Positions 1 to 44,241 of a stretch of 44,241 nucleotides of DNA are shown here, piece after piece. The notes beneath the pieces were generated by a model. It searched no databases, was not told the origin of the DNA, and worked only from the letters and a program-made list of their open reading frames with translations. The position numbers and the translations under genes were made by a program. The first letter of the stretch is position 1; every line of letters starts with the position of its first letter. Origin of the DNA: Chloroflexota bacterium (GTDB lineage: Bacteria > Chloroflexota > Anaerolineae > J036 > Brachytrichaceae); the NCBI GenBank assembly GCA_023382055.1, contig JAMCQN010000102.1, positions 1 through 44,241 on the forward strand, given 5' to 3'.

Positions 1-167
1 TGTTCCCGTCGGTACCCTCCCCTCTGGCTTCAAACTGAAGCCGGCTACTCCTTGGCGTAACATGCCCGTTGGTAACGCTCAAACAATGTCGTCTACTCCC
101 GATCATGCAAAATCTTGAGTCGCACCCGGCGCGTTCGCGTTCGCGCGTTCGTATAGAATAATCAGAA
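1..167. other. left-edge non-coding stretch with short hairpin
   Basis: No complete gene is visible here. A perfect 7-bp hairpin (GGCTTCA, loop AAC, TGAAGCC) lies at 26-42. A short frame is open from position 2 to a TGA at 116-118 and could be the last codons of an upstream gene, but it is too short to judge. A TAGAAT hexamer at 154-159 sits only 8 bases before the ATG at 168, so the next gene could be transcribed with almost no leader. Confidence 0.3.
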
Positions 168-3068
168 ATGAAGCCTGCTTCACCGACTCAGCGCAGTAAC
201 AGGTATAGCTCCGAAATCTCCCAACGGCTGAAAACGATCACTTCACCGGTGCGCGTTCATCCCACGATCTGTGCCGTTGGGCTTTCCATGCTGCTGGTCA
301 TCGTCGCCACGTGGAAACTGACATTCGGGAACCGCATCATTGCGCGCGGCGATCTATTGCTCTATTTTTACCCGTTGCGGGATTATGCATCGGCCGCAAT
401 CCGGGCCGGCGTCATACCATTCTGGAATCCCTTCACGTTCATGGGCGCGCCATTCCTGGCAAACTCGCAGGTGGGTTTCTTCTACCCGCTAAACGTCATT
501 GAGGCCTGGATACCTGTCGCCCAGGCCGTGTCATGGAGCATCGTCGCACACCTTGGAATTGCCGCACTCGGTACGTATATCGTCGCGCGACACAACATGC
601 GCCTCGGCATACTGGCATCGCTGGCATGCAGCGTGTCTTTCGGCCTGGGCGGTTACCTGGGTTCACAGGTCGAGCACCTGAACCAGTTACAGGTACTGGC
701 ATGGTTGCCTTTCGAAATTGCGGCTCTCGGCGGCGTGCAACCTCGCTGGAGGTCGATAGTTACACGCGCTGTTATCCTGGCCTTCCTTATCGCCCTGCAG
801 GTGCTGGCAGGCCATACACAGTCGCTGTACATCTGCATGGTCACTTTGGTCATCATCGCGATTGCCCGCACGATTTCAATTGCGGCGCAGCATATCAGGC
901 ATGATGCGATGACGCGCGCATCGGCGCTAAAGTCCAGCTTCCGCCTGACAGGCGCGATCCTGGTCGCGCTCTGCGTGGCCGGCATTGTTGCCGTGACGAT
1001 GACGGCGCTGCAACTCATGCCGACCATCGAGCTGGCGCAACAGTCGGCTCGCTCCGGCGGTCTGCCGTTTAACGAGGTCGGCTCATTTTCGTGGCGCCCG
1101 TGGGTTATCGCGCGCGCGCTGCTGCCAACTTATGGCGACCCGCTGTTTCCGGAGTATGTAACCTACCTGGGCGCAGCCGGTCTGGCGCTTACACTGCTGG
1201 GATCGCTCGCGCCATACACACAACACTCAACCGATGGGCCCACTAACGGCGACGCCCGCCCGGAATGGCGCATCGTCGCCCTTATCCTGGCCCTGTCAGG
1301 ATTCGTACTGGCACTCGGCATCGTCACACCACTCTTCAATGTGCTGTATCGCTTCCTGCCGGGTTTCAACCTGTTTCGCGCACAGGCGCGCTGGCTGGTT
1401 GTGTTCGCATTTGGCGCTGCACTGCTGATCGGTTTGGGTGTGGATTCATTGCAGAGCAACCTTACACATCGGACTACAAGACACTGGTTGATTGCGTGGT
1501 TAGTTACGTGCTTCGTGCTGCTCGCGGGTCTGCTGTTGGGCGCCCGATTGTCGCCAGAAACCGAATATCGTTCTTTACCCGCGCCCGGCGTGTTGATCGG
1601 CTGGTTGACCAGTTTCATCGTCGTGACGGGCCTGATCGTTCTCATTGACAGAAAAGGAATACATCCGCAGGCACATCCGTCGAGAATTCCCGCCGTCCTA
1701 TTCTCCCTGTTCCTGTGCACTGAGCTGCTGGTTGCTTCTCAATTTCAACCTTATTCTCGCGCCGCGGATGGGCAATCATTGACTGACTTGCGCCCTTCTA
1801 CGGCTTATCTGCTGGCGGATCAGATACTGCGCGACTCGCACTCAGCGTCGGCAGGCCGCATCCTGGCGCTGTCCGGTTTATTCTTTGATCCCGGTGATAT
1901 GCCCGAACAGACGCTGATTTATCAGAGCCAACTGTCTAGAGACGAGTTATACGACCGGATCATCGCATCTAAAGAAAAAGAGGTGCTATCGCCCAACTTA
2001 TCGCTTTACTACCGCCTGGCCGGCGTAGATGGCTATGATGGAGGGCTGTTGCCACTCAGGCGTTACCAGGAATTTGTATCGCCCCTGATCCAATCATCAG
2101 GAAAATCAAGCGCCAGAGCGCCACTGACCGATGGGCGCCTGCGTGAAGCATTATCCGAAGCTCCCGCGAATCCCTGGTTATCGAAAATGGCGGTGCGCTT
2201 TTTGATCACCGACAAGACGCACGATGTGTTCATCGACAACGTCTATTATGACCTCCAGTTTCAACAACAACTCACCGGCACGGTTGACCTGCCCCTGGAT
2301 GAGTTTAGTGCCACCGCGCTCGGGCTGGTACTGTCGGCGCCACAGTCACAGCCTGGTGATGATCTGTTGCATGCGACGGTCTATTACGCCGACGGCGAAG
2401 CACAGAATTTTCCGGTGCGAGCCAGCGACGCCGTCACACAGACAGCCTTCGGCATTCGCCTGCAGTGGGATGGCATCCGGACGCCCAGCCATGTCGTTAT
2501 TACGCCGGTCGTGGCAGGTGTGACGTTACTTGGCATGTCCAGTATCGATGGGGTTACGGGCGCTTTCCAGACACAACAGATCCAGTGGGATTACCACATG
2601 CGTCTCGTGCACTCAGGCGACGTCAAAATATACGAAAACCTTAACCCGGCGCCGCGGGTGTTCATCGCGCCGCTTGCGGATACCAATACGATATCCGGCG
2701 AACTGCGGATCGGTGACTCAGCAACAGGCGACTCAGTAAACGCGGGGACAGTCACCCTTATTGAAGACAGGCCGGAGAAACTTTCGATCAGCGCGCAGGT
2801 TTCTCGACCGGGATGGTTGATTGTGCGGGATGCTTATTATCCCGGTTGGTCTGCTCGCATTGACGGCAGTCCTGCGCCAATCATCCCGGCAGACTCTTTG
2901 TTCAGGGCAGTTGCAATCACACCCGGCGATCACCAGATCGAGTTTACCTATGAGCCGCAATCGTTCGTAACAGGTGCGCTGATCAGCATTGCGGGTTGGC
3001 TGCTCTGGGCGGCAATCGCCATGGCGTTCCTATGGCGCAGAATCAGCCGGCGCGGGATGAAACCTTAG
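168..3068 (+). CDS. YfhO-family multi-spanning membrane protein (GT-C-like)
   Basis: This is a large integral membrane protein of 966 residues. The first extracytoplasmic loop (about residues 65-110) has the family signature, with an aromatic LYFYPLRDY stretch, then PFWNPFTFMGAPFLANSQ and FYPLNV. About a dozen hydrophobic segments follow to roughly residue 520. A long beta-rich extracytoplasmic region comes next, ending in a jelly-roll-like part with PGWLIVRDAYYPGWSARIDG and a final transmembrane helix. YfhO-like proteins are GT-C-fold proteins linked to sugar decoration of lipids or wall polymers; the substrate here cannot be inferred. No Shine-Dalgarno precedes the ATG, while a TAGAAT hexamer lies just upstream, so leaderless expression is possible. 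The stop overlaps the convergent SET gene by 4 bases. Confidence 0.85.
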   Translation: MKPASPTQRSNRYSSEISQRLKTITSPVRVHPTICAVGLSMLLVIVATWKLTFGNRIIARGDLLLYFYPLRDYASAAIRAGVIPFWNPFTFMGAPFLANSQVGFFYPLNVIEAWIPVAQAVSWSIVAHLGIAALGTYIVARHNMRLGILASLACSVSFGLGGYLGSQVEHLNQLQVLAWLPFEIAALGGVQPRWRSIVTRAVILAFLIALQVLAGHTQSLYICMVTLVIIAIARTISIAAQHIRHDAMTRASALKSSFRLTGAILVALCVAGIVAVTMTALQLMPTIELAQQSARSGGLPFNEVGSFSWRPWVIARALLPTYGDPLFPEYVTYLGAAGLALTLLGSLAPYTQHSTDGPTNGDARPEWRIVALILALSGFVLALGIVTPLFNVLYRFLPGFNLFRAQARWLVVFAFGAALLIGLGVDSLQSNLTHRTTRHWLIAWLVTCFVLLAGLLLGARLSPETEYRSLPAPGVLIGWLTSFIVVTGLIVLIDRKGIHPQAHPSRIPAVLFSLFLCTELLVASQFQPYSRAADGQSLTDLRPSTAYLLADQILRDSHSASAGRILALSGLFFDPGDMPEQTLIYQSQLSRDELYDRIIASKEKEVLSPNLSLYYRLAGVDGYDGGLLPLRRYQEFVSPLIQSSGKSSARAPLTDGRLREALSEAPANPWLSKMAVRFLITDKTHDVFIDNVYYDLQFQQQLTGTVDLPLDEFSATALGLVLSAPQSQPGDDLLHATVYYADGEAQNFPVRASDAVTQTAFGIRLQWDGIRTPSHVVITPVVAGVTLLGMSSIDGVTGAFQTQQIQWDYHMRLVHSGDVKIYENLNPAPRVFIAPLADTNTISGELRIGDSATGDSVNAGTVTLIEDRPEKLSISAQVSRPGWLIVRDAYYPGWSARIDGSPAPIIPADSLFRAVAITPGDHQIEFTYEPQSFVTGALISIAGWLLWAAIAMAFLWRRISRRGMKP

Positions 3069-3574
3069 GCGTGCGTCGATCGTTCGACTCCCACAGACTG
3101 CCTGACAACCGCATCCGGCGCAATCCTGGCTTTGTCCAGCGCCTCAACCGCCAGGTCACGAATGTGTTCGTTGATGAAGTAACGCTCCAGTGTATCGATG
3201 GACAGGTAGCGGGCTCCGGCTACGAGTCGAACGCACTGCGAAGCGCCGCACAGGCAGATAAACGGCCTGTCCATCTCCCACTCGGTTGATGGATAAAAGA
3301 AACTGAGTTCCTCATTCGGCATAATGTCGCGGATGGCGACAACCGTCAGGTTTTTCGTGTCGATAATGGTATTAGGCTGGCACGAGTGGTTCATGTAAGC
3401 AAGCACACCCAGTTCTTCGATGTGCGTATCGATTCCGATCTGAACGGTCTGGTATGTCGCCGTATGAACGACGCGATGACCAGTGATCGTGTAAATGACT
3501 TCGCCGTTGCGAATCGGCTGATCGGTAATCAAGCGCGCGCCATATGCGCTGCCGCCGCGTTCCACGTTTAGCAT
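3065..3574 (-). CDS. SET-domain protein (putative lysine methyltransferase)
   Basis: A compact 169-residue SET-domain protein. SET domains transfer methyl groups from S-adenosylmethionine to lysine side chains. The hallmark pseudoknot motif NHSCQPNT is at residues 62-69. It is followed by the MPNEELSFFYPS stretch (residues 85-96), which matches the usual GEEL-x2-Y segment. A post-SET-like cysteine set, C107, C109 and C114, could bind zinc with the Cys of NHSC. It is a bare SET domain with no N-terminal partner domain, as in many bacterial homologues, so the target is unknown. GAGGTAA lies 7 bases before the ATG. A plausible promoter is TTCACA-16-TAGACT upstream, at about 3620-3650. It converges on the YfhO gene with overlapping stop codons. 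Confidence 0.8.
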   Translation of the reverse strand: MLNVERGGSAYGARLITDQPIRNGEVIYTITGHRVVHTATYQTVQIGIDTHIEELGVLAYMNHSCQPNTIIDTKNLTVVAIRDIMPNEELSFFYPSTEWEMDRPFICLCGASQCVRLVAGARYLSIDTLERYFINEHIRDLAVEALDKARIAPDAVVRQSVGVERSTHA

Positions 3575-3687
3575 GAGTTTACCTCGCCGGCTGCGGGAGT
3601 ATCGAGTCCAGGTTCATTCGTGCCATGTAGTCTATCATCTTCCAGCGCAATGTGAAAACCGTTTTTTGTCGGAACGTGAAGACGCGG

Positions 3688-3903
3688 TTACCTGATGACG
3701 ACCGCATTGTCGGGCCAGGGCGACCCATCGGATCGTTTTGCCGGCAGGCGTTCTCCGGTGGCGGGTCGGTACACACCGATCTGAATGTGAACGGCTTTTG
3801 ACAGGTTCGGCGCGTTGCGCTGCTCGATTACCTGCTCGCCAGGATCCCAGAGGTTCGGGGAATAACTGAACGGTGCATCGTTCTGCGCGACGATGCGCGG
3901 TGT
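3688..3903 (-). pseudogene. C-terminal remnant of a GT-C/GT39-like membrane glycosyltransferase
   Basis: Directly after the leuD stop codon, in the same frame, 71 codons remain open to a TAA at 3688-3690. The translation contains NLWDPGEQVIEQ, then HIQIGVYRPATGERLPA, then PDNAVVIR at the end. This is the pattern of the C-terminal beta-domain of membrane glycosyltransferases; the protein at 15374-17431 has WWKPGDQW, then LRVGVYPAAGGPRLPA, at its own C terminus. There is no ATG in frame and no membrane part. It therefore looks like the tail of a gene whose front was lost in a rearrangement that placed leuD beside it. Assignment is by eye from pattern similarity. Confidence 0.55.
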
Positions 3904-4434
3904 TCAGTCGCCGCCGAACTTGGTCTCCGGCATGGGCAGGTGCTCAGTGCCCAGTTTCCGCCGCAACATTGGGATCAGGCCGCCTGCGTTAATGATCGCG
4001 GTGACCGACGGGGAAAGCGGCGGGAATGGGAACTCGCCTGCCGGTGTCTGGACGACGTTTTTGTCAAGATCGACGGAAATCCTGTCGCCTTTCTTTATTG
4101 CCGGGATGGCTTCCGGACATACCACGGGGAGTACGCCGTTATTGACGCAGTTGCGGAAAAAGATGCGGGCGAAAGACTTCGCAACGATCACCCTCACGCC
4201 GGAGAGTTTGATGCAGACGGCAGCCTGTTCGCGCGACGAACCGCAGCCGAAGTTTTTGCCGCCTGCGATGATGTCGTCAGGTTGAACCTGTTTTGCGAAA
4301 TCGGGGTCCAGGTCCTCAAGAGCATGTTTGGCGAACTCGTTGATGTTCGTCAGGGTATAGGTATATTTGCCGGGGAAAATGACATCCGTGTTGACGTCAT
4401 CGCCATAAGTCCAGGCACGTCCGGTAATTTTCAT
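3904..4434 (-). CDS. leuD: 3-isopropylmalate dehydratase small subunit family (LeuD-like)
   Basis: A 176-residue swivel-domain subunit of the aconitase superfamily. LeuD pairs with the iron-sulphur subunit LeuC to isomerise 2- and 3-isopropylmalate in leucine synthesis; close relatives act on homoaconitate or citramalate derivatives. The signature GCGSSREQAA is at residues 63-72, followed by KSFARIFFRNCVNNGVLP. The N-terminal GDDVNTDVIFPGKY is typical of the short archaeal/bacterial type. No leuC or other leucine gene is in the window, so the partner must be elsewhere. The C-terminal 12 or so residues run past the usual family end. The sequence just before the ATG lacks a clear ribosome binding site and contains a long hairpin (4450-4491), so translation initiation is uncertain. 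Confidence 0.8.
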   Translation of the reverse strand: MKITGRAWTYGDDVNTDVIFPGKYTYTLTNINEFAKHALEDLDPDFAKQVQPDDIIAGGKNFGCGSSREQAAVCIKLSGVRVIVAKSFARIFFRNCVNNGVLPVVCPEAIPAIKKGDRISVDLDKNVVQTPAGEFPFPPLSPSVTAIINAGGLIPMLRRKLGTEHLPMPETKFGGD

Positions 4435-4449
4435 GGTTTACACAGTTCA

Positions 4450-4491
4450 CAAACCTGACAGGTGGCTGACGTGCGCCACCTGTCAGGTTTG
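4450..4491 (-). terminator. 17-bp perfect hairpin, likely terminator of the upstream secreted-protein gene
   Basis: A perfect inverted repeat: CAAACCTGACAGGTGGC at 4450-4466, an 8-base loop, and its exact complement at 4475-4491. It lies 7 bases after the stop of the minus-strand gene at 4498-6213 and 16 bases before the leuD start. No clear T-run follows on the minus strand, so it may be a processing or attenuation structure rather than a simple intrinsic terminator. Confidence 0.55.
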
Positions 4492-4497
4492 ATCATT

Positions 4498-6213
4498 CTA
4501 CGGCGCAGGCGTCGCTTTGTTCTCCGGCGCCAGTGTTGGCAGCGGCACAGGCGTCGCCACGGGCACGGTGCTTTGAATGGGACCGATCGCCGTCGCCGTC
4601 GGCGTGGGCGCCAGATTCGGCCACAGTTGATACAGGCCGTATGGCGGGTCGCAATTGATCTTCAGAGGCTTCTGGTCATGCCCGTCGGGGTAACCCGGGC
4701 GTTTTATCCTGACATCAACGACATAATAGCCGGTGCCAAGGCTGGTGTATTGTTTGTTGCCAGCAGGTATAAGTGAGTTAATCTCAGGGCTAACGATTGT
4801 GTTAGATCTGGAGGATCCGGCTTGGCATGCAGAAGTTGCCTGGCCGTTAAAGTTGACGTCAATCTCAGTCGCGCCAGGAGCGCCACGCCAGTAGACTGTT
4901 ACAGCATAGTTAGGACTGTGATCCGAGCAACCTGAGAATGCCGGGCACAGGTCGATCTGCGGCGCCCAGACATCCGAGCTGGTGGAAATGCGGAAGTTAT
5001 ACGGAGTTGTGACGTTGAAGTTGCCGCCCGTGTAGACCATCAGGTAGTACTGCCCCGGTATCACATTGGTCTGGGTGAGATAGCCACTCGTCTGACCGGT
5101 CAGGTCGACCGTATTCAGGAACACCATTCCGGCATTATCGGAGCAATTCGTTGTTTGCTGGATCAGGTTCATCTGCCCGCTCGTGCCCGTGTAATTCGTA
5201 ACGGATATATACACCGTCTGGGTGGTGGGGTTCGTAAACAAGAAGAAGTCATAATTGTCTTCGGGGTAGTCCGGATAGACTGACCCGACATTCACCGGCG
5301 TCGCGCTGCATGGCGTGTTGTTCGGTTCATTCAGACCGGTAGCAGGTACATAGTTCCATGTGAATGTGAAAGGCGTGGTCGAAGTCACACCGCCATCCGA
5401 ACTGAACCGTCCCAAGTAGCCACCGGGAGCAACATTGTAAGCCTGAATGGTCGGGTTTGTGCCGATGACGGTGTAGTTCAGCGTTGTACCGGCTGTCGGC
5501 ACGCAGTTGCCGATTGGCGGCGGGATGCGGAACTGCATTTGCCCGGACAGCGTGTAGTTGGTCACGGTCATGTAGACCGTCGAGGTCTGCGGGACCGTCA
5601 TGCTGAAGAACCGATACGGCCCATCCTGCGGTATGGAATAACTGGTCAGCGGGTTTGCCAGGATCGCATCACACGGGCTGTAACCCTGATTCACCAGCGG
5701 CGGATAGGCATTATAGACCGCAGGTAGATAGTTGTAATAGGTGACCGAGACCGGGTATGTCACCGAGCCGTAATCCAGTGTTCCGCTATAGAAAACCGCG
5801 AACTGCACATGTTCGCCCGTCCCGTACAAAGGAATCTGTGTCGCAGTAATTATGGCCGTTTGGCCATCAGGCGTCAGCGAAACTTCGCCACCGAGCGTAG
5901 TTGTAATTTGTACATAACTCGGGCCACTAGGCTGATAAGCCCGATAATAAAATTTCGAAATATCGAAGTCTGCCGGTGAGTTCCTCGTGACATATACTAC
6001 AACCGGCGGCGCTGTTGTAACACCGCCCGTGAACTGTAACGGGGTATTGGGCGCGGGGAACCAGGTTTCATTCAACGTCGGCGCATTTGGATAAGTTGCC
6101 GCTGCGCTGTGTGCATTAGCCACCATACCGACAAGAGCAACCGTCATCAACAGCGCCATCGCCAGCGATAATAGGATCAGCGCTCGTCGTAACGCAGTTA
6201 CTGCTTTGATCAT
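4498..6213 (-). CDS. secreted protein with two PPC-like beta-domains
   Basis: A 571-residue exported protein of unknown function. A signal peptide is clear: basic start, hydrophobic core LILLSLAMALLMTVALVGMV, cleavage near ANAHSA at about residue 35. Two repeats of about 130 residues (about 175-295 and 300-415) each begin with a Cys-containing N-terminal strand. They contain a Y-F-F core with xVYxxVTNYT-SGQM and end in YxVxPGxYxxxx. This resembles bacterial pre-peptidase C-terminal (PPC) domains; the second begins NEPNNTPC. A third beta region with cysteines is followed by a Thr/Pro-rich tail (residues about 535-571), as in surface-linked Chloroflexota proteins. No catalytic motif is visible. 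It probably binds carbohydrate or protein at the surface. It follows another envelope gene by 129 bp on the same strand. Confidence 0.7.
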   Translation of the reverse strand: MIKAVTALRRALILLSLAMALLMTVALVGMVANAHSAAATYPNAPTLNETWFPAPNTPLQFTGGVTTAPPVVVYVTRNSPADFDISKFYYRAYQPSGPSYVQITTTLGGEVSLTPDGQTAIITATQIPLYGTGEHVQFAVFYSGTLDYGSVTYPVSVTYYNYLPAVYNAYPPLVNQGYSPCDAILANPLTSYSIPQDGPYRFFSMTVPQTSTVYMTVTNYTLSGQMQFRIPPPIGNCVPTAGTTLNYTVIGTNPTIQAYNVAPGGYLGRFSSDGGVTSTTPFTFTWNYVPATGLNEPNNTPCSATPVNVGSVYPDYPEDNYDFFLFTNPTTQTVYISVTNYTGTSGQMNLIQQTTNCSDNAGMVFLNTVDLTGQTSGYLTQTNVIPGQYYLMVYTGGNFNVTTPYNFRISTSSDVWAPQIDLCPAFSGCSDHSPNYAVTVYWRGAPGATEIDVNFNGQATSACQAGSSRSNTIVSPEINSLIPAGNKQYTSLGTGYYVVDVRIKRPGYPDGHDQKPLKINCDPPYGLYQLWPNLAPTPTATAIGPIQSTVPVATPVPLPTLAPENKATPAP

Positions 6214-6342
6214 TTTGTTATGCGATCTCCTGAACTGCTACCTAAACACATACACTCCACACAGCCTCTCGTAGCCCATAGCGCGGGTTCAAACCCGGGC
6301 CACAGTTTTTTATATGATCCAAGGTCGAATGACAGTACATTT

Positions 6343-7983
6343 TTAGGGAGCAGGCGTAAACGTCGGCGTCGGCAGTGGTGGATGTGTTGCTGTAGGTACT
6401 GCAGTTGCTACCGGTGTATTCGACGCCGCCGGCACTGGCGTCGCTGCGCTGACACCTATGCACATAAACTTCTCGTTGTAGTATGTAAATGTGCCGTCAT
6501 TGCGCTTTATCCAGAGGTGCACGATGTAACCACCCGTGCCAAAGTCACGGACATTCCATGAATAGGAACCATTTCCGTAAGCGTCGGTATTCAGATCCAC
6601 GCTGCGCCCGCTAGTTGATCCTTGAGGGCACCACGTGCTGTTTTGTTCTATCTTCAAGGTTATACCCGAGACACCATAGATATTGAACAAGATACCAATC
6701 GTCTGGTCTTGTCCACTAGGCGGATATCGCACCGAGGGTCCACCATCAGTCCAGTCCATGTCTTTGCCGACACAGAAGGGATATTTAGGATCGCCGCCGC
6801 GCCAATTGGGGTCAGAAGGAGTGCAATTGGTCGAGGCAACTGGCGTTGCGACGGCTTGACCGCTGATATAAATCACCACGGAATCGATGGAGTAAGAGCC
6901 ATCGTTGTTCTGCCACCTGAGCTGCAGTGTGCGTTGACTCCCAATGCCCGCGACATTGACGGTCTGAGTGCCGCCAGCCGCCTGGAAACCTGAGCCATCG
7001 CCTTTATCGAACCAGATGCCCTTGATATTTGCAACACTCCAATAGGCATTGACTGCGCCGCCTGCTGCGACAGGGTTCTGGTCAACCTTCAATTGACCCA
7101 GCGAGCCAACCAGGGGTGCAGTTGGCGCAGGTGTCGAGGCCACACCGGCGGTGGGAGGCGGAAGCGTCGCGAACTCGATTATGGCCGCAGTTGGTTGCGG
7201 GGGCTGTGTGGGCAGCGGTGGGGCGGAAGCCACCGGCACGCTGGCCGACGCGCTGTTCGCCTGCACATAATCGCCAAAGACCCAGCCAACGCCGCTTGAA
7301 CCTGCTGCATACGATATCTGCCACCAGGTACCGTCCTGGCTCTTACCGCGTACCGGCGCAGACTGGCCTTTATCCAGAGTGCCCAGCAACCGGTAGCCGA
7401 TATTCGGCCCTTCGCGGACATTGACAAAGTCGTTGGTAACAGTCAACTTTGGCCCTTCAGCGGCTGTCGTAGCCTTCGGGGTTGGCGTTGCTGAGGCGCC
7501 GCCTGCCGTCGTCGCCGTTGCCTGGGCAGCGGTTGGAGCAGCCGAAGCGGAATCGGGCGTCGGGGTGACCTGGGCGACGGATGCTTTGGCATCCATAACC
7601 AATGGCTCTGACTGCCCTAACAGCTTGTCGTCCAATCCAAATGCGCGCAACTGGATAGCGTGTGTGCCTGCCGACATGGGAGTCCATGGCACCGAAACCG
7701 GGAAGTTGGCGACACCCTTGGTCTTATCCGGAGTGGACAGTGAAGCATAAGCCTTTCCGTCCACAACTACTTCGACACGGGTGATGTTGTCGCCATTGGC
7801 CTCACCCTGGATGACGGTTCCCTGGCCGACGTCAATAGCGGTTCCCGGAGCCGGCGCGCTGATCTTGACGTCTGTGGGTTTCGCCGCCCCGTTGTTACAC
7901 GCGGTCAGTACAAGACCGGCAGCCAGGATGATTGCGCCCAACTTGTGCCTTGTTGTGCGCAGAGACCTCATGAAATCCTTCAT
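6343..7983 (-). CDS. lipoprotein with Ig-like and bacterial SH3 domains
   Basis: A 546-residue lipoprotein. A basic start and hydrophobic segment end in the lipobox LTAC with the lipid cysteine at residue 29. An Ig-like domain (about residues 40-132) follows, of the type that opens with ISAPAPGTAIDVGQGTVIQGEA. After a Thr/Ala/Pro linker comes an SH3b domain (about residues 180-245) with FVNVREGPNIGYRLLGTL, then WWQISY and GWVFGDYV. SH3b domains commonly bind peptidoglycan or the cell surface. The second half has a further beta-domain with paired cysteines and a Thr/Pro tail ending TPTFTPAP. GGAGA stands 9 bases before the ATG. A conserved-looking C-terminal region, with cysteines and a request for Gly/Tyr/Trp-rich strands, also occurs in the neighbour at 4498-6213, so the two may work together at the envelope. 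Confidence 0.75.
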   Translation of the reverse strand: MKDFMRSLRTTRHKLGAIILAAGLVLTACNNGAAKPTDVKISAPAPGTAIDVGQGTVIQGEANGDNITRVEVVVDGKAYASLSTPDKTKGVANFPVSVPWTPMSAGTHAIQLRAFGLDDKLLGQSEPLVMDAKASVAQVTPTPDSASAAPTAAQATATTAGGASATPTPKATTAAEGPKLTVTNDFVNVREGPNIGYRLLGTLDKGQSAPVRGKSQDGTWWQISYAAGSSGVGWVFGDYVQANSASASVPVASAPPLPTQPPQPTAAIIEFATLPPPTAGVASTPAPTAPLVGSLGQLKVDQNPVAAGGAVNAYWSVANIKGIWFDKGDGSGFQAAGGTQTVNVAGIGSQRTLQLRWQNNDGSYSIDSVVIYISGQAVATPVASTNCTPSDPNWRGGDPKYPFCVGKDMDWTDGGPSVRYPPSGQDQTIGILFNIYGVSGITLKIEQNSTWCPQGSTSGRSVDLNTDAYGNGSYSWNVRDFGTGGYIVHLWIKRNDGTFTYYNEKFMCIGVSAATPVPAASNTPVATAVPTATHPPLPTPTFTPAP

Positions 7984-7999
7984 TAACTCACTTCTCCTA

Positions 8000-8167
8000 T
8001 CATTCTAGTTCTATGGTCACGCGTGTTGCCGCGAGCCACGGCCATATGCCGGCTATTCGGGTCAAATCCACGGCGATACCTTTAAATTCACTTTCAGCCA
8101 TATTTCGTCCGGCCTTGATTCCACTACGCGCGAAGGCCTGGATACCTTGCAGTCTCATGGGCAGCAT
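8000..8167 (-). CDS. possible small protein of 55 residues
   Basis: A short reading frame (start MLPMRLQGIQAF, end RVTIELE) lies between a promoter-like TATAAT on the minus strand (8220-8225) and the lipoprotein gene. It has GGGAAAAGGA just before its ATG and ends 16 bases before the next start codon, so it could be the first gene of that transcript. I recognise no family. It has an amphipathic look, not a membrane helix or signal peptide. A chance frame is quite possible. Confidence 0.25.
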   Translation of the reverse strand: MLPMRLQGIQAFARSGIKAGRNMAESEFKGIAVDLTRIAGIWPWLAATRVTIELE

Positions 8168-8219
8168 ATCCTTTTCCCTTCACAGTTGCGGTGACCTGTC
8201 GTCATGCAGACGATGTTCT

Positions 8220-8225
8220 ATTATA
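8220..8225 (-). promoter_or_regulatory. -10 element (TATAAT) for the minus-strand envelope genes
   Basis: A perfect TATAAT reads on the minus strand, preceded by a TG-containing ATATGCT stretch that may act as an extended -10. No good -35 hexamer is seen at the right distance. It would drive the small frame at 8000-8167 and the lipoprotein gene at 6343-7983. Confidence 0.35.
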
Positions 8226-8312
8226 AGCATATGCATCTGCCGCCTCGCTGAGCCGTGAAACGGCCGGCGTAGCATAACCGCTTATACATAGTCCACGCTC
8301 CCGACACTCGCA

Positions 8313-8450
8313 CTACGGCAACCCGACTGGCAGGATACGCTTTGCCGCCTTCCAGCCACAAATCGCTTCCGGCCGCAGTCCCTCCGGCGCTTCCGCATTG
8401 GGAATCGGCAACGAGACGCCGCCAGGATGATCTTCGATGGGGTTGGTGAT
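8313..8450 (-). other. open in-frame segment directly after the isomerase stop
   Basis: After the TAA of the isomerase gene the same frame stays open for 45 more codons to a TAG at 8313-8315. The translation (ITNPIEDHPGGVSLPIPN, then APEGLRPEAICGWKAAKR) looks protein-like in composition but I cannot assign it. It has no start codon. It may be a decayed gene tail or a chance open stretch. The rest of the gap up to the lipoprotein start (7984-8312) holds only the short frame and the -10 element listed separately. Confidence 0.25.
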
Positions 8451-9872
8451 TTATCGATGGTGATAAACCTCCCAATCCATATATTTACCCAGGGCTTCTT
8501 CCACCGCGTTCGATACATTCGACAGGTTGATCGCAACATGGTGCTCGAAGCCGTTCTCGCAGATGTGGCGCAGCAGAGACTGCATATTCTCGATCTTGAC
8601 GACGCCATATCCGCCGAAGGTGGATAGAGGATCATTGGTCAGTTCGCCTTCGCCCACATAGGCGCGCACGGCGCCGATGGCGTCATCGGTGCTGACACGG
8701 CAGAAGGTAAACGGGTCCGCCTTCACGCGGCCATACATCGTGCCATAAGTATTGGCAGCGCCGACGGCGCCGGCGATGATTTCCTGGTATTCCATCACGG
8801 GGATGTCGTTGAACACCTGTTTGGGCAGGTTCGAGCAATGGAACACCACCGCCTTGTCGGGATCGTCGCCGTAATTGTTGTTCCAATCCACCAGCGCGCT
8901 CGGTTTCTGAGCAGCCAGCGCCATGGCGTACATACCCACAACGCCGGCGACATCGGTTTCGCACGCCGACGACTGCAGGTCGTCGCTCAGCATGCTCATA
9001 ATGGTGCAGGGCACAATGCCGAAGAACTCCTCCATCGACGTCCAGCACTGGATAGCTGTCATGTCCAGACGGTCTTCCTGCATCCAACGGCCGATCACAA
9101 GCCCAAGCTTAGCCATCTTGTTCAACGCTTCGCCGGGTACATTCGGACCGACATTGGCGTATGCCACGATCTTCTCGCGCTGCGCCTTCACGGCTGGATC
9201 GGCATCCTTCAAGCGGTTGACGCGTCCGAAGGCTTCGCTCAAATCCAGCGTGATAACGCTGATGCCGCTCATCTCCAGCAGTTTCTCGCTGTAGCGCACG
9301 GTGTTAAACGCGGCCGGGCGCGCGCCCAGCGCGCCGATGCGAGAACCGCGCAGGCCTTTCACCACGCGGCAGGCGCCCACAAAGCTGCGCAGATCGTTCT
9401 TGAAACTGGCGCTATTCGGATCCACAGTATGCAGCGATGTCAATGTGAACTTGATCCCATACTGGGTGAGGTTGTTGCAGGCGGACATTTTCCCGCAGAA
9501 GGAGTCGCGCCGGTCCTTGCTGGACATGCGGTCGGCAGTATCAGGAAACGCGTGCACGAGAATGGGCACGTTCAAACCCGCCCAGCGGATCGTATCCGCG
9601 ATCGGGCGCTCTTCACCGAAATTGGGCAGGGTCAGCAGGATGCCATCGATCTCATCACGATGTGCTTTGAATAAATCGGCGCATTTCTGAGCGTCATTCA
9701 AGGACTCGACCGCCCCATGCGGGGAATCCTCCGGCGTCAAACACACCGCGTTGATGCCTTCTTTATCCAGCAATTCGAGGATGGTTTTCCGACCGCTATC
9801 CGCCAGGTGCTTGGGGAAAAATCCACGACTGCCGACAATGACGCCAAGGGTTGGTTTTTTCAGCTTTGCCAT
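8451..9872 (-). CDS. L-fucose/L-arabinose isomerase-family protein
   Basis: A 473-residue protein of the FucI/AraA fold. Members interconvert aldoses and ketoses (L-fucose/L-fuculose, L-arabinose/L-ribulose) with a metal ion. The N-terminal Rossmann-like part starts KPTLGVIVGSRGFFP. The middle has the family DGILLTLPNFGEE stretch. The C-terminal half has TAIQCWTSMEEFFGIVPC and the MLSDDLQSSACETDVAG segment, where the Glu and Asp residues likely bind the metal, and later VVFHCSNLP. The substrate cannot be read from sequence; other relatives have unknown sugars. I place the start at the internal ATG (MAKLKKP): AGGAG lies 5 bases upstream of it and overlaps the earlier ATG at 9884. It is co-directional with the dipeptidase gene upstream. 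Confidence 0.75.
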   Translation of the reverse strand: MAKLKKPTLGVIVGSRGFFPKHLADSGRKTILELLDKEGINAVCLTPEDSPHGAVESLNDAQKCADLFKAHRDEIDGILLTLPNFGEERPIADTIRWAGLNVPILVHAFPDTADRMSSKDRRDSFCGKMSACNNLTQYGIKFTLTSLHTVDPNSASFKNDLRSFVGACRVVKGLRGSRIGALGARPAAFNTVRYSEKLLEMSGISVITLDLSEAFGRVNRLKDADPAVKAQREKIVAYANVGPNVPGEALNKMAKLGLVIGRWMQEDRLDMTAIQCWTSMEEFFGIVPCTIMSMLSDDLQSSACETDVAGVVGMYAMALAAQKPSALVDWNNNYGDDPDKAVVFHCSNLPKQVFNDIPVMEYQEIIAGAVGAANTYGTMYGRVKADPFTFCRVSTDDAIGAVRAYVGEGELTNDPLSTFGGYGVVKIENMQSLLRHICENGFEHHVAINLSNVSNAVEEALGKYMDWEVYHHR

Positions 9873-10010
9873 ATCACTCCTCATTTGTAATGGAATCGTT
9901 CAGGGCGACTCTAGATGCTACTGATGCACATGATCTAAAACCTGAGTCATTTTAATGCCGGGAATAAAAACAGGCAGGCCTTGATGACCGTCGCAGATGC
10001 GATGGAACCT

Positions 10011-11183
10011 TCAGGGCAGGCTGGTTCGCAGTATACGCAGCCAGTTGCCGCTCATGATCTTCTCGACGTTGGTTTGACCAAAGCCGCGTTGTGCGAGCGC
10101 ATCGCCGATCTTATAGAGGTCGCGGGATGTGTCAAGTTCGCGTGGGGCGCTTTCTGAACCAAAGCCGCCGTCAAAATCGCTGCCGATCCCCACATGATCC
10201 GCACTGCCGGTGACCTGGCAGATATGATCAATCGCCCGCACGACATCATCCAGTGTGACTTCATGCTTCCTGCTGCCGGCGCCCCATTCTCTCCGCAGGA
10301 ATTTGTTGAACAGCACGATCCCGATGACGCCGCCGCGCTCTGCAATCATCTCGATTGCCTCGTCGGGGAGATGCCGATCGGTTGGTATGATCCGTTGTGG
10401 ATTGCTGTGCGACGCAATCAGGTGGCCGGGGCCGCCCTCAAAGTGTTCCAGCGCGTCAAATAACGCCTGCTGTGCGAGGTGACTGACGTCCAATACCAGC
10501 CCCAGGCTGGCGATCATGTTGAGCAGTTCGCGGCCCAGTTTAGTCAGCCCGCCCGGTTCATGGGTGCCGCCCGCGTAGCGCGTGCCGGTCCAGGCTGGAC
10601 CGACAATACGCAGACCTTTCTCCGCCCACTGCTCCAGTTCTTTTGGCTCTTTGATGGGATCGGCTCCTTCCATCAGCGGAACGATGCCGACCTGGCGCCC
10701 GGGAGACCTCGTAACCGGTGTCGTGAAGGAATATGTGATGCGTTGCTGCGGGGGCTTGTACAATCCCCATGATTCCAGCACGTCGTTCAGGTCAGACTGC
10801 GAACCGATGAGGCGCACATGGTTGTCCTGTTCTGACCAGCGCCTGTAAAAGTCCAATTGCGCCATGCCTTGCTGATAGGCTTCTTTTTCGTCACGATAGG
10901 TCAGTGGGCTGACACCCATGGTATGTCGCGAGGGTTCAATGAAGATCGTGCCAAAGACGATGCCCACTCTGCCGCGCACCAGATCAGGCAGCCCGACGCT
11001 GCAAAGGCCGGCTTCGCGCGCCGCCAGCGTGCCGTTCTCCTGACTGCGGATCCAACGCGCAGCCCGCCGGTAATTTCGCCGCCATCCAAGCGCGTTATAC
11101 GCCAGGTCAACATGCCCATCGACGATAAACCAGTTTGCAGAAGTGCTCTGATCGCTGCTATCGGGCGTGGTGTGTGAGTCCAT
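10011..11183 (-). CDS. membrane dipeptidase, peptidase family M19
   Basis: A 390-residue amidohydrolase-fold zinc dipeptidase related to renal dipeptidase. Expected metal ligands are present: H24 and D26 in DGHVD, the bridging E172 in MEGAD, H235 in DVSHL, H259 in ASHSNP, and D336 in GIGSDFDGG. M19 enzymes cleave dipeptides, including those with a D-residue at the C-terminal side, and some bacterial members act on other small amides. There is no signal peptide, so it should be cytoplasmic. Length is normal for the family. It follows the lipoprotein gene at 11218-12618 by 34 bases on the same strand, suggesting co-transcription. Confidence 0.88.
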   Translation of the reverse strand: MDSHTTPDSSDQSTSANWFIVDGHVDLAYNALGWRRNYRRAARWIRSQENGTLAAREAGLCSVGLPDLVRGRVGIVFGTIFIEPSRHTMGVSPLTYRDEKEAYQQGMAQLDFYRRWSEQDNHVRLIGSQSDLNDVLESWGLYKPPQQRITYSFTTPVTRSPGRQVGIVPLMEGADPIKEPKELEQWAEKGLRIVGPAWTGTRYAGGTHEPGGLTKLGRELLNMIASLGLVLDVSHLAQQALFDALEHFEGGPGHLIASHSNPQRIIPTDRHLPDEAIEMIAERGGVIGIVLFNKFLRREWGAGSRKHEVTLDDVVRAIDHICQVTGSADHVGIGSDFDGGFGSESAPRELDTSRDLYKIGDALAQRGFGQTNVEKIMSGNWLRILRTSLP

Positions 11184-11217
11184 AGGGATGCATTATCAGC
11201 GAGTTGTGTGAGTGCAT

Positions 11218-12618
11218 TCAAGGGACAATGCACATATCGCCGGCCTGGTAATCGTCATTCGCCGAGCCAAAGGTATCCTGACCCAGGACCAGATATACAT
11301 TCTTATTCTTCTGAGCAAACTTTACAACCGCATCGCAGGCAAGCCGATAGTTGCGGCTCTGCTGGTAGGCGGCCATGAAAGCCTCGGCCATATCGGCGTA
11401 CAGCGCCGCCGGCGACTTGCCGCCCGCCGCCGGCGCTAATGCGTCGTGAGCGGTCTGCAGGTTGGCCTCGTCTCCCGCGCTCGCGGCAGTCTGCATCAGG
11501 CGAAAGCGCGCAAATGCGCCCAGGATCTGCGCTTCATCGCGTAAAGGGGCATTTCCCTGGTAGGACTGCAAACTTGCATCATTGATCACGCGACTATACA
11601 AGGCATTCGCAGCCGCCAGATCGTTGCGGCGGAAAGCCGCATCGCCATCCTGCAATGCATGGATGCGATAAACCGGTGGCTCGCGGGTGGTCGTCGTATA
11701 GGTAAATACGTCTCCGTTATAGACCCATGTATCGGTCACGGCGCGCTGCGGACCTGCGCCGGCTGAGGCCAGATACCCCACGTGCACATACAGCGATGAG
11801 CCCCTATCCCCATCTGCATTCGAAGACGCAAATTCAAATGTTGGGAATGGAACCCATTTGAAGGCTGGGATGATATTGTGAATCGCCCCCTGCTCCGCGC
11901 TCAAAATAACAATCCTGCTGTAGCAGGTGTCAGCACCGCAATCACTGACGGAAAGGCTCAGGTCAGCCAGTCCGTCACCGGTGACATCCGTGCTCGATAG
12001 GATGCGCGGGTTCAGGAGTTGATTCGCAAGCTCCTTATCGGCGCTGGCCTGGTAGATGACATCATAGCTGCCATTGCTGCAACCTAGCACAAGCACGTCG
12101 CCGCGTCGCGACGGATTCTGAGTCTGTGTGCTATCGACATATGCCGCGGCAACCTGCGCGTCGTTGCCAGCCAGGATTCTGGCAGTGACGACCCCGCCGG
12201 CTTGTTCAGGCTTGTCCGGCAGTGTGGTAATGCCGGCCCACGACTTCAGTAGGTCTGTAACCGCGTCCACACTCGCACCGGCATTCAGATACGACACGAG
12301 GGCTGTGGCGGTATCTGAGACCGTTTCGGGCCTTTGCGGCGCGATAGGATTAGGGTTGACTACGGGACAGTTGCTTGCACCTAGTGATGCTGTTTGCGCC
12401 ACGATAGCGTTTGGTGACGCTGGTGCGCTGGTGGGTAATGGTGCTGTGGTAGGTGTAGCGATAGCACCCGCAGTCGCAACGATGGTGATGTTTACATGGC
12501 CTGTGGCAACCGGCGCCAGATCAGATGGTTGGTTAATAAGGTTACACGCACCGAGCAGAATCGCCGACAGTAATCCACATGCCAGGCGGGTGCTGAGGCG
12601 GCGGGTCCTGTTTTTCAT
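11218..12618 (-). CDS. lipoprotein of unknown function with VCBS/FG-GAP-like segment
   Basis: A 466-residue lipoprotein. The signal ends in the lipobox LLGAC with the lipid cysteine at residue 25, followed by a Thr/Ala/Pro linker to about residue 75. The globular part includes STDVTGDGLADLSLSVSDCG (about residues 210-230), like an FG-GAP/VCBS repeat with Ca-binding Asp/Gly residues. The C-terminal half (about 300-440) is helical, Ala-rich and TPR-like, with ALQDGDAAFRRNDLAAANALY. No enzyme motif is seen. The gene follows the SRPBCC-PDZ-DinB gene by 12 bases and precedes the dipeptidase, forming a likely three-gene operon. Confidence 0.7.
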   Translation of the reverse strand: MKNRTRRLSTRLACGLLSAILLGACNLINQPSDLAPVATGHVNITIVATAGAIATPTTAPLPTSAPASPNAIVAQTASLGASNCPVVNPNPIAPQRPETVSDTATALVSYLNAGASVDAVTDLLKSWAGITTLPDKPEQAGGVVTARILAGNDAQVAAAYVDSTQTQNPSRRGDVLVLGCSNGSYDVIYQASADKELANQLLNPRILSSTDVTGDGLADLSLSVSDCGADTCYSRIVILSAEQGAIHNIIPAFKWVPFPTFEFASSNADGDRGSSLYVHVGYLASAGAGPQRAVTDTWVYNGDVFTYTTTTREPPVYRIHALQDGDAAFRRNDLAAANALYSRVINDASLQSYQGNAPLRDEAQILGAFARFRLMQTAASAGDEANLQTAHDALAPAAGGKSPAALYADMAEAFMAAYQQSRNYRLACDAVVKFAQKNKNVYLVLGQDTFGSANDDYQAGDMCIVP

Positions 12619-12630
12619 ACTCCAGCATTA

Positions 12631-13836
12631 TCACGGCACTGCCTGCAAAGCCATGGTGATCTGTTTTACATGTTCCTCTGTGTGCGAGTCGAGGTTAAGC
12701 ACGCGATAACCGAGTCTCCACAGTGTGCTGCGATGGGTCAGCAGGTTGTCGGGCAATGCCTCGAACAGTGCGACCACTTCAGTCTGATTGCTGACCAACT
12801 CGTCGAAGAGCGCCTGCGCCGTGCCGTATACCTGAACAATCGATTGTAGTCTTGCTGGTATGTTGCCGCGGAAAACGTTCATGACCTCGTCTTCCTCGAT
12901 GACGCTGGCAACCCAACCTAGTAGATCGCGCTCTGTGGCAATCAGATGAGCCAGGATATCGCAGACGCTCCATTGATCCAGCGACGGGCGCCGGGAAGCT
13001 CGCACTTCCGGGATACCCTCCAGACATCGCCGTAATAGCGCCTGGCCGTGCGAATACATATTGCGCACTGCATCCGTGAGTTCCAGCGGGTTGATGGGGA
13101 TATTCGGTAACTGCCGCGGCGATAACTCGAGACTGACCGCATGTTTGCGGCCAGCACGATAATAACCGATCTTTACCCTATCCCCGCCGCGACGCCGTTG
13201 CATGGCGCCCGCTAAAGCAGGATATCCCGCCAGCTTTCTCCCATCGAGACTGACGATGACATCATCGACTCGCAAACCAGCGTTGTGAGCGCCCATGCCC
13301 TCAACGATGCCGGTAATACGAATGCCATCGGTACTCGGCGCTTTCAATTCGACGACCTTCTCCTTCGTCAGAGGTTCGCCAAACGATATTCCCAGCATCG
13401 GCCGCTTCGCGATGCGCAGGTCGATGCCGGATTCCATCACAGACTGCAGGTTCTCCAACAGCACTTCCCAGCCTGTCGCGAACTCGTTGACGGTATGCAA
13501 CCATGCTTTACCCGTGCCAACCCCGCTATGCTGCAGACTGACGCGAGTGCAGCCGTTCTTTTCACGCAAGGTTACCTGCACCGTCGTAGTTGCCGGCTCC
13601 CCTCTGCCAAACCAGCTAAAGGCTACTTTCCTGGCGGGAATCAGCGTAATGTACTCGCCGTAGGTGAAATAACCGCTGGCCCACTCAAGATAAACACGCC
13701 CGCCTTTTACCGCAACAACCCGCGCGGTTTCACACAACCATTCCTGTAGCGCCATCGAGAGGGTAAATGCACGGTAGACTTCCGCGGCCGGCGCATTGAT
13801 GTCGCGATGAAACATGAATACCTGTGTTTTTGCCAT
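12631..13836 (-). CDS. SRPBCC (AHSA1-like) - PDZ - DinB fusion protein
   Basis: A 401-residue cytoplasmic protein with three parts. Residues 1-145 are an AHSA1/START-like domain: FHRDINAPAAEVYRAFT, then EWLCETARVV, then the late LHTVNEFATGWEVLLENLQ helix. Residues about 147-240 are a PDZ domain (MLGISFG at its start, then GAHNAGLRVDDVIVSLDGRKL, the usual carboxylate-loop and fold core). Residues about 255-400 are a DinB-like four-helix bundle with HLIATERDLLGW and HTEEHVKQI, which supply candidate metal-binding histidines. I know the three domains separately; the combination is unusual. GGAGG lies 6 bases before the ATG. No membrane segment is present, so the PDZ is intracellular, unlike most bacterial PDZ domains. 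Confidence 0.8.
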   Translation of the reverse strand: MAKTQVFMFHRDINAPAAEVYRAFTLSMALQEWLCETARVVAVKGGRVYLEWASGYFTYGEYITLIPARKVAFSWFGRGEPATTTVQVTLREKNGCTRVSLQHSGVGTGKAWLHTVNEFATGWEVLLENLQSVMESGIDLRIAKRPMLGISFGEPLTKEKVVELKAPSTDGIRITGIVEGMGAHNAGLRVDDVIVSLDGRKLAGYPALAGAMQRRRGGDRVKIGYYRAGRKHAVSLELSPRQLPNIPINPLELTDAVRNMYSHGQALLRRCLEGIPEVRASRRPSLDQWSVCDILAHLIATERDLLGWVASVIEEDEVMNVFRGNIPARLQSIVQVYGTAQALFDELVSNQTEVVALFEALPDNLLTHRSTLWRLGYRVLNLDSHTEEHVKQITMALQAVP

Positions 13837-13901
13837 CGTGGACCTCCATCACCGCAGCAGACCAGTTGTATGGTGCTTTCACCAGCAGCACACCGATATG
13901 C

Positions 13902-14462
13902 TCACAGTTGACTATACCTGAAACACGAGGTCAGGTGGTCGTTGACCATGCCTGTCGCCTGCATAAAGGCGTAACAGATGGTTGAACCAACAAACGTAAA
14001 ACCGCGTTTCACAAGTTCCCTGCTCATCGTATCTGACTCAACCGTTTTCGCTGGTATCTGAGCGAGCGAAACACAACTGTTGCGCCTGGGTGTGTTGCCA
14101 ACGAACTGCCAGATGAAGCTATCAAACGAACCATATTCGTGTTGCACCTTGAGCAGCAGGCGCGCATTATTTATCGCTGAGGTAATTTTCAAGCGGTTCC
14201 TGACGATACCGGCATCTACCAAAAGGCGCGTAATATCGTCGTCACTATAAGCAGCCACCGCCTGCGGATCAAACTGGTTGAAGGCAGCTCGATAATTCTC
14301 GCGCTTGTTCAAAATGGTGTTCCAGCTCAAACCGGCCTGAGCGCCCTCAAGCACCAGGAACTCGAACAATCTGCGATCATCGTGTACTGGCTTTCCCCAT
14401 TCTTCATCATGGTAAGCCAGCATGAGTGGGTTGCCATTTGCCCACTGGCATCGTTCCGGCAT
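13902..14462 (-). CDS. tag: DNA-3-methyladenine glycosylase I
   Basis: A 186-residue base-excision repair enzyme that removes 3-methyladenine from DNA. It matches TAG throughout: RCQWANGNPLMLAYHDEEWGKPVHDDRRLFEFL at the start (shown here as its first 33 residues by position 4-36), EGAQAGLSW, then the C-terminal MQATGMVNDHLTSCF. The family zinc site is complete: C5, H18, and the late H and C in NDHLTSC. AGGAGG lies 7 bases before the ATG. It sits just downstream of lexA on the same strand, with lexA's terminator between them, and I see no SOS box of its own. Confidence 0.93.
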   Translation of the reverse strand: MPERCQWANGNPLMLAYHDEEWGKPVHDDRRLFEFLVLEGAQAGLSWNTILNKRENYRAAFNQFDPQAVAAYSDDDITRLLVDAGIVRNRLKITSAINNARLLLKVQHEYGSFDSFIWQFVGNTPRRNSCVSLAQIPAKTVESDTMSRELVKRGFTFVGSTICYAFMQATGMVNDHLTSCFRYSQL

Positions 14463-14525
14463 AAAGCGGCCTCCTGGTTTCTGGAAGTATCACACATGAT
14501 ATCAGCATCCCGCGAACCAAACAAC

Positions 14526-14559
14526 GAAGCGCCCGCAGTGGGTGACACTCGGGCGCTTC
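14526..14559 (-). terminator. lexA terminator hairpin
   Basis: GAAGCGCCCG at 14526-14535 pairs perfectly with CGGGCGCTTC at 14550-14559. The inner bases extend the stem by about 4 bp with one bulge. On the minus strand a T-rich GTTGTTTGG follows the stem. It lies about 40 bases after the lexA stop and before tag. Confidence 0.65.
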
Positions 14560-14599
14560 TCGTATCCGCGCAGGGAATACCGATCGACTCGGCTGGCGA

Positions 14600-15247
14600 T
14601 CAGGTTCTGCGTATCACGCAGACTACGCGCCCCTGAATCTCAGCGTTGCGAGCCTCGACGTAAAAGGGCTTCATGGTTGGATTTTCCGGCTTCAGCCTGA
14701 GACGCTTACCTTCGCGAAAGACACGCTTGAGCGTGCTTTCGTTGCGGTCGGTCAGGAAGACGGCGGCGAGGTCGCCGTTGCGGACCTCCTGATCGCGCCG
14801 CATGATGACGATATCGCCGTCGTTGATGAGCGCATCGATCATGGAGTTGCCTTTCACTTCCAGCGCATAAAGGCCTTCGACATTCCCCACCAGGCTGCGG
14901 GCGATCTGGACGGAATTTTCGGCGGACGCCAGGGCATCGGCATCCGGCGTCGGCGCAGGAGCGCTGGCGACGATGACACCGACGATGGGCACCGCGGCGA
15001 TATCGAGCGTATGCATCCGCATGGGTTCGGTGACCACCAGCCCGCGCGAGCGCCGTTCGTAGCGATTCAGCATTTGTGCGCGCTCAAGCGCCTTCAGGTG
15101 GTAACTCACCATCGACGTTGAACTGATGCCTGTGCCGCTCTGGATTTCCCGAATTGTCGGCGGAACGCTGTTTTTCTCGACGTAATTGGTGATGTACGCC
15201 AGAATCTTCTGCTGCGGCTCTGTTAATTGGCCAATTGTCTTTGCCAT
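14600..15247 (-). CDS. lexA: LexA repressor
   Basis: A 215-residue SOS repressor and self-cleaving serine peptidase (S24). The winged-helix domain (about residues 1-72) has TEPQQKILAYITNYVEKN and the recognition region SSTSMVSYHLKALERA. The C-terminal domain has the catalytic S135 in GNSM and K174 in STLKRVF. The scissile bond position reads VGVIVAS with A94-S95, where the usual pair is Ala-Gly. Cleavage at Ala-Ser may still occur but deviates from the common type. GGAG precedes the ATG. Two operator-like boxes in its promoter indicate autorepression. Confidence 0.93.
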   Translation of the reverse strand: MAKTIGQLTEPQQKILAYITNYVEKNSVPPTIREIQSGTGISSTSMVSYHLKALERAQMLNRYERRSRGLVVTEPMRMHTLDIAAVPIVGVIVASAPAPTPDADALASAENSVQIARSLVGNVEGLYALEVKGNSMIDALINDGDIVIMRRDQEVRNGDLAAVFLTDRNESTLKRVFREGKRLRLKPENPTMKPFYVEARNAEIQGRVVCVIRRT

Positions 15248-15293
15248 TCGGTTTTCTCCACTCGTGCGCTGCTGATGCAGTACAACGCCATAT

Positions 15294-15335
15294 GAACCTT
15301 TGTTCTATCATATGCGAACATACGTTCTATGTCAA
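15294..15335 (-). promoter_or_regulatory. lexA promoter with two SOS boxes
   Basis: Reading the minus strand: -35 TTGACA (15335-15330), a 17-base spacer, and -10 TATGAT (15312-15307). Two boxes of the form GAAC-N4-GTTC are perfect: GAACatacGTTC at 15316-15327, inside the spacer, and GAACctttGTTC at 15294-15305, just after the -10. They are 22 bp apart, two turns on one face. This GAAC-N4-GTTC form is the known LexA operator of Bacillus and related groups. Confidence 0.85.
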
Positions 15336-15373
15336 GTGGATCATTCGGCGTACGGCCGGCGGCTGATCGGGAT

Positions 15374-17431
15374 TCACGGAATAGCCGCCGTACCGAGCGT
15401 GGCCGAGTCATCCGGGAAGCGCAGGCCCGCCGGGTCCAATGCCGGCAAGCGCGGGCCGCCTGCAGCCGGGTATACCCCCACCCTCAGCGTATAGTTGCCC
15501 GGCTTGATGGTCTCCGGGAGCACCAGTACACGGGTATCAGCCCACTGATCGCCCGGCTTCCACCATAACGGGTTTGACAGTCCCATTAAGGGCAGCCCAT
15601 CCTCCTGCGCCACCAAGGCATCGCTGGTATCCGTCATATGGATATAGGTGCGCACTTCCTGAGTCAGTGTGACCCAACTCTGCCAGTGCAGGGTTACCTG
15701 CAATCCAGTCGGCACGCGATGCCACCGACCTCCCAGCAAAGCCAGCGTACCGCTGTATGCCGCGATATAGGTGGGAGCGCGCGGCGTATTCTCGGCTTCC
15801 AGTTTGCCGGCATCATACGTCACTAAATCGTGGTTTCGGTAGCTGGTGAACAACACCTCGCGGGCGATGCGAAGCTGGGGCTGCAGATCCGGAGATGTCC
15901 AGCGCGAGCCGTAATTCAGGTAGTTGAAGCGCCAATGAGTCTGCAGTTCGGTGACAACCGCGTTATACATCGGGTGGTCCACGCCGGTCATAGCCCATAC
16001 CAGGTCGATAGGAGAACTATAGGCTGGTACAAACGACACGCCCTCATGTCCCAGGGCATAGGTCGGTGTTATCGGCGCAATCCAGGCCGGAAAATTTACA
16101 GATAGCACGTTGCGGTTGTCTGTGGATGGCGCTATGGCTGACGATATCATTCCTTCGCTGGCGAGGCGCGTCTGCTCGTACATGTCAGCGCGTTGATCGA
16201 GGAAAATAACGCTGCCCACCATAGTACCTGCGATCGTCAAAGCAACGACAGCCAGCCCCGCCAGTCGCTTAGGGGTTTGTGACAATCCTCGCCAACGGTT
16301 GACGAGTACCGCCAGAGGCAGCGCCCAGAATATGGCCGCCCCGAGCGATGCTTCGTACATGAGCCGCGGGCCATCGACGACGTAGCTGAACTCGAGCGCC
16401 AGCCAGGCCGGCGCGATCATGACAAGGTACCAGCCTGTTGCAAACAGCGCCAACCTGGCCTGACCCAGCCTGACGTAGACAAACACCAGTATCAACATGG
16501 CGGGCACGCATACGATCAGAACCGCACCCAGATCGTTCAGCTTTGGGAAGATGCTTAGTAGATGCGTTGCCAGCGGCGCAACCGGATAAGCAAGCCCCTG
16601 CAGGAAATAAACCCCATTCTGCAGTCTGCTTTCCAGGTCGAGTTTTACCGCTGGCGCATTGTCATGCTGGCGTATGGCGAGCAGAATAACCAGGGACGCC
16701 AGTGCAATAAGCCAGTACGGTCCCGCTTTCCTGGCGGACTGCAGCAGATCATTCATAGCGACTCTGACGGCGGCAGGCAGACCTCGACCAGAGCGACCCG
16801 ACACAGATGCATTGTGGGATGGTGCGGTAAAGTAAAACAGCGTCAGCCCGGCGGCGAAGAGCACGCCTGTCTCGTGAGCAAATGGCGCGATAAGCGCCAG
16901 AGCCAATGAGGCAATCCATAGCCAAACGAAACGTCTCTCAGCCGCCAGTACGGCAATGACGATGCCGCTCAGCATGATCAGCGTTACCAGCGGATGGGTC
17001 AACGATCCCACCCACGGAATCGCCTGGTAGCTGAACGGAAACAGGAGAAACAGAATCGCAGCACACAGGCCGGTCAGCGTTCCCGCATCGGTGCGCGCCT
17101 GGTGCAGCCGCACCAGGTTATAGACCATCACGCCATTCAGGGCGTGGCACACCATATTGATGGCTGGAATGAGATGAGGGGAATACTCGCCTGTTAACCC
17201 GTACACCAACTTCCACAGCGTAAAAGGGAGCGGCCGATAGTAAGCCAGCCCGGCATTCCCCAACCACACATCAGCCAAAGTGTGCGCCGATAACAGGCGG
17301 AAGTGCACGAAATCATCGATACGATACGGCAGGTTGAGGGCGTAACCATAGACCAGCAAACCGAGCACAAAGATCAGCAGCCCAGGCAGCCACACGATCC
17401 AGCGTCGAACATGCACACGCGATAAGCTCAT
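15374..17431 (-). CDS. GT-C-like membrane glycosyltransferase with C-terminal beta-domain
   Basis: A 685-residue membrane protein. An N-terminal helix (WIVWLPGLLIFVLGLLVYGYA) is followed by LPYRIDDFVHFRLL, where the acidic pair in the first loop matches the GT-C catalytic pattern. About ten further membrane helices run to roughly residue 410. A C-terminal beta-domain of about 270 residues ends with WWKPGDQW and LRVGVYPAAGGPRLPALD. GT-C enzymes use lipid-linked sugars as donors; the product here is unknown. It follows the esterase gene by 12 bases, at the end of a minus-strand run, so it may decorate or build a surface glycan. Confidence 0.75.
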   Translation of the reverse strand: MSLSRVHVRRWIVWLPGLLIFVLGLLVYGYALNLPYRIDDFVHFRLLSAHTLADVWLGNAGLAYYRPLPFTLWKLVYGLTGEYSPHLIPAINMVCHALNGVMVYNLVRLHQARTDAGTLTGLCAAILFLLFPFSYQAIPWVGSLTHPLVTLIMLSGIVIAVLAAERRFVWLWIASLALALIAPFAHETGVLFAAGLTLFYFTAPSHNASVSGRSGRGLPAAVRVAMNDLLQSARKAGPYWLIALASLVILLAIRQHDNAPAVKLDLESRLQNGVYFLQGLAYPVAPLATHLLSIFPKLNDLGAVLIVCVPAMLILVFVYVRLGQARLALFATGWYLVMIAPAWLALEFSYVVDGPRLMYEASLGAAIFWALPLAVLVNRWRGLSQTPKRLAGLAVVALTIAGTMVGSVIFLDQRADMYEQTRLASEGMISSAIAPSTDNRNVLSVNFPAWIAPITPTYALGHEGVSFVPAYSSPIDLVWAMTGVDHPMYNAVVTELQTHWRFNYLNYGSRWTSPDLQPQLRIAREVLFTSYRNHDLVTYDAGKLEAENTPRAPTYIAAYSGTLALLGGRWHRVPTGLQVTLHWQSWVTLTQEVRTYIHMTDTSDALVAQEDGLPLMGLSNPLWWKPGDQWADTRVLVLPETIKPGNYTLRVGVYPAAGGPRLPALDPAGLRFPDDSATLGTAAIP

Positions 17432-17443
17432 CCTGCCGATACC

Positions 17444-18832
17444 CTACTCAACCGCGAGGCCGTGAAATGCCAGCATCGGCATAAAGCGCTCCATATCCAT
17501 CGGTACGATGTCCGGGTCTGGACCGTATGCGCCGTGAACTACTGCGCCGCCAACCACTGGACGCGCCAGGGCCAGTTGGATCGTGTCGTCGCCAGGATAG
17601 ATGGTCTTCTGCACCGCCGCTACGCCGTTGGCGTCTTCCACCCTGAAACAATTCGCAGCCGGGCTGATTGTGTCCATGCGGCTGTCTACATGGTCGAATC
17701 GGAGAGTTACGGAAGCGCCATCCGGGGCGCGGACCGCCGACCGAACATCGGGCGCAAGATGGGCGTCTGCCAGGCCGTAGACACTGCCGAACGCAGCGCG
17801 CGCGAGTCGATCCGCCAGAAGCATATTACCGGCCGGGCTGATGTGAATGCCGTCGCTCAACGGCAGGTCGAGAGTCGGGACGGCCACAATGCCTTGCAGC
17901 ATTTTAGGCGCCTGGCGTTGCGCTTCCCGCAACAATGACCAGCCTGTATCGGAGCGTTCGCCGGCCGTCGGGTGAACCCGGTTGAGCTGGACGGTGATCA
18001 CCGGCAGATTGTCGTCATGCAGTGCCTCACGCCAGGCATGCGCCGCCTGGATAAAGCGGCGGGCATAGGTCGGGCTGTCCTGCTCATTGGCATCGCTCTC
18101 ACCCTGATACCAGAGAATGCCTTTGACTCGACCGCCTGTGAGTTGCACACAATGCACCATGTTATCGAATAACACGGCTGATTCGCTTTCACCAGGATTC
18201 CATGGCGCCAGTGCGGAACCTCCTAACGCTGTTGGCACCAGACCAATCGGATAGCCCAGGCGCTGCTTCAACAATCTGGCGAAGTGCAGATAGGGCGAAT
18301 GGCCGGAATTAGCTGCCTCGCGATTGACAGGATGCCGCGTGCCCGTCGATTCATTCAGCGGGTGCGTTGCCAGCGCCCACTGCTCACTGTTGCGCAACAC
18401 GTGGACGCCCAGTTCGGGCGGGTCGGCTATCGGCCCGCGCCCGTACCCGGCCGAATTACTCTGACCTGCGATCACCCACAGGTCGCCGACGCCGAGAAAG
18501 TGGCGCATGTCGCCGCGGGTTGACCACTCGCCGGCGACATTGCCATCCGGGTTAAAACGCGTCTCAAGACGGTACAAACCGCCGGCAGGGATGCCGGTCA
18601 ATTCCGCCGCCCAGGTATGGTCGGAACGGGTATCGACAAACTGCCAGTCCAGGTTTCGGTTGGCGGCAACGCTTGTCTCTTCGGAGGCCAGGCGCACCTG
18701 CACCCTGCCGGGCGTATCGCTGATCCAACTGCCGGCAAGAGACATCTGGCCTGTGCCTGTCGCGTCCTGTTGCATGACCTGCCAGTCACTTATCCCGGCA
18801 TCAAGAATGACTCCGACCTCATTTTGTGGCAT
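17444..18832 (-). CDS. SASA-domain carbohydrate esterase (sialate O-acetylesterase-like)
   Basis: A 462-residue SGNH/SASA hydrolase that should remove acetyl groups from sugars. The nucleophile is in GQSNSAGYG (Ser at about residue 125), followed by LWYQGESDA and the catalytic Asp/His motif DGIHISPAG. A first domain of about 110 residues precedes the catalytic core and a beta-tail follows. No signal peptide is seen, so it may act on imported oligosaccharides. I use the ATG at 18832 (MPQNEV), which has AAAGGAAAA about 4 bases upstream; an upstream TTG at 18865 has no such site. It lies in the minus-strand run with the TIM-barrel and Gfo/Idh genes. Confidence 0.8.
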   Translation of the reverse strand: MPQNEVGVILDAGISDWQVMQQDATGTGQMSLAGSWISDTPGRVQVRLASEETSVAANRNLDWQFVDTRSDHTWAAELTGIPAGGLYRLETRFNPDGNVAGEWSTRGDMRHFLGVGDLWVIAGQSNSAGYGRGPIADPPELGVHVLRNSEQWALATHPLNESTGTRHPVNREAANSGHSPYLHFARLLKQRLGYPIGLVPTALGGSALAPWNPGESESAVLFDNMVHCVQLTGGRVKGILWYQGESDANEQDSPTYARRFIQAAHAWREALHDDNLPVITVQLNRVHPTAGERSDTGWSLLREAQRQAPKMLQGIVAVPTLDLPLSDGIHISPAGNMLLADRLARAAFGSVYGLADAHLAPDVRSAVRAPDGASVTLRFDHVDSRMDTISPAANCFRVEDANGVAAVQKTIYPGDDTIQLALARPVVGGAVVHGAYGPDPDIVPMDMERFMPMLAFHGLAVE

Positions 18833-18883
18833 CACTTTTCCTTTGACTCGTAAACTGTTGTTCAACGGCGAGCCGAATCCAGT

Positions 18884-19711
18884 CTAGCGCTTTACATACG
18901 GGAGAAGGCTCTGATACATGATCTTCGCGGCTTTGCGCGCCGGCATCTGCCACAATTTCTCGTCGAACATCTCGATCGAGTAATGGCCTCGATATCCATA
19001 CCGTTCGAGTTGATTGAAGATGGATTTCAGGTCGAGGCAACCCTTCCCCGGCAGCGCGCGGTCGCTGTTGCAGTTCGACAATTCGCCCGGTTTATCGTTC
19101 ATATCGTCGACATGAACATGACGTATACAGGGTATGTTCTGCGCGTTTAGCTGGTCGAACTTCGTGGGCGTGCAGTGGTAATGGGCGGGATCGAACAGCA
19201 CGCCTACATTGCTCATGCGGGATTTACGGGCTATCTCGGCAGCGGTCCGCAGTGACTTCACAACGGGCGACCAGTTGAACTCCAGGCAGAGCGTAATGCC
19301 GGTCGGCTTTATCTTCTTAGCCAGTTGCGCGAATACACGCGCAATCTCGCCGACTGGATCGGGGCTGCCCGCCTGGTCCGCCGGGCCGTCTGTGCCGACA
19401 ACCATTGTCGCAGCCCCAAGCGCCGACAGCAGCCTGGCGTTCTCCACGACACGGGCATGGTTTTCGGCGCGCTGTTCCGGCGCCGTAAAACACTCCACGC
19501 CCATCTCAAAACCGCCGATGCAGTGAATCTGGTACTTGTCCAGCAAAGCGCGCACGTCGTGGACATCGTGCCCCTGCGTCATGTAGTCTTTGACATGCTT
19601 CAGGACGAATTCGACGTTCTGGAATCCGGCGTCGTGATACGCGGCCAGACATTCCTCAAGGTCGGCTCGTACCGTGGAAACGGAATTGATCGCAAGCTGT
19701 GATTTTTTCAT
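18884..19711 (-). CDS. sugar isomerase/epimerase-like TIM barrel (AP-endonuclease-2 family)
   Basis: A 275-residue xylose-isomerase-like TIM barrel. Candidate metal ligands are spread as in the family: E in LCLEFNWSP (about residue 144), D and H in GVLFDPAHYH (about 172-178), H in RHVHVDD (about 198-203), and E in YSIEMFDE near the end. Members isomerise or epimerise sugars, or eliminate from 3-keto-glycosides. The adjacent Gfo/Idh gene 52 bases upstream fits a pair in which a sugar is first oxidised and then rearranged or cleaved. Substrate unknown. Length is normal. Confidence 0.8.
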   Translation of the reverse strand: MKKSQLAINSVSTVRADLEECLAAYHDAGFQNVEFVLKHVKDYMTQGHDVHDVRALLDKYQIHCIGGFEMGVECFTAPEQRAENHARVVENARLLSALGAATMVVGTDGPADQAGSPDPVGEIARVFAQLAKKIKPTGITLCLEFNWSPVVKSLRTAAEIARKSRMSNVGVLFDPAHYHCTPTKFDQLNAQNIPCIRHVHVDDMNDKPGELSNCNSDRALPGKGCLDLKSIFNQLERYGYRGHYSIEMFDEKLWQMPARKAAKIMYQSLLPYVKR

Positions 19712-19763
19712 GTTTTTGTTTTCCCAGTGAATATACTCGAACCATCATTAAAGATTTTGCCGC

Positions 19764-20816
19764 TTACCGACCCAACAAACGGAAATAATCGCGCGCCACG
19801 CGCAGGTCTTCGAGCGCCTCAGCGGCCTCACAGAGCGGCTTGATCTCGCCCTTGATCGCCCTGACGTAGTTTATGGCCTGCTGGCGCATGGCGTGAACGG
19901 GCGGCAATACCGGCGCCGTTGTCGAAGGCGGCTTCCCTTTACCAGGATCCCGATACACCTCGACCCGACCCGGCTGGTTGCTGGCCAGAGGGGCCGGCAA
20001 TTCCAGCTTGATGTAGCCGTGTTCAAACGCGATCAATGCAGACTCCTGCCAGCCGAGCGTCGTCTGGTAGGGCGACATTTCGATGATGCCGGCAACGCCG
20101 CTCTGACTCTGCACGGCCAGCACGACTTGTGATGGCTCAGCATAAGTCATTCGATAAGGTTCTCCGAGCAGGTAACGCAGCAGATTAACCTGGTGGATAT
20201 AGTAATTGACGAATGCGATATAAGCATCGTATGTCGCGCTGTCCATATCATGTGCTGGCGGGTCGCTTTCCGTCGCCGGAACTTTTTCAGCCGTCTGGAT
20301 CAAGTCGTTGAATCCGCCGGCGACCCAGTCACCGGCCGGCATCAGGATTCGCACATAGCGCATCCGGCCCAACTCGCCGGACTGCTTTAGCTCGTCGATA
20401 GTGTTTCGCGCAACCATCGAGGCTGGATCGCTGCGTTTATGATAACCGACCATGTGCCATGAACCGCCGGCTTTTAATGCAGCCAGCATCAACTCGCCCG
20501 CCTGAACCGATGAAGCCAGCGGTTTTTCGGTCAGGATCGGAATGCCAGCCTTGTAAAGGGGAGCAATGACCTGCCCGTGCCTGCTGAATTGCTGGGCTGC
20601 GACCATGCCATCCAGTCGTTCATGCGCCAGCATGTCTTCTGCGCTCTCGTATACGCGGGGGATTCCGTAACGCTCGGCCACCCTGTGCGCCAGTTCCGGT
20701 CGCAGCTCCGCAATCGCCGCAACTTCGCAATCGGCCAGCGTGACATAGTTCTTCAAATGAGCGCACTGCCCCATGCTTCCCACGCCCACGAATCCAATCC
20801 TGACCTTGCTGTCCAT
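19764..20816 (-). CDS. Gfo/Idh/MocA-family oxidoreductase
   Basis: A 350-residue NAD(P)-dependent oxidoreductase for sugars or cyclitols. The nucleotide-binding start is IGFVGVGSMGQ, the EKPLA motif lies at about residues 95-99, and YHKRSDP follows at about 124-130. The C-terminal alpha/beta domain, including IHQVNLLRYLLGEP, is complete. GAGGTGA lies 5 bases before the ATG. It is the first gene of the run Gfo/Idh - TIM barrel - SASA esterase - GT-C protein and is divergent from the PIG-L gene, with 73 bases between starts. Confidence 0.85.
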   Translation of the reverse strand: MDSKVRIGFVGVGSMGQCAHLKNYVTLADCEVAAIAELRPELAHRVAERYGIPRVYESAEDMLAHERLDGMVAAQQFSRHGQVIAPLYKAGIPILTEKPLASSVQAGELMLAALKAGGSWHMVGYHKRSDPASMVARNTIDELKQSGELGRMRYVRILMPAGDWVAGGFNDLIQTAEKVPATESDPPAHDMDSATYDAYIAFVNYYIHQVNLLRYLLGEPYRMTYAEPSQVVLAVQSQSGVAGIIEMSPYQTTLGWQESALIAFEHGYIKLELPAPLASNQPGRVEVYRDPGKGKPPSTTAPVLPPVHAMRQQAINYVRAIKGEIKPLCEAAEALEDLRVARDYFRLLGR

Positions 20817-20889
20817 TGTTTCACCTCAGCGCAGATTGTGGATCAGACCGGTGAACTGTGCCAGTCGCCAAAGCGTACAATCACTGGTC

Positions 20890-21669
20890 ATGAGCAAGGA
20901 ATTTACACCCTCATCCGCCATGGCAATCGTGGCACATCCTGACGATATTGAATTCGGCTGCGCTGGAACTGTAGCGAAGTGGACGCGACGGGGCGCGCAT
21001 GTCACCTATGTAATCGTAACGAGCGGTAATATAGGAACGCACGATCCGGCGTTTACATCACTCTCGCTGGCCGAACACCGCGAAAAGGAGCAGCGCGCCG
21101 CAGCGGCCATCTGCGGTGTGCATGAAGTGGAATTCCTGCGGCATAACGATGGCGAAGTAATGCCAACGCTGGAATTGCGCAAGGAGCTGGTTCGAGTGAT
21201 CCGCAAGCACAAGCCGGAAGTCGTGTTCTCGATGGATCCAACAGCCTTTCTGAGCAGCTCGGATTACATCAACCACCCCGATCACCGCGCTGTGGCGGTG
21301 GCTACCGTCGATGCCATAGCGCCGGTTGCATCCATGCCATTGATGTACCCGGAATTAGGCGCTCCGCACGCCGTACATGAAGTCTGGATTCAATGGACCG
21401 ATAAACCCGACACATGGGTCGATATCAGTGAAACAATCGACCTGAAGATGGATGCCTTGCGCCAGCACAAGAGTCAGGTATCCGAAGAAACGGTTCAGGG
21501 TCTGCGGCGCTGGGCGCTGGATGCAGGCAAAGGACTGGCGCCTGCCGAAGCTTACCGCGTCATAACCCTGGTAAGCCGTGAAAAGGACGAGCAACCTGTT
21601 GTGGATACAACGGCGGAACAGGAACTCAGTCAGAGAGAAAAGGCCAGCGAGTCAGCGTCCAAGGCCTGA
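20890..21669 (+). CDS. PIG-L (LmbE) family deacetylase
   Basis: A 259-residue zinc deacetylase fold that removes N-acetyl groups from amino sugars or related compounds. The motif AHPDDIEFGCAGT is at residues 15-27 (His and both Asp are the metal/catalytic residues), and the second His motif HPDHRAV follows around residue 130. I choose the ATG at 20890 (MSKEFTP) because the longer frame from 20773 would overlap the divergent Gfo/Idh gene. A charged C-terminal tail of about 30 residues extends past the fold. With the SASA esterase next door, it adds a deacylation function to the locus. Confidence 0.85.
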   Translation: MSKEFTPSSAMAIVAHPDDIEFGCAGTVAKWTRRGAHVTYVIVTSGNIGTHDPAFTSLSLAEHREKEQRAAAAICGVHEVEFLRHNDGEVMPTLELRKELVRVIRKHKPEVVFSMDPTAFLSSSDYINHPDHRAVAVATVDAIAPVASMPLMYPELGAPHAVHEVWIQWTDKPDTWVDISETIDLKMDALRQHKSQVSEETVQGLRRWALDAGKGLAPAEAYRVITLVSREKDEQPVVDTTAEQELSQREKASESASKA

Positions 21670-21701
21670 GGTAATAGTCTGAATACGGACAGACATGTTA
21701 T

Positions 21702-21734
21702 AAGGAGGGAGGGCGACAAGTACCCTCTCTCCTT
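21702..21734. terminator. bidirectional terminator hairpin
   Basis: AAGGAGGGAGGG at 21702-21713 pairs with CCCTCTCTCCTT at 21723-21734, with one G-T wobble and a 9-base loop. It sits between the convergent ends of the PIG-L gene and the glycosidase-like gene. Confidence 0.6.
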
Positions 21735-21771
21735 AGACAACGAACGGCAGCTGATACACGGAGTTGCTCTG

Positions 21772-23064
21772 CTATTGTTTTTGAGCAGCATCAGGTTTGA
21801 TGGAACGCTGCAAAGACGCAGCCGTCTTATTCACCTGTTGTGAGAGGTTCATGACATGCATCGCCAGATCGGTCATCTGCATGTGCGACAACTCCTGCGT
21901 GAAGTTCGCTGCCGGAGCTAAAGGCTTGTACCACACATCCGGGCCCATGGCCAGTTCGTAGCGCGTCATATCATATCCAGCCCAGTTGACAGGGTCGCCT
22001 ACGGCAAAGATTGCGCCACCCACAAACGGCGAGTTGTAGGTATTGCCGTTGAGTACTAACGGCGCGCCTGCTATCTGGATGTACCGCTTGCACCAGGCCA
22101 CAACATCCTGATCTGTGGCGTGGTGAGCGGCGAATCCACCAATGCTTCCTTCATCGACGCCTGTCTCGGAGCAAACAATCCTGCTGGAGCTTTTCGGGTC
22201 AAATCCACAACGGGTGTAATAGAAATGCCAGCGGGTTTCATACCAGTCCGTCTCCACGACAACCTGCTTTTGCCCATTCCAGGTTGGCGTCTGGATATCT
22301 TCACGGTAGATATGCTGCATGTTCGGGCTATACAGATGGTGGTCCATCCAGAAAACGCCCGCGTTAAACGGCGGCGCGTAGTATGTCCGGATGGCGTCAC
22401 AAATATCGGTGCGCGTGAAGTCAGGCGTGCCCATTGAAAATGAGCCTGCCGCATACAACGCCCCGCTGGCAGCCTTGATGCGGTTAGCCATTTCTATATC
22501 GAATGCCGCGCGCTTGCGGAGTGAGTCGGGTGATGTGTCCAACTGCTCTGATTCGTTCAACCCTGTGTAAATCAGCCGAGGGTCTTTGGCGCCTTTCAGC
22601 TTGCCCATGACGTAGTCGAAGCTGGGTAAGTTCCCATGGATGTCCAGGTAAGGACGAACCATCACGGTCGCATCGGGAAAGGCATCTTTGAGTTGCGAGC
22701 CGAGTTCGATGTGCCCGACAATGCAGAAGAACCGGCAGCCCATGTTGGCAGCCTTGAACGCGGCATCGGCGTTGTAAATCACACTCAAACCCACTTTGAC
22801 GGTCGGCGCTGGAGGCGGTTCGAGCGCGTCAACGAAACTCTCCGCTGAAACGTAAACGGATACCGCGTCCTGCACCCTTACCTGCTGTAGATTAACGCCG
22901 CCAGCGGTGAGTATAAGTTTCGCCCACTTATTGGCGCCGGTAATGACGACATCGGCGACTTCGACGGCCATACCCCCGATAAGCAGGCCGATGATGCTGC
23001 CTCCGGCAGGATCCGGGCTCAAAAGCACTGGCACTGGACTTCCGCTGCGAATGATTGCTTTAAT
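21772..23064 (-). CDS. putative TIM-barrel glycosidase with N-terminal SH3-like domain
   Basis: A protein of about 430 residues. The first 80 residues (PVPVLLSPDP, then AKLILTAGGVNLQ and VSVYVSAESF) look like an SH3-type domain. The rest looks like a clan-A-type barrel, with YTGLNESEQLD offering a possible acid/base Glu and IVCSETGVDEG a possible nucleophile Glu. I do not recognise a GH family with certainty. The reading frame continues to 23337, but that extension runs through a repeat element. GGGAGG at 23071-23076 stands 6 bases before an ATT codon at 23064, so an ATT start is the best fit; a GTG lies further upstream without a good site. There is no signal peptide with this start. Confidence 0.6.
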   Translation of the reverse strand: MKAIIRSGSPVPVLLSPDPAGGSIIGLLIGGMAVEVADVVITGANKWAKLILTAGGVNLQQVRVQDAVSVYVSAESFVDALEPPPAPTVKVGLSVIYNADAAFKAANMGCRFFCIVGHIELGSQLKDAFPDATVMVRPYLDIHGNLPSFDYVMGKLKGAKDPRLIYTGLNESEQLDTSPDSLRKRAAFDIEMANRIKAASGALYAAGSFSMGTPDFTRTDICDAIRTYYAPPFNAGVFWMDHHLYSPNMQHIYREDIQTPTWNGQKQVVVETDWYETRWHFYYTRCGFDPKSSSRIVCSETGVDEGSIGGFAAHHATDQDVVAWCKRYIQIAGAPLVLNGNTYNSPFVGGAIFAVGDPVNWAGYDMTRYELAMGPDVWYKPLAPAANFTQELSHMQMTDLAMHVMNLSQQVNKTAASLQRSIKPDAAQKQ

Positions 23065-23112
23065 GGTAAACCTCCCTTTCCCTCGTTCCACGAGTGCGGA
23101 ACAGGGCTTCCC

Positions 23113-23363
23113 AAGGCTAAGTGAGTCGCCAGAAGGTCCTGACACTGCTCGCAGCCCCGTCTCGGATTCTGTTGGCGAAATTGGTTTCGAGAACCCAGAC
23201 TCCCGGAATCTCGGAGATTCCGGGAGTCTATGCGCGATTATCGACGACCCAATGGGATTCGCCAACAGAATCCGTCTCGGGGCGTTTCCGCCGCGACCGC
23301 GCGCCGAGGACGGGGCGCTGAGCCGGTAAACCGTCAACCTCTTCTGGCGACTCCCTTAGGCTT
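23113..23363. repeat. nested inverted-repeat (MITE-like) element between glycosidase and kinase genes
   Basis: About 250 bp framed by imperfect inverted ends: AAGGCTAAGTGAGTCGCCAG at 23113 onward, matched by its complement ending at 23363 (about 25 bp, three mismatches). Inside lies a second pair: CGGATTCTGTTGGCGAA at 23163-23179 and its exact complement at 23258-23274. A central 33-base palindrome lies at 23197-23229 (16-bp arms, one central base). It has no gene. It fills most of the 392-base divergent gap between the glycosidase start (23064) and the kinase start (23457). The rest of that gap, 23364-23456, shows only the kinase ribosome binding site. Confidence 0.65.
23169..23235 (+). repeat. 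dispersed palindromic repeat, copy A
   Basis: A 67-base segment repeated in inverse orientation at 33035-33101, with 65 of 67 bases identical by my reading. It starts CTGTTGGCGAAATTGG and contains the palindrome around GACTCCCGGAATCTC. It is the core of the larger nested element at 23113-23363. Confidence 0.85.
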
Positions 23364-23456
23364 ACTATAACGCAGATGTCTGAAATGAAACACGCTGCAC
23401 CGGCAGCGGAGTGCTTTGACCTCGACCATCATAAAATGAAGGCACAGGAATCGAAT

Positions 23457-24923
23457 ATGGCGACAGAAACAGTTATCGGAATCGACCTCGGAACGCAGGG
23501 CGTAAGGATGCTTGCAGTAGACCCGACTGGCAAGATCATCGCAAGCGCCAGTATAAGCATGGCAATCGAAACAGAAGCGCTGCCCAACGGCTGGGTTGAA
23601 CAGGACGCCACGGTGTGGTGGGACGCTACAGCCGCGTGCCTGCGCAGACTGATGGCGGCGCTGCCGCATGGTGCCAGTGTAGCGGGCATATCAATTGATT
23701 CCACCTCAGGCACTGTGGTACCGCTTACGGCTGATCATCAACCAGCGGCGATGGCGATGATGTACAACGACTCACGCAGTGCGGCTTACGTGGCGACTGT
23801 CCGCCGGGCGGCAGTTGAACTTGAACAAAAACTCGGTTACGCCTTTAGCGCGTCGTTTGCGCTGCCCAAGATCGTGTGGTTGATGCACGAGAGACCCGAC
23901 GTAACCGTTCGCACGGCACGCTATGTACATGCCGCCGATTTCATCGTCGGAAAACTGACAGGTGTGTTCGACGTAACCGATTTCAGTAACGCCCTTAAAA
24001 CCGGCTATGACCTGATCAACGACCAATGGCCTGCCTTTGTTACAGATGCGCTGGGTATCCCTCTGGATCACTTACCTACGGTGGTCGCGCCGGGTCAGAT
24101 AATCGGCCATGTGACCCCTCAAGCCGCGGGCGAGACATCACTTGCGTCAGGAATTCCTGTCATGGCTGGAGCAACCGACGGAACCGCCGCACAGATCGCA
24201 TCGGGCGCCGTTGAGCCAGGTTCATGGAACTCATCGCTGGGAACGACGCTGGTGATCAAAGGCATCACGAAAGACTTGTTCATCGATCCCCAGCGCCGCA
24301 TCTACAGTCATCGGCATCCTGATGGCTGGTGGATGCCCGGCGGCGCCAGTAACACGGGCTGTGAATGGATCGTTCGGGATCATGCCGGTCTGGACCCTTC
24401 GCAATTGGACGCACAGGCGGCCAGCCATGTGCCGACGCAGCTTGTGCGTTATCCTCTGGCGCGCACCGGCGAGCGTTTCCCGTTCCTGAACGCGCAGGCA
24501 ACCGGATTTACGGTCGGCGACACTCGCGGGTCAGCCGATATACCGCCGATCATCCGATATGCCGCCGGACTTGAGGGTACCGCGCTTGTCGAACGCCTGG
24601 CCTACGATGTCCTGCGTGATATTGGTGCGCCGGTCGGTAATCGCATACATGCCACAGGGGGTGGATCGAAATCGCGGTTGTGGCTGCGTATCCGCGCCAG
24701 CATGTTGAACCGGCAGTTCGTTCGACCGCACAGCAGCGAAACCGCGATGGGCGCCGCATTGCTGGCCGCGACAGGCGTTTGGTTCCACTCGCTGAGTGAA
24801 GCGGCGCAAGCGATGGTGCAATCCAGTATCAGCGTTGATCCCGATAAAAACCTGGTCGGCCTTTACGATCACAAATACGGTGTGTTCTGTGAACAATTGC
24901 GATTACGCGGCTACCTGCAGTGA
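23457..24923 (+). CDS. FGGY-family carbohydrate kinase
   Basis: A 488-residue sugar kinase with the two-domain ASKHA fold. The N-terminal phosphate loop is GIDLGTQGVRMLAVD, with EQDATVWW after it; the second domain has SLGTTLVIKG and the adenosine motif HATGGGSKSRLWL, then SSETAMGAALLAATG. FGGY kinases phosphorylate xylulose, ribulose, fuculose, glycerol and others; the sequence resembles the xylulokinase branch, but I do not assign a substrate. I choose the ATG at 23457 (MATETV), which has AGGA 7 bases upstream, over two earlier ATGs. Its 3' end overlaps the convergent regulator gene by 21 bases. It could phosphorylate the product of the isomerase at 8451-9872. Confidence 0.85.
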   Translation: MATETVIGIDLGTQGVRMLAVDPTGKIIASASISMAIETEALPNGWVEQDATVWWDATAACLRRLMAALPHGASVAGISIDSTSGTVVPLTADHQPAAMAMMYNDSRSAAYVATVRRAAVELEQKLGYAFSASFALPKIVWLMHERPDVTVRTARYVHAADFIVGKLTGVFDVTDFSNALKTGYDLINDQWPAFVTDALGIPLDHLPTVVAPGQIIGHVTPQAAGETSLASGIPVMAGATDGTAAQIASGAVEPGSWNSSLGTTLVIKGITKDLFIDPQRRIYSHRHPDGWWMPGGASNTGCEWIVRDHAGLDPSQLDAQAASHVPTQLVRYPLARTGERFPFLNAQATGFTVGDTRGSADIPPIIRYAAGLEGTALVERLAYDVLRDIGAPVGNRIHATGGGSKSRLWLRIRASMLNRQFVRPHSSETAMGAALLAATGVWFHSLSEAAQAMVQSSISVDPDKNLVGLYDHKYGVFCEQLRLRGYLQ

Positions 24924-26114
24924 CGATGCGTCTTCCCTGGCTCTGGCGCGTTCTGCGACGATGCGGTGCGCCCCGCAGGATTCTCGCACGACCAGCGATA
25001 CGGGCAGCACGAGTTTCTCATTTTGCGAAATACGGCCTTCGATGATATCAATCAACATGTGTCCCGACTTGAAGCCCATGTCATAGCGCGGTTGCATAAC
25101 CGTCGTTAATGGCACAGGCAAATGGCTGGCCGTCGGTAAATCGTCAAATCCCACAACGGCGTAATCGTCAGGTGGTACCAGACCGATCGTTGTGGCTGTC
25201 CTCATCAGATCAATTGCGACCGCGTCATGCACGGCTACAATGGCATTAGGGCGCGTCTGCCCCGTTGTACGCGCTGTTATCAAGCGCTCGACATCACGCG
25301 TATCATTGAGATTCACGGGTATAAGCGGCTTGACCTGCGCGGCCATGCCGTAGTCTTCCAACGCTTTACTGAAACCCTGGTAACGGTCTCGCACCGAGGT
25401 CGTGCTTGGAAGCTCTCGTCCGGATGTGATATAGGAAAAGGACTCGTAACCCAGTATGATCATGTGCTCCGTGACGCGGTAGGCGCCGTCAAAACCGTCC
25501 GACACCACATAACTGGTATCCAGATCGCTCAAATAACGGTCAACGAGCACAAGCGGCGTGCGATGTTCTAACAGCAACTGCACCCCTGGCGTCGAAGTAA
25601 CGTTGCTGACCGGCATGACGATGACCCCGTCGGTGCCCATCCGCAGCAGACGCTCAATCTCCTGTTCTTCCATGCGCTGGTCTTCGCCCGAATAGCCAAA
25701 CATGAGGGCGTATCCGCGCGACTTTGCCGCGCGCTCCGCGCCGAGCAGGATGTTCATCTGCAGTGTATCGCTGCGGGCGCAAAATACCAGGCCGATCATC
25801 TTGTGTATTAAAGCTGGTCTTGTTTCATGTCGACCGGGCGCGGCGGCTGGCTCAGAGGATGGTACTGCGTTATTACGCCGAACAAACGTGCCCTTACCGC
25901 GGGTGCGCGTAATCAGACCGTCTATCTCCAGCCGGTTAAGCGATTGGCGTATGGTGCTCCGACTCACGCCAAATCGTTTGCACAACTCCGCCTCTGTAGG
26001 CAGACGAGCACCAGGTTGCAGACCGTCACGTGCGATCTCCTCGCGGATCAGCAACTCAACCTGCGCGTATAACACCGATGGGCGTACCTGTTCATCATTT
26101 ACATCTATGGACAT
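24903..26114 (-). CDS. GntR-HTH / LacI-type regulator (AraR architecture)
   Basis: A 403-residue transcription regulator. Residues 13-75 are a GntR-type winged helix: ELLIREEIARDGLQPGARLP, then TEAELCKRFGVSRSTIRQSL and TRTRGKGTFVRR. Residues about 105-385 are a LacI/periplasmic-binding-protein-like effector domain with DGVIVMPVSN, HRTPLVLVDRYL, and late DYAVVGFDDLP. This combination is that of Bacillus AraR, the arabinose repressor. It is divergent from the transporter operon and most likely represses that operon and itself until a sugar binds. The effector is not determined by sequence. Confidence 0.88.
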   Translation of the reverse strand: MSIDVNDEQVRPSVLYAQVELLIREEIARDGLQPGARLPTEAELCKRFGVSRSTIRQSLNRLEIDGLITRTRGKGTFVRRNNAVPSSEPAAAPGRHETRPALIHKMIGLVFCARSDTLQMNILLGAERAAKSRGYALMFGYSGEDQRMEEQEIERLLRMGTDGVIVMPVSNVTSTPGVQLLLEHRTPLVLVDRYLSDLDTSYVVSDGFDGAYRVTEHMIILGYESFSYITSGRELPSTTSVRDRYQGFSKALEDYGMAAQVKPLIPVNLNDTRDVERLITARTTGQTRPNAIVAVHDAVAIDLMRTATTIGLVPPDDYAVVGFDDLPTASHLPVPLTTVMQPRYDMGFKSGHMLIDIIEGRISQNEKLVLPVSLVVRESCGAHRIVAERARAREDASSLQVAA

Positions 26115-26138
26115 ACTACGGCTCCTTGGCGGTGAAAG

Positions 26139-26168
26139 ATTAGTTCGTACAAAGGTTGTTCCATTATA
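26139..26168 (-). promoter_or_regulatory. regulator promoter with AraR-like operator
   Basis: On the minus strand a perfect TATAAT (26168-26163) forms the -10. Just downstream, at 26139-26154 on the plus strand, ATTAGTTCGTACAAAG matches the Bacillus AraR operator ATTTGTACGTACAAAT at 13 of 16 positions (consensus from memory). This would place the repressor over its own start site. Confidence 0.5.
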
Positions 26169-26211
26169 GTTTATTGAGGTGAGTTAGTAATAACCAATAT
26201 GTGATAGCTTG

Positions 26212-26269
26212 TTGACTTGCTCGAAATCCGTGCATATAATCTCTTTGCCTCAATACCACATGGTTTGAG
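26212..26269 (+). promoter_or_regulatory. transporter-operon promoter with operator-like inverted repeat
   Basis: TTGACT (26212-26217), a 17-base spacer and TATAAT (26235-26240) make a strong sigma-70-type promoter. Right after the expected start, 26249-26269 reads CTCAATACCACATGGTTTGAG, an inverted repeat (CTCAAnACCA / TGGTTTGAG with one unpaired base). It is a candidate operator for the divergent regulator. The leader to the ATG at 26332 is about 85 bases. Confidence 0.65.
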
Positions 26270-26331
26270 AGTTGTCTATCTGGTCAGGTACCAAGTGACC
26301 GGCATGCCGATAAGCAGGAGAGGTGTTGCCC

Positions 26332-27288
26332 ATGATTGACGCCACAACCAGCAACATAACAAACGTACATGTGACAGACACGCTTAGCCGGAAGGAAGCA
26401 TTTAGACGTTGGCGATACCGCCATCGCCATGCCGTAGAAGGATGGACAATCCTCACACCGATATTGCTCTATTACGGCATCTTTTTCCTGTTTCCAGTAA
26501 TTGCCAGCCTGTTACTCAGCTTCATGAAATGGTCCGGTCTGAGTGGCTCTCCCGAATGGGTGGGATTAGCCAATTACCGTCGGTTCTTATCGGATCCGAC
26601 CTATATCACCATCATCGTCAATACGATGGTGTTTGCCGTCTCCATTCTGATCGTGCAAACAGCCCTGGCCGTTGTCATCGCGTTGATGTTGAATGCCAAG
26701 ATCAAGGGGCGCGGATTATTCCGCGCCGCCTGGTATGTTCCCACGCTCACATCGGCTGCAGTCATGGCGCAGGTGGCGTTCGTGTTCATCTCACCGGCCG
26801 ACGGCGTAATCAACATGGTTCTGAGACAACTGAAGCTGCCCCCCATTATCTTCTACACACAGGTCGACTGGATGCGGGTCATTATCATCGCGTATTCGGT
26901 GTGGCGCGGCGTCGGAGGCGCAATCATCCTTTACCTGGCCGCTTTGCAGGGCATCCATCCGGAACTCTATGAAGCGGCGCAGGTTGACGGCGCTAACGGA
27001 CGTCAGTTGTTTCGCCATATCACTGTCCCCTTGCTTGCGCCGATGACCGTCTTCGTTCTGATCACCGGCATTATCGGCACAGCCCAGATTTTCGAGACCG
27101 TCATGTTTTTAAGCAAGGGTGGCCCGGCCAACCTGACCAACGTTCTCATGCTGCAGATCTATCAGGACGCCTTTGCTAACCAGAGTCTGGGTCTCGCCAG
27201 TACTGGTGCGATGATCCTGGGCTTGCTGCTGATCGTGTTCTCATCCATCAATATGCGCATCTTGAGCCGCGGCCGTGTTGGCAATTAG
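26332..27288 (+). CDS. CUT1 sugar ABC transporter permease (MalF/UgpA-like)
   Basis: A 318-residue inner-membrane subunit with six predicted helices after a hydrophilic start. The loop that meets the ATPase has YEAAQVDGANGRQLFRHITV (about residues 220-240), the EAA motif. It forms the import channel with the next gene product. AGGAGAGG precedes the ATG at 26332 by about 8 bases; an in-frame GTG 9 bases earlier overlaps this site and is less likely. First gene of the plus-strand operon; the gap to the next permease is 18 bases. No ATPase gene is present. Confidence 0.92.
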   Translation: MIDATTSNITNVHVTDTLSRKEAFRRWRYRHRHAVEGWTILTPILLYYGIFFLFPVIASLLLSFMKWSGLSGSPEWVGLANYRRFLSDPTYITIIVNTMVFAVSILIVQTALAVVIALMLNAKIKGRGLFRAAWYVPTLTSAAVMAQVAFVFISPADGVINMVLRQLKLPPIIFYTQVDWMRVIIIAYSVWRGVGGAIILYLAALQGIHPELYEAAQVDGANGRQLFRHITVPLLAPMTVFVLITGIIGTAQIFETVMFLSKGGPANLTNVLMLQIYQDAFANQSLGLASTGAMILGLLLIVFSSINMRILSRGRVGN

Positions 27289-27306
27289 ACACTCAGGAGA
27301 AACAAC

Positions 27307-28224
27307 ATGACATTATCCAGACGACCAAGATTCAAAATCAGCCGGGGTTTGCTCTATACACTATTGATCGTGTCCAGCGCAGTCATGGCATTCCCATTGC
27401 TCTTCATGTTCCTGGGCTCGATCGGCACAACGGCGGACTATACTCGCAGCCCCTGGTTACCAATCCCATCTGTGCCAACTCTGGAAAACTACGCGATCAT
27501 CCTTAATCCGGGTAAAACGGATGTATGGAAATGGGTCGCCAATACGTTAATCCGTGCAGCATGGTATATCGTCATTCCCGGTATCATATCCGTGTTGTGT
27601 GGTTATGTCTTCGCTAAGTTGAGCTTTCGAGGCCGCGACGCGGCCTTCACCTTCCTGCTAATGTCGTTGATGCTGCCGGGTATCGTCTTTCAAGTGCCAA
27701 CATTCGTGATGATGGCGCGCTTCCCGCTTGCCGGCGGCAATAACATACTCGGCCAAGGAGGCACAGGATTCATCAATCAATGGCCGGCGTTGCTGATACC
27801 TGGCCTGGTCAGTGTCTATTACATCTTCATGCTACGGCAGACGTTTTACAGCATACCGGCGGATTTTGAAGAGGCGGCCCGGGTCGACGGGGCGGGCACA
27901 TTACGCTGCCTTTTCAGCGTTTACTTACCGATGCTCAAGCCAGTACTAACAGTTCTGGTCATCTTCCAGTTTGTGGGCATCTGGAACGATTACATCTGGC
28001 CTTTGTTTGTGACATCGGGGAATCCACAAATCTATGTGATGGCGTTGGGTTTCCAGTATCTCCAGCAGGCAGGCAATTCACTGAAGGGCCTGCCGAATAC
28101 CGTCACTGATTATCCCTTTACGTTCGCACTGGCGGCTTGCTCGATACTGCCACTGGTCATCATGTTCCTATTCCTACAGAAATACTTCGTCGAAGGAGTG
28201 GCAGGATTCGCCATTAAAGGTTAA
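27307..28224 (+). CDS. CUT1 sugar ABC transporter permease (MalG-like)
   Basis: A 305-residue second permease subunit with six helices. The EAA loop reads FEEAARVDGAGTLRCLFSVY (about residues 190-209), and the C-terminal YFVEGVAGFAIKG is the usual MalG ending that touches the ATPase. AGGAGA stands 6 bases before the ATG. It partners with the preceding permease and the binding lipoprotein downstream. Confidence 0.93.
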   Translation: MTLSRRPRFKISRGLLYTLLIVSSAVMAFPLLFMFLGSIGTTADYTRSPWLPIPSVPTLENYAIILNPGKTDVWKWVANTLIRAAWYIVIPGIISVLCGYVFAKLSFRGRDAAFTFLLMSLMLPGIVFQVPTFVMMARFPLAGGNNILGQGGTGFINQWPALLIPGLVSVYYIFMLRQTFYSIPADFEEAARVDGAGTLRCLFSVYLPMLKPVLTVLVIFQFVGIWNDYIWPLFVTSGNPQIYVMALGFQYLQQAGNSLKGLPNTVTDYPFTFALAACSILPLVIMFLFLQKYFVEGVAGFAIKG

Positions 28225-28225
28225 G

Positions 28226-28284
28226 TGGCGGTTGTTATCCGCATTGAACGTTGAGCAAACCATGCGGATTTATGTAAACCGCCA
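28226..28284 (+). promoter_or_regulatory. nested stem-loop between permease and binding-protein genes
   Basis: Two nested perfect stems: TGGCGGTT (28226-28233) with AACCGCCA (28277-28284), and TCCGCAT (28238-28244) with ATGCGGA (28262-28268). It begins 1 base after the permease stop. Such intercistronic structures often block 3' decay or partly end transcription, giving unequal levels of transporter parts. Nothing else is evident in the rest of the 170-base gap. Confidence 0.55.
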
Positions 28285-28394
28285 GGAGGAGTAAGAGGAG
28301 GCAAAATTACTGCATAAGCTACGTCAAAGACAATACGTTCGGCTCATATTCAGAATCCATTTCAGTTTCATAAGATCAGGAGAAAAGTAATCCC

Positions 28395-29834
28395 ATGAAG
28401 CGAAACATTTCTCGACGTGAATTGCTTAAGGCTTCCGCCATCGGCGGCGCCGGCCTTTTGCTCGCAGCCTGCGGCGGCGCCACCCCTACGCCACAGACTA
28501 TTGTCGTAACCTCGGAAGTCATCAAGGAAGTCAAGTCGACGGTGGAAGTGACCAAGCAGGTTAATGTCGAAGTCACCAAGGAAGTTCAGGTGACTGCGGA
28601 CCCAAATGCCGGACCTCAGACAATGACGGTGTGGGGCTCTGGTCTGGACCTGACACAGATGGACAAGGATCCATCCGGCGCAGGCGCCGCCCTACTGGCT
28701 CATAAGAATCTCTTCCTGTCCAAGCACCCGAATGCCAAGCTGGTCTGGGAAGATCATGGCTGGGATGAGACGCTGCGCCAGAACATCGTCAGCGCGCTGC
28801 TGGCCGGCACGCAGCCCGATGCCATCGTCGGTGAGAACTTCTTCCAGCAGTACGCGGCGCTCAAGGCGCTGCTGCCGTTGGACGACGTCACCCCGCCCGC
28901 GGTCACCGACAATGCGATCCTGGGAACGCATAAGGCTGCCCTCTACGGCGGCAAGAACTACGGCTTCTCATGGATTTCCGGATGCTTCGGATTCGAAGTA
29001 AACCCAAACGTCCTTAAAGATGTCGGTCTGCCTGAACAGGTTCCCGCCACGTGGGACGACCTGCTGGCTGCTTCCAAGACCGTCACCGATAAGAGCGCCG
29101 GCAAGGCGTATGGCTATACGCTGCAAGGCCCGGTCGGCTTCAGCGTCGGCGGCATGTTCCGCCTGGCGGTGTACATGCAGCAGCTCGGTGTCACGCTGAA
29201 CAAGCCCGACCAGTTTGACTATCCGAACTTCAATGACCCAAAGGGCCAGCCGGTATGGGAATTCGTGCGCAAGATTCTGCCTTACACCCCGCCCGGACTG
29301 GTCTTTGAACCGGATGAGGGCAAAGTGTACACGCAGTTGTTCGCCGGCAAGTCGGCGCATCAGATGGCCGGCTCCTGGCACGTGGGCTGGGCCAAGCAGA
29401 ACAAGCTCATGAACGCCATGTACGGCGCCGTGCCAATCCCAACTGGCGGCAAGCCAGCCAGCTATGTGGTCGGCAACGTGATCTATGGCGCAATGGCGGC
29501 CACCAAGGTGCCCGATCTGGCCAAGGACTGGGTCATCGTCAGCCAGGACGACTCGGTACAGAAAATCGTGTTCAAGTCGACGGGTCGCCTGCCTTCGACC
29601 AAGTCATCCATGGAAGCGCTGCTGGCCGGCACAGATGCGGACGATGCGACCAAGCAGTTCGGCAAGCTGTTGAAGGACAGCGACCTGGGCATTCTGCCGC
29701 AGTGGACGAAGGAACCCAACAAGCTCAACAGCATTTGGAACGACCTGTTCACCGCAGTGCTGACGACCCAGACCGACGTCAAGCAGTTGATGGCCGACGC
29801 TCAGAAGAAGGCCGAAGACGTCCTGAAGGCTTGA
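28395..29834 (+). CDS. sugar ABC transporter substrate-binding lipoprotein
   Basis: A 479-residue CUT1 binding protein. The N terminus has a Tat-type motif SRRELLK (residues 6-12) and a lipobox LAAC with the lipid cysteine at 26, so it is likely exported by Tat and anchored. A Val/Glu/Lys-rich linker (about 36-68) follows, with repeats such as VEVTKEVQVT. The remaining 400 residues are the type-I sugar-binding fold with WEDHGWDETLRQNIVSALLAG. It captures oligosaccharides for the two permeases upstream. A hairpin at 29859-29893 follows. Substrate is not inferable from sequence alone. Confidence 0.92.
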   Translation: MKRNISRRELLKASAIGGAGLLLAACGGATPTPQTIVVTSEVIKEVKSTVEVTKQVNVEVTKEVQVTADPNAGPQTMTVWGSGLDLTQMDKDPSGAGAALLAHKNLFLSKHPNAKLVWEDHGWDETLRQNIVSALLAGTQPDAIVGENFFQQYAALKALLPLDDVTPPAVTDNAILGTHKAALYGGKNYGFSWISGCFGFEVNPNVLKDVGLPEQVPATWDDLLAASKTVTDKSAGKAYGYTLQGPVGFSVGGMFRLAVYMQQLGVTLNKPDQFDYPNFNDPKGQPVWEFVRKILPYTPPGLVFEPDEGKVYTQLFAGKSAHQMAGSWHVGWAKQNKLMNAMYGAVPIPTGGKPASYVVGNVIYGAMAATKVPDLAKDWVIVSQDDSVQKIVFKSTGRLPSTKSSMEALLAGTDADDATKQFGKLLKDSDLGILPQWTKEPNKLNSIWNDLFTAVLTTQTDVKQLMADAQKKAEDVLKA

Positions 29835-29858
29835 CCTTTGTCCGTCATCGACGTTATC

Positions 29859-29893
29859 CAACTGAGTGGGGCCGAAATGGTCCCACTCAGTTG
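29859..29893 (+). terminator. hairpin after the binding-protein gene
   Basis: CAACTGAGTGGG (29859-29870) pairs exactly with CCCACTCAGTTG (29882-29893). The stem extends inward by 3 bp with a small GAAAT loop. It lies 25 bases after the stop and ahead of the dioxygenase gene. There is no strong T-run, so read-through into the rest of the cluster is possible. Confidence 0.55.
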
Positions 29894-29958
29894 CTTATAA
29901 GCCATTTTCGGTAATACTGTGGTTGTTTATAGGTTGTTTACAACCGAGGAGTGATGTA

Positions 29959-30744
29959 ATGGCGCCTGTAGCGAAACCCGGTCCAATGACCGAGGAAGAG
30001 AGATTCATGTTCGACAGCACCGGGTACCTTGTCATACCCGATGCGCTAACACCCGGGGAAGTAGAAGCATGCCTCGCAGCAGCCAGACGCGCACACGCAC
30101 CTTATCCACAAGGTGAGTGGCGACAACTGGGTCACCTGTATGAAACAGAACCCGCGATCGAGGCTCTAATGGACCATCCATCCATCCTGCCGAAAGTACG
30201 CGCACTACTCGGCGACTATTTCATCCTGCAGAGCACCTGGTGCACGCTGCAGCCGGCCCACGGCAAGGCGGGACGATATCACCAGGACGGTTCGGGGGTG
30301 TATGAATTCCGGAGACTGGCTATCCCCACCCCGCTGGTGCAACTGCGCGTGGGGTATTTCCTCACCGACCAGTCGCGCGATGATATGGGCAATATGGTCA
30401 TGATCCCGGGCAGCCACAACGCAGCGCTTCGCCTGCCGAAAACCGTTCAGCCGGATACGGACACCGATCTGCCAATCCGCGAAGTTATCACTGGGAAACC
30501 CGGCGCGGCGCTGTTATTCCACCAGGGCGTATTTCATCGTACCGGCGTGAATAACATGGACTTCGACCGCTATACGATGCATATCGTTTATGCGCCGCCG
30601 TGGCTGATACCGTCGGACCGCATGGAGAACTCACAGGAATTCCTGGAACGCACCACTCCGTTGCGGAAAGCGCTGGTAGGCGAGTGGAAGCGTCCGGAGG
30701 AACCATTCGGCATGGGGTACGACAGGCCACCATTTGAAAATTGA
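29959..30744 (+). CDS. phytanoyl-CoA dioxygenase (PhyH)-family oxygenase
   Basis: A 261-residue Fe(II)/2-oxoglutarate oxygenase. The facial triad is H-x-D in YHQDGSG (about residues 112-115) and the distal His in FHRTGVN (about 195); an Arg that can bind oxoglutarate follows in DFDRYTMHIVY. PhyH-type enzymes hydroxylate small molecules and some act on sugars or natural products. I choose the ATG at 29959 (MAPVAKPG), with GAGGAG 7 bases upstream; an in-frame ATG at 29866 lies inside the upstream hairpin. It is followed by the first GH42-like gene after 22 bases, indicating co-expression with glycan-degrading genes. Confidence 0.85.
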   Translation: MAPVAKPGPMTEEERFMFDSTGYLVIPDALTPGEVEACLAAARRAHAPYPQGEWRQLGHLYETEPAIEALMDHPSILPKVRALLGDYFILQSTWCTLQPAHGKAGRYHQDGSGVYEFRRLAIPTPLVQLRVGYFLTDQSRDDMGNMVMIPGSHNAALRLPKTVQPDTDTDLPIREVITGKPGAALLFHQGVFHRTGVNNMDFDRYTMHIVYAPPWLIPSDRMENSQEFLERTTPLRKALVGEWKRPEEPFGMGYDRPPFEN

Positions 30745-30766
30745 CAACGCACAATGAGGGATTACC

Positions 30767-32974
30767 ATGTCTGTGTTTGAGGTCAAAGATCATCACGGCT
30801 CACCCACCTTGTTTATGGATGGGCAACCGGTCTTCACCACTATCTACCTGACGGTCCGCAATTTTCGCAACCCGGACACAGGCTGGCAACCCGACCCGCA
30901 TTTCGAGGAGTTCCGCAATGCGGGTTTTCACTTCTACTCAATCGAACTGCCGACGCGGTTCGATGATGCATACGATGCCGCAACCGGATCATTCAATCCT
31001 GCGGCATTCTCGCGGCTTGACGATCTTAAGCGGTATGTTGCCATCGATCCACAGGCCAGGTTCCTGTTGCGCGTGGGCGTGGAACCGCGCGGCGAGCAAT
31101 CCGCATGGATACGGCAGCATCGCGACCAATGCGAAGTGTTGGAGGAGCGCGCCAAAGGCATCTATCCCACGCCTTCGTATGCCTCGAAGATCTGGCTGCA
31201 TGATGCGGCTGAGTTCATTCGCACGCTGATCCGTTACATCTTTGAGCATGGCCTGTCTGACTGTATCCTGGGCTATCTGATCTGCGGCGGCGACAGTTCC
31301 GAGTGGGTGAAGATCGGCCCGATGGAAGACTGGGCAGGCGACTTTTCGCTTCCGATGCAGCAGGAGTTCAGCCGCTGGCTCAAATCCAGGTACGGTGACG
31401 AGCAGTCGTTGCGGACCGCATGGGATGATCCAACCGTAAGTTTCGACCGACACAATCTGGTACCGTCGCCGCAGGAACAAGCCGAAACGGACCTGTTCCT
31501 GTTCAAAGACCCCCGCAAACGCCGCAAGGCCATCGACCATTTCCAGTGTCTGGCCGATCTGGTAGCCGGTGATATCGACTATTTATGCAGCGTCGCCAAG
31601 GAGGCCTGCGGGCGCGCCCACCTCGCGGGCGCCTTCTATGGCTACGTGCAGGAGATTGTCTGGAACAACGGCTTCTTCGGCCAGCGCCTCGCGGATGCGG
31701 ACGTCGCGCATGCGGCGGGAGCGCGCTCCGGACATGCAGGACTGAAGAAAGTGCTGGCATCGCCGCACATCGATTTTCTCAGCAGCCCTTATTCCTACGG
31801 CTTTCGCGGCGTCGGCGGCGAAGGCAGCTTCATGTCGCCACAGGAGAGCGTGCGCCGCGCCGGCAAACTTTGGATCAGCGAAGAGGATATGCGCACCCAT
31901 CTGTGGCCGACTGGTTCCTATTATGGCCAGACGCATAACACCCGGGAAACCGCCAATGTCCTGAAACGCCAGATGGCGAATCTGATCACACATGGCGCAG
32001 GAGCGTGGTGGTGTGATTGGGGCAAGCCAACCGGCGGGGCTTTTGCCGAGCCTGAATTGATGCAGGTATTCAGCAGCTCGCTAGAGATCGGGCGCGCAGC
32101 GCTTGATCTGCCCGACAGGACATCAGCCTCCGAAGTAGCCGTCGTGATCGATGCCGAGAGTTCATTCTACCGATCCACCTTGAACAACTTCGACATGCCT
32201 TCATGGCGCAACCACGCCTGGGGCATCGTCAGGATGGGCGCGCCGGTCGATGTCATTTTGCTCAGCGATTTACTGGAAGGGCGCGCACGCGACTACAAGT
32301 TCTACTTCTTCGCCAACACCGTCCACTTCTCCGCAGCAGAGCGCGAACTGGTCAAACGCATCCTGCGCCGAGATGGCAAATCTGCATTGTGGGTTTATGC
32401 GCCCGGGTTTGTTGATGAGGACTTGTCTGTCGAACATTGCGCCGACCTCACGGGCATCAGGCTGCGCATGACGCCCAGGCAGTGGGGCGCGCATATCTAC
32501 ATCAGCAACTTCGAGCACCCCATTACGCGCAATCTGCCGACCTCCACATTCTGGGGAACAGATATGAGGCTGGGACCTTTGTTCACAGTCAACGATCCGG
32601 ATGTAACGACGCTGGGAACCGTGGTCATCAATCAAGGCCGGTGCGAGCCGGGATTCGTTATTCGCGCAACGAAGGAGTGGACGAGCGTCTATTCTGCGGC
32701 GCCGAACATACCGGCGGGCGTGCTGCGCGAACTGGCGCGCCACGCAGGGGTGCACATCTACAGCGAATCAGAGGATGTGATGTATGCGGACCGCCACTTT
32801 ATCGCGCTTCACACCGTGCGCGCCGGCGCGAAGACCATACGCCTGCCGCATCAAGCTAGTGTGTGGGAAGCGTACTCCGGGCGGCTGGTCGCAGCGCAGT
32901 GCGAGGAATACATCGATCACATGGAAGCCGGGGCTACGCACCTGTATTACTACGGCCGGCAGCCGCTAACGTAA
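30767..32974 (+). CDS. GH42-like (clan GH-A) glycosidase, paralogue 1
   Basis: A 735-residue putative beta-glycosidase with a barrel and a Rossmann-like trimerisation-type domain. The barrel starts after a short beta-part (FMDGQPVFTT). The likely acid/base Glu is E179 in GGDSSEW and the nucleophile is E372 or E373 in ISEED. Clan GH-A enzymes usually have Asn before the acid/base Glu, and here it is Ser. Domain B (about residues 440-620) with VAVVIDAES and YKFYFFANT resembles GH42 trimerisation. No signal peptide, so it acts inside on imported oligosaccharides. GAGGG lies 6 bases before the ATG. It is a paralogue of 35875-38100. Confidence 0.75.
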   Translation: MSVFEVKDHHGSPTLFMDGQPVFTTIYLTVRNFRNPDTGWQPDPHFEEFRNAGFHFYSIELPTRFDDAYDAATGSFNPAAFSRLDDLKRYVAIDPQARFLLRVGVEPRGEQSAWIRQHRDQCEVLEERAKGIYPTPSYASKIWLHDAAEFIRTLIRYIFEHGLSDCILGYLICGGDSSEWVKIGPMEDWAGDFSLPMQQEFSRWLKSRYGDEQSLRTAWDDPTVSFDRHNLVPSPQEQAETDLFLFKDPRKRRKAIDHFQCLADLVAGDIDYLCSVAKEACGRAHLAGAFYGYVQEIVWNNGFFGQRLADADVAHAAGARSGHAGLKKVLASPHIDFLSSPYSYGFRGVGGEGSFMSPQESVRRAGKLWISEEDMRTHLWPTGSYYGQTHNTRETANVLKRQMANLITHGAGAWWCDWGKPTGGAFAEPELMQVFSSSLEIGRAALDLPDRTSASEVAVVIDAESSFYRSTLNNFDMPSWRNHAWGIVRMGAPVDVILLSDLLEGRARDYKFYFFANTVHFSAAERELVKRILRRDGKSALWVYAPGFVDEDLSVEHCADLTGIRLRMTPRQWGAHIYISNFEHPITRNLPTSTFWGTDMRLGPLFTVNDPDVTTLGTVVINQGRCEPGFVIRATKEWTSVYSAAPNIPAGVLRELARHAGVHIYSESEDVMYADRHFIALHTVRAGAKTIRLPHQASVWEAYSGRLVAAQCEEYIDHMEAGATHLYYYGRQPLT

Positions 32975-33034
32975 ACACCGCTGATATTTGACACGACGAG
33001 TGCAGCGCTGATCAGGTCAAGCGAGTCCAGGATT

Positions 33035-33101
33035 GCGTATAGACTCCCGGAATCTCGGAGATTCCGGGAGTCTGGGTTCTCGTAACCAATTTCGCCAACA
33101 G
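33035..33101 (-). repeat. dispersed palindromic repeat, copy B
   Basis: Inverted copy of 23169-23235, with the 33-base palindrome at 33041-33073. It lies in the 243-base convergent gap between the GH42-like gene and the chaperonin-like gene and could serve as a terminator for both. The outer inverted ends of the larger element around copy A are missing here. The rest of the gap (32975-33034 and 33102-33217) shows nothing I can name. Confidence 0.85.
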
Positions 33102-33217
33102 TCAAGATGAGCCTGGCGGCGCACCGCAAGGCATGAAAACAGCCTGCCTATTTTCATATCAGAATCCGGGACGGGGCTGGGATCAGCAATAAGTAGAAGG
33201 CATTTCGGGCGACTTAC

Positions 33218-34840
33218 TCAGGGTTCCGTCGCCGTTATCGGTTTGCGGTGGCGGACAACGACATCCGTCGTCAGCACCATCGTCGCCACACTCGCCGCAG
33301 TCGCCAGGGCATTTTCGAGCACATTGGCGCTGTCGACGATGCCGGCCTTGCGCATATCCTCCACGCGACCCGTCAGGACGTTCAAACCGTGACCGCGGCC
33401 ATCTCGCCTGGCCCGCGCGATGGTGGCAGATGGCGGCTCGCCTGCGTTGGCAGCGATGGCGCGCATCGGTTCCTCCAGCGCGCGCGCAACCGCGCTGATG
33501 CCTGCGTGCACGTCCGGGTCATCAGACAGGAGCGCCTTGACCGCATCGATACAGTCGAGAAAAGCCGCACCGCCGCCGGCGACCATGCCGGACTCCGTCA
33601 CCGAGTTCATGAAGTGCACGCTGCGCTCGGCGATTTCCTGGCGAAGTTTCTGCTCCGTTTCCGTGCGCGCGCCGACCGACAGCATGGCTGTACCGCCCAT
33701 CAGACGCCCCAGGCGTTTGCGCAATGCGTCAACCTCAGCCTTATCTTTCGTCGCGCCGATTGCCTTGCGCAGCACAGAGATATGGGCGCGCAGCGCTTTA
33801 GCAGAACCTTTACCGGCGACAAGACCGAATTGCAGCGTATCCGCCCACAATCGGCGTGTCTTGCCGATCATGTCCGCGCTAAACAGGGATAGATCCGCCT
33901 CCGTATCGCCGACTAAAGGCGTTCCGCCGGTAATGACCGCAAGATCATCGAAGAAATACTTGCGCTCACTCGATGATGCGGGTGTCTTGACAGGCAGGCA
34001 CTTGAAGGTGCCTTTCTGGTGGTTATGCGCCAGAACGCTGATCACCGAGTCCGACATCCCGTTACAGACGATGCCGATAGCGGTGTGCCCGGCCGACATG
34101 ACTGTACCCACCGCCCTGGCCAGCGCCTCGACATTGCTGATGCGTCCATCGACCAGCATGATCGCTGCATCCTGCAGTTCAGCGCGGCGCATCGCTGTGC
34201 CGCTGAATGCCGAAGATATCCAGCCCGTGCGCCAGAATGCGCCTTCGACATATTCGCGCTCCAGGCTGCGCCCGCTGCTTGACTGAACGTCAACGTATCC
34301 GCTCATGCCGATGATGCTGTAGATTTCACCCAGCATATCCGCCAGTTCATCATCATGGCAATGGGAACGCGCGATCTGGGCCAGGGCTTTTTGCGTCGTC
34401 ACCGGCGTAGCTTGCGCCTGTATCGCCCCGACCGCTGCCGAGGTGGCCTGCCGGATTCCTTCGCGCACGCGCATGGCGTTGGCACCCGCCGCTACAGAAC
34501 GATAAGCATGATGAAGCATCGCCTGGGCCAGCACTGCTGTGGTCGCCGTGCCGTCGCCCACGCGTTCACCGACCTGCCAGACCGCCTGGCGCATGAGCAT
34601 CGCGCCCACGTCGGAGGCATCATCACCGATCTGGATAATGCGGCGCGCCAGCGTACCGGCATCACTGAGCAATTCGGGAGAGCGGTCGCGCGACACACGC
34701 TCCATTCCCACATAGCGCGGAAACGGCCCGATTGTGGGACGCACGACGTTCACAATCAGGTCAATACCACGCAGGAGATCCCTGTGCACTCGCGGTTGGA
34801 ATTCTGTAGATGGGCGTCTCAAGGCAATCGTCTTTCTCAT
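33218..34840 (-). CDS. divergent GroEL-like (Cpn60) protein
   Basis: A 540-residue group I chaperonin homologue. Ordinary GroEL folds proteins with GroES and ATP. The fold is clear: RPTIGPFPRYVGMERVSRD near residue 34, GDGTATTAVLAQ at about 95-106 (GDGTTT in GroEL), VAGGGAAFL at 420-428, and VLTGRVEDMRKAGIVDS near the end. Aligned from memory with E. coli GroEL, D52 and D87 match D60 and D96. The catalytic D398 falls at R406 (IAERSVHFM), so ATP hydrolysis may be lost or altered. The methionine-glycine tail is absent (ends HRKPITATEP), and there is no groES nearby. It may assist a specific client or be a structural paralogue. It lies opposite the glycan operon, just after the SDR gene. Confidence 0.8.
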   Translation of the reverse strand: MRKTIALRRPSTEFQPRVHRDLLRGIDLIVNVVRPTIGPFPRYVGMERVSRDRSPELLSDAGTLARRIIQIGDDASDVGAMLMRQAVWQVGERVGDGTATTAVLAQAMLHHAYRSVAAGANAMRVREGIRQATSAAVGAIQAQATPVTTQKALAQIARSHCHDDELADMLGEIYSIIGMSGYVDVQSSSGRSLEREYVEGAFWRTGWISSAFSGTAMRRAELQDAAIMLVDGRISNVEALARAVGTVMSAGHTAIGIVCNGMSDSVISVLAHNHQKGTFKCLPVKTPASSSERKYFFDDLAVITGGTPLVGDTEADLSLFSADMIGKTRRLWADTLQFGLVAGKGSAKALRAHISVLRKAIGATKDKAEVDALRKRLGRLMGGTAMLSVGARTETEQKLRQEIAERSVHFMNSVTESGMVAGGGAAFLDCIDAVKALLSDDPDVHAGISAVARALEEPMRAIAANAGEPPSATIARARRDGRGHGLNVLTGRVEDMRKAGIVDSANVLENALATAASVATMVLTTDVVVRHRKPITATEP

Positions 34841-34934
34841 TGCGAACAGCTATCCTTTCTTTTGTGCCATGTAGATTATGCCCTATTGTAAAGGCTATTG
34901 ACCATCTAAGCTTTGCCTGATCCAGCCGTATGCA

Positions 34935-35774
34935 TCACAATACCGGACCCGGTATGTGGATCGGAAAGCCCAGATCGTGCTGTTCCTCGGCAAGTCTCCT
35001 GCGACGAGCCAGGGCGCTATACGTCATCCGTGAAAGTGCGCCATCTATCGTCACCGTCGCGCCGGTAATATAGTGCGAGTCCTCGGTGACAAGGAAATGC
35101 GCCAGCGCGGCAACCTCGCTGGGCAAACCATTCCTGCCTTCGTAAGGGATGTTTGGGTTCGCCACATCCGGGCTATCCGTCTCCAGCCTGCCGCGGATGG
35201 CGATGCCGCCAGGCCGGATGGCGTTGGCGCGTATCCCATACGGGGCGAGTTCAAGCGCCATATCAATGACGAGTTGTTCCAACCCGATCTTCGCCGCCGA
35301 GTAATGCGGGCAGTAATGGGGCACGACACTGTGGATTGACGAGATGCACACGATGCGCCCGCGTATGCCGGCCTTGATCATCTCGCGGGCTGCGCGCTGG
35401 CTCAGCATAAAAGGCCCGATCAGATCGGTGTCGAATACGCTGCGGATATCCTGCCTGGAAACGCCGAGGAAACCGCCTGGCGCATTGATGCCGGCGTTAT
35501 TCACGACGATGTCCAGGCGGCCAAAAGATTGCAGCGCCTGATCGACCATACGGTCGATATCGCTCTCTTTCCGCATATCGGCTTCTAATGTCACGGCGCG
35601 CCGTCCGTGCGCCTCAATCGCCTGGGCTGTCACAGGCATATTGGCGACATCGATATCCGCCACGACGATGTCAGCGCCCGATTCGGCTAACCGCACTGCA
35701 ATAGCGCGACCGATGCCCTTCGCCGCACCAGTGACAATCGCAACCTGCCCGAGTAGTGGTTGTATGTTTGACAA
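34935..35774 (-). CDS. short-chain dehydrogenase/reductase (SDR)
   Basis: A 279-residue classical SDR, NAD(P)-dependent. It has VTGAAKGIGRAIA at residues 15-27, NNAGINAPGG around 93, and the catalytic YSAAK motif at about 160. It probably oxidises a sugar or sugar derivative, consistent with the glycan cluster. The start is a TTG with GAGGG 7 bases upstream (MSNIQPLL). It is divergent from the second GH42-like gene, with a 100-base intergenic region, and precedes the chaperonin-like gene by 94 bases on the same strand. Confidence 0.85.
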   Translation of the reverse strand: MSNIQPLLGQVAIVTGAAKGIGRAIAVRLAESGADIVVADIDVANMPVTAQAIEAHGRRAVTLEADMRKESDIDRMVDQALQSFGRLDIVVNNAGINAPGGFLGVSRQDIRSVFDTDLIGPFMLSQRAAREMIKAGIRGRIVCISSIHSVVPHYCPHYSAAKIGLEQLVIDMALELAPYGIRANAIRPGGIAIRGRLETDSPDVANPNIPYEGRNGLPSEVAALAHFLVTEDSHYITGATVTIDGALSRMTYSALARRRRLAEEQHDLGFPIHIPGPVL

Positions 35775-35874
35775 GGTGATACCCTCTATGAATTAGCGTC
35801 CAAGTTGTTCCATCCCGGACGCAATGCCATTATGATTACACGCTTTTCACTTTTTGTAATAGCATCGAACATCT

Positions 35875-38100
35875 ATGCAAGCATGTATTAAACCCCATAA
35901 TGGTGCACCGACCCTGTTTCTTGATAACCGCCCGGTTTTCGGCGGCCACCAGTGGCTATCGAACCACCCGGGACCCAACGGCTTCCCCGGCGCGGATGCC
36001 GTGCGCCTGTTCGGGCAGGCCGGCGTTCACATTAACGCCCTGGCCGTCGCGGCAGCGTCCGATTGGTGCGGCCACTGGTGCGGGCCTCGCCCCGGCATGG
36101 CCGGAGACTACGATTTCACAATGGTGGAGCCCCAGTTACGCGCCATCCTCAAGGAAGATCGCGACGCGCTATTCCACATGCGCATTTACTTCGAAACCGC
36201 CGAATGGTGGAATCAGTTGCATCCCGAAGAATGCGAACTCGCATCGGATGGCCGGCGGTTAAACCAGTCCTATGCATCGGAGGTATGGCGTGAGGACGTC
36301 CGGAAATTCCTTACGGCATACGTTGATCATCTGAAGAAGATCGGCCTGGCCGACCGCGTGATTGCGTATCAGGTACAGGCTGGCATCTGCGGCGAGTGGA
36401 TCAAAAACACCACATCCATGCAGCCTGTCACCGGGGATTACAGCGAACCGATGCGGCGGCACTTTCGCAGTTGGCTGCGTGTGCGCTATAAAGTTGACGC
36501 TGCGCTGCAACAAGCCTGGGCTGACGACAGCGTGACGCTGGAGTCAGCGGAAGTCCCATCTGCCGACGCGCAGTTGAACGGCACCCACGGGTTACTGCGC
36601 GATCCGCGCCGCGAGCAACCGGTAATCGATTACTATCATTGCCTCGCGGAGTTGACCGCAGAGGACCTGATCGGTTTCTGCCAGGTTGTGAAGGACTTGA
36701 CGGATGGCAAGGCTTTGGCCGGCGCATTCTACGGCTACATTATGGATCTGGCCTGGAACGACAATTTCTTCGGCGCCGACACCAGCGGCGATTACTCTAC
36801 ACTGCAGCGCAGCGGTCATCTCGGATTGCGCAAGGTATTGGAATCGCCGGCGGTCGATTACATCGTCAGTCCCTACGGCTACGCATTCCGCGGCCTGGGC
36901 GGCGACGGACTGCCGATGCCCCCGACCGAATCCGTGCGTCTGCATAACAAGCTCTACATTCTGGAGGAAGACTCGCACCTGCACAACGAGATGGACCCGC
37001 AGGGACGCAACTTCAATCGCAAGCACACCATTGCGATCAACCAACGTGAGTTTAACCAGACCATCACGCACGGACTGGGCATCTGGTGGTTTGCCGACTA
37101 CCCGGCAGGCAGTTACGCGCGCCAGAATCCCAGCTTCCAGCCCTGGCTTGAGAAGTTCCAGAAGTTGGGGACATGGGCGATGCAACTGGATCGCTCGCCG
37201 CAGTCGGAAGTGGCCGTCCTGGTAGACGACGAAAGCTTCATGTATGAGTCCGACCGCAACAATATCGACCTGCCATTGATATTTCGCCAGCGCGTCACGT
37301 CACTCGCACGGTTCGGCGCGCCGCATGATGTTTACCTCCTGAATGACCTGCTCGACGGCAAACTGCCTGAATATAAGCTCTACATCTTCTTGAACCCGTT
37401 TCACCTGAACGCCGCGCGCCGTGCAGCGCTCAACCAGCAGGTGAAACGCGATGGGAAAACGGCTGTGTGGCTCTACGCGGTGGGCTATCTGAAGGATGAG
37501 CCTGCGCTGGCGCATATGACCGAATTGACAGGTTTTCGATTCGGCAAATGGGATCAGCCCTGGGGGCCGTTTATGCATGTGACGGACTTCGCACATCCCA
37601 TCACAAAAGACGTTCCGCAGGACCTGTTCTGGGGCGCTACAGCTCCGCTCGCGCCGCTCTTCCATCTCGAAGACCCCGAGGCAATCGAGCTTGGTCAAGT
37701 CGTCTACAACCTGGGACGCTGTCAGCCGGGACTGGGCATCAAGACGCTCCCTGCCAGCGAGGGTTTGACCGGCAACTGGAATTCGATTTACTGCGCCACG
37801 CCCGATATTCCCGCCCCGTTGTTGCGTGGCATTGCCCGCTTCGCCGGCGTGCATCTCTACAGCAACGCCGGGGATGTGCTACACGCGACCCTGGATTTGC
37901 TGGGCGTACACACCGTGTCCGGTGGAGAGCGCGATTTCAGGCTGCCGCGCCGGGTAGAGGTCGTAAACGACCTCTACGCCGACAAGCTGATCGCGCGCGA
38001 TGTCGATTGCTTCCATGTCAATCTGCAACCGGCATCCACCAGCCTGTTCTACACGGGACAAAGAAGTCTTCTCGCCGAATTAACTCCAACTTTATCGTGA
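35875..38100 (+). CDS. GH42-like (clan GH-A) glycosidase, paralogue 2
   Basis: A 741-residue paralogue of the protein at 30767-32974, sharing LAGAFYGY, RSGH-GLRKVL, SPYGYAFRG and EED segments and the same length. The predicted acid/base is E174 in AGICGEW, preceded by Gly rather than Asn. The nucleophile is E364 or E365 in LEEDSH. The C-terminal half carries the trimerisation-like domain (AVLVDDESF) and a final beta-domain. There is no signal peptide. The ATG at 35875 has no clear Shine-Dalgarno, but it aligns with the start of the paralogue. It leads into the enolase-superfamily gene with 12 bases between. Two such enzymes suggest two linkages in one substrate. Confidence 0.75.
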   Translation: MQACIKPHNGAPTLFLDNRPVFGGHQWLSNHPGPNGFPGADAVRLFGQAGVHINALAVAAASDWCGHWCGPRPGMAGDYDFTMVEPQLRAILKEDRDALFHMRIYFETAEWWNQLHPEECELASDGRRLNQSYASEVWREDVRKFLTAYVDHLKKIGLADRVIAYQVQAGICGEWIKNTTSMQPVTGDYSEPMRRHFRSWLRVRYKVDAALQQAWADDSVTLESAEVPSADAQLNGTHGLLRDPRREQPVIDYYHCLAELTAEDLIGFCQVVKDLTDGKALAGAFYGYIMDLAWNDNFFGADTSGDYSTLQRSGHLGLRKVLESPAVDYIVSPYGYAFRGLGGDGLPMPPTESVRLHNKLYILEEDSHLHNEMDPQGRNFNRKHTIAINQREFNQTITHGLGIWWFADYPAGSYARQNPSFQPWLEKFQKLGTWAMQLDRSPQSEVAVLVDDESFMYESDRNNIDLPLIFRQRVTSLARFGAPHDVYLLNDLLDGKLPEYKLYIFLNPFHLNAARRAALNQQVKRDGKTAVWLYAVGYLKDEPALAHMTELTGFRFGKWDQPWGPFMHVTDFAHPITKDVPQDLFWGATAPLAPLFHLEDPEAIELGQVVYNLGRCQPGLGIKTLPASEGLTGNWNSIYCATPDIPAPLLRGIARFAGVHLYSNAGDVLHATLDLLGVHTVSGGERDFRLPRRVEVVNDLYADKLIARDVDCFHVNLQPASTSLFYTGQRSLLAELTPTLS

Positions 38101-38112
38101 GGTGGTATCAGC

Positions 38113-39312
38113 ATGGATACGCTTGAAACACATGCCGACAAAAACAGGAACCGCGTCAAGATTACAGCGATCAAGGCGCTGCAACTGCGCAACCACGGCC
38201 AATCGCTGGTGAAAGTAGAGACAGATACCGGGGTATTCGGCCTGGGTGAGGCCGGCGCGCCAGGGCCAATCGTGCGCGCCCATATCAATGACTACTTTGC
38301 CCCACGGCTGATCGGGCAGGACCCGCTCAACATCGAGTATCTCTGGCAGATCATGACGCACGGCGTCAGCCAGTGGCAGGCCCGCTATGTGCATCTGCCG
38401 ACCGTAAGCGGCATCGATATCGCACTGTGGGATCTGGCCGGCAAGTTGCTCAATCGCTCGGTATCGGAGCTGTTGACCGGCCGCTTTCGAGATGAGGTTC
38501 CGCTCTATGTCAACGTTACATCCCATCCTGAGAACTGGCTCGATCCAGCATCCTGTAAAGAATGGGCGCAGCGCGAAACAGCGCACCCGGACGGCTTCCG
38601 CACGCTCAAGATGGGATTTGATGACTTACTGGCAGCGGGACCGCGTAAAGGCTGGCACCAGGGAGGTCGTCCGTCCCTGATGCTGTCGCAGTCGGAGCTA
38701 CGCCTGATCCGGCAGGGCTATGAGAACTGCCGCGCAGCCCTGGGTTGGGATAAGGACCTCATCATCCATTGCCACAATGAGTGGGACCTGCCTTCAGCAA
38801 TCGGCATCGCGGAAACCGTTGCGCCGGCCAAGCCGCTGTGGGTGGAGGACGCGCTGCCGGTCATGTACTCTGAAGCGTGGAAAGCCTACAAACTGGCGTC
38901 GCCGGTGCGCGTCATGACCGGCGAGAAACTGGAACTGCTGAGCGAGTTCCTGCCTTTCCTGACTAACAGTGCAGTGGATGTTCTGCACCCGGACTTGGCT
39001 TATGCGGGGGGTATCACCGGCTGCCGCAAAGTAGCGGACCTGGCGGAGTTGTACTACGTGCCGGTCGTCACGCATAATGTCGGCAGTCTGGTACAGCTTC
39101 TGGCGACTGCGCACTTCGGCGCCTGCGCCCGCAATTTCGTCATGAGCGAAAACCGCATCCCCCAGGGTGATCTATTCGAGGCAATGAACGAATATCCTCT
39201 AATCGTCAAGGAGGGCAAGTTGCTCCTGCCGGATGAATCCGGTCTGGGAATCAAACTGGTTCCCGAAGTGATCCGCGATAACCTGCGTGATGGTGAACCG
39301 TATTGGGACTGA
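38113..39312 (+). CDS. enolase-superfamily sugar acid dehydratase (MR/MLE family)
   Basis: A 399-residue enolase-superfamily protein of the mandelate racemase/sugar-acid dehydratase type. Capping domain ends near residue 120; TLKMGF gives the Lys of the second strand. Likely metal ligands are E245 in VEDALP and E271 in GEKLE. The first ligand position, usually Asp, appears as H219 in IIHCHNEWD, with H221 as possible acid. H321 in THNVGS is the usual distal His. Relatives dehydrate galactonate, mannonate or fuconate to 2-keto-3-deoxy acids. GAGGTGG is 7 bases upstream of the ATG. The gene fits between glycosidases and the kinase/aldolase pair as a pathway step. Confidence 0.82.
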   Translation: MDTLETHADKNRNRVKITAIKALQLRNHGQSLVKVETDTGVFGLGEAGAPGPIVRAHINDYFAPRLIGQDPLNIEYLWQIMTHGVSQWQARYVHLPTVSGIDIALWDLAGKLLNRSVSELLTGRFRDEVPLYVNVTSHPENWLDPASCKEWAQRETAHPDGFRTLKMGFDDLLAAGPRKGWHQGGRPSLMLSQSELRLIRQGYENCRAALGWDKDLIIHCHNEWDLPSAIGIAETVAPAKPLWVEDALPVMYSEAWKAYKLASPVRVMTGEKLELLSEFLPFLTNSAVDVLHPDLAYAGGITGCRKVADLAELYYVPVVTHNVGSLVQLLATAHFGACARNFVMSENRIPQGDLFEAMNEYPLIVKEGKLLLPDESGLGIKLVPEVIRDNLRDGEPYWD

Positions 39313-39394
39313 ATGTTTCGACATTGCTGCATAATGTGAGGCACATCAGCGGTACGCGACTCAGAGCGCTGAATACACACAGGGAGCGTGGCGT

Positions 39395-41104
39395 ATGCCG
39401 GACATGAAACATGACTCGCTGGCGTTAGAAACATACGTGAAGCGCAGCTATAACTACCTCAACCGGATGGTCGATGTCTCCGGACAACCCTACTTCAATG
39501 TGTTCTGGGATGAGCCGTCTCAGGCTGCTCATGACTGGCCTGACTTCGGCGACGTGATGAGCCGGCAGCTACAGGCAGTCATCATGGCGCGTCACATGAC
39601 CGGTGTGACCGCACCCATTGAGGCCATCTGGATGTCAAGATTGATGTCATACATCGACCCCGCATCCGGCCTGCTCTACAGGCCGAAAACGAACTATTCC
39701 GAGCACGTGGCCGATATGGGCGACCAGGCGCTGACACTCTACACGCTGGTGACGGCATACCTGGACAATCACGACACAGTTCTGCGCCAGACGATCACCA
39801 CGATGGTCAACAGCCTGCTGCAACAGGTAAAGAGCGGCGAGGGCGGCGGGCAAGGTTTCCTGAGCGGTTTCATCATCAAGAGTCTGATGGCCTGTGCAAG
39901 GGCGCTCGACTACTCACCAGCCGTGGAATTGGCTGGCTTACTGGTGCAAAAGGTATTCGATACTGAACCGCTGTTCAGCCCCGATAACACATTCCGGCAC
40001 GGCGGGCACATGCACGGCAATTTGCGTACGCTGGTCGGCGCGGCTGATTATGCGCTATACACACGCGACCCCGTTCTCTACAGCCGCGTGGATGCGCTGT
40101 ATCGCTACGTGCGCTCCACGTCCACCCGTTTTGGATTCCTGCCGGAGGCTATTGGCAGAAGCGGCGACATCGTCTCGTGTGAGACATGCGCACTGATGGA
40201 CTACATCGGTCTAGCCACTACGCTGGCTAATCACGGACACCCGGAGTACTGGGACGACGTGGAGCGCCTGGTCCGGAATCAACTGATCGAGAGTCAGGTT
40301 TCGGACGGAGCGTGGTTGCAGGGCGACTCTGCGCGAGAGGATACGGCACAGTTCACCTGGCGGGATATCGGAGACCGCATGATCGGCGGCTATGCCGGAT
40401 GGAGTTCACCCACTCATATACTCGCAGCGCGCGAAACACTGGGCGCGCACTGGGGCGGGCCGGAGCTGAAGAACAAAACGCGCGCCTTTCAGAACTGCTG
40501 CGGCGGGTCCGGCACGCACGCGTTCTTCATCGCCTGGAAAAACGCTGCCCGATATAGGGATGGTCAACTGGATGTGAATATGCACTTTGATAAGCTGCTG
40601 CCCGAGGCGGAAGTACGCTGTTTCCAACCTTATGCGGGTTTGACAACGATCGCTTTGCGCGCGCCCGCTACCGTACGCGTGCGCATCCCCGGCTTTACCA
40701 GCCCGGAGCACATGCTGGTTGAAGCGAATGGCGCCGAGATCGCGTTCAAAGTATGGGGCAATGCCATCGAACTCGGTCAGCACGCAGAGGGGACACTGTT
40801 GAAAATAACCTATCCTCTGGATCTTTATGAAGAGGACGCGACAATTGGCAACCCCGGACGACTGCAATACCGGTATCATGTCACCTGGAAAGGCGACACG
40901 GTAGTAAAAATGCAGCCCGATGATATAACCAGCGCGAGCGGGTATTCTGATTTCGACAAACAGACCGTGCCGACATTCTACGGTGAAGCCGGTCCAGGTC
41001 GTCTATACCAGCGCTCGCAGTACCTTGAAGATACACTGCCGCTGTTGTCGCCTCTGCACATGGACGACGGAACGCTCGATTTTTGGTCGTTTATCGTAAA
41101 GTAG
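39395..41104 (+). CDS. GH127-like beta-L-arabinofuranosidase superfamily protein
   Basis: A 569-residue (alpha/alpha)6-barrel glycosidase of the DUF1680/GH127 group. The zinc-thiolate site is intact: E263 and C265 in SCETCA, and C368 with C369 in QNCCGGSG. In characterised GH127 enzymes a Glu and three Cys bind zinc and the first Cys of the CC pair is the nucleophile, here C368. No signal peptide; a C-terminal beta-part (about residues 400-569) follows. GH127 and relatives release L-arabinofuranose and some other sugars. GGGAG lies 8 bases before the ATG. This is the best clue to the cluster's substrate. Confidence 0.82.
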   Translation: MPDMKHDSLALETYVKRSYNYLNRMVDVSGQPYFNVFWDEPSQAAHDWPDFGDVMSRQLQAVIMARHMTGVTAPIEAIWMSRLMSYIDPASGLLYRPKTNYSEHVADMGDQALTLYTLVTAYLDNHDTVLRQTITTMVNSLLQQVKSGEGGGQGFLSGFIIKSLMACARALDYSPAVELAGLLVQKVFDTEPLFSPDNTFRHGGHMHGNLRTLVGAADYALYTRDPVLYSRVDALYRYVRSTSTRFGFLPEAIGRSGDIVSCETCALMDYIGLATTLANHGHPEYWDDVERLVRNQLIESQVSDGAWLQGDSAREDTAQFTWRDIGDRMIGGYAGWSSPTHILAARETLGAHWGGPELKNKTRAFQNCCGGSGTHAFFIAWKNAARYRDGQLDVNMHFDKLLPEAEVRCFQPYAGLTTIALRAPATVRVRIPGFTSPEHMLVEANGAEIAFKVWGNAIELGQHAEGTLLKITYPLDLYEEDATIGNPGRLQYRYHVTWKGDTVVKMQPDDITSASGYSDFDKQTVPTFYGEAGPGRLYQRSQYLEDTLPLLSPLHMDDGTLDFWSFIVK

Positions 41105-41230
41105 ATTGCGTTTCCAGGAATGTCGGCAGTCAGAGTTGGCCGATTCCAGCACGGCGACTGGATCAACCTTATGGCGTGCTTTCGGGTTTGAGTTCGTAGA
41201 CCAGCATAGCTGTAACACCATTTGAACAGC

Positions 41231-42340
41231 ATGGATAACAAAGTAAAAATCGGGATCGCGGGTTGCGGACCCAAGGGGGCGCAAGTCATGTACGCACCCA
41301 TCCTGCGCTACTTACGCGCCGGTCAGGTGACTGCACTGATGGATCCGGATCCCGCCGCCCTGGACTTCATGCGCGCCTATTGCCCGAATGCGGCGACATT
41401 CACCGACTACGCAACATTCCTGCAAAACGCCGATATCGAAGGGGTGATCGTCGCATCGCCGGTGCATCTGCATGCCAGGCAGGTGATCCAGGCGGCGCAG
41501 GAGCATAAGCATATCCTGTGCGAGAAGCCCATGGCCCGCACGATTGCCGAATGCGATCAGATGATCGACGCGTGCAGAAACGCGAATGCCATCCTGATGA
41601 TGGCCTTCATGAAGCGCTTTGACAAAAGTTTCCGCCTGGCAAAGCGCTATATCGAGACGGGCGAGTTGGGCGATGTGTTCCAGGTACGCTGCGAGTTCAG
41701 TTGGCATATCCCGGATGAAGGCGATGAAGGTTGGCGCGCCAGGCGGGTGACTTGGGGAGGGATGTTCCAGGACCACGGCAGCCACACCATCGATCTGTGC
41801 CGCTGGTGGCTGGGCGATGTATCAACCGTCAGCGCGGAAATCCGCATCGTCAGACCCGAACGAGAGGTTGAGGACGCCGCAGTGGTTACGCTGCGCCACA
41901 CCGGCAATGCCATCAGTTTGCATCATGTCACTGGCGCGACACATAAACCCCTGCGGGAATATTACCTGATCGATGGCGCGAAAGCGTCGCTCGAATTGCA
42001 GTATGGCCCGACATGGAGCTACACGGCTGTAGCGCCATTCCAGATGACACTCTATCGCAATGGCGCCAGCGCACAGGATGTAACGCTCTACAACCTGCCT
42101 AATCTCGATGAGGAACAGCGCGCGCATTCGCATTATCTATTAGAGATAGAACACTTCTGCGAATGTATTGCGACCGGCGCACAGCCAGCAACGACGGGCG
42201 CCGATGGCAGGAGCGCCATCGAGGCGATCAATGCTGCTTATCTGTCATCCTGGCAAAGCCGTAAGGTCGCATTGCCTTTGAAGGACTCGCCTGATCTGGA
42301 TGCATACTTCCGGTCGTTGAAAACCGTCAGCCCGCCATAA
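41231..42340 (+). CDS. Gfo/Idh/MocA-family oxidoreductase (second)
   Basis: A 369-residue NAD(P)-dependent oxidoreductase: IGIAGCGPKGAQ at the start, CEKPMA near residue 100, FMKRFDKS near 130, and DHGSHTID near 180. It is not closely alike to the one at 19764-20816, so it likely handles another sugar. The ATG at 41231 has no strong site; an in-frame TTG 9 bases earlier is possible. It lies between GH127 and PfkB in the plus-strand cluster. The 126-base gap upstream shows nothing recognisable. Confidence 0.85.
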   Translation: MDNKVKIGIAGCGPKGAQVMYAPILRYLRAGQVTALMDPDPAALDFMRAYCPNAATFTDYATFLQNADIEGVIVASPVHLHARQVIQAAQEHKHILCEKPMARTIAECDQMIDACRNANAILMMAFMKRFDKSFRLAKRYIETGELGDVFQVRCEFSWHIPDEGDEGWRARRVTWGGMFQDHGSHTIDLCRWWLGDVSTVSAEIRIVRPEREVEDAAVVTLRHTGNAISLHHVTGATHKPLREYYLIDGAKASLELQYGPTWSYTAVAPFQMTLYRNGASAQDVTLYNLPNLDEEQRAHSHYLLEIEHFCECIATGAQPATTGADGRSAIEAINAAYLSSWQSRKVALPLKDSPDLDAYFRSLKTVSPP

Positions 42341-42394
42341 TTTCCGATTAACGACACGATCTCGGAACCGTGTTACCAGGAGGAGAGGACACAA

Positions 42395-43384
42395 ATGACC
42401 GACGTCATCAGCATGGGTGAGTTACTGGTCGAGTTTGTATCGACGGCTGACAATATATCCCTCTCTCGCGCGCCCGGATTCATCAAGGCGCCCGGGGGCG
42501 CGCCGGCTAATGTGGCCGTCGCCTTACAGCGGCTGGGTTTGAATGCTCGCTTCGTGGGCAAGGTCGGCGATGATCCTTTCGGCTTTTACCTGCGTGAAAG
42601 CATTGCGGAGACGGGCGTAGACACGAACTACCTCTTTGTAGAACGCACAGCCCGCACCACAGCCGTCTTCGTCGCGGTCTGGGATGATGGCCGCAAAGAC
42701 CTGTGTTTCTACCGCAACCCAGGGGCGGACATGCTGATCAACGAGTCTGACATCACCGAGGATGTATTTGGGAACGCACAGTGTTTCCACTTCGGTTCGA
42801 TTTCGTTGATCAATGAACCGGCTGCATCCGCGCAGCGCAAAGCACTTCGGATTGCACACGAGCGCGGTTTGATGATCACGTATGACCCCAACTACCGCCC
42901 CACGCTATGGCCCAATGCACAGACGGCGCACGAGGTGATCTTCAGCCAGTTCAAACACTGCCACCTGGCGAAGGTGAGTTCTGAGGAATGGGTCACAGCT
43001 ACCGGGCATACTGAACTCTCCGACGGCGTCCGCGCCGTCCTGGATCAGGGCGTTGAGCTGCTGGTGATCAGCCGGGGTGACAAGGGCGCGTTTGCAACGA
43101 ATGGAAGCTACCAGATTGAGATGCCGGCTTATCCAGTGGACGTGGTGGAAACAACCGGCGCCGGCGATGGGTTCATGGCCGCCATGATCGCGCAGTTGCT
43201 GCCCGAACGCAGGAAGTCAGGCTCGCTGGCAAAAGTCGACAAACAGGTTGTGGAAGACGCTCTGCGATTTGCCACCGCCGTAGGCGCGCTCACGTGCACG
43301 AAACGCGGCGCCATTCCGGCGCTGCCGACGCATGCTGAGGTCGAAGCATTCCTGCGGACACTGGAAGGTCAGCGTGAACAATGA
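42395..43384 (+). CDS. PfkB-family sugar kinase
   Basis: A 329-residue ribokinase-fold kinase. GGAPANVAVALQRLG (residues 34-48) is the substrate-binding signature, and TTGAGDGF (253-260) holds the catalytic base D258. The type resembles fructokinase and 2-keto-3-deoxygluconate kinase. Placed after a dehydratase, a keto-deoxy sugar acid is a plausible substrate; next to DeoC, deoxyribose or a related deoxysugar is another. AGGAGGAG lies about 10 bases before the ATG. Its last 11 bases overlap deoC, implying coupled translation. Confidence 0.88.
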   Translation: MTDVISMGELLVEFVSTADNISLSRAPGFIKAPGGAPANVAVALQRLGLNARFVGKVGDDPFGFYLRESIAETGVDTNYLFVERTARTTAVFVAVWDDGRKDLCFYRNPGADMLINESDITEDVFGNAQCFHFGSISLINEPAASAQRKALRIAHERGLMITYDPNYRPTLWPNAQTAHEVIFSQFKHCHLAKVSSEEWVTATGHTELSDGVRAVLDQGVELLVISRGDKGAFATNGSYQIEMPAYPVDVVETTGAGDGFMAAMIAQLLPERRKSGSLAKVDKQVVEDALRFATAVGALTCTKRGAIPALPTHAEVEAFLRTLEGQREQ

Positions 43385-44078
43385 ACCTTTGACGCCGCGC
43401 AGCCTGGCTGCCATAATCGACCACACGTTTCTCAAACCCTATGGTAGTCAACAGGACATCGAACGGCTCTGCCAGGAAGCCAGCGAATACAGTTTTGCCA
43501 TGGTGGCCATTAACCCGGCGGAAGTAGATAAATGCGTGCAGCTTTTGAGAGGAACAACGGTGCGCGTCGGCGCAGCGATAGGGTTTCCGCTCGGTCAGAA
43601 CACACTGGAAGTCAAGCTTTATGAAATCCGCGATGCGATCTCACGCGGCGCCGGGGAGATCGACATGGTCATCAATATCCGCGCGCTGCAGTCCGGCCAG
43701 CCGGAAATCGTGCGCGCCGAAGTCGCCGGTATGACGTCGCTCTGCAAACCGGCAGGCGTCATCAGCAAGGTCATCCTGGAGACGTGCTACCTGAGCGATG
43801 AGGAGAAACGCCAGGTATGCGCCATCGCCCTCGACAGCGGCGCTGATTTTGTCAAGACCTCGACGGGGTTCGGGCCTGCGGGTGCGACAGTGGCGGACGT
43901 CCGGTTGATGCGCTCTGTCGTCGGTCAGCGCATGGGCGTGAAAGCTGCCGGAGGGATTCGCACGCTCTCGACCGCGCTGGACATGCTGGAGGCGGGCGCG
44001 ACGCGCATCGGGACTTCGAACGGCGTGGCGATCATCGAGGAGTTGCGCAAGCGCACGTCAACATCAATTCCGAAATAG
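43374..44078 (+). CDS. deoC: deoxyribose-phosphate aldolase (DeoC) family
   Basis: A 234-residue class I aldolase. The Schiff-base Lys is K161 in FVKTSTGF, with proton-relay K190 in VKAAGG and D97 in EIDMVIN. The classical reaction splits 2-deoxyribose-5-phosphate into acetaldehyde and glyceraldehyde-3-phosphate. I use the GTG at 43374 (VNNEPLTP), with GGAAGG 5 bases before it; this overlaps the kinase gene by 11 bases. A longer frame begins at 43332. Tight coupling to a sugar kinase and placement in a glycan cluster suggest a role other than nucleoside salvage. Confidence 0.9.
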   Translation: MNNEPLTPRSLAAIIDHTFLKPYGSQQDIERLCQEASEYSFAMVAINPAEVDKCVQLLRGTTVRVGAAIGFPLGQNTLEVKLYEIRDAISRGAGEIDMVINIRALQSGQPEIVRAEVAGMTSLCKPAGVISKVILETCYLSDEEKRQVCAIALDSGADFVKTSTGFGPAGATVADVRLMRSVVGQRMGVKAAGGIRTLSTALDMLEAGATRIGTSNGVAIIEELRKRTSTSIPK

Positions 44079-44088
44079 GTCTGCTAGC

Positions 44089-44241
44089 CCAAAGTAGAAA
44101 TGTCACCTTTTCTCCAAAGTAGAAATGTCCCCTTCCGCAGGTATGCTAGGGTTAGTTGAGAACTGTACAGGATATCCACGGCGCCAAGGATGGTTGGGAG
44201 CTGGCTTATTGGGCAGGGATGCAACCTGGACAGCTTGGTTA
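44089..44241 (+). mobile_element. start of an insertion-sequence-like element (cut by window edge)
   Basis: CCAAAGTAGAAATGTC occurs twice in tandem, at 44089-44104 and 44114-44129 (25-base period). Tandem terminal repeats of this kind are typical of the ends of IS21-like elements. After them a frame opens with TTG at 44156 and reads LRTVQDIHGAKDGWEL to the edge, possibly a transposase start. The family call is a guess from pattern; no transposase domain is inside the window. Confidence 0.45.

Follow-up and report, generated by a model that had tools for sequence, protein, structure and literature searches.

REPINs are described as inverted doublets of REP sequences that form hairpins and are linked to RAYT genes (PMC3116915), and RAYT genes that are flanked by REPs are known as REPtrons (PMC6006769). 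For subclass 2.1 of the Y1 transposases the motifs given are NH[YF]H, FQ and Y[IV]HLNP, and that survey reports no REP-like sequences for this subclass (PMC6006769). The TIRYT repeats are described as lacking a GTAG tag; some of them are self-complementary or doubly palindromic, and in some genomes they make up families, with TIRYTs and TIRtrons coming mainly from other phyla and GGGGWSAS given as a shared motif (PMC3733652).

The window analysed here is a stretch of 44,241 nucleotides from contig JAMCQN010000102.1 of a Chloroflexota MAG (3,876,400 bases in 207 contigs, 82.7% complete). It contains two copies, A and B, of a palindromic repeat, which were compared with the corresponding sites in genomes of the same genus (G002, G003 and G004). 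The features are as follows.

23117-23359, plus strand: copy A, a complete composite of 243 bp, missing at the orthologous site of G004
23117-23135, plus strand: left terminal inverted repeat of copy A, 18/19 against the right one
23154-23179, plus strand: left inner arm of copy A, 88% complementary to 23258-23283
23197-23229, no strand assigned: core hairpin of copy A, between the inner arms, identical to the core of copy B
23258-23283, minus strand: right inner arm of copy A, pairing with 23154-23179
23341-23359, minus strand: right terminal inverted repeat of copy A, 18/19 against the left one
33025-33221, minus strand: copy B, left-truncated element with right outer arm, missing at the orthologous site of G002 and G003
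33041-33073, no strand assigned: core hairpin of copy B, 15-bp stem and 3-nt loop
33102-33160, minus strand: 59-bp module within the outer arm of copy B, also in L007, L013, L015, L184 and L194
33161-33221, minus strand: outer arm and end of copy B, the end overlapping the stop codon (33218-33220) of a chaperonin-like ORF

Positions 33035-33101, read on the minus strand, are identical to 23169-23235 at 64 of 67 positions, and the best other match of this 67-mer in the window, leaving aside the overlap of the palindrome with itself, is 34/67. The original prediction had the copies matching in reverse at 65 positions; the orientation is as it stated and the recount gives 64. In all, the inverted repeat covers 77 nt, at 91% identity (70/77). 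It had also been claimed that the outer ends are absent from copy B, which is true for one side only: the left side is truncated past about 33025, while the right outer arm is present at 33161-33221 and merely displaced, the 59-bp module splitting it from the inner arm just as five other copies are interrupted at the same place. The ends of the composite are of the type CTAAG..AGTCGCCAGAAG. Copy A sits between divergent genes and copy B between convergent genes.

The 33-bp core is a palindrome with a 15-bp stem and a 3-nt loop and is identical in A and B; being palindromic, the two cores also form a direct repeat. As DNA, the two cores form hairpins of -16.6 kcal/mol (z-scores -6.2 and -8.0), and the larger segment 23164-23273 of copy A gives a branched fold at -39 kcal/mol (z -9.8). 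No match in the window reached the gathering score of any Rfam family. In an alignment of 24 distinct 33-nt hairpins, taken from this genome and its relatives, 99.2% of the cells were paired, and in six of the 15 pairs a total of 16 cells had changed on both sides; neither value was reached in any of 500 shuffles. Such paired changes could also be produced by gene conversion between the arms. We considered whether the arms might be separately maintained as half-palindromes and rejected this, as the symmetry is present, yet the same alignment has no covariation within them. An additional perfect hairpin in the window, of 17 bp with an 8-nt loop (4450-4491), is intergenic and lies outside this repeat family.

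A genome-wide count, proposed along with the original prediction, gave 75 copies among the genome stretches examined, rather than a repeat limited to this locus. The 33-mer itself, with at most three mismatches, was found at 58 places per strand, and its reversed control at none. The loop is of 3 nt in 61 of the 75 copies and of 19-21 nt, holding a small hairpin, in the other 14, and the arm AGACTCCCGGAATCT is present in 58. The core forms part of larger units in this genome, the full form of which is the 243-bp composite with terminal inverted repeats. If a copy is called flanked when it matches the feet GAGAACCC and ATGCGCGA at 11 or more of their 16 bases, 45 copies are flanked, both window copies among them, and 30 are bare. 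By a rough ORF heuristic, 31/75 copies lie inside an ORF of at least 80 aa, compared with 7222 of 8000 random positions. GT[AG]G was found within 6 nt of none of the 75 copies on either strand, so the repeat is not filed as a canonical GTAG REP and the usual guide is missing; in the scan for this tag 36 of the 85 'hairpins' from RAYT loci were runs of N and are to be disregarded.

The feet are duplicated beside the hairpin on the right in eight copies, mostly as units of 11-18 nt, and on the left in four; in L019 the duplicated unit on the right is a whole second hairpin. Partial foot duplications adjoining the core, with up to four units, are seen in L004, L010, L019, L024, L025, L028, L049 and L184. 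In L182 and L057 two further cores with short feet sit within tandem arrays of the CCAATCT type. Cores of the repeat also occur inside or beside hairpins of another family, CTCCGAGTTCT (L027 1440-1620, L186 1380-1640 and L299 2300-2480).

At the site of copy B, the two convergent genes of the window also occur in G003 and G002, but without the element, with just unrelated short hairpins there; the 735-aa protein is 80% identical over the part compared and the chaperonin is 75% and 65% identical. At the site of copy A both divergent genes are present in G004 (70% and 79% identical); in place of the complete element of 243 bp, G004 has just TTAGA between CCCAAGG and CTTACTATAACGCAGAT. As the element is missing from both orthologous sites in relatives of the same genus, A and B are lineage-specific insertions. 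The earlier description of the core as the mobile or conserved unit agrees with the 75 copies and the empty sites, from which we infer its mobility. Within this dispersed and lineage-specific repeat family, copy B is an ordinary copy.

We then looked at the RAYT genes themselves. In G004 a Y1_Tnp gene has CCCGGAAT hairpins, those of the family in the window, on both sides, though its reading frame is broken; the 82.7% complete genome from which the window comes yielded no RAYT with CCCGGAAT hairpins. A Y1_Tnp gene of that genome (C194:54954-55511) carries hairpins of the other family, CTCCGAGTTCT, on both sides. Its protein scores 76.7 bits (E 1.7e-21) against NF047646, the REP-associated tyrosine transposase, for which the cut-off is 80, and 32.4 bits against Y1_Tnp. 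Up to an E value of 1 the sole PDB match is 4er8, TnpArep (E 1.6e-5), and the protein has matches at E 1e-10 or better in 69 of 199 sampled genomes of the class. The motifs are NHYH, FQ and YIHRNP, which are close to those of subclass 2.1; on motifs, membership of that subclass may serve as a lead only. A second RAYT-like gene in the same genome (G000:C29; L298 1926-2401) has four AAACCTCACAGGTCT hairpins on one side at a spacing of 145-149 bp. G003 and G001 carry the CCCGGAAT-family hairpins, yet none of them lies near their best Y1_Tnp genes.

Several details of hairpin layout may be recorded here. In L310 (1175-1207; G025:C172:2374-2406) a 33-nt AGACTTCCGAAGTCT hairpin lies within the RAYT gene, just ahead of the region of the HUH motif. 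At three RAYT loci of the genus (L061 1898-1949, L248 893-958 and L077 815-849) the upstream hairpin contains a second hairpin nested in its long loop, and the one downstream has a loop of 3 nt. A 51-bp variant of the repeat in the genome of the window has the same layout.

Across the class, hairpins of the same family were found on both sides of 14 of 37 complete RAYT loci and of none of 578 control genes, counting perfect stems of at least 12 bp with loops of 3-25 nt within 450 bp of the gene; the controls come from 800 kb of one genus, that of the window, while the RAYT loci span the class, and the 30 loci taken from the 69/199 genomes are best hits and not a random sample, so this contrast is indicative only. 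The remaining RAYT loci have different hairpins on both sides (1), hairpins on one side (14) or none (8), compared with any hairpins on both sides of two controls and on one side of 87. Forty-three loci had been entered, L249 being without a match and L248, L262, L273, L276 and L289 lying at contig edges. Ten of 22 Y1 loci were left out (L250, L251, L252, L254, L255, L256, L260, L263, L264 and L266), none of them with same-family hairpins on both sides; L266 and L273 are the same gene, as are L061 and L268. At the RAYT loci the hairpins most often have a stem of 15 bp and a loop of 3 nt. Thirty distinct arms from these loci are near-palindromic, with a mean of 4.9 of 7 pairs against 1.81 in shuffled arms. 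The GACTTCCGAAGTCT family, which lies in or by the RAYT locus in six genomes, has 24, 16, 13, 13, 6 and 1 copies in G025, G069, G074, G107, G039 and G206, compared with 0-10 copies in the other 28 genomes searched; the loop is of 3 nt in every listed match, where 3-8 were allowed.

Like the REPINs and REPtrons as described in PMC3116915, PMC6006769 and PMC8266576, the repeat is a high-copy, mostly intergenic palindrome. Its two inverted palindromic halves give one hairpin, and a doublet, high copy number and extragenic position, by which REPINs are recognised in those accounts, are all found here. Copies of the same family flank a RAYT gene in relatives, as in a REPtron, although the gene in G004 is frameshifted, and there are several families in a genome, each with its own transposase. 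Unlike the REPINs of those accounts, the copies have no GT[AG]G tag, the stem is a perfect 15 bp with a 3-bp spacer, the core is nested in a composite with terminal inverted repeats and the cognate RAYT was not found in the same genome. The combination of a Y1 transposase with inverted repeats other than GTAG on both sides recalls the TIRYT genes and TIRtrons, although the hairpins here are compact 33-mers, unlike the TIRYT repeats described (PMC3733652). The TIRYT repeats are a closer match than the canonical GTAG REPs. In BIMEs, as described in PMC6006769 and PMC2817692, a palindromic core is likewise combined with flanking modules that can be exchanged, and tandem or partial copies occur, but here the modules are unrelated to theirs in sequence and GTAG REP units are absent.

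We consider it likely that A and B belong to a dispersed, non-autonomous, REPIN-like family, probably spread by a RAYT. The hairpin, the copy number, the paired changes in the stem, the empty sites and the class-wide association of hairpins with RAYT genes all speak for this, as do the hairpins around the Y1_Tnp genes of G004 and of this genome, the NF047646 and TnpArep matches of the latter and the copy numbers of the GACTTCCGAAGTCT family. Against it, this genome yielded no RAYT with CCCGGAAT hairpins and the one in G004 is frameshifted, some RAYT loci have no such hairpin or have it on one side only, the best Y1_Tnp genes of G003 and G001 have none of the hairpins nearby, the GT[AG]G guide is missing, the NF047646 score is just below the cut-off and the 243-bp unit resembles a MITE from a different type of transposon. 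The core is made of two inverted 15-bp near-palindromes, 3 bp apart, that form one 15-bp hairpin in single-stranded DNA. An HUH/Y1 transposase of the RAYT (TnpA-REP) type would recognise this hairpin on the single strand, cut near its foot and transfer it to new, mostly intergenic sites. A RAYT would move the family either in cis or in trans, the composite and the short forms presumably travelling by the same route, and the duplicated feet may have arisen through slippage or through repeated cutting at the base of the hairpin.

MITEs are short non-coding elements with terminal inverted repeats. It could be that the 243-bp element is a MITE of another transposon type that moves by its own terminal inverted repeats, a RAYT-type hairpin having been inserted into it once and carried along. 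Copy A was gained as a whole, with terminal inverted repeats identical at 18 of 19 positions and an empty site in G004, the feet are common to the 45 flanked copies, and the outer arms mostly adjoin a copy of the core (12 of 15 places, as read off the coordinates). Copy A is, however, the only copy for which both terminal inverted repeats and gain as a unit were found. A recognisable terminal end lies within 250 nt of 9 of the 75 copies, which is above the 1 of 150 shuffled flanks but leaves most copies without one, and many have short feet only or none. No target-site duplication is obvious at copy A, though the G004 junction differs by a few bases, and no autonomous partner is known. On balance we regard a MITE origin as rather unlikely.

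The hairpins might instead be functional terminators or hairpins of mRNA 3′ ends, conserved for that role. Hairpins that share the CTCCCGGAAT tip are present in relatives too, several of them 3-16 bp past stop codons and several between convergent genes, which is also the setting of copy B. Copy A on the other hand lies between divergent genes, there is no T-tract, and neither core is in the list from the terminator scan. Conservation for such a role also sits poorly with the empty A and B sites in relatives, and 75 near-identical copies with long common flanks would not be expected of terminators. We regard this explanation as very improbable.

The original prediction had taken A and B as a functional pair around the transporter operon, between which recombination could invert about 10 kb. 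Inverted repeats of 77 nt at 91% identity and 9.8 kb apart would suit an invertible switch. The sites are however not dedicated ones, the 75 copies being spread over many contigs, and the palindromic core would permit deletion as well as inversion. Apart from some missing or extra genes, the element-free G002 is collinear with the window over 10011-43384, to either side of A and B, and since gene order and operon orientation are the same there, the 10-kb inversion is unsupported. Copy number and synteny make the switch very improbable, and the dispersed-repeat reading takes its place; on present evidence the link of the repeat to the transporter operon is incidental. The same comparison with G002 shows, by cross-hits at 35-37% identity, that two large ORFs of the window (30767-32974 and 35875-38100) are paralogues; the former has no family match in Pfam or NCBIfam and the latter none in NCBIfam.

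A DNA-uptake-type word present as inverted pairs is rejected as equally improbable, since the CTCCCGGAAT 10-mer, though enriched in this genome (71 and 75 occurrences against 3 and 1 in the reversed control), is paired at a fixed spacing in hairpins in nearly all the occurrences listed there, where long common flanks are also found. The combination CTCCCGGAAT..ATTCCGGGAG has matches in at least 77 stretches across genome contigs, many of them in unrelated phyla, so its occurrence outside Anaerolineae is at least partly coincidence. The 63 places of a shorter, different palindrome of the CCCGGAATAGGGATTCCGGG type in G192, of the same class, were considered and taken as unrelated. These palindromes (L087, L094, L097 and others) represent a different high-copy repeat, several lying very near contig ends.

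Returning to the REPIN-like reading, the repeat is most likely a RAYT-linked, REPIN-like variant without GT[AG]G that sits inside a MITE-like composite bounded by terminal inverted repeats. A wider proposal, which we offer tentatively and with some doubt, is that Anaerolineae harbour a distinct and undescribed class of REP system. Every RAYT lineage would have a 33-nt double palindrome of its own (15-bp stem, 3-nt loop, an outer A and an inner T in each arm) that would be recognised without GT[AG]G; one such hairpin may have been captured in the 243-bp composite and spread by it in a genome possibly without a transposase of its own.

The findings point to RAYT-linked hairpins across the class Anaerolineae, repeats of a kind on which no paper for this class was found in the literature library searched. 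By their motifs the RAYT proteins here resemble subclass 2.1, the one for which the survey reports no REP-like sequences (PMC6006769). The sequence of the hairpin is specific to each genome but the build of 15 + 3 + 15 is often the same, and the set therefore provides a natural experiment for asking how shape, in place of the usual GTAG guide, might be recognised by a single-strand transposase.

What the first reader, a model, noticed from the sequence alone, without database searches (positions are those of the whole stretch)
33218..34840. Chaperonin-like protein with the catalytic Asp replaced by Arg
GroEL D398 aligns without gaps to R406, while D52 and D87 are kept, and the GGM tail is missing. 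It sits alone, without groES, opposite a glycan operon and beside an SDR gene. It may be an ATP-binding but slow or non-cycling cage, perhaps for a single client.
Basis: partly seen in the sequence, partly recalled or inferred. Interest (0 to 1): 0.65.

Follow-up and report, generated by a model that had tools for sequence, protein, structure and literature searches.

The report
Chaperonin family that lost its catalyst
This gene encodes a relative of the GroEL protein-folding machine whose ATP-burning aspartate has become an arginine; it belongs to a large, strongly conserved family of such proteins in Chloroflexota bacteria that has no GroES partner of its own and is often encoded right beside a beta-propeller protein.

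Summary
Window 33218-34840 (minus strand, 540 aa) is a group I chaperonin with R406 at GroEL D398. D52 (D60) and D87 (D96) are kept and the GGM tail is absent. It is neither an error nor a lone mutant. All 28 searched genomes of its family carry at least one such divergent Cpn60, 26 of them beside a canonical groEL. The copies are under purifying selection (dN/dS about 0.07-0.10). In a tree of 86 sequences all 46 Arg copies fall in one clade, essentially confined to Chloroflexota; Lys arose separately. The family also swaps T90 for Ala and replaces GGM with a short tail ending in Pro (103 of 127 copies). The Mg and nucleotide loops stay intact, while GroES-contact and apo-state latch residues decay. 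No copy sits beside groES. Instead, 51 of 116 testable copies are followed at once by a BNR/Ycf48-like beta-propeller gene, against 0 of 21 canonical groELs. Best reading: a nucleotide-binding, hydrolysis-poor, GroES-independent chaperonin with a narrow client or partner set, ancestrally the propeller. ATPase, rings and client are inferred, not shown. The window copy has no propeller beside it, so its own client is unknown. I found no prior description in the papers searched.

The parts
33218..34840 (-). divergent group I chaperonin (Cpn60), 540 aa
33623..33625 (-). codon of R406, position of GroEL D398 (catalytic Asp)
34661..34663 (-). codon of D60, position of GroEL D52
34553..34555 (-). codon of D96, position of GroEL D87 (Mg ligand); followed by G97, T98 and A99 (GroEL T90)
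33221..33259 (-). short C-terminal tail ending in Pro, in place of the GGM tail
34935..35774 (-). short-chain dehydrogenase gene directly upstream on the same strand (94 bp gap); possible co-transcription, conserved beside the chaperonin in one congener (L059)
26323..29834 (+). two permease genes and a solute-binding protein gene of a sugar-type ABC transporter on the opposite strand; such genes recur beside family members elsewhere

Best explanation
The gene encodes a member of a Chloroflexota family of group I chaperonin paralogues in which ATP turnover has been given up or greatly slowed while the nucleotide pocket is kept. SHOWN from sequence: the catalytic Asp398 is replaced by Arg in a whole clade, and T90 by Ala with it; the Mg and nucleotide loops are kept; the GGM tail is replaced by a short tail ending in Pro; no groES is linked; a BNR beta-propeller gene directly follows nearly half of the family genes. 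INFERRED: the protein binds ATP or ADP, hydrolyses it very slowly or not at all, and works without GroES as a holding or assembly cage, or a long-lived scaffold, for a small set of clients. The ancestral client or partner is the propeller; the window copy has either moved to another client or meets its propeller (encoded on contig C74) in trans. The Arg may neutralise the phosphates or pair with D52 and hold helix M down over the nucleotide; this last step is conjecture.
For: Family-wide loss of D398 with Arg kept in 46 tree rows of one clade and an independent Lys clade; T90 to Ala alongside; D52 also lost in a third of Arg copies, so both catalytic Asp residues are gone there; D87, GGG loop and D495 kept; GroES/substrate-face residues Y203, V264, R268 and latch residues R197, E255 lost; no groES beside 85 family genes and no extra GroES matching the family's distribution; purifying selection; propeller next in 51 of 116 against 0 of 21. 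E. coli D398A: normal ATP binding, 2-3% ATPase, still encapsulates and folds (PMC3326522, PMC3813556). CCT folds beta-propellers (PMC6599039).
Against: No ATPase, ring or client data. The window copy and its paralogue lack an adjacent propeller. 10 Pro-tail copies keep D398 and 29 have Glu, so loss of catalysis is not universal in the wider family and the propeller link does not depend on it. An Arg could conceivably support a different hydrolysis geometry together with D52.
Confidence: 0.5

Rival explanations
1. It co-assembles with the canonical GroEL of the cell as an inactive subunit that tunes a mixed ring, in the manner of chloroplast Cpn60 alpha and beta.
For: A canonical GroEL is present in 26 of 28 genomes of the family. 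Several equatorial contact positions (R452, K105 as Arg, A109, G110) are kept in most copies.
Against: Only about 30% identity to the canonical protein, many subunit-contact residues changed (R197, E255, K226, T522, D523), and operon linkage to a propeller rather than to groEL.
Confidence: 0.12
2. It is no longer a cage at all: a monomeric or low-order nucleotide-binding scaffold that serves sugar ABC-transporter assembly or sensing together with the propeller.
For: An ABC permease is the next gene upstream on the same strand in 28 of 85 cases; own-genome C167 copy precedes binding-protein and permease genes and the C74 propeller follows two permease genes. Latch and GroES-contact residues are lost.
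Against: The three-domain fold and equatorial core are fully kept. ABC transporter genes are abundant in these genomes and their background rate was not measured.
Confidence: 0.15
3. It is an active ATPase chaperonin that uses another residue (D52 or E397) for catalysis and a GroES in trans.
For: D52 is kept in two thirds of Arg copies, including this one; a canonical GroES exists in the cell and an orphan GroES in 8 of 28 genomes.
Against: A third of the Arg clade lacks D52 as well; T90 is replaced; GroES-contact residues have decayed; the orphan GroES does not follow the family's distribution.
Confidence: 0.15
4. A decaying duplicate of groEL on its way to a pseudogene.
For: The catalytic residue is lost.
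Against: dN/dS 0.07-0.10, full-length frames, presence in 28 of 28 genomes, and Arg and terminal Pro kept at low overall identity.
Confidence: 0.01

Closest known systems
GroEL / Cpn60 (group I chaperonin, PF00118, TIGR02348)
   Same: Fold, length, equatorial nucleotide loops, D87, GGG loop, D52
   Different: D398 to Arg, T90 to Ala, no GGM tail, one-residue insertion after the D52 region ('ARRII' for 'ARE-IEL'), degraded GroES face, no groES linkage; scores below the GroEL equivalog cut-off
Laboratory GroEL D398A
   Same: Catalytic Asp removed; expected ATP binding with very slow turnover (PMC3326522, PMC3813556)
   Different: A natural lineage, with a basic residue instead of Ala, T90 also changed, and GroES contacts decayed, which D398A retains
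Chlamydial GroEL2/GroEL3 (NF038370, NF038369)
   Same: Duplicated groEL diverged at ATP- and GroES-binding regions beside a normal GroEL (PMC1892554)
   Different: Scores only 125-130 bits against cut-offs of 600; different phylum; no propeller linkage known to me
Actinobacterial and other Cpn60 paralogues without a GGM tail; MmoG-type dedicated chaperonins
   Same: Paralogues with other tails beside a GGM copy (PMC11978752, PMC5904260); MmoG is encoded with one client system (PMC7994243, from its search listing and my own knowledge)
   Different: Not reported in those texts to lose D398; here the tail ends in Pro and the operon partner is a beta-propeller
Eukaryotic CCT/TRiC with beta-propeller clients
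   Same: A chaperonin associated with beta-propeller proteins (PMC6599039)
   Different: CCT is group II with eight different subunits, a built-in lid and an active ATPase; this protein is group I

Membership tests
Group I chaperonin superfamily (Cpn60/GroEL-like) | Full-length equatorial-intermediate-apical fold with best match to group I | tested here: met
   Pfam 144 bits; NCBIfam GroEL models 246-367 bits against 62 or less for thermosome/CCT models; model matches GroEL structures, TM about 0.8
Group I chaperonin superfamily (Cpn60/GroEL-like) | Heptameric ring or double ring | not testable with these tools
   No oligomer prediction or experiment was possible
Canonical GroEL (TIGR02348 equivalog) | Score above curated cut-off | tested here: not met
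   335 against 582 bits
Canonical GroEL (TIGR02348 equivalog) | Catalytic D398 | tested here: not met
   Arg at the position
Canonical GroEL (TIGR02348 equivalog) | groES beside the gene | tested here: not met
Canonical GroEL (TIGR02348 equivalog) | GGM-rich C-terminus | tested here: not met
   Ends VVRHRKPITATEP
Canonical GroEL (TIGR02348 equivalog) | ATPase and GroES-dependent folding | not testable with these tools
   Needs protein
Chlamydial GroEL2/GroEL3 | Score above curated cut-off | tested here: not met
   125 and 130 bits against 600
Group II chaperonin (thermosome/CCT) | Best match to group II models | tested here: not met
   62 bits or less against cut-offs of 400 or more
Chloroflexota Pro-tail Cpn60 family defined here | Groups with the Arg398 clade, tail ends in Pro, 'ARRII' insertion | tested here: met
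Chloroflexota Pro-tail Cpn60 family defined here | Adjacent BNR beta-propeller gene (common, not universal) | tested here: not met
   No propeller in the window; one unlinked on contig C74

The most novel reading that the evidence does not exclude
A bacterial chaperonin that no longer burns ATP and has exchanged GroES for a beta-propeller partner: a propeller made in the same operon is either its sole obligate client, a bacterial counterpart of CCT and its beta-propeller clients, or a pseudo-sevenfold cap on the sevenfold ring (short forms read by eye as about seven blades, long forms about fourteen). The family would then be a separate functional class of group I chaperonin.
Probability: 0.2. 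Interest if true: 0.88.

Novelty: new variant of a known kind. Interest (0 to 1): 0.66.

Why it matters
Chaperonin function is usually equated with ATP cycling and a GroES lid. A large natural family that loses the catalytic Asp (with Arg or Lys in its place in separate clades), keeps the nucleotide pocket, drops GroES contacts and stays under strong selection suggests that a non-cycling chaperonin can be useful. It also offers a ready operon partner, a beta-propeller, with which to test single-client chaperonins.

Tried and rejected
(1) Sequencing error or lone mutation: rejected, Arg recurs across genera. (2) Pseudogene: rejected. (3) A locked conformation read from AlphaFold: the variant model resembles GroES-bound GroEL (TM about 0.8 against about 0.6 for open forms), but the canonical control leans the same way (0.62-0.70 against 0.57) with a worse model, so it is not used as evidence. 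(4) A charge-swap argument (R398 with D52, K52 with E398): K52 never occurs with R398, but there are too few independent pairs to test. (5) A dedicated second GroES: an extra groES occurs in only 8 of 28 genomes while the family occurs in 28 of 28. (6) SDR or glycan enzymes as clients: among the loci read, the SDR is next to the gene only here and in one congener. (7) Paper searches for a prior description found none; that library is open-access only.

Full report
OBSERVATION. The gene lies at 33218-34840 on the minus strand and encodes 540 residues. It is a full-length group I chaperonin: Pfam Cpn60_TCP1 scores 144 bits; the closest NCBIfam subfamily (PRK12849) is above its cut-off, but the GroEL equivalog model gives 335 bits against a cut-off of 582. 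In the phmmer alignment to Thermus Cpn60 the stretch from helix M to the GGG loop is ungapped and R406 falls on D398. D60 and D96 fall on D52 and D87. The GGM tail is missing.

THE GENOME'S OTHER COPIES. The genome is a 3.88 Mb, 207-contig assembly, 83% complete. It holds a canonical groES-groEL pair on C194 with D398 and a GGM tail, a second divergent Cpn60 on C167 that also has Arg at 398, and an orphan groES on C55 between a glutaredoxin-like and a thioredoxin-reductase-like gene.

A FAMILY, NOT A FREAK. A search with the protein over all 28 held genomes of its GTDB family (8 genera, the only family of its order among those held) found at least one divergent copy in every genome, up to three, beside a canonical GroEL in 26 of 28. 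The two genomes without a canonical copy in the assembly (G002, G019) are also the two without any GroES; that looks like an assembly gap and suggests that the divergent copies bring no GroES of their own. Further copies occur in other Anaerolineae and Chloroflexota families. A scan of 84,980 named species genomes returned 80 loci, almost all from Chloroflexota bins, including Ca. Roseilinea; weaker hits from other phyla (L224, L225) are canonical D398 copies, and one 'Bacteroidetes' bin (L197) may be misbinned.

RESIDUES AND TREE. Over 151 distinct sequences, position 398 reads R 64, D 34 (24 canonical, 10 with a Pro tail), E 29, K 9, A 5, Q 3, Y 2 and N, H, S once each, with 2 truncated; 103 of the 127 non-canonical copies end in Pro. 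In the maximum-likelihood tree of 86 sequences all 46 Arg copies fall in one group of 56 rows (SH-aLRT 99). Lys copies form a separate well-supported group of six plus one loner. Pro-tail copies that keep D398 lie between these and the canonical clade. The tree is a quick one, unrooted, with SH-aLRT support only. Asp against not-Asp needs three changes. T90 is Ala or Val in 45 of 46 Arg copies and Ala in all 7 Lys copies, but Thr in 11 of 13 Asp copies; these are few independent events. D87, the GGG loop and D495 are nearly invariant, and a third of Arg copies have lost D52 as well. The GroES/substrate face is degraded (Y203, V264, R268 across the clade; in the window protein L234A, V264H, E238G), and R197 and E255, which hold the apo state together in E. 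coli GroEL (PMC3326522), are mostly lost.

SELECTION. dN/dS is 0.07 against the nearest relative (213 codons, dS 1.4) and 0.10 against the next (540 codons, dS 1.8, near saturation). The gene is under purifying selection.

NEIGHBOURS. No family gene has groES just upstream (0 of 85), against 7 of 9 canonical genes. Of 116 non-canonical copies with at least 250 bp of downstream sequence, 51 are followed on the same strand by a BNR/Ycf48-like beta-propeller gene; of 21 canonical copies, none (Fisher p 3e-5, which ignores relatedness; 39 of 75 after thinning to under 75% identity). The gap is usually 0-60 bp. The pair occurs with R, K, E, D, A, Q, H, N and Y at 398, so it is probably old; parsimony needs 18 changes of adjacency on the tree. 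Genomes of the window's family hold only 0-5 matches to this propeller profile; with about 3500 genes per genome (my estimate) chance adjacency would be about 0.1%. The propellers begin without an obvious signal peptide (by eye) and match PSII_BNR and Sortilin-Vps10. In one group of relatives the propeller lies about 8 kb downstream on the same strand. In 28 of 85 cases the gene just upstream is an ABC permease, commonly in a binding protein-permease-permease-chaperonin order. The C167 copy precedes binding-protein and permease genes, and the unlinked propeller of this genome on C74 follows two permease genes. In a side clade with K52/E398 the next gene is a polytopic membrane protein without a Pfam match. 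The background rate of ABC operons was not measured, so this second link is weaker.

WINDOW CONTEXT. The SDR gene ends 94 bp upstream on the same strand; one promoter-like match (9 of 12, 34904-34875) lies between them, no more than shuffles give. The SDR gene adjoins the chaperonin in one congener (L059) but not in L060. The opposite-strand genes are a sugar-type ABC transporter and glycoside-type enzymes.

MECHANISM. E. coli D398A binds ATP normally, hydrolyses it at 2-3% and still encapsulates and folds protein (PMC3326522, PMC3813556). The family makes such a change permanent and adds a basic residue, so a nucleotide-binding, hydrolysis-poor cage or scaffold is the most likely state; that is inference. 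GroES-independence is inferred from lost contacts and linkage. The propeller as client or partner is inferred from operon linkage and from the folding of eukaryotic beta-propellers by CCT (PMC6599039). For the window copy itself the client is unknown.

COMPARISON AND VERDICT. It is a member of the group I chaperonin superfamily but fails the tests for canonical GroEL, chlamydial GroEL2/3 and group II. It works most like a natural D398A-type GroEL without GroES. Divergent Cpn60 paralogues are well known (PMC5904260, PMC11978752, PMC1892554); a phylum-wide family with the catalytic Asp replaced by Arg, a Pro-ended tail and a propeller partner was not found described in the papers searched. New variant of a known kind; interest 0.66.

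Noticed in passing
L006:1465-1758 (contig C55 of the window's genome): An orphan groES between a glutaredoxin-like gene and a thioredoxin-reductase-like gene; a second groES occurs in 8 of the 28 family genomes.
   Followed up: partly
window 30767-32974: A 735-aa protein without any Pfam match that clusters with the GH42-like 741-aa protein at 35875-38100; the two flank the chaperonin-SDR pair on the opposite strand.
   Followed up: no
L173-L214 (K52/E398 side clade), e.g. L177:11746-12666: A polytopic membrane protein of about 300 aa with no Pfam match is the next gene in 13 of 19 E398 cases, in place of the propeller.
   Followed up: partly
G000:C74:10103-10990: An unlinked propeller of the same family in the window's genome, downstream of two ABC permease genes.
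   Followed up: partly
L064:8921-10804 and L068:7321-8175: Read by eye, the short propellers show about seven repeats and the long ones about fourteen, matching the sevenfold symmetry of a chaperonin ring; possibly coincidence, as seven blades are common.
   Followed up: no
G002 and G019: These two assemblies lack both a recognisable canonical groEL and groES while holding divergent copies; probably assembly gaps, but worth a check.
   Followed up: no
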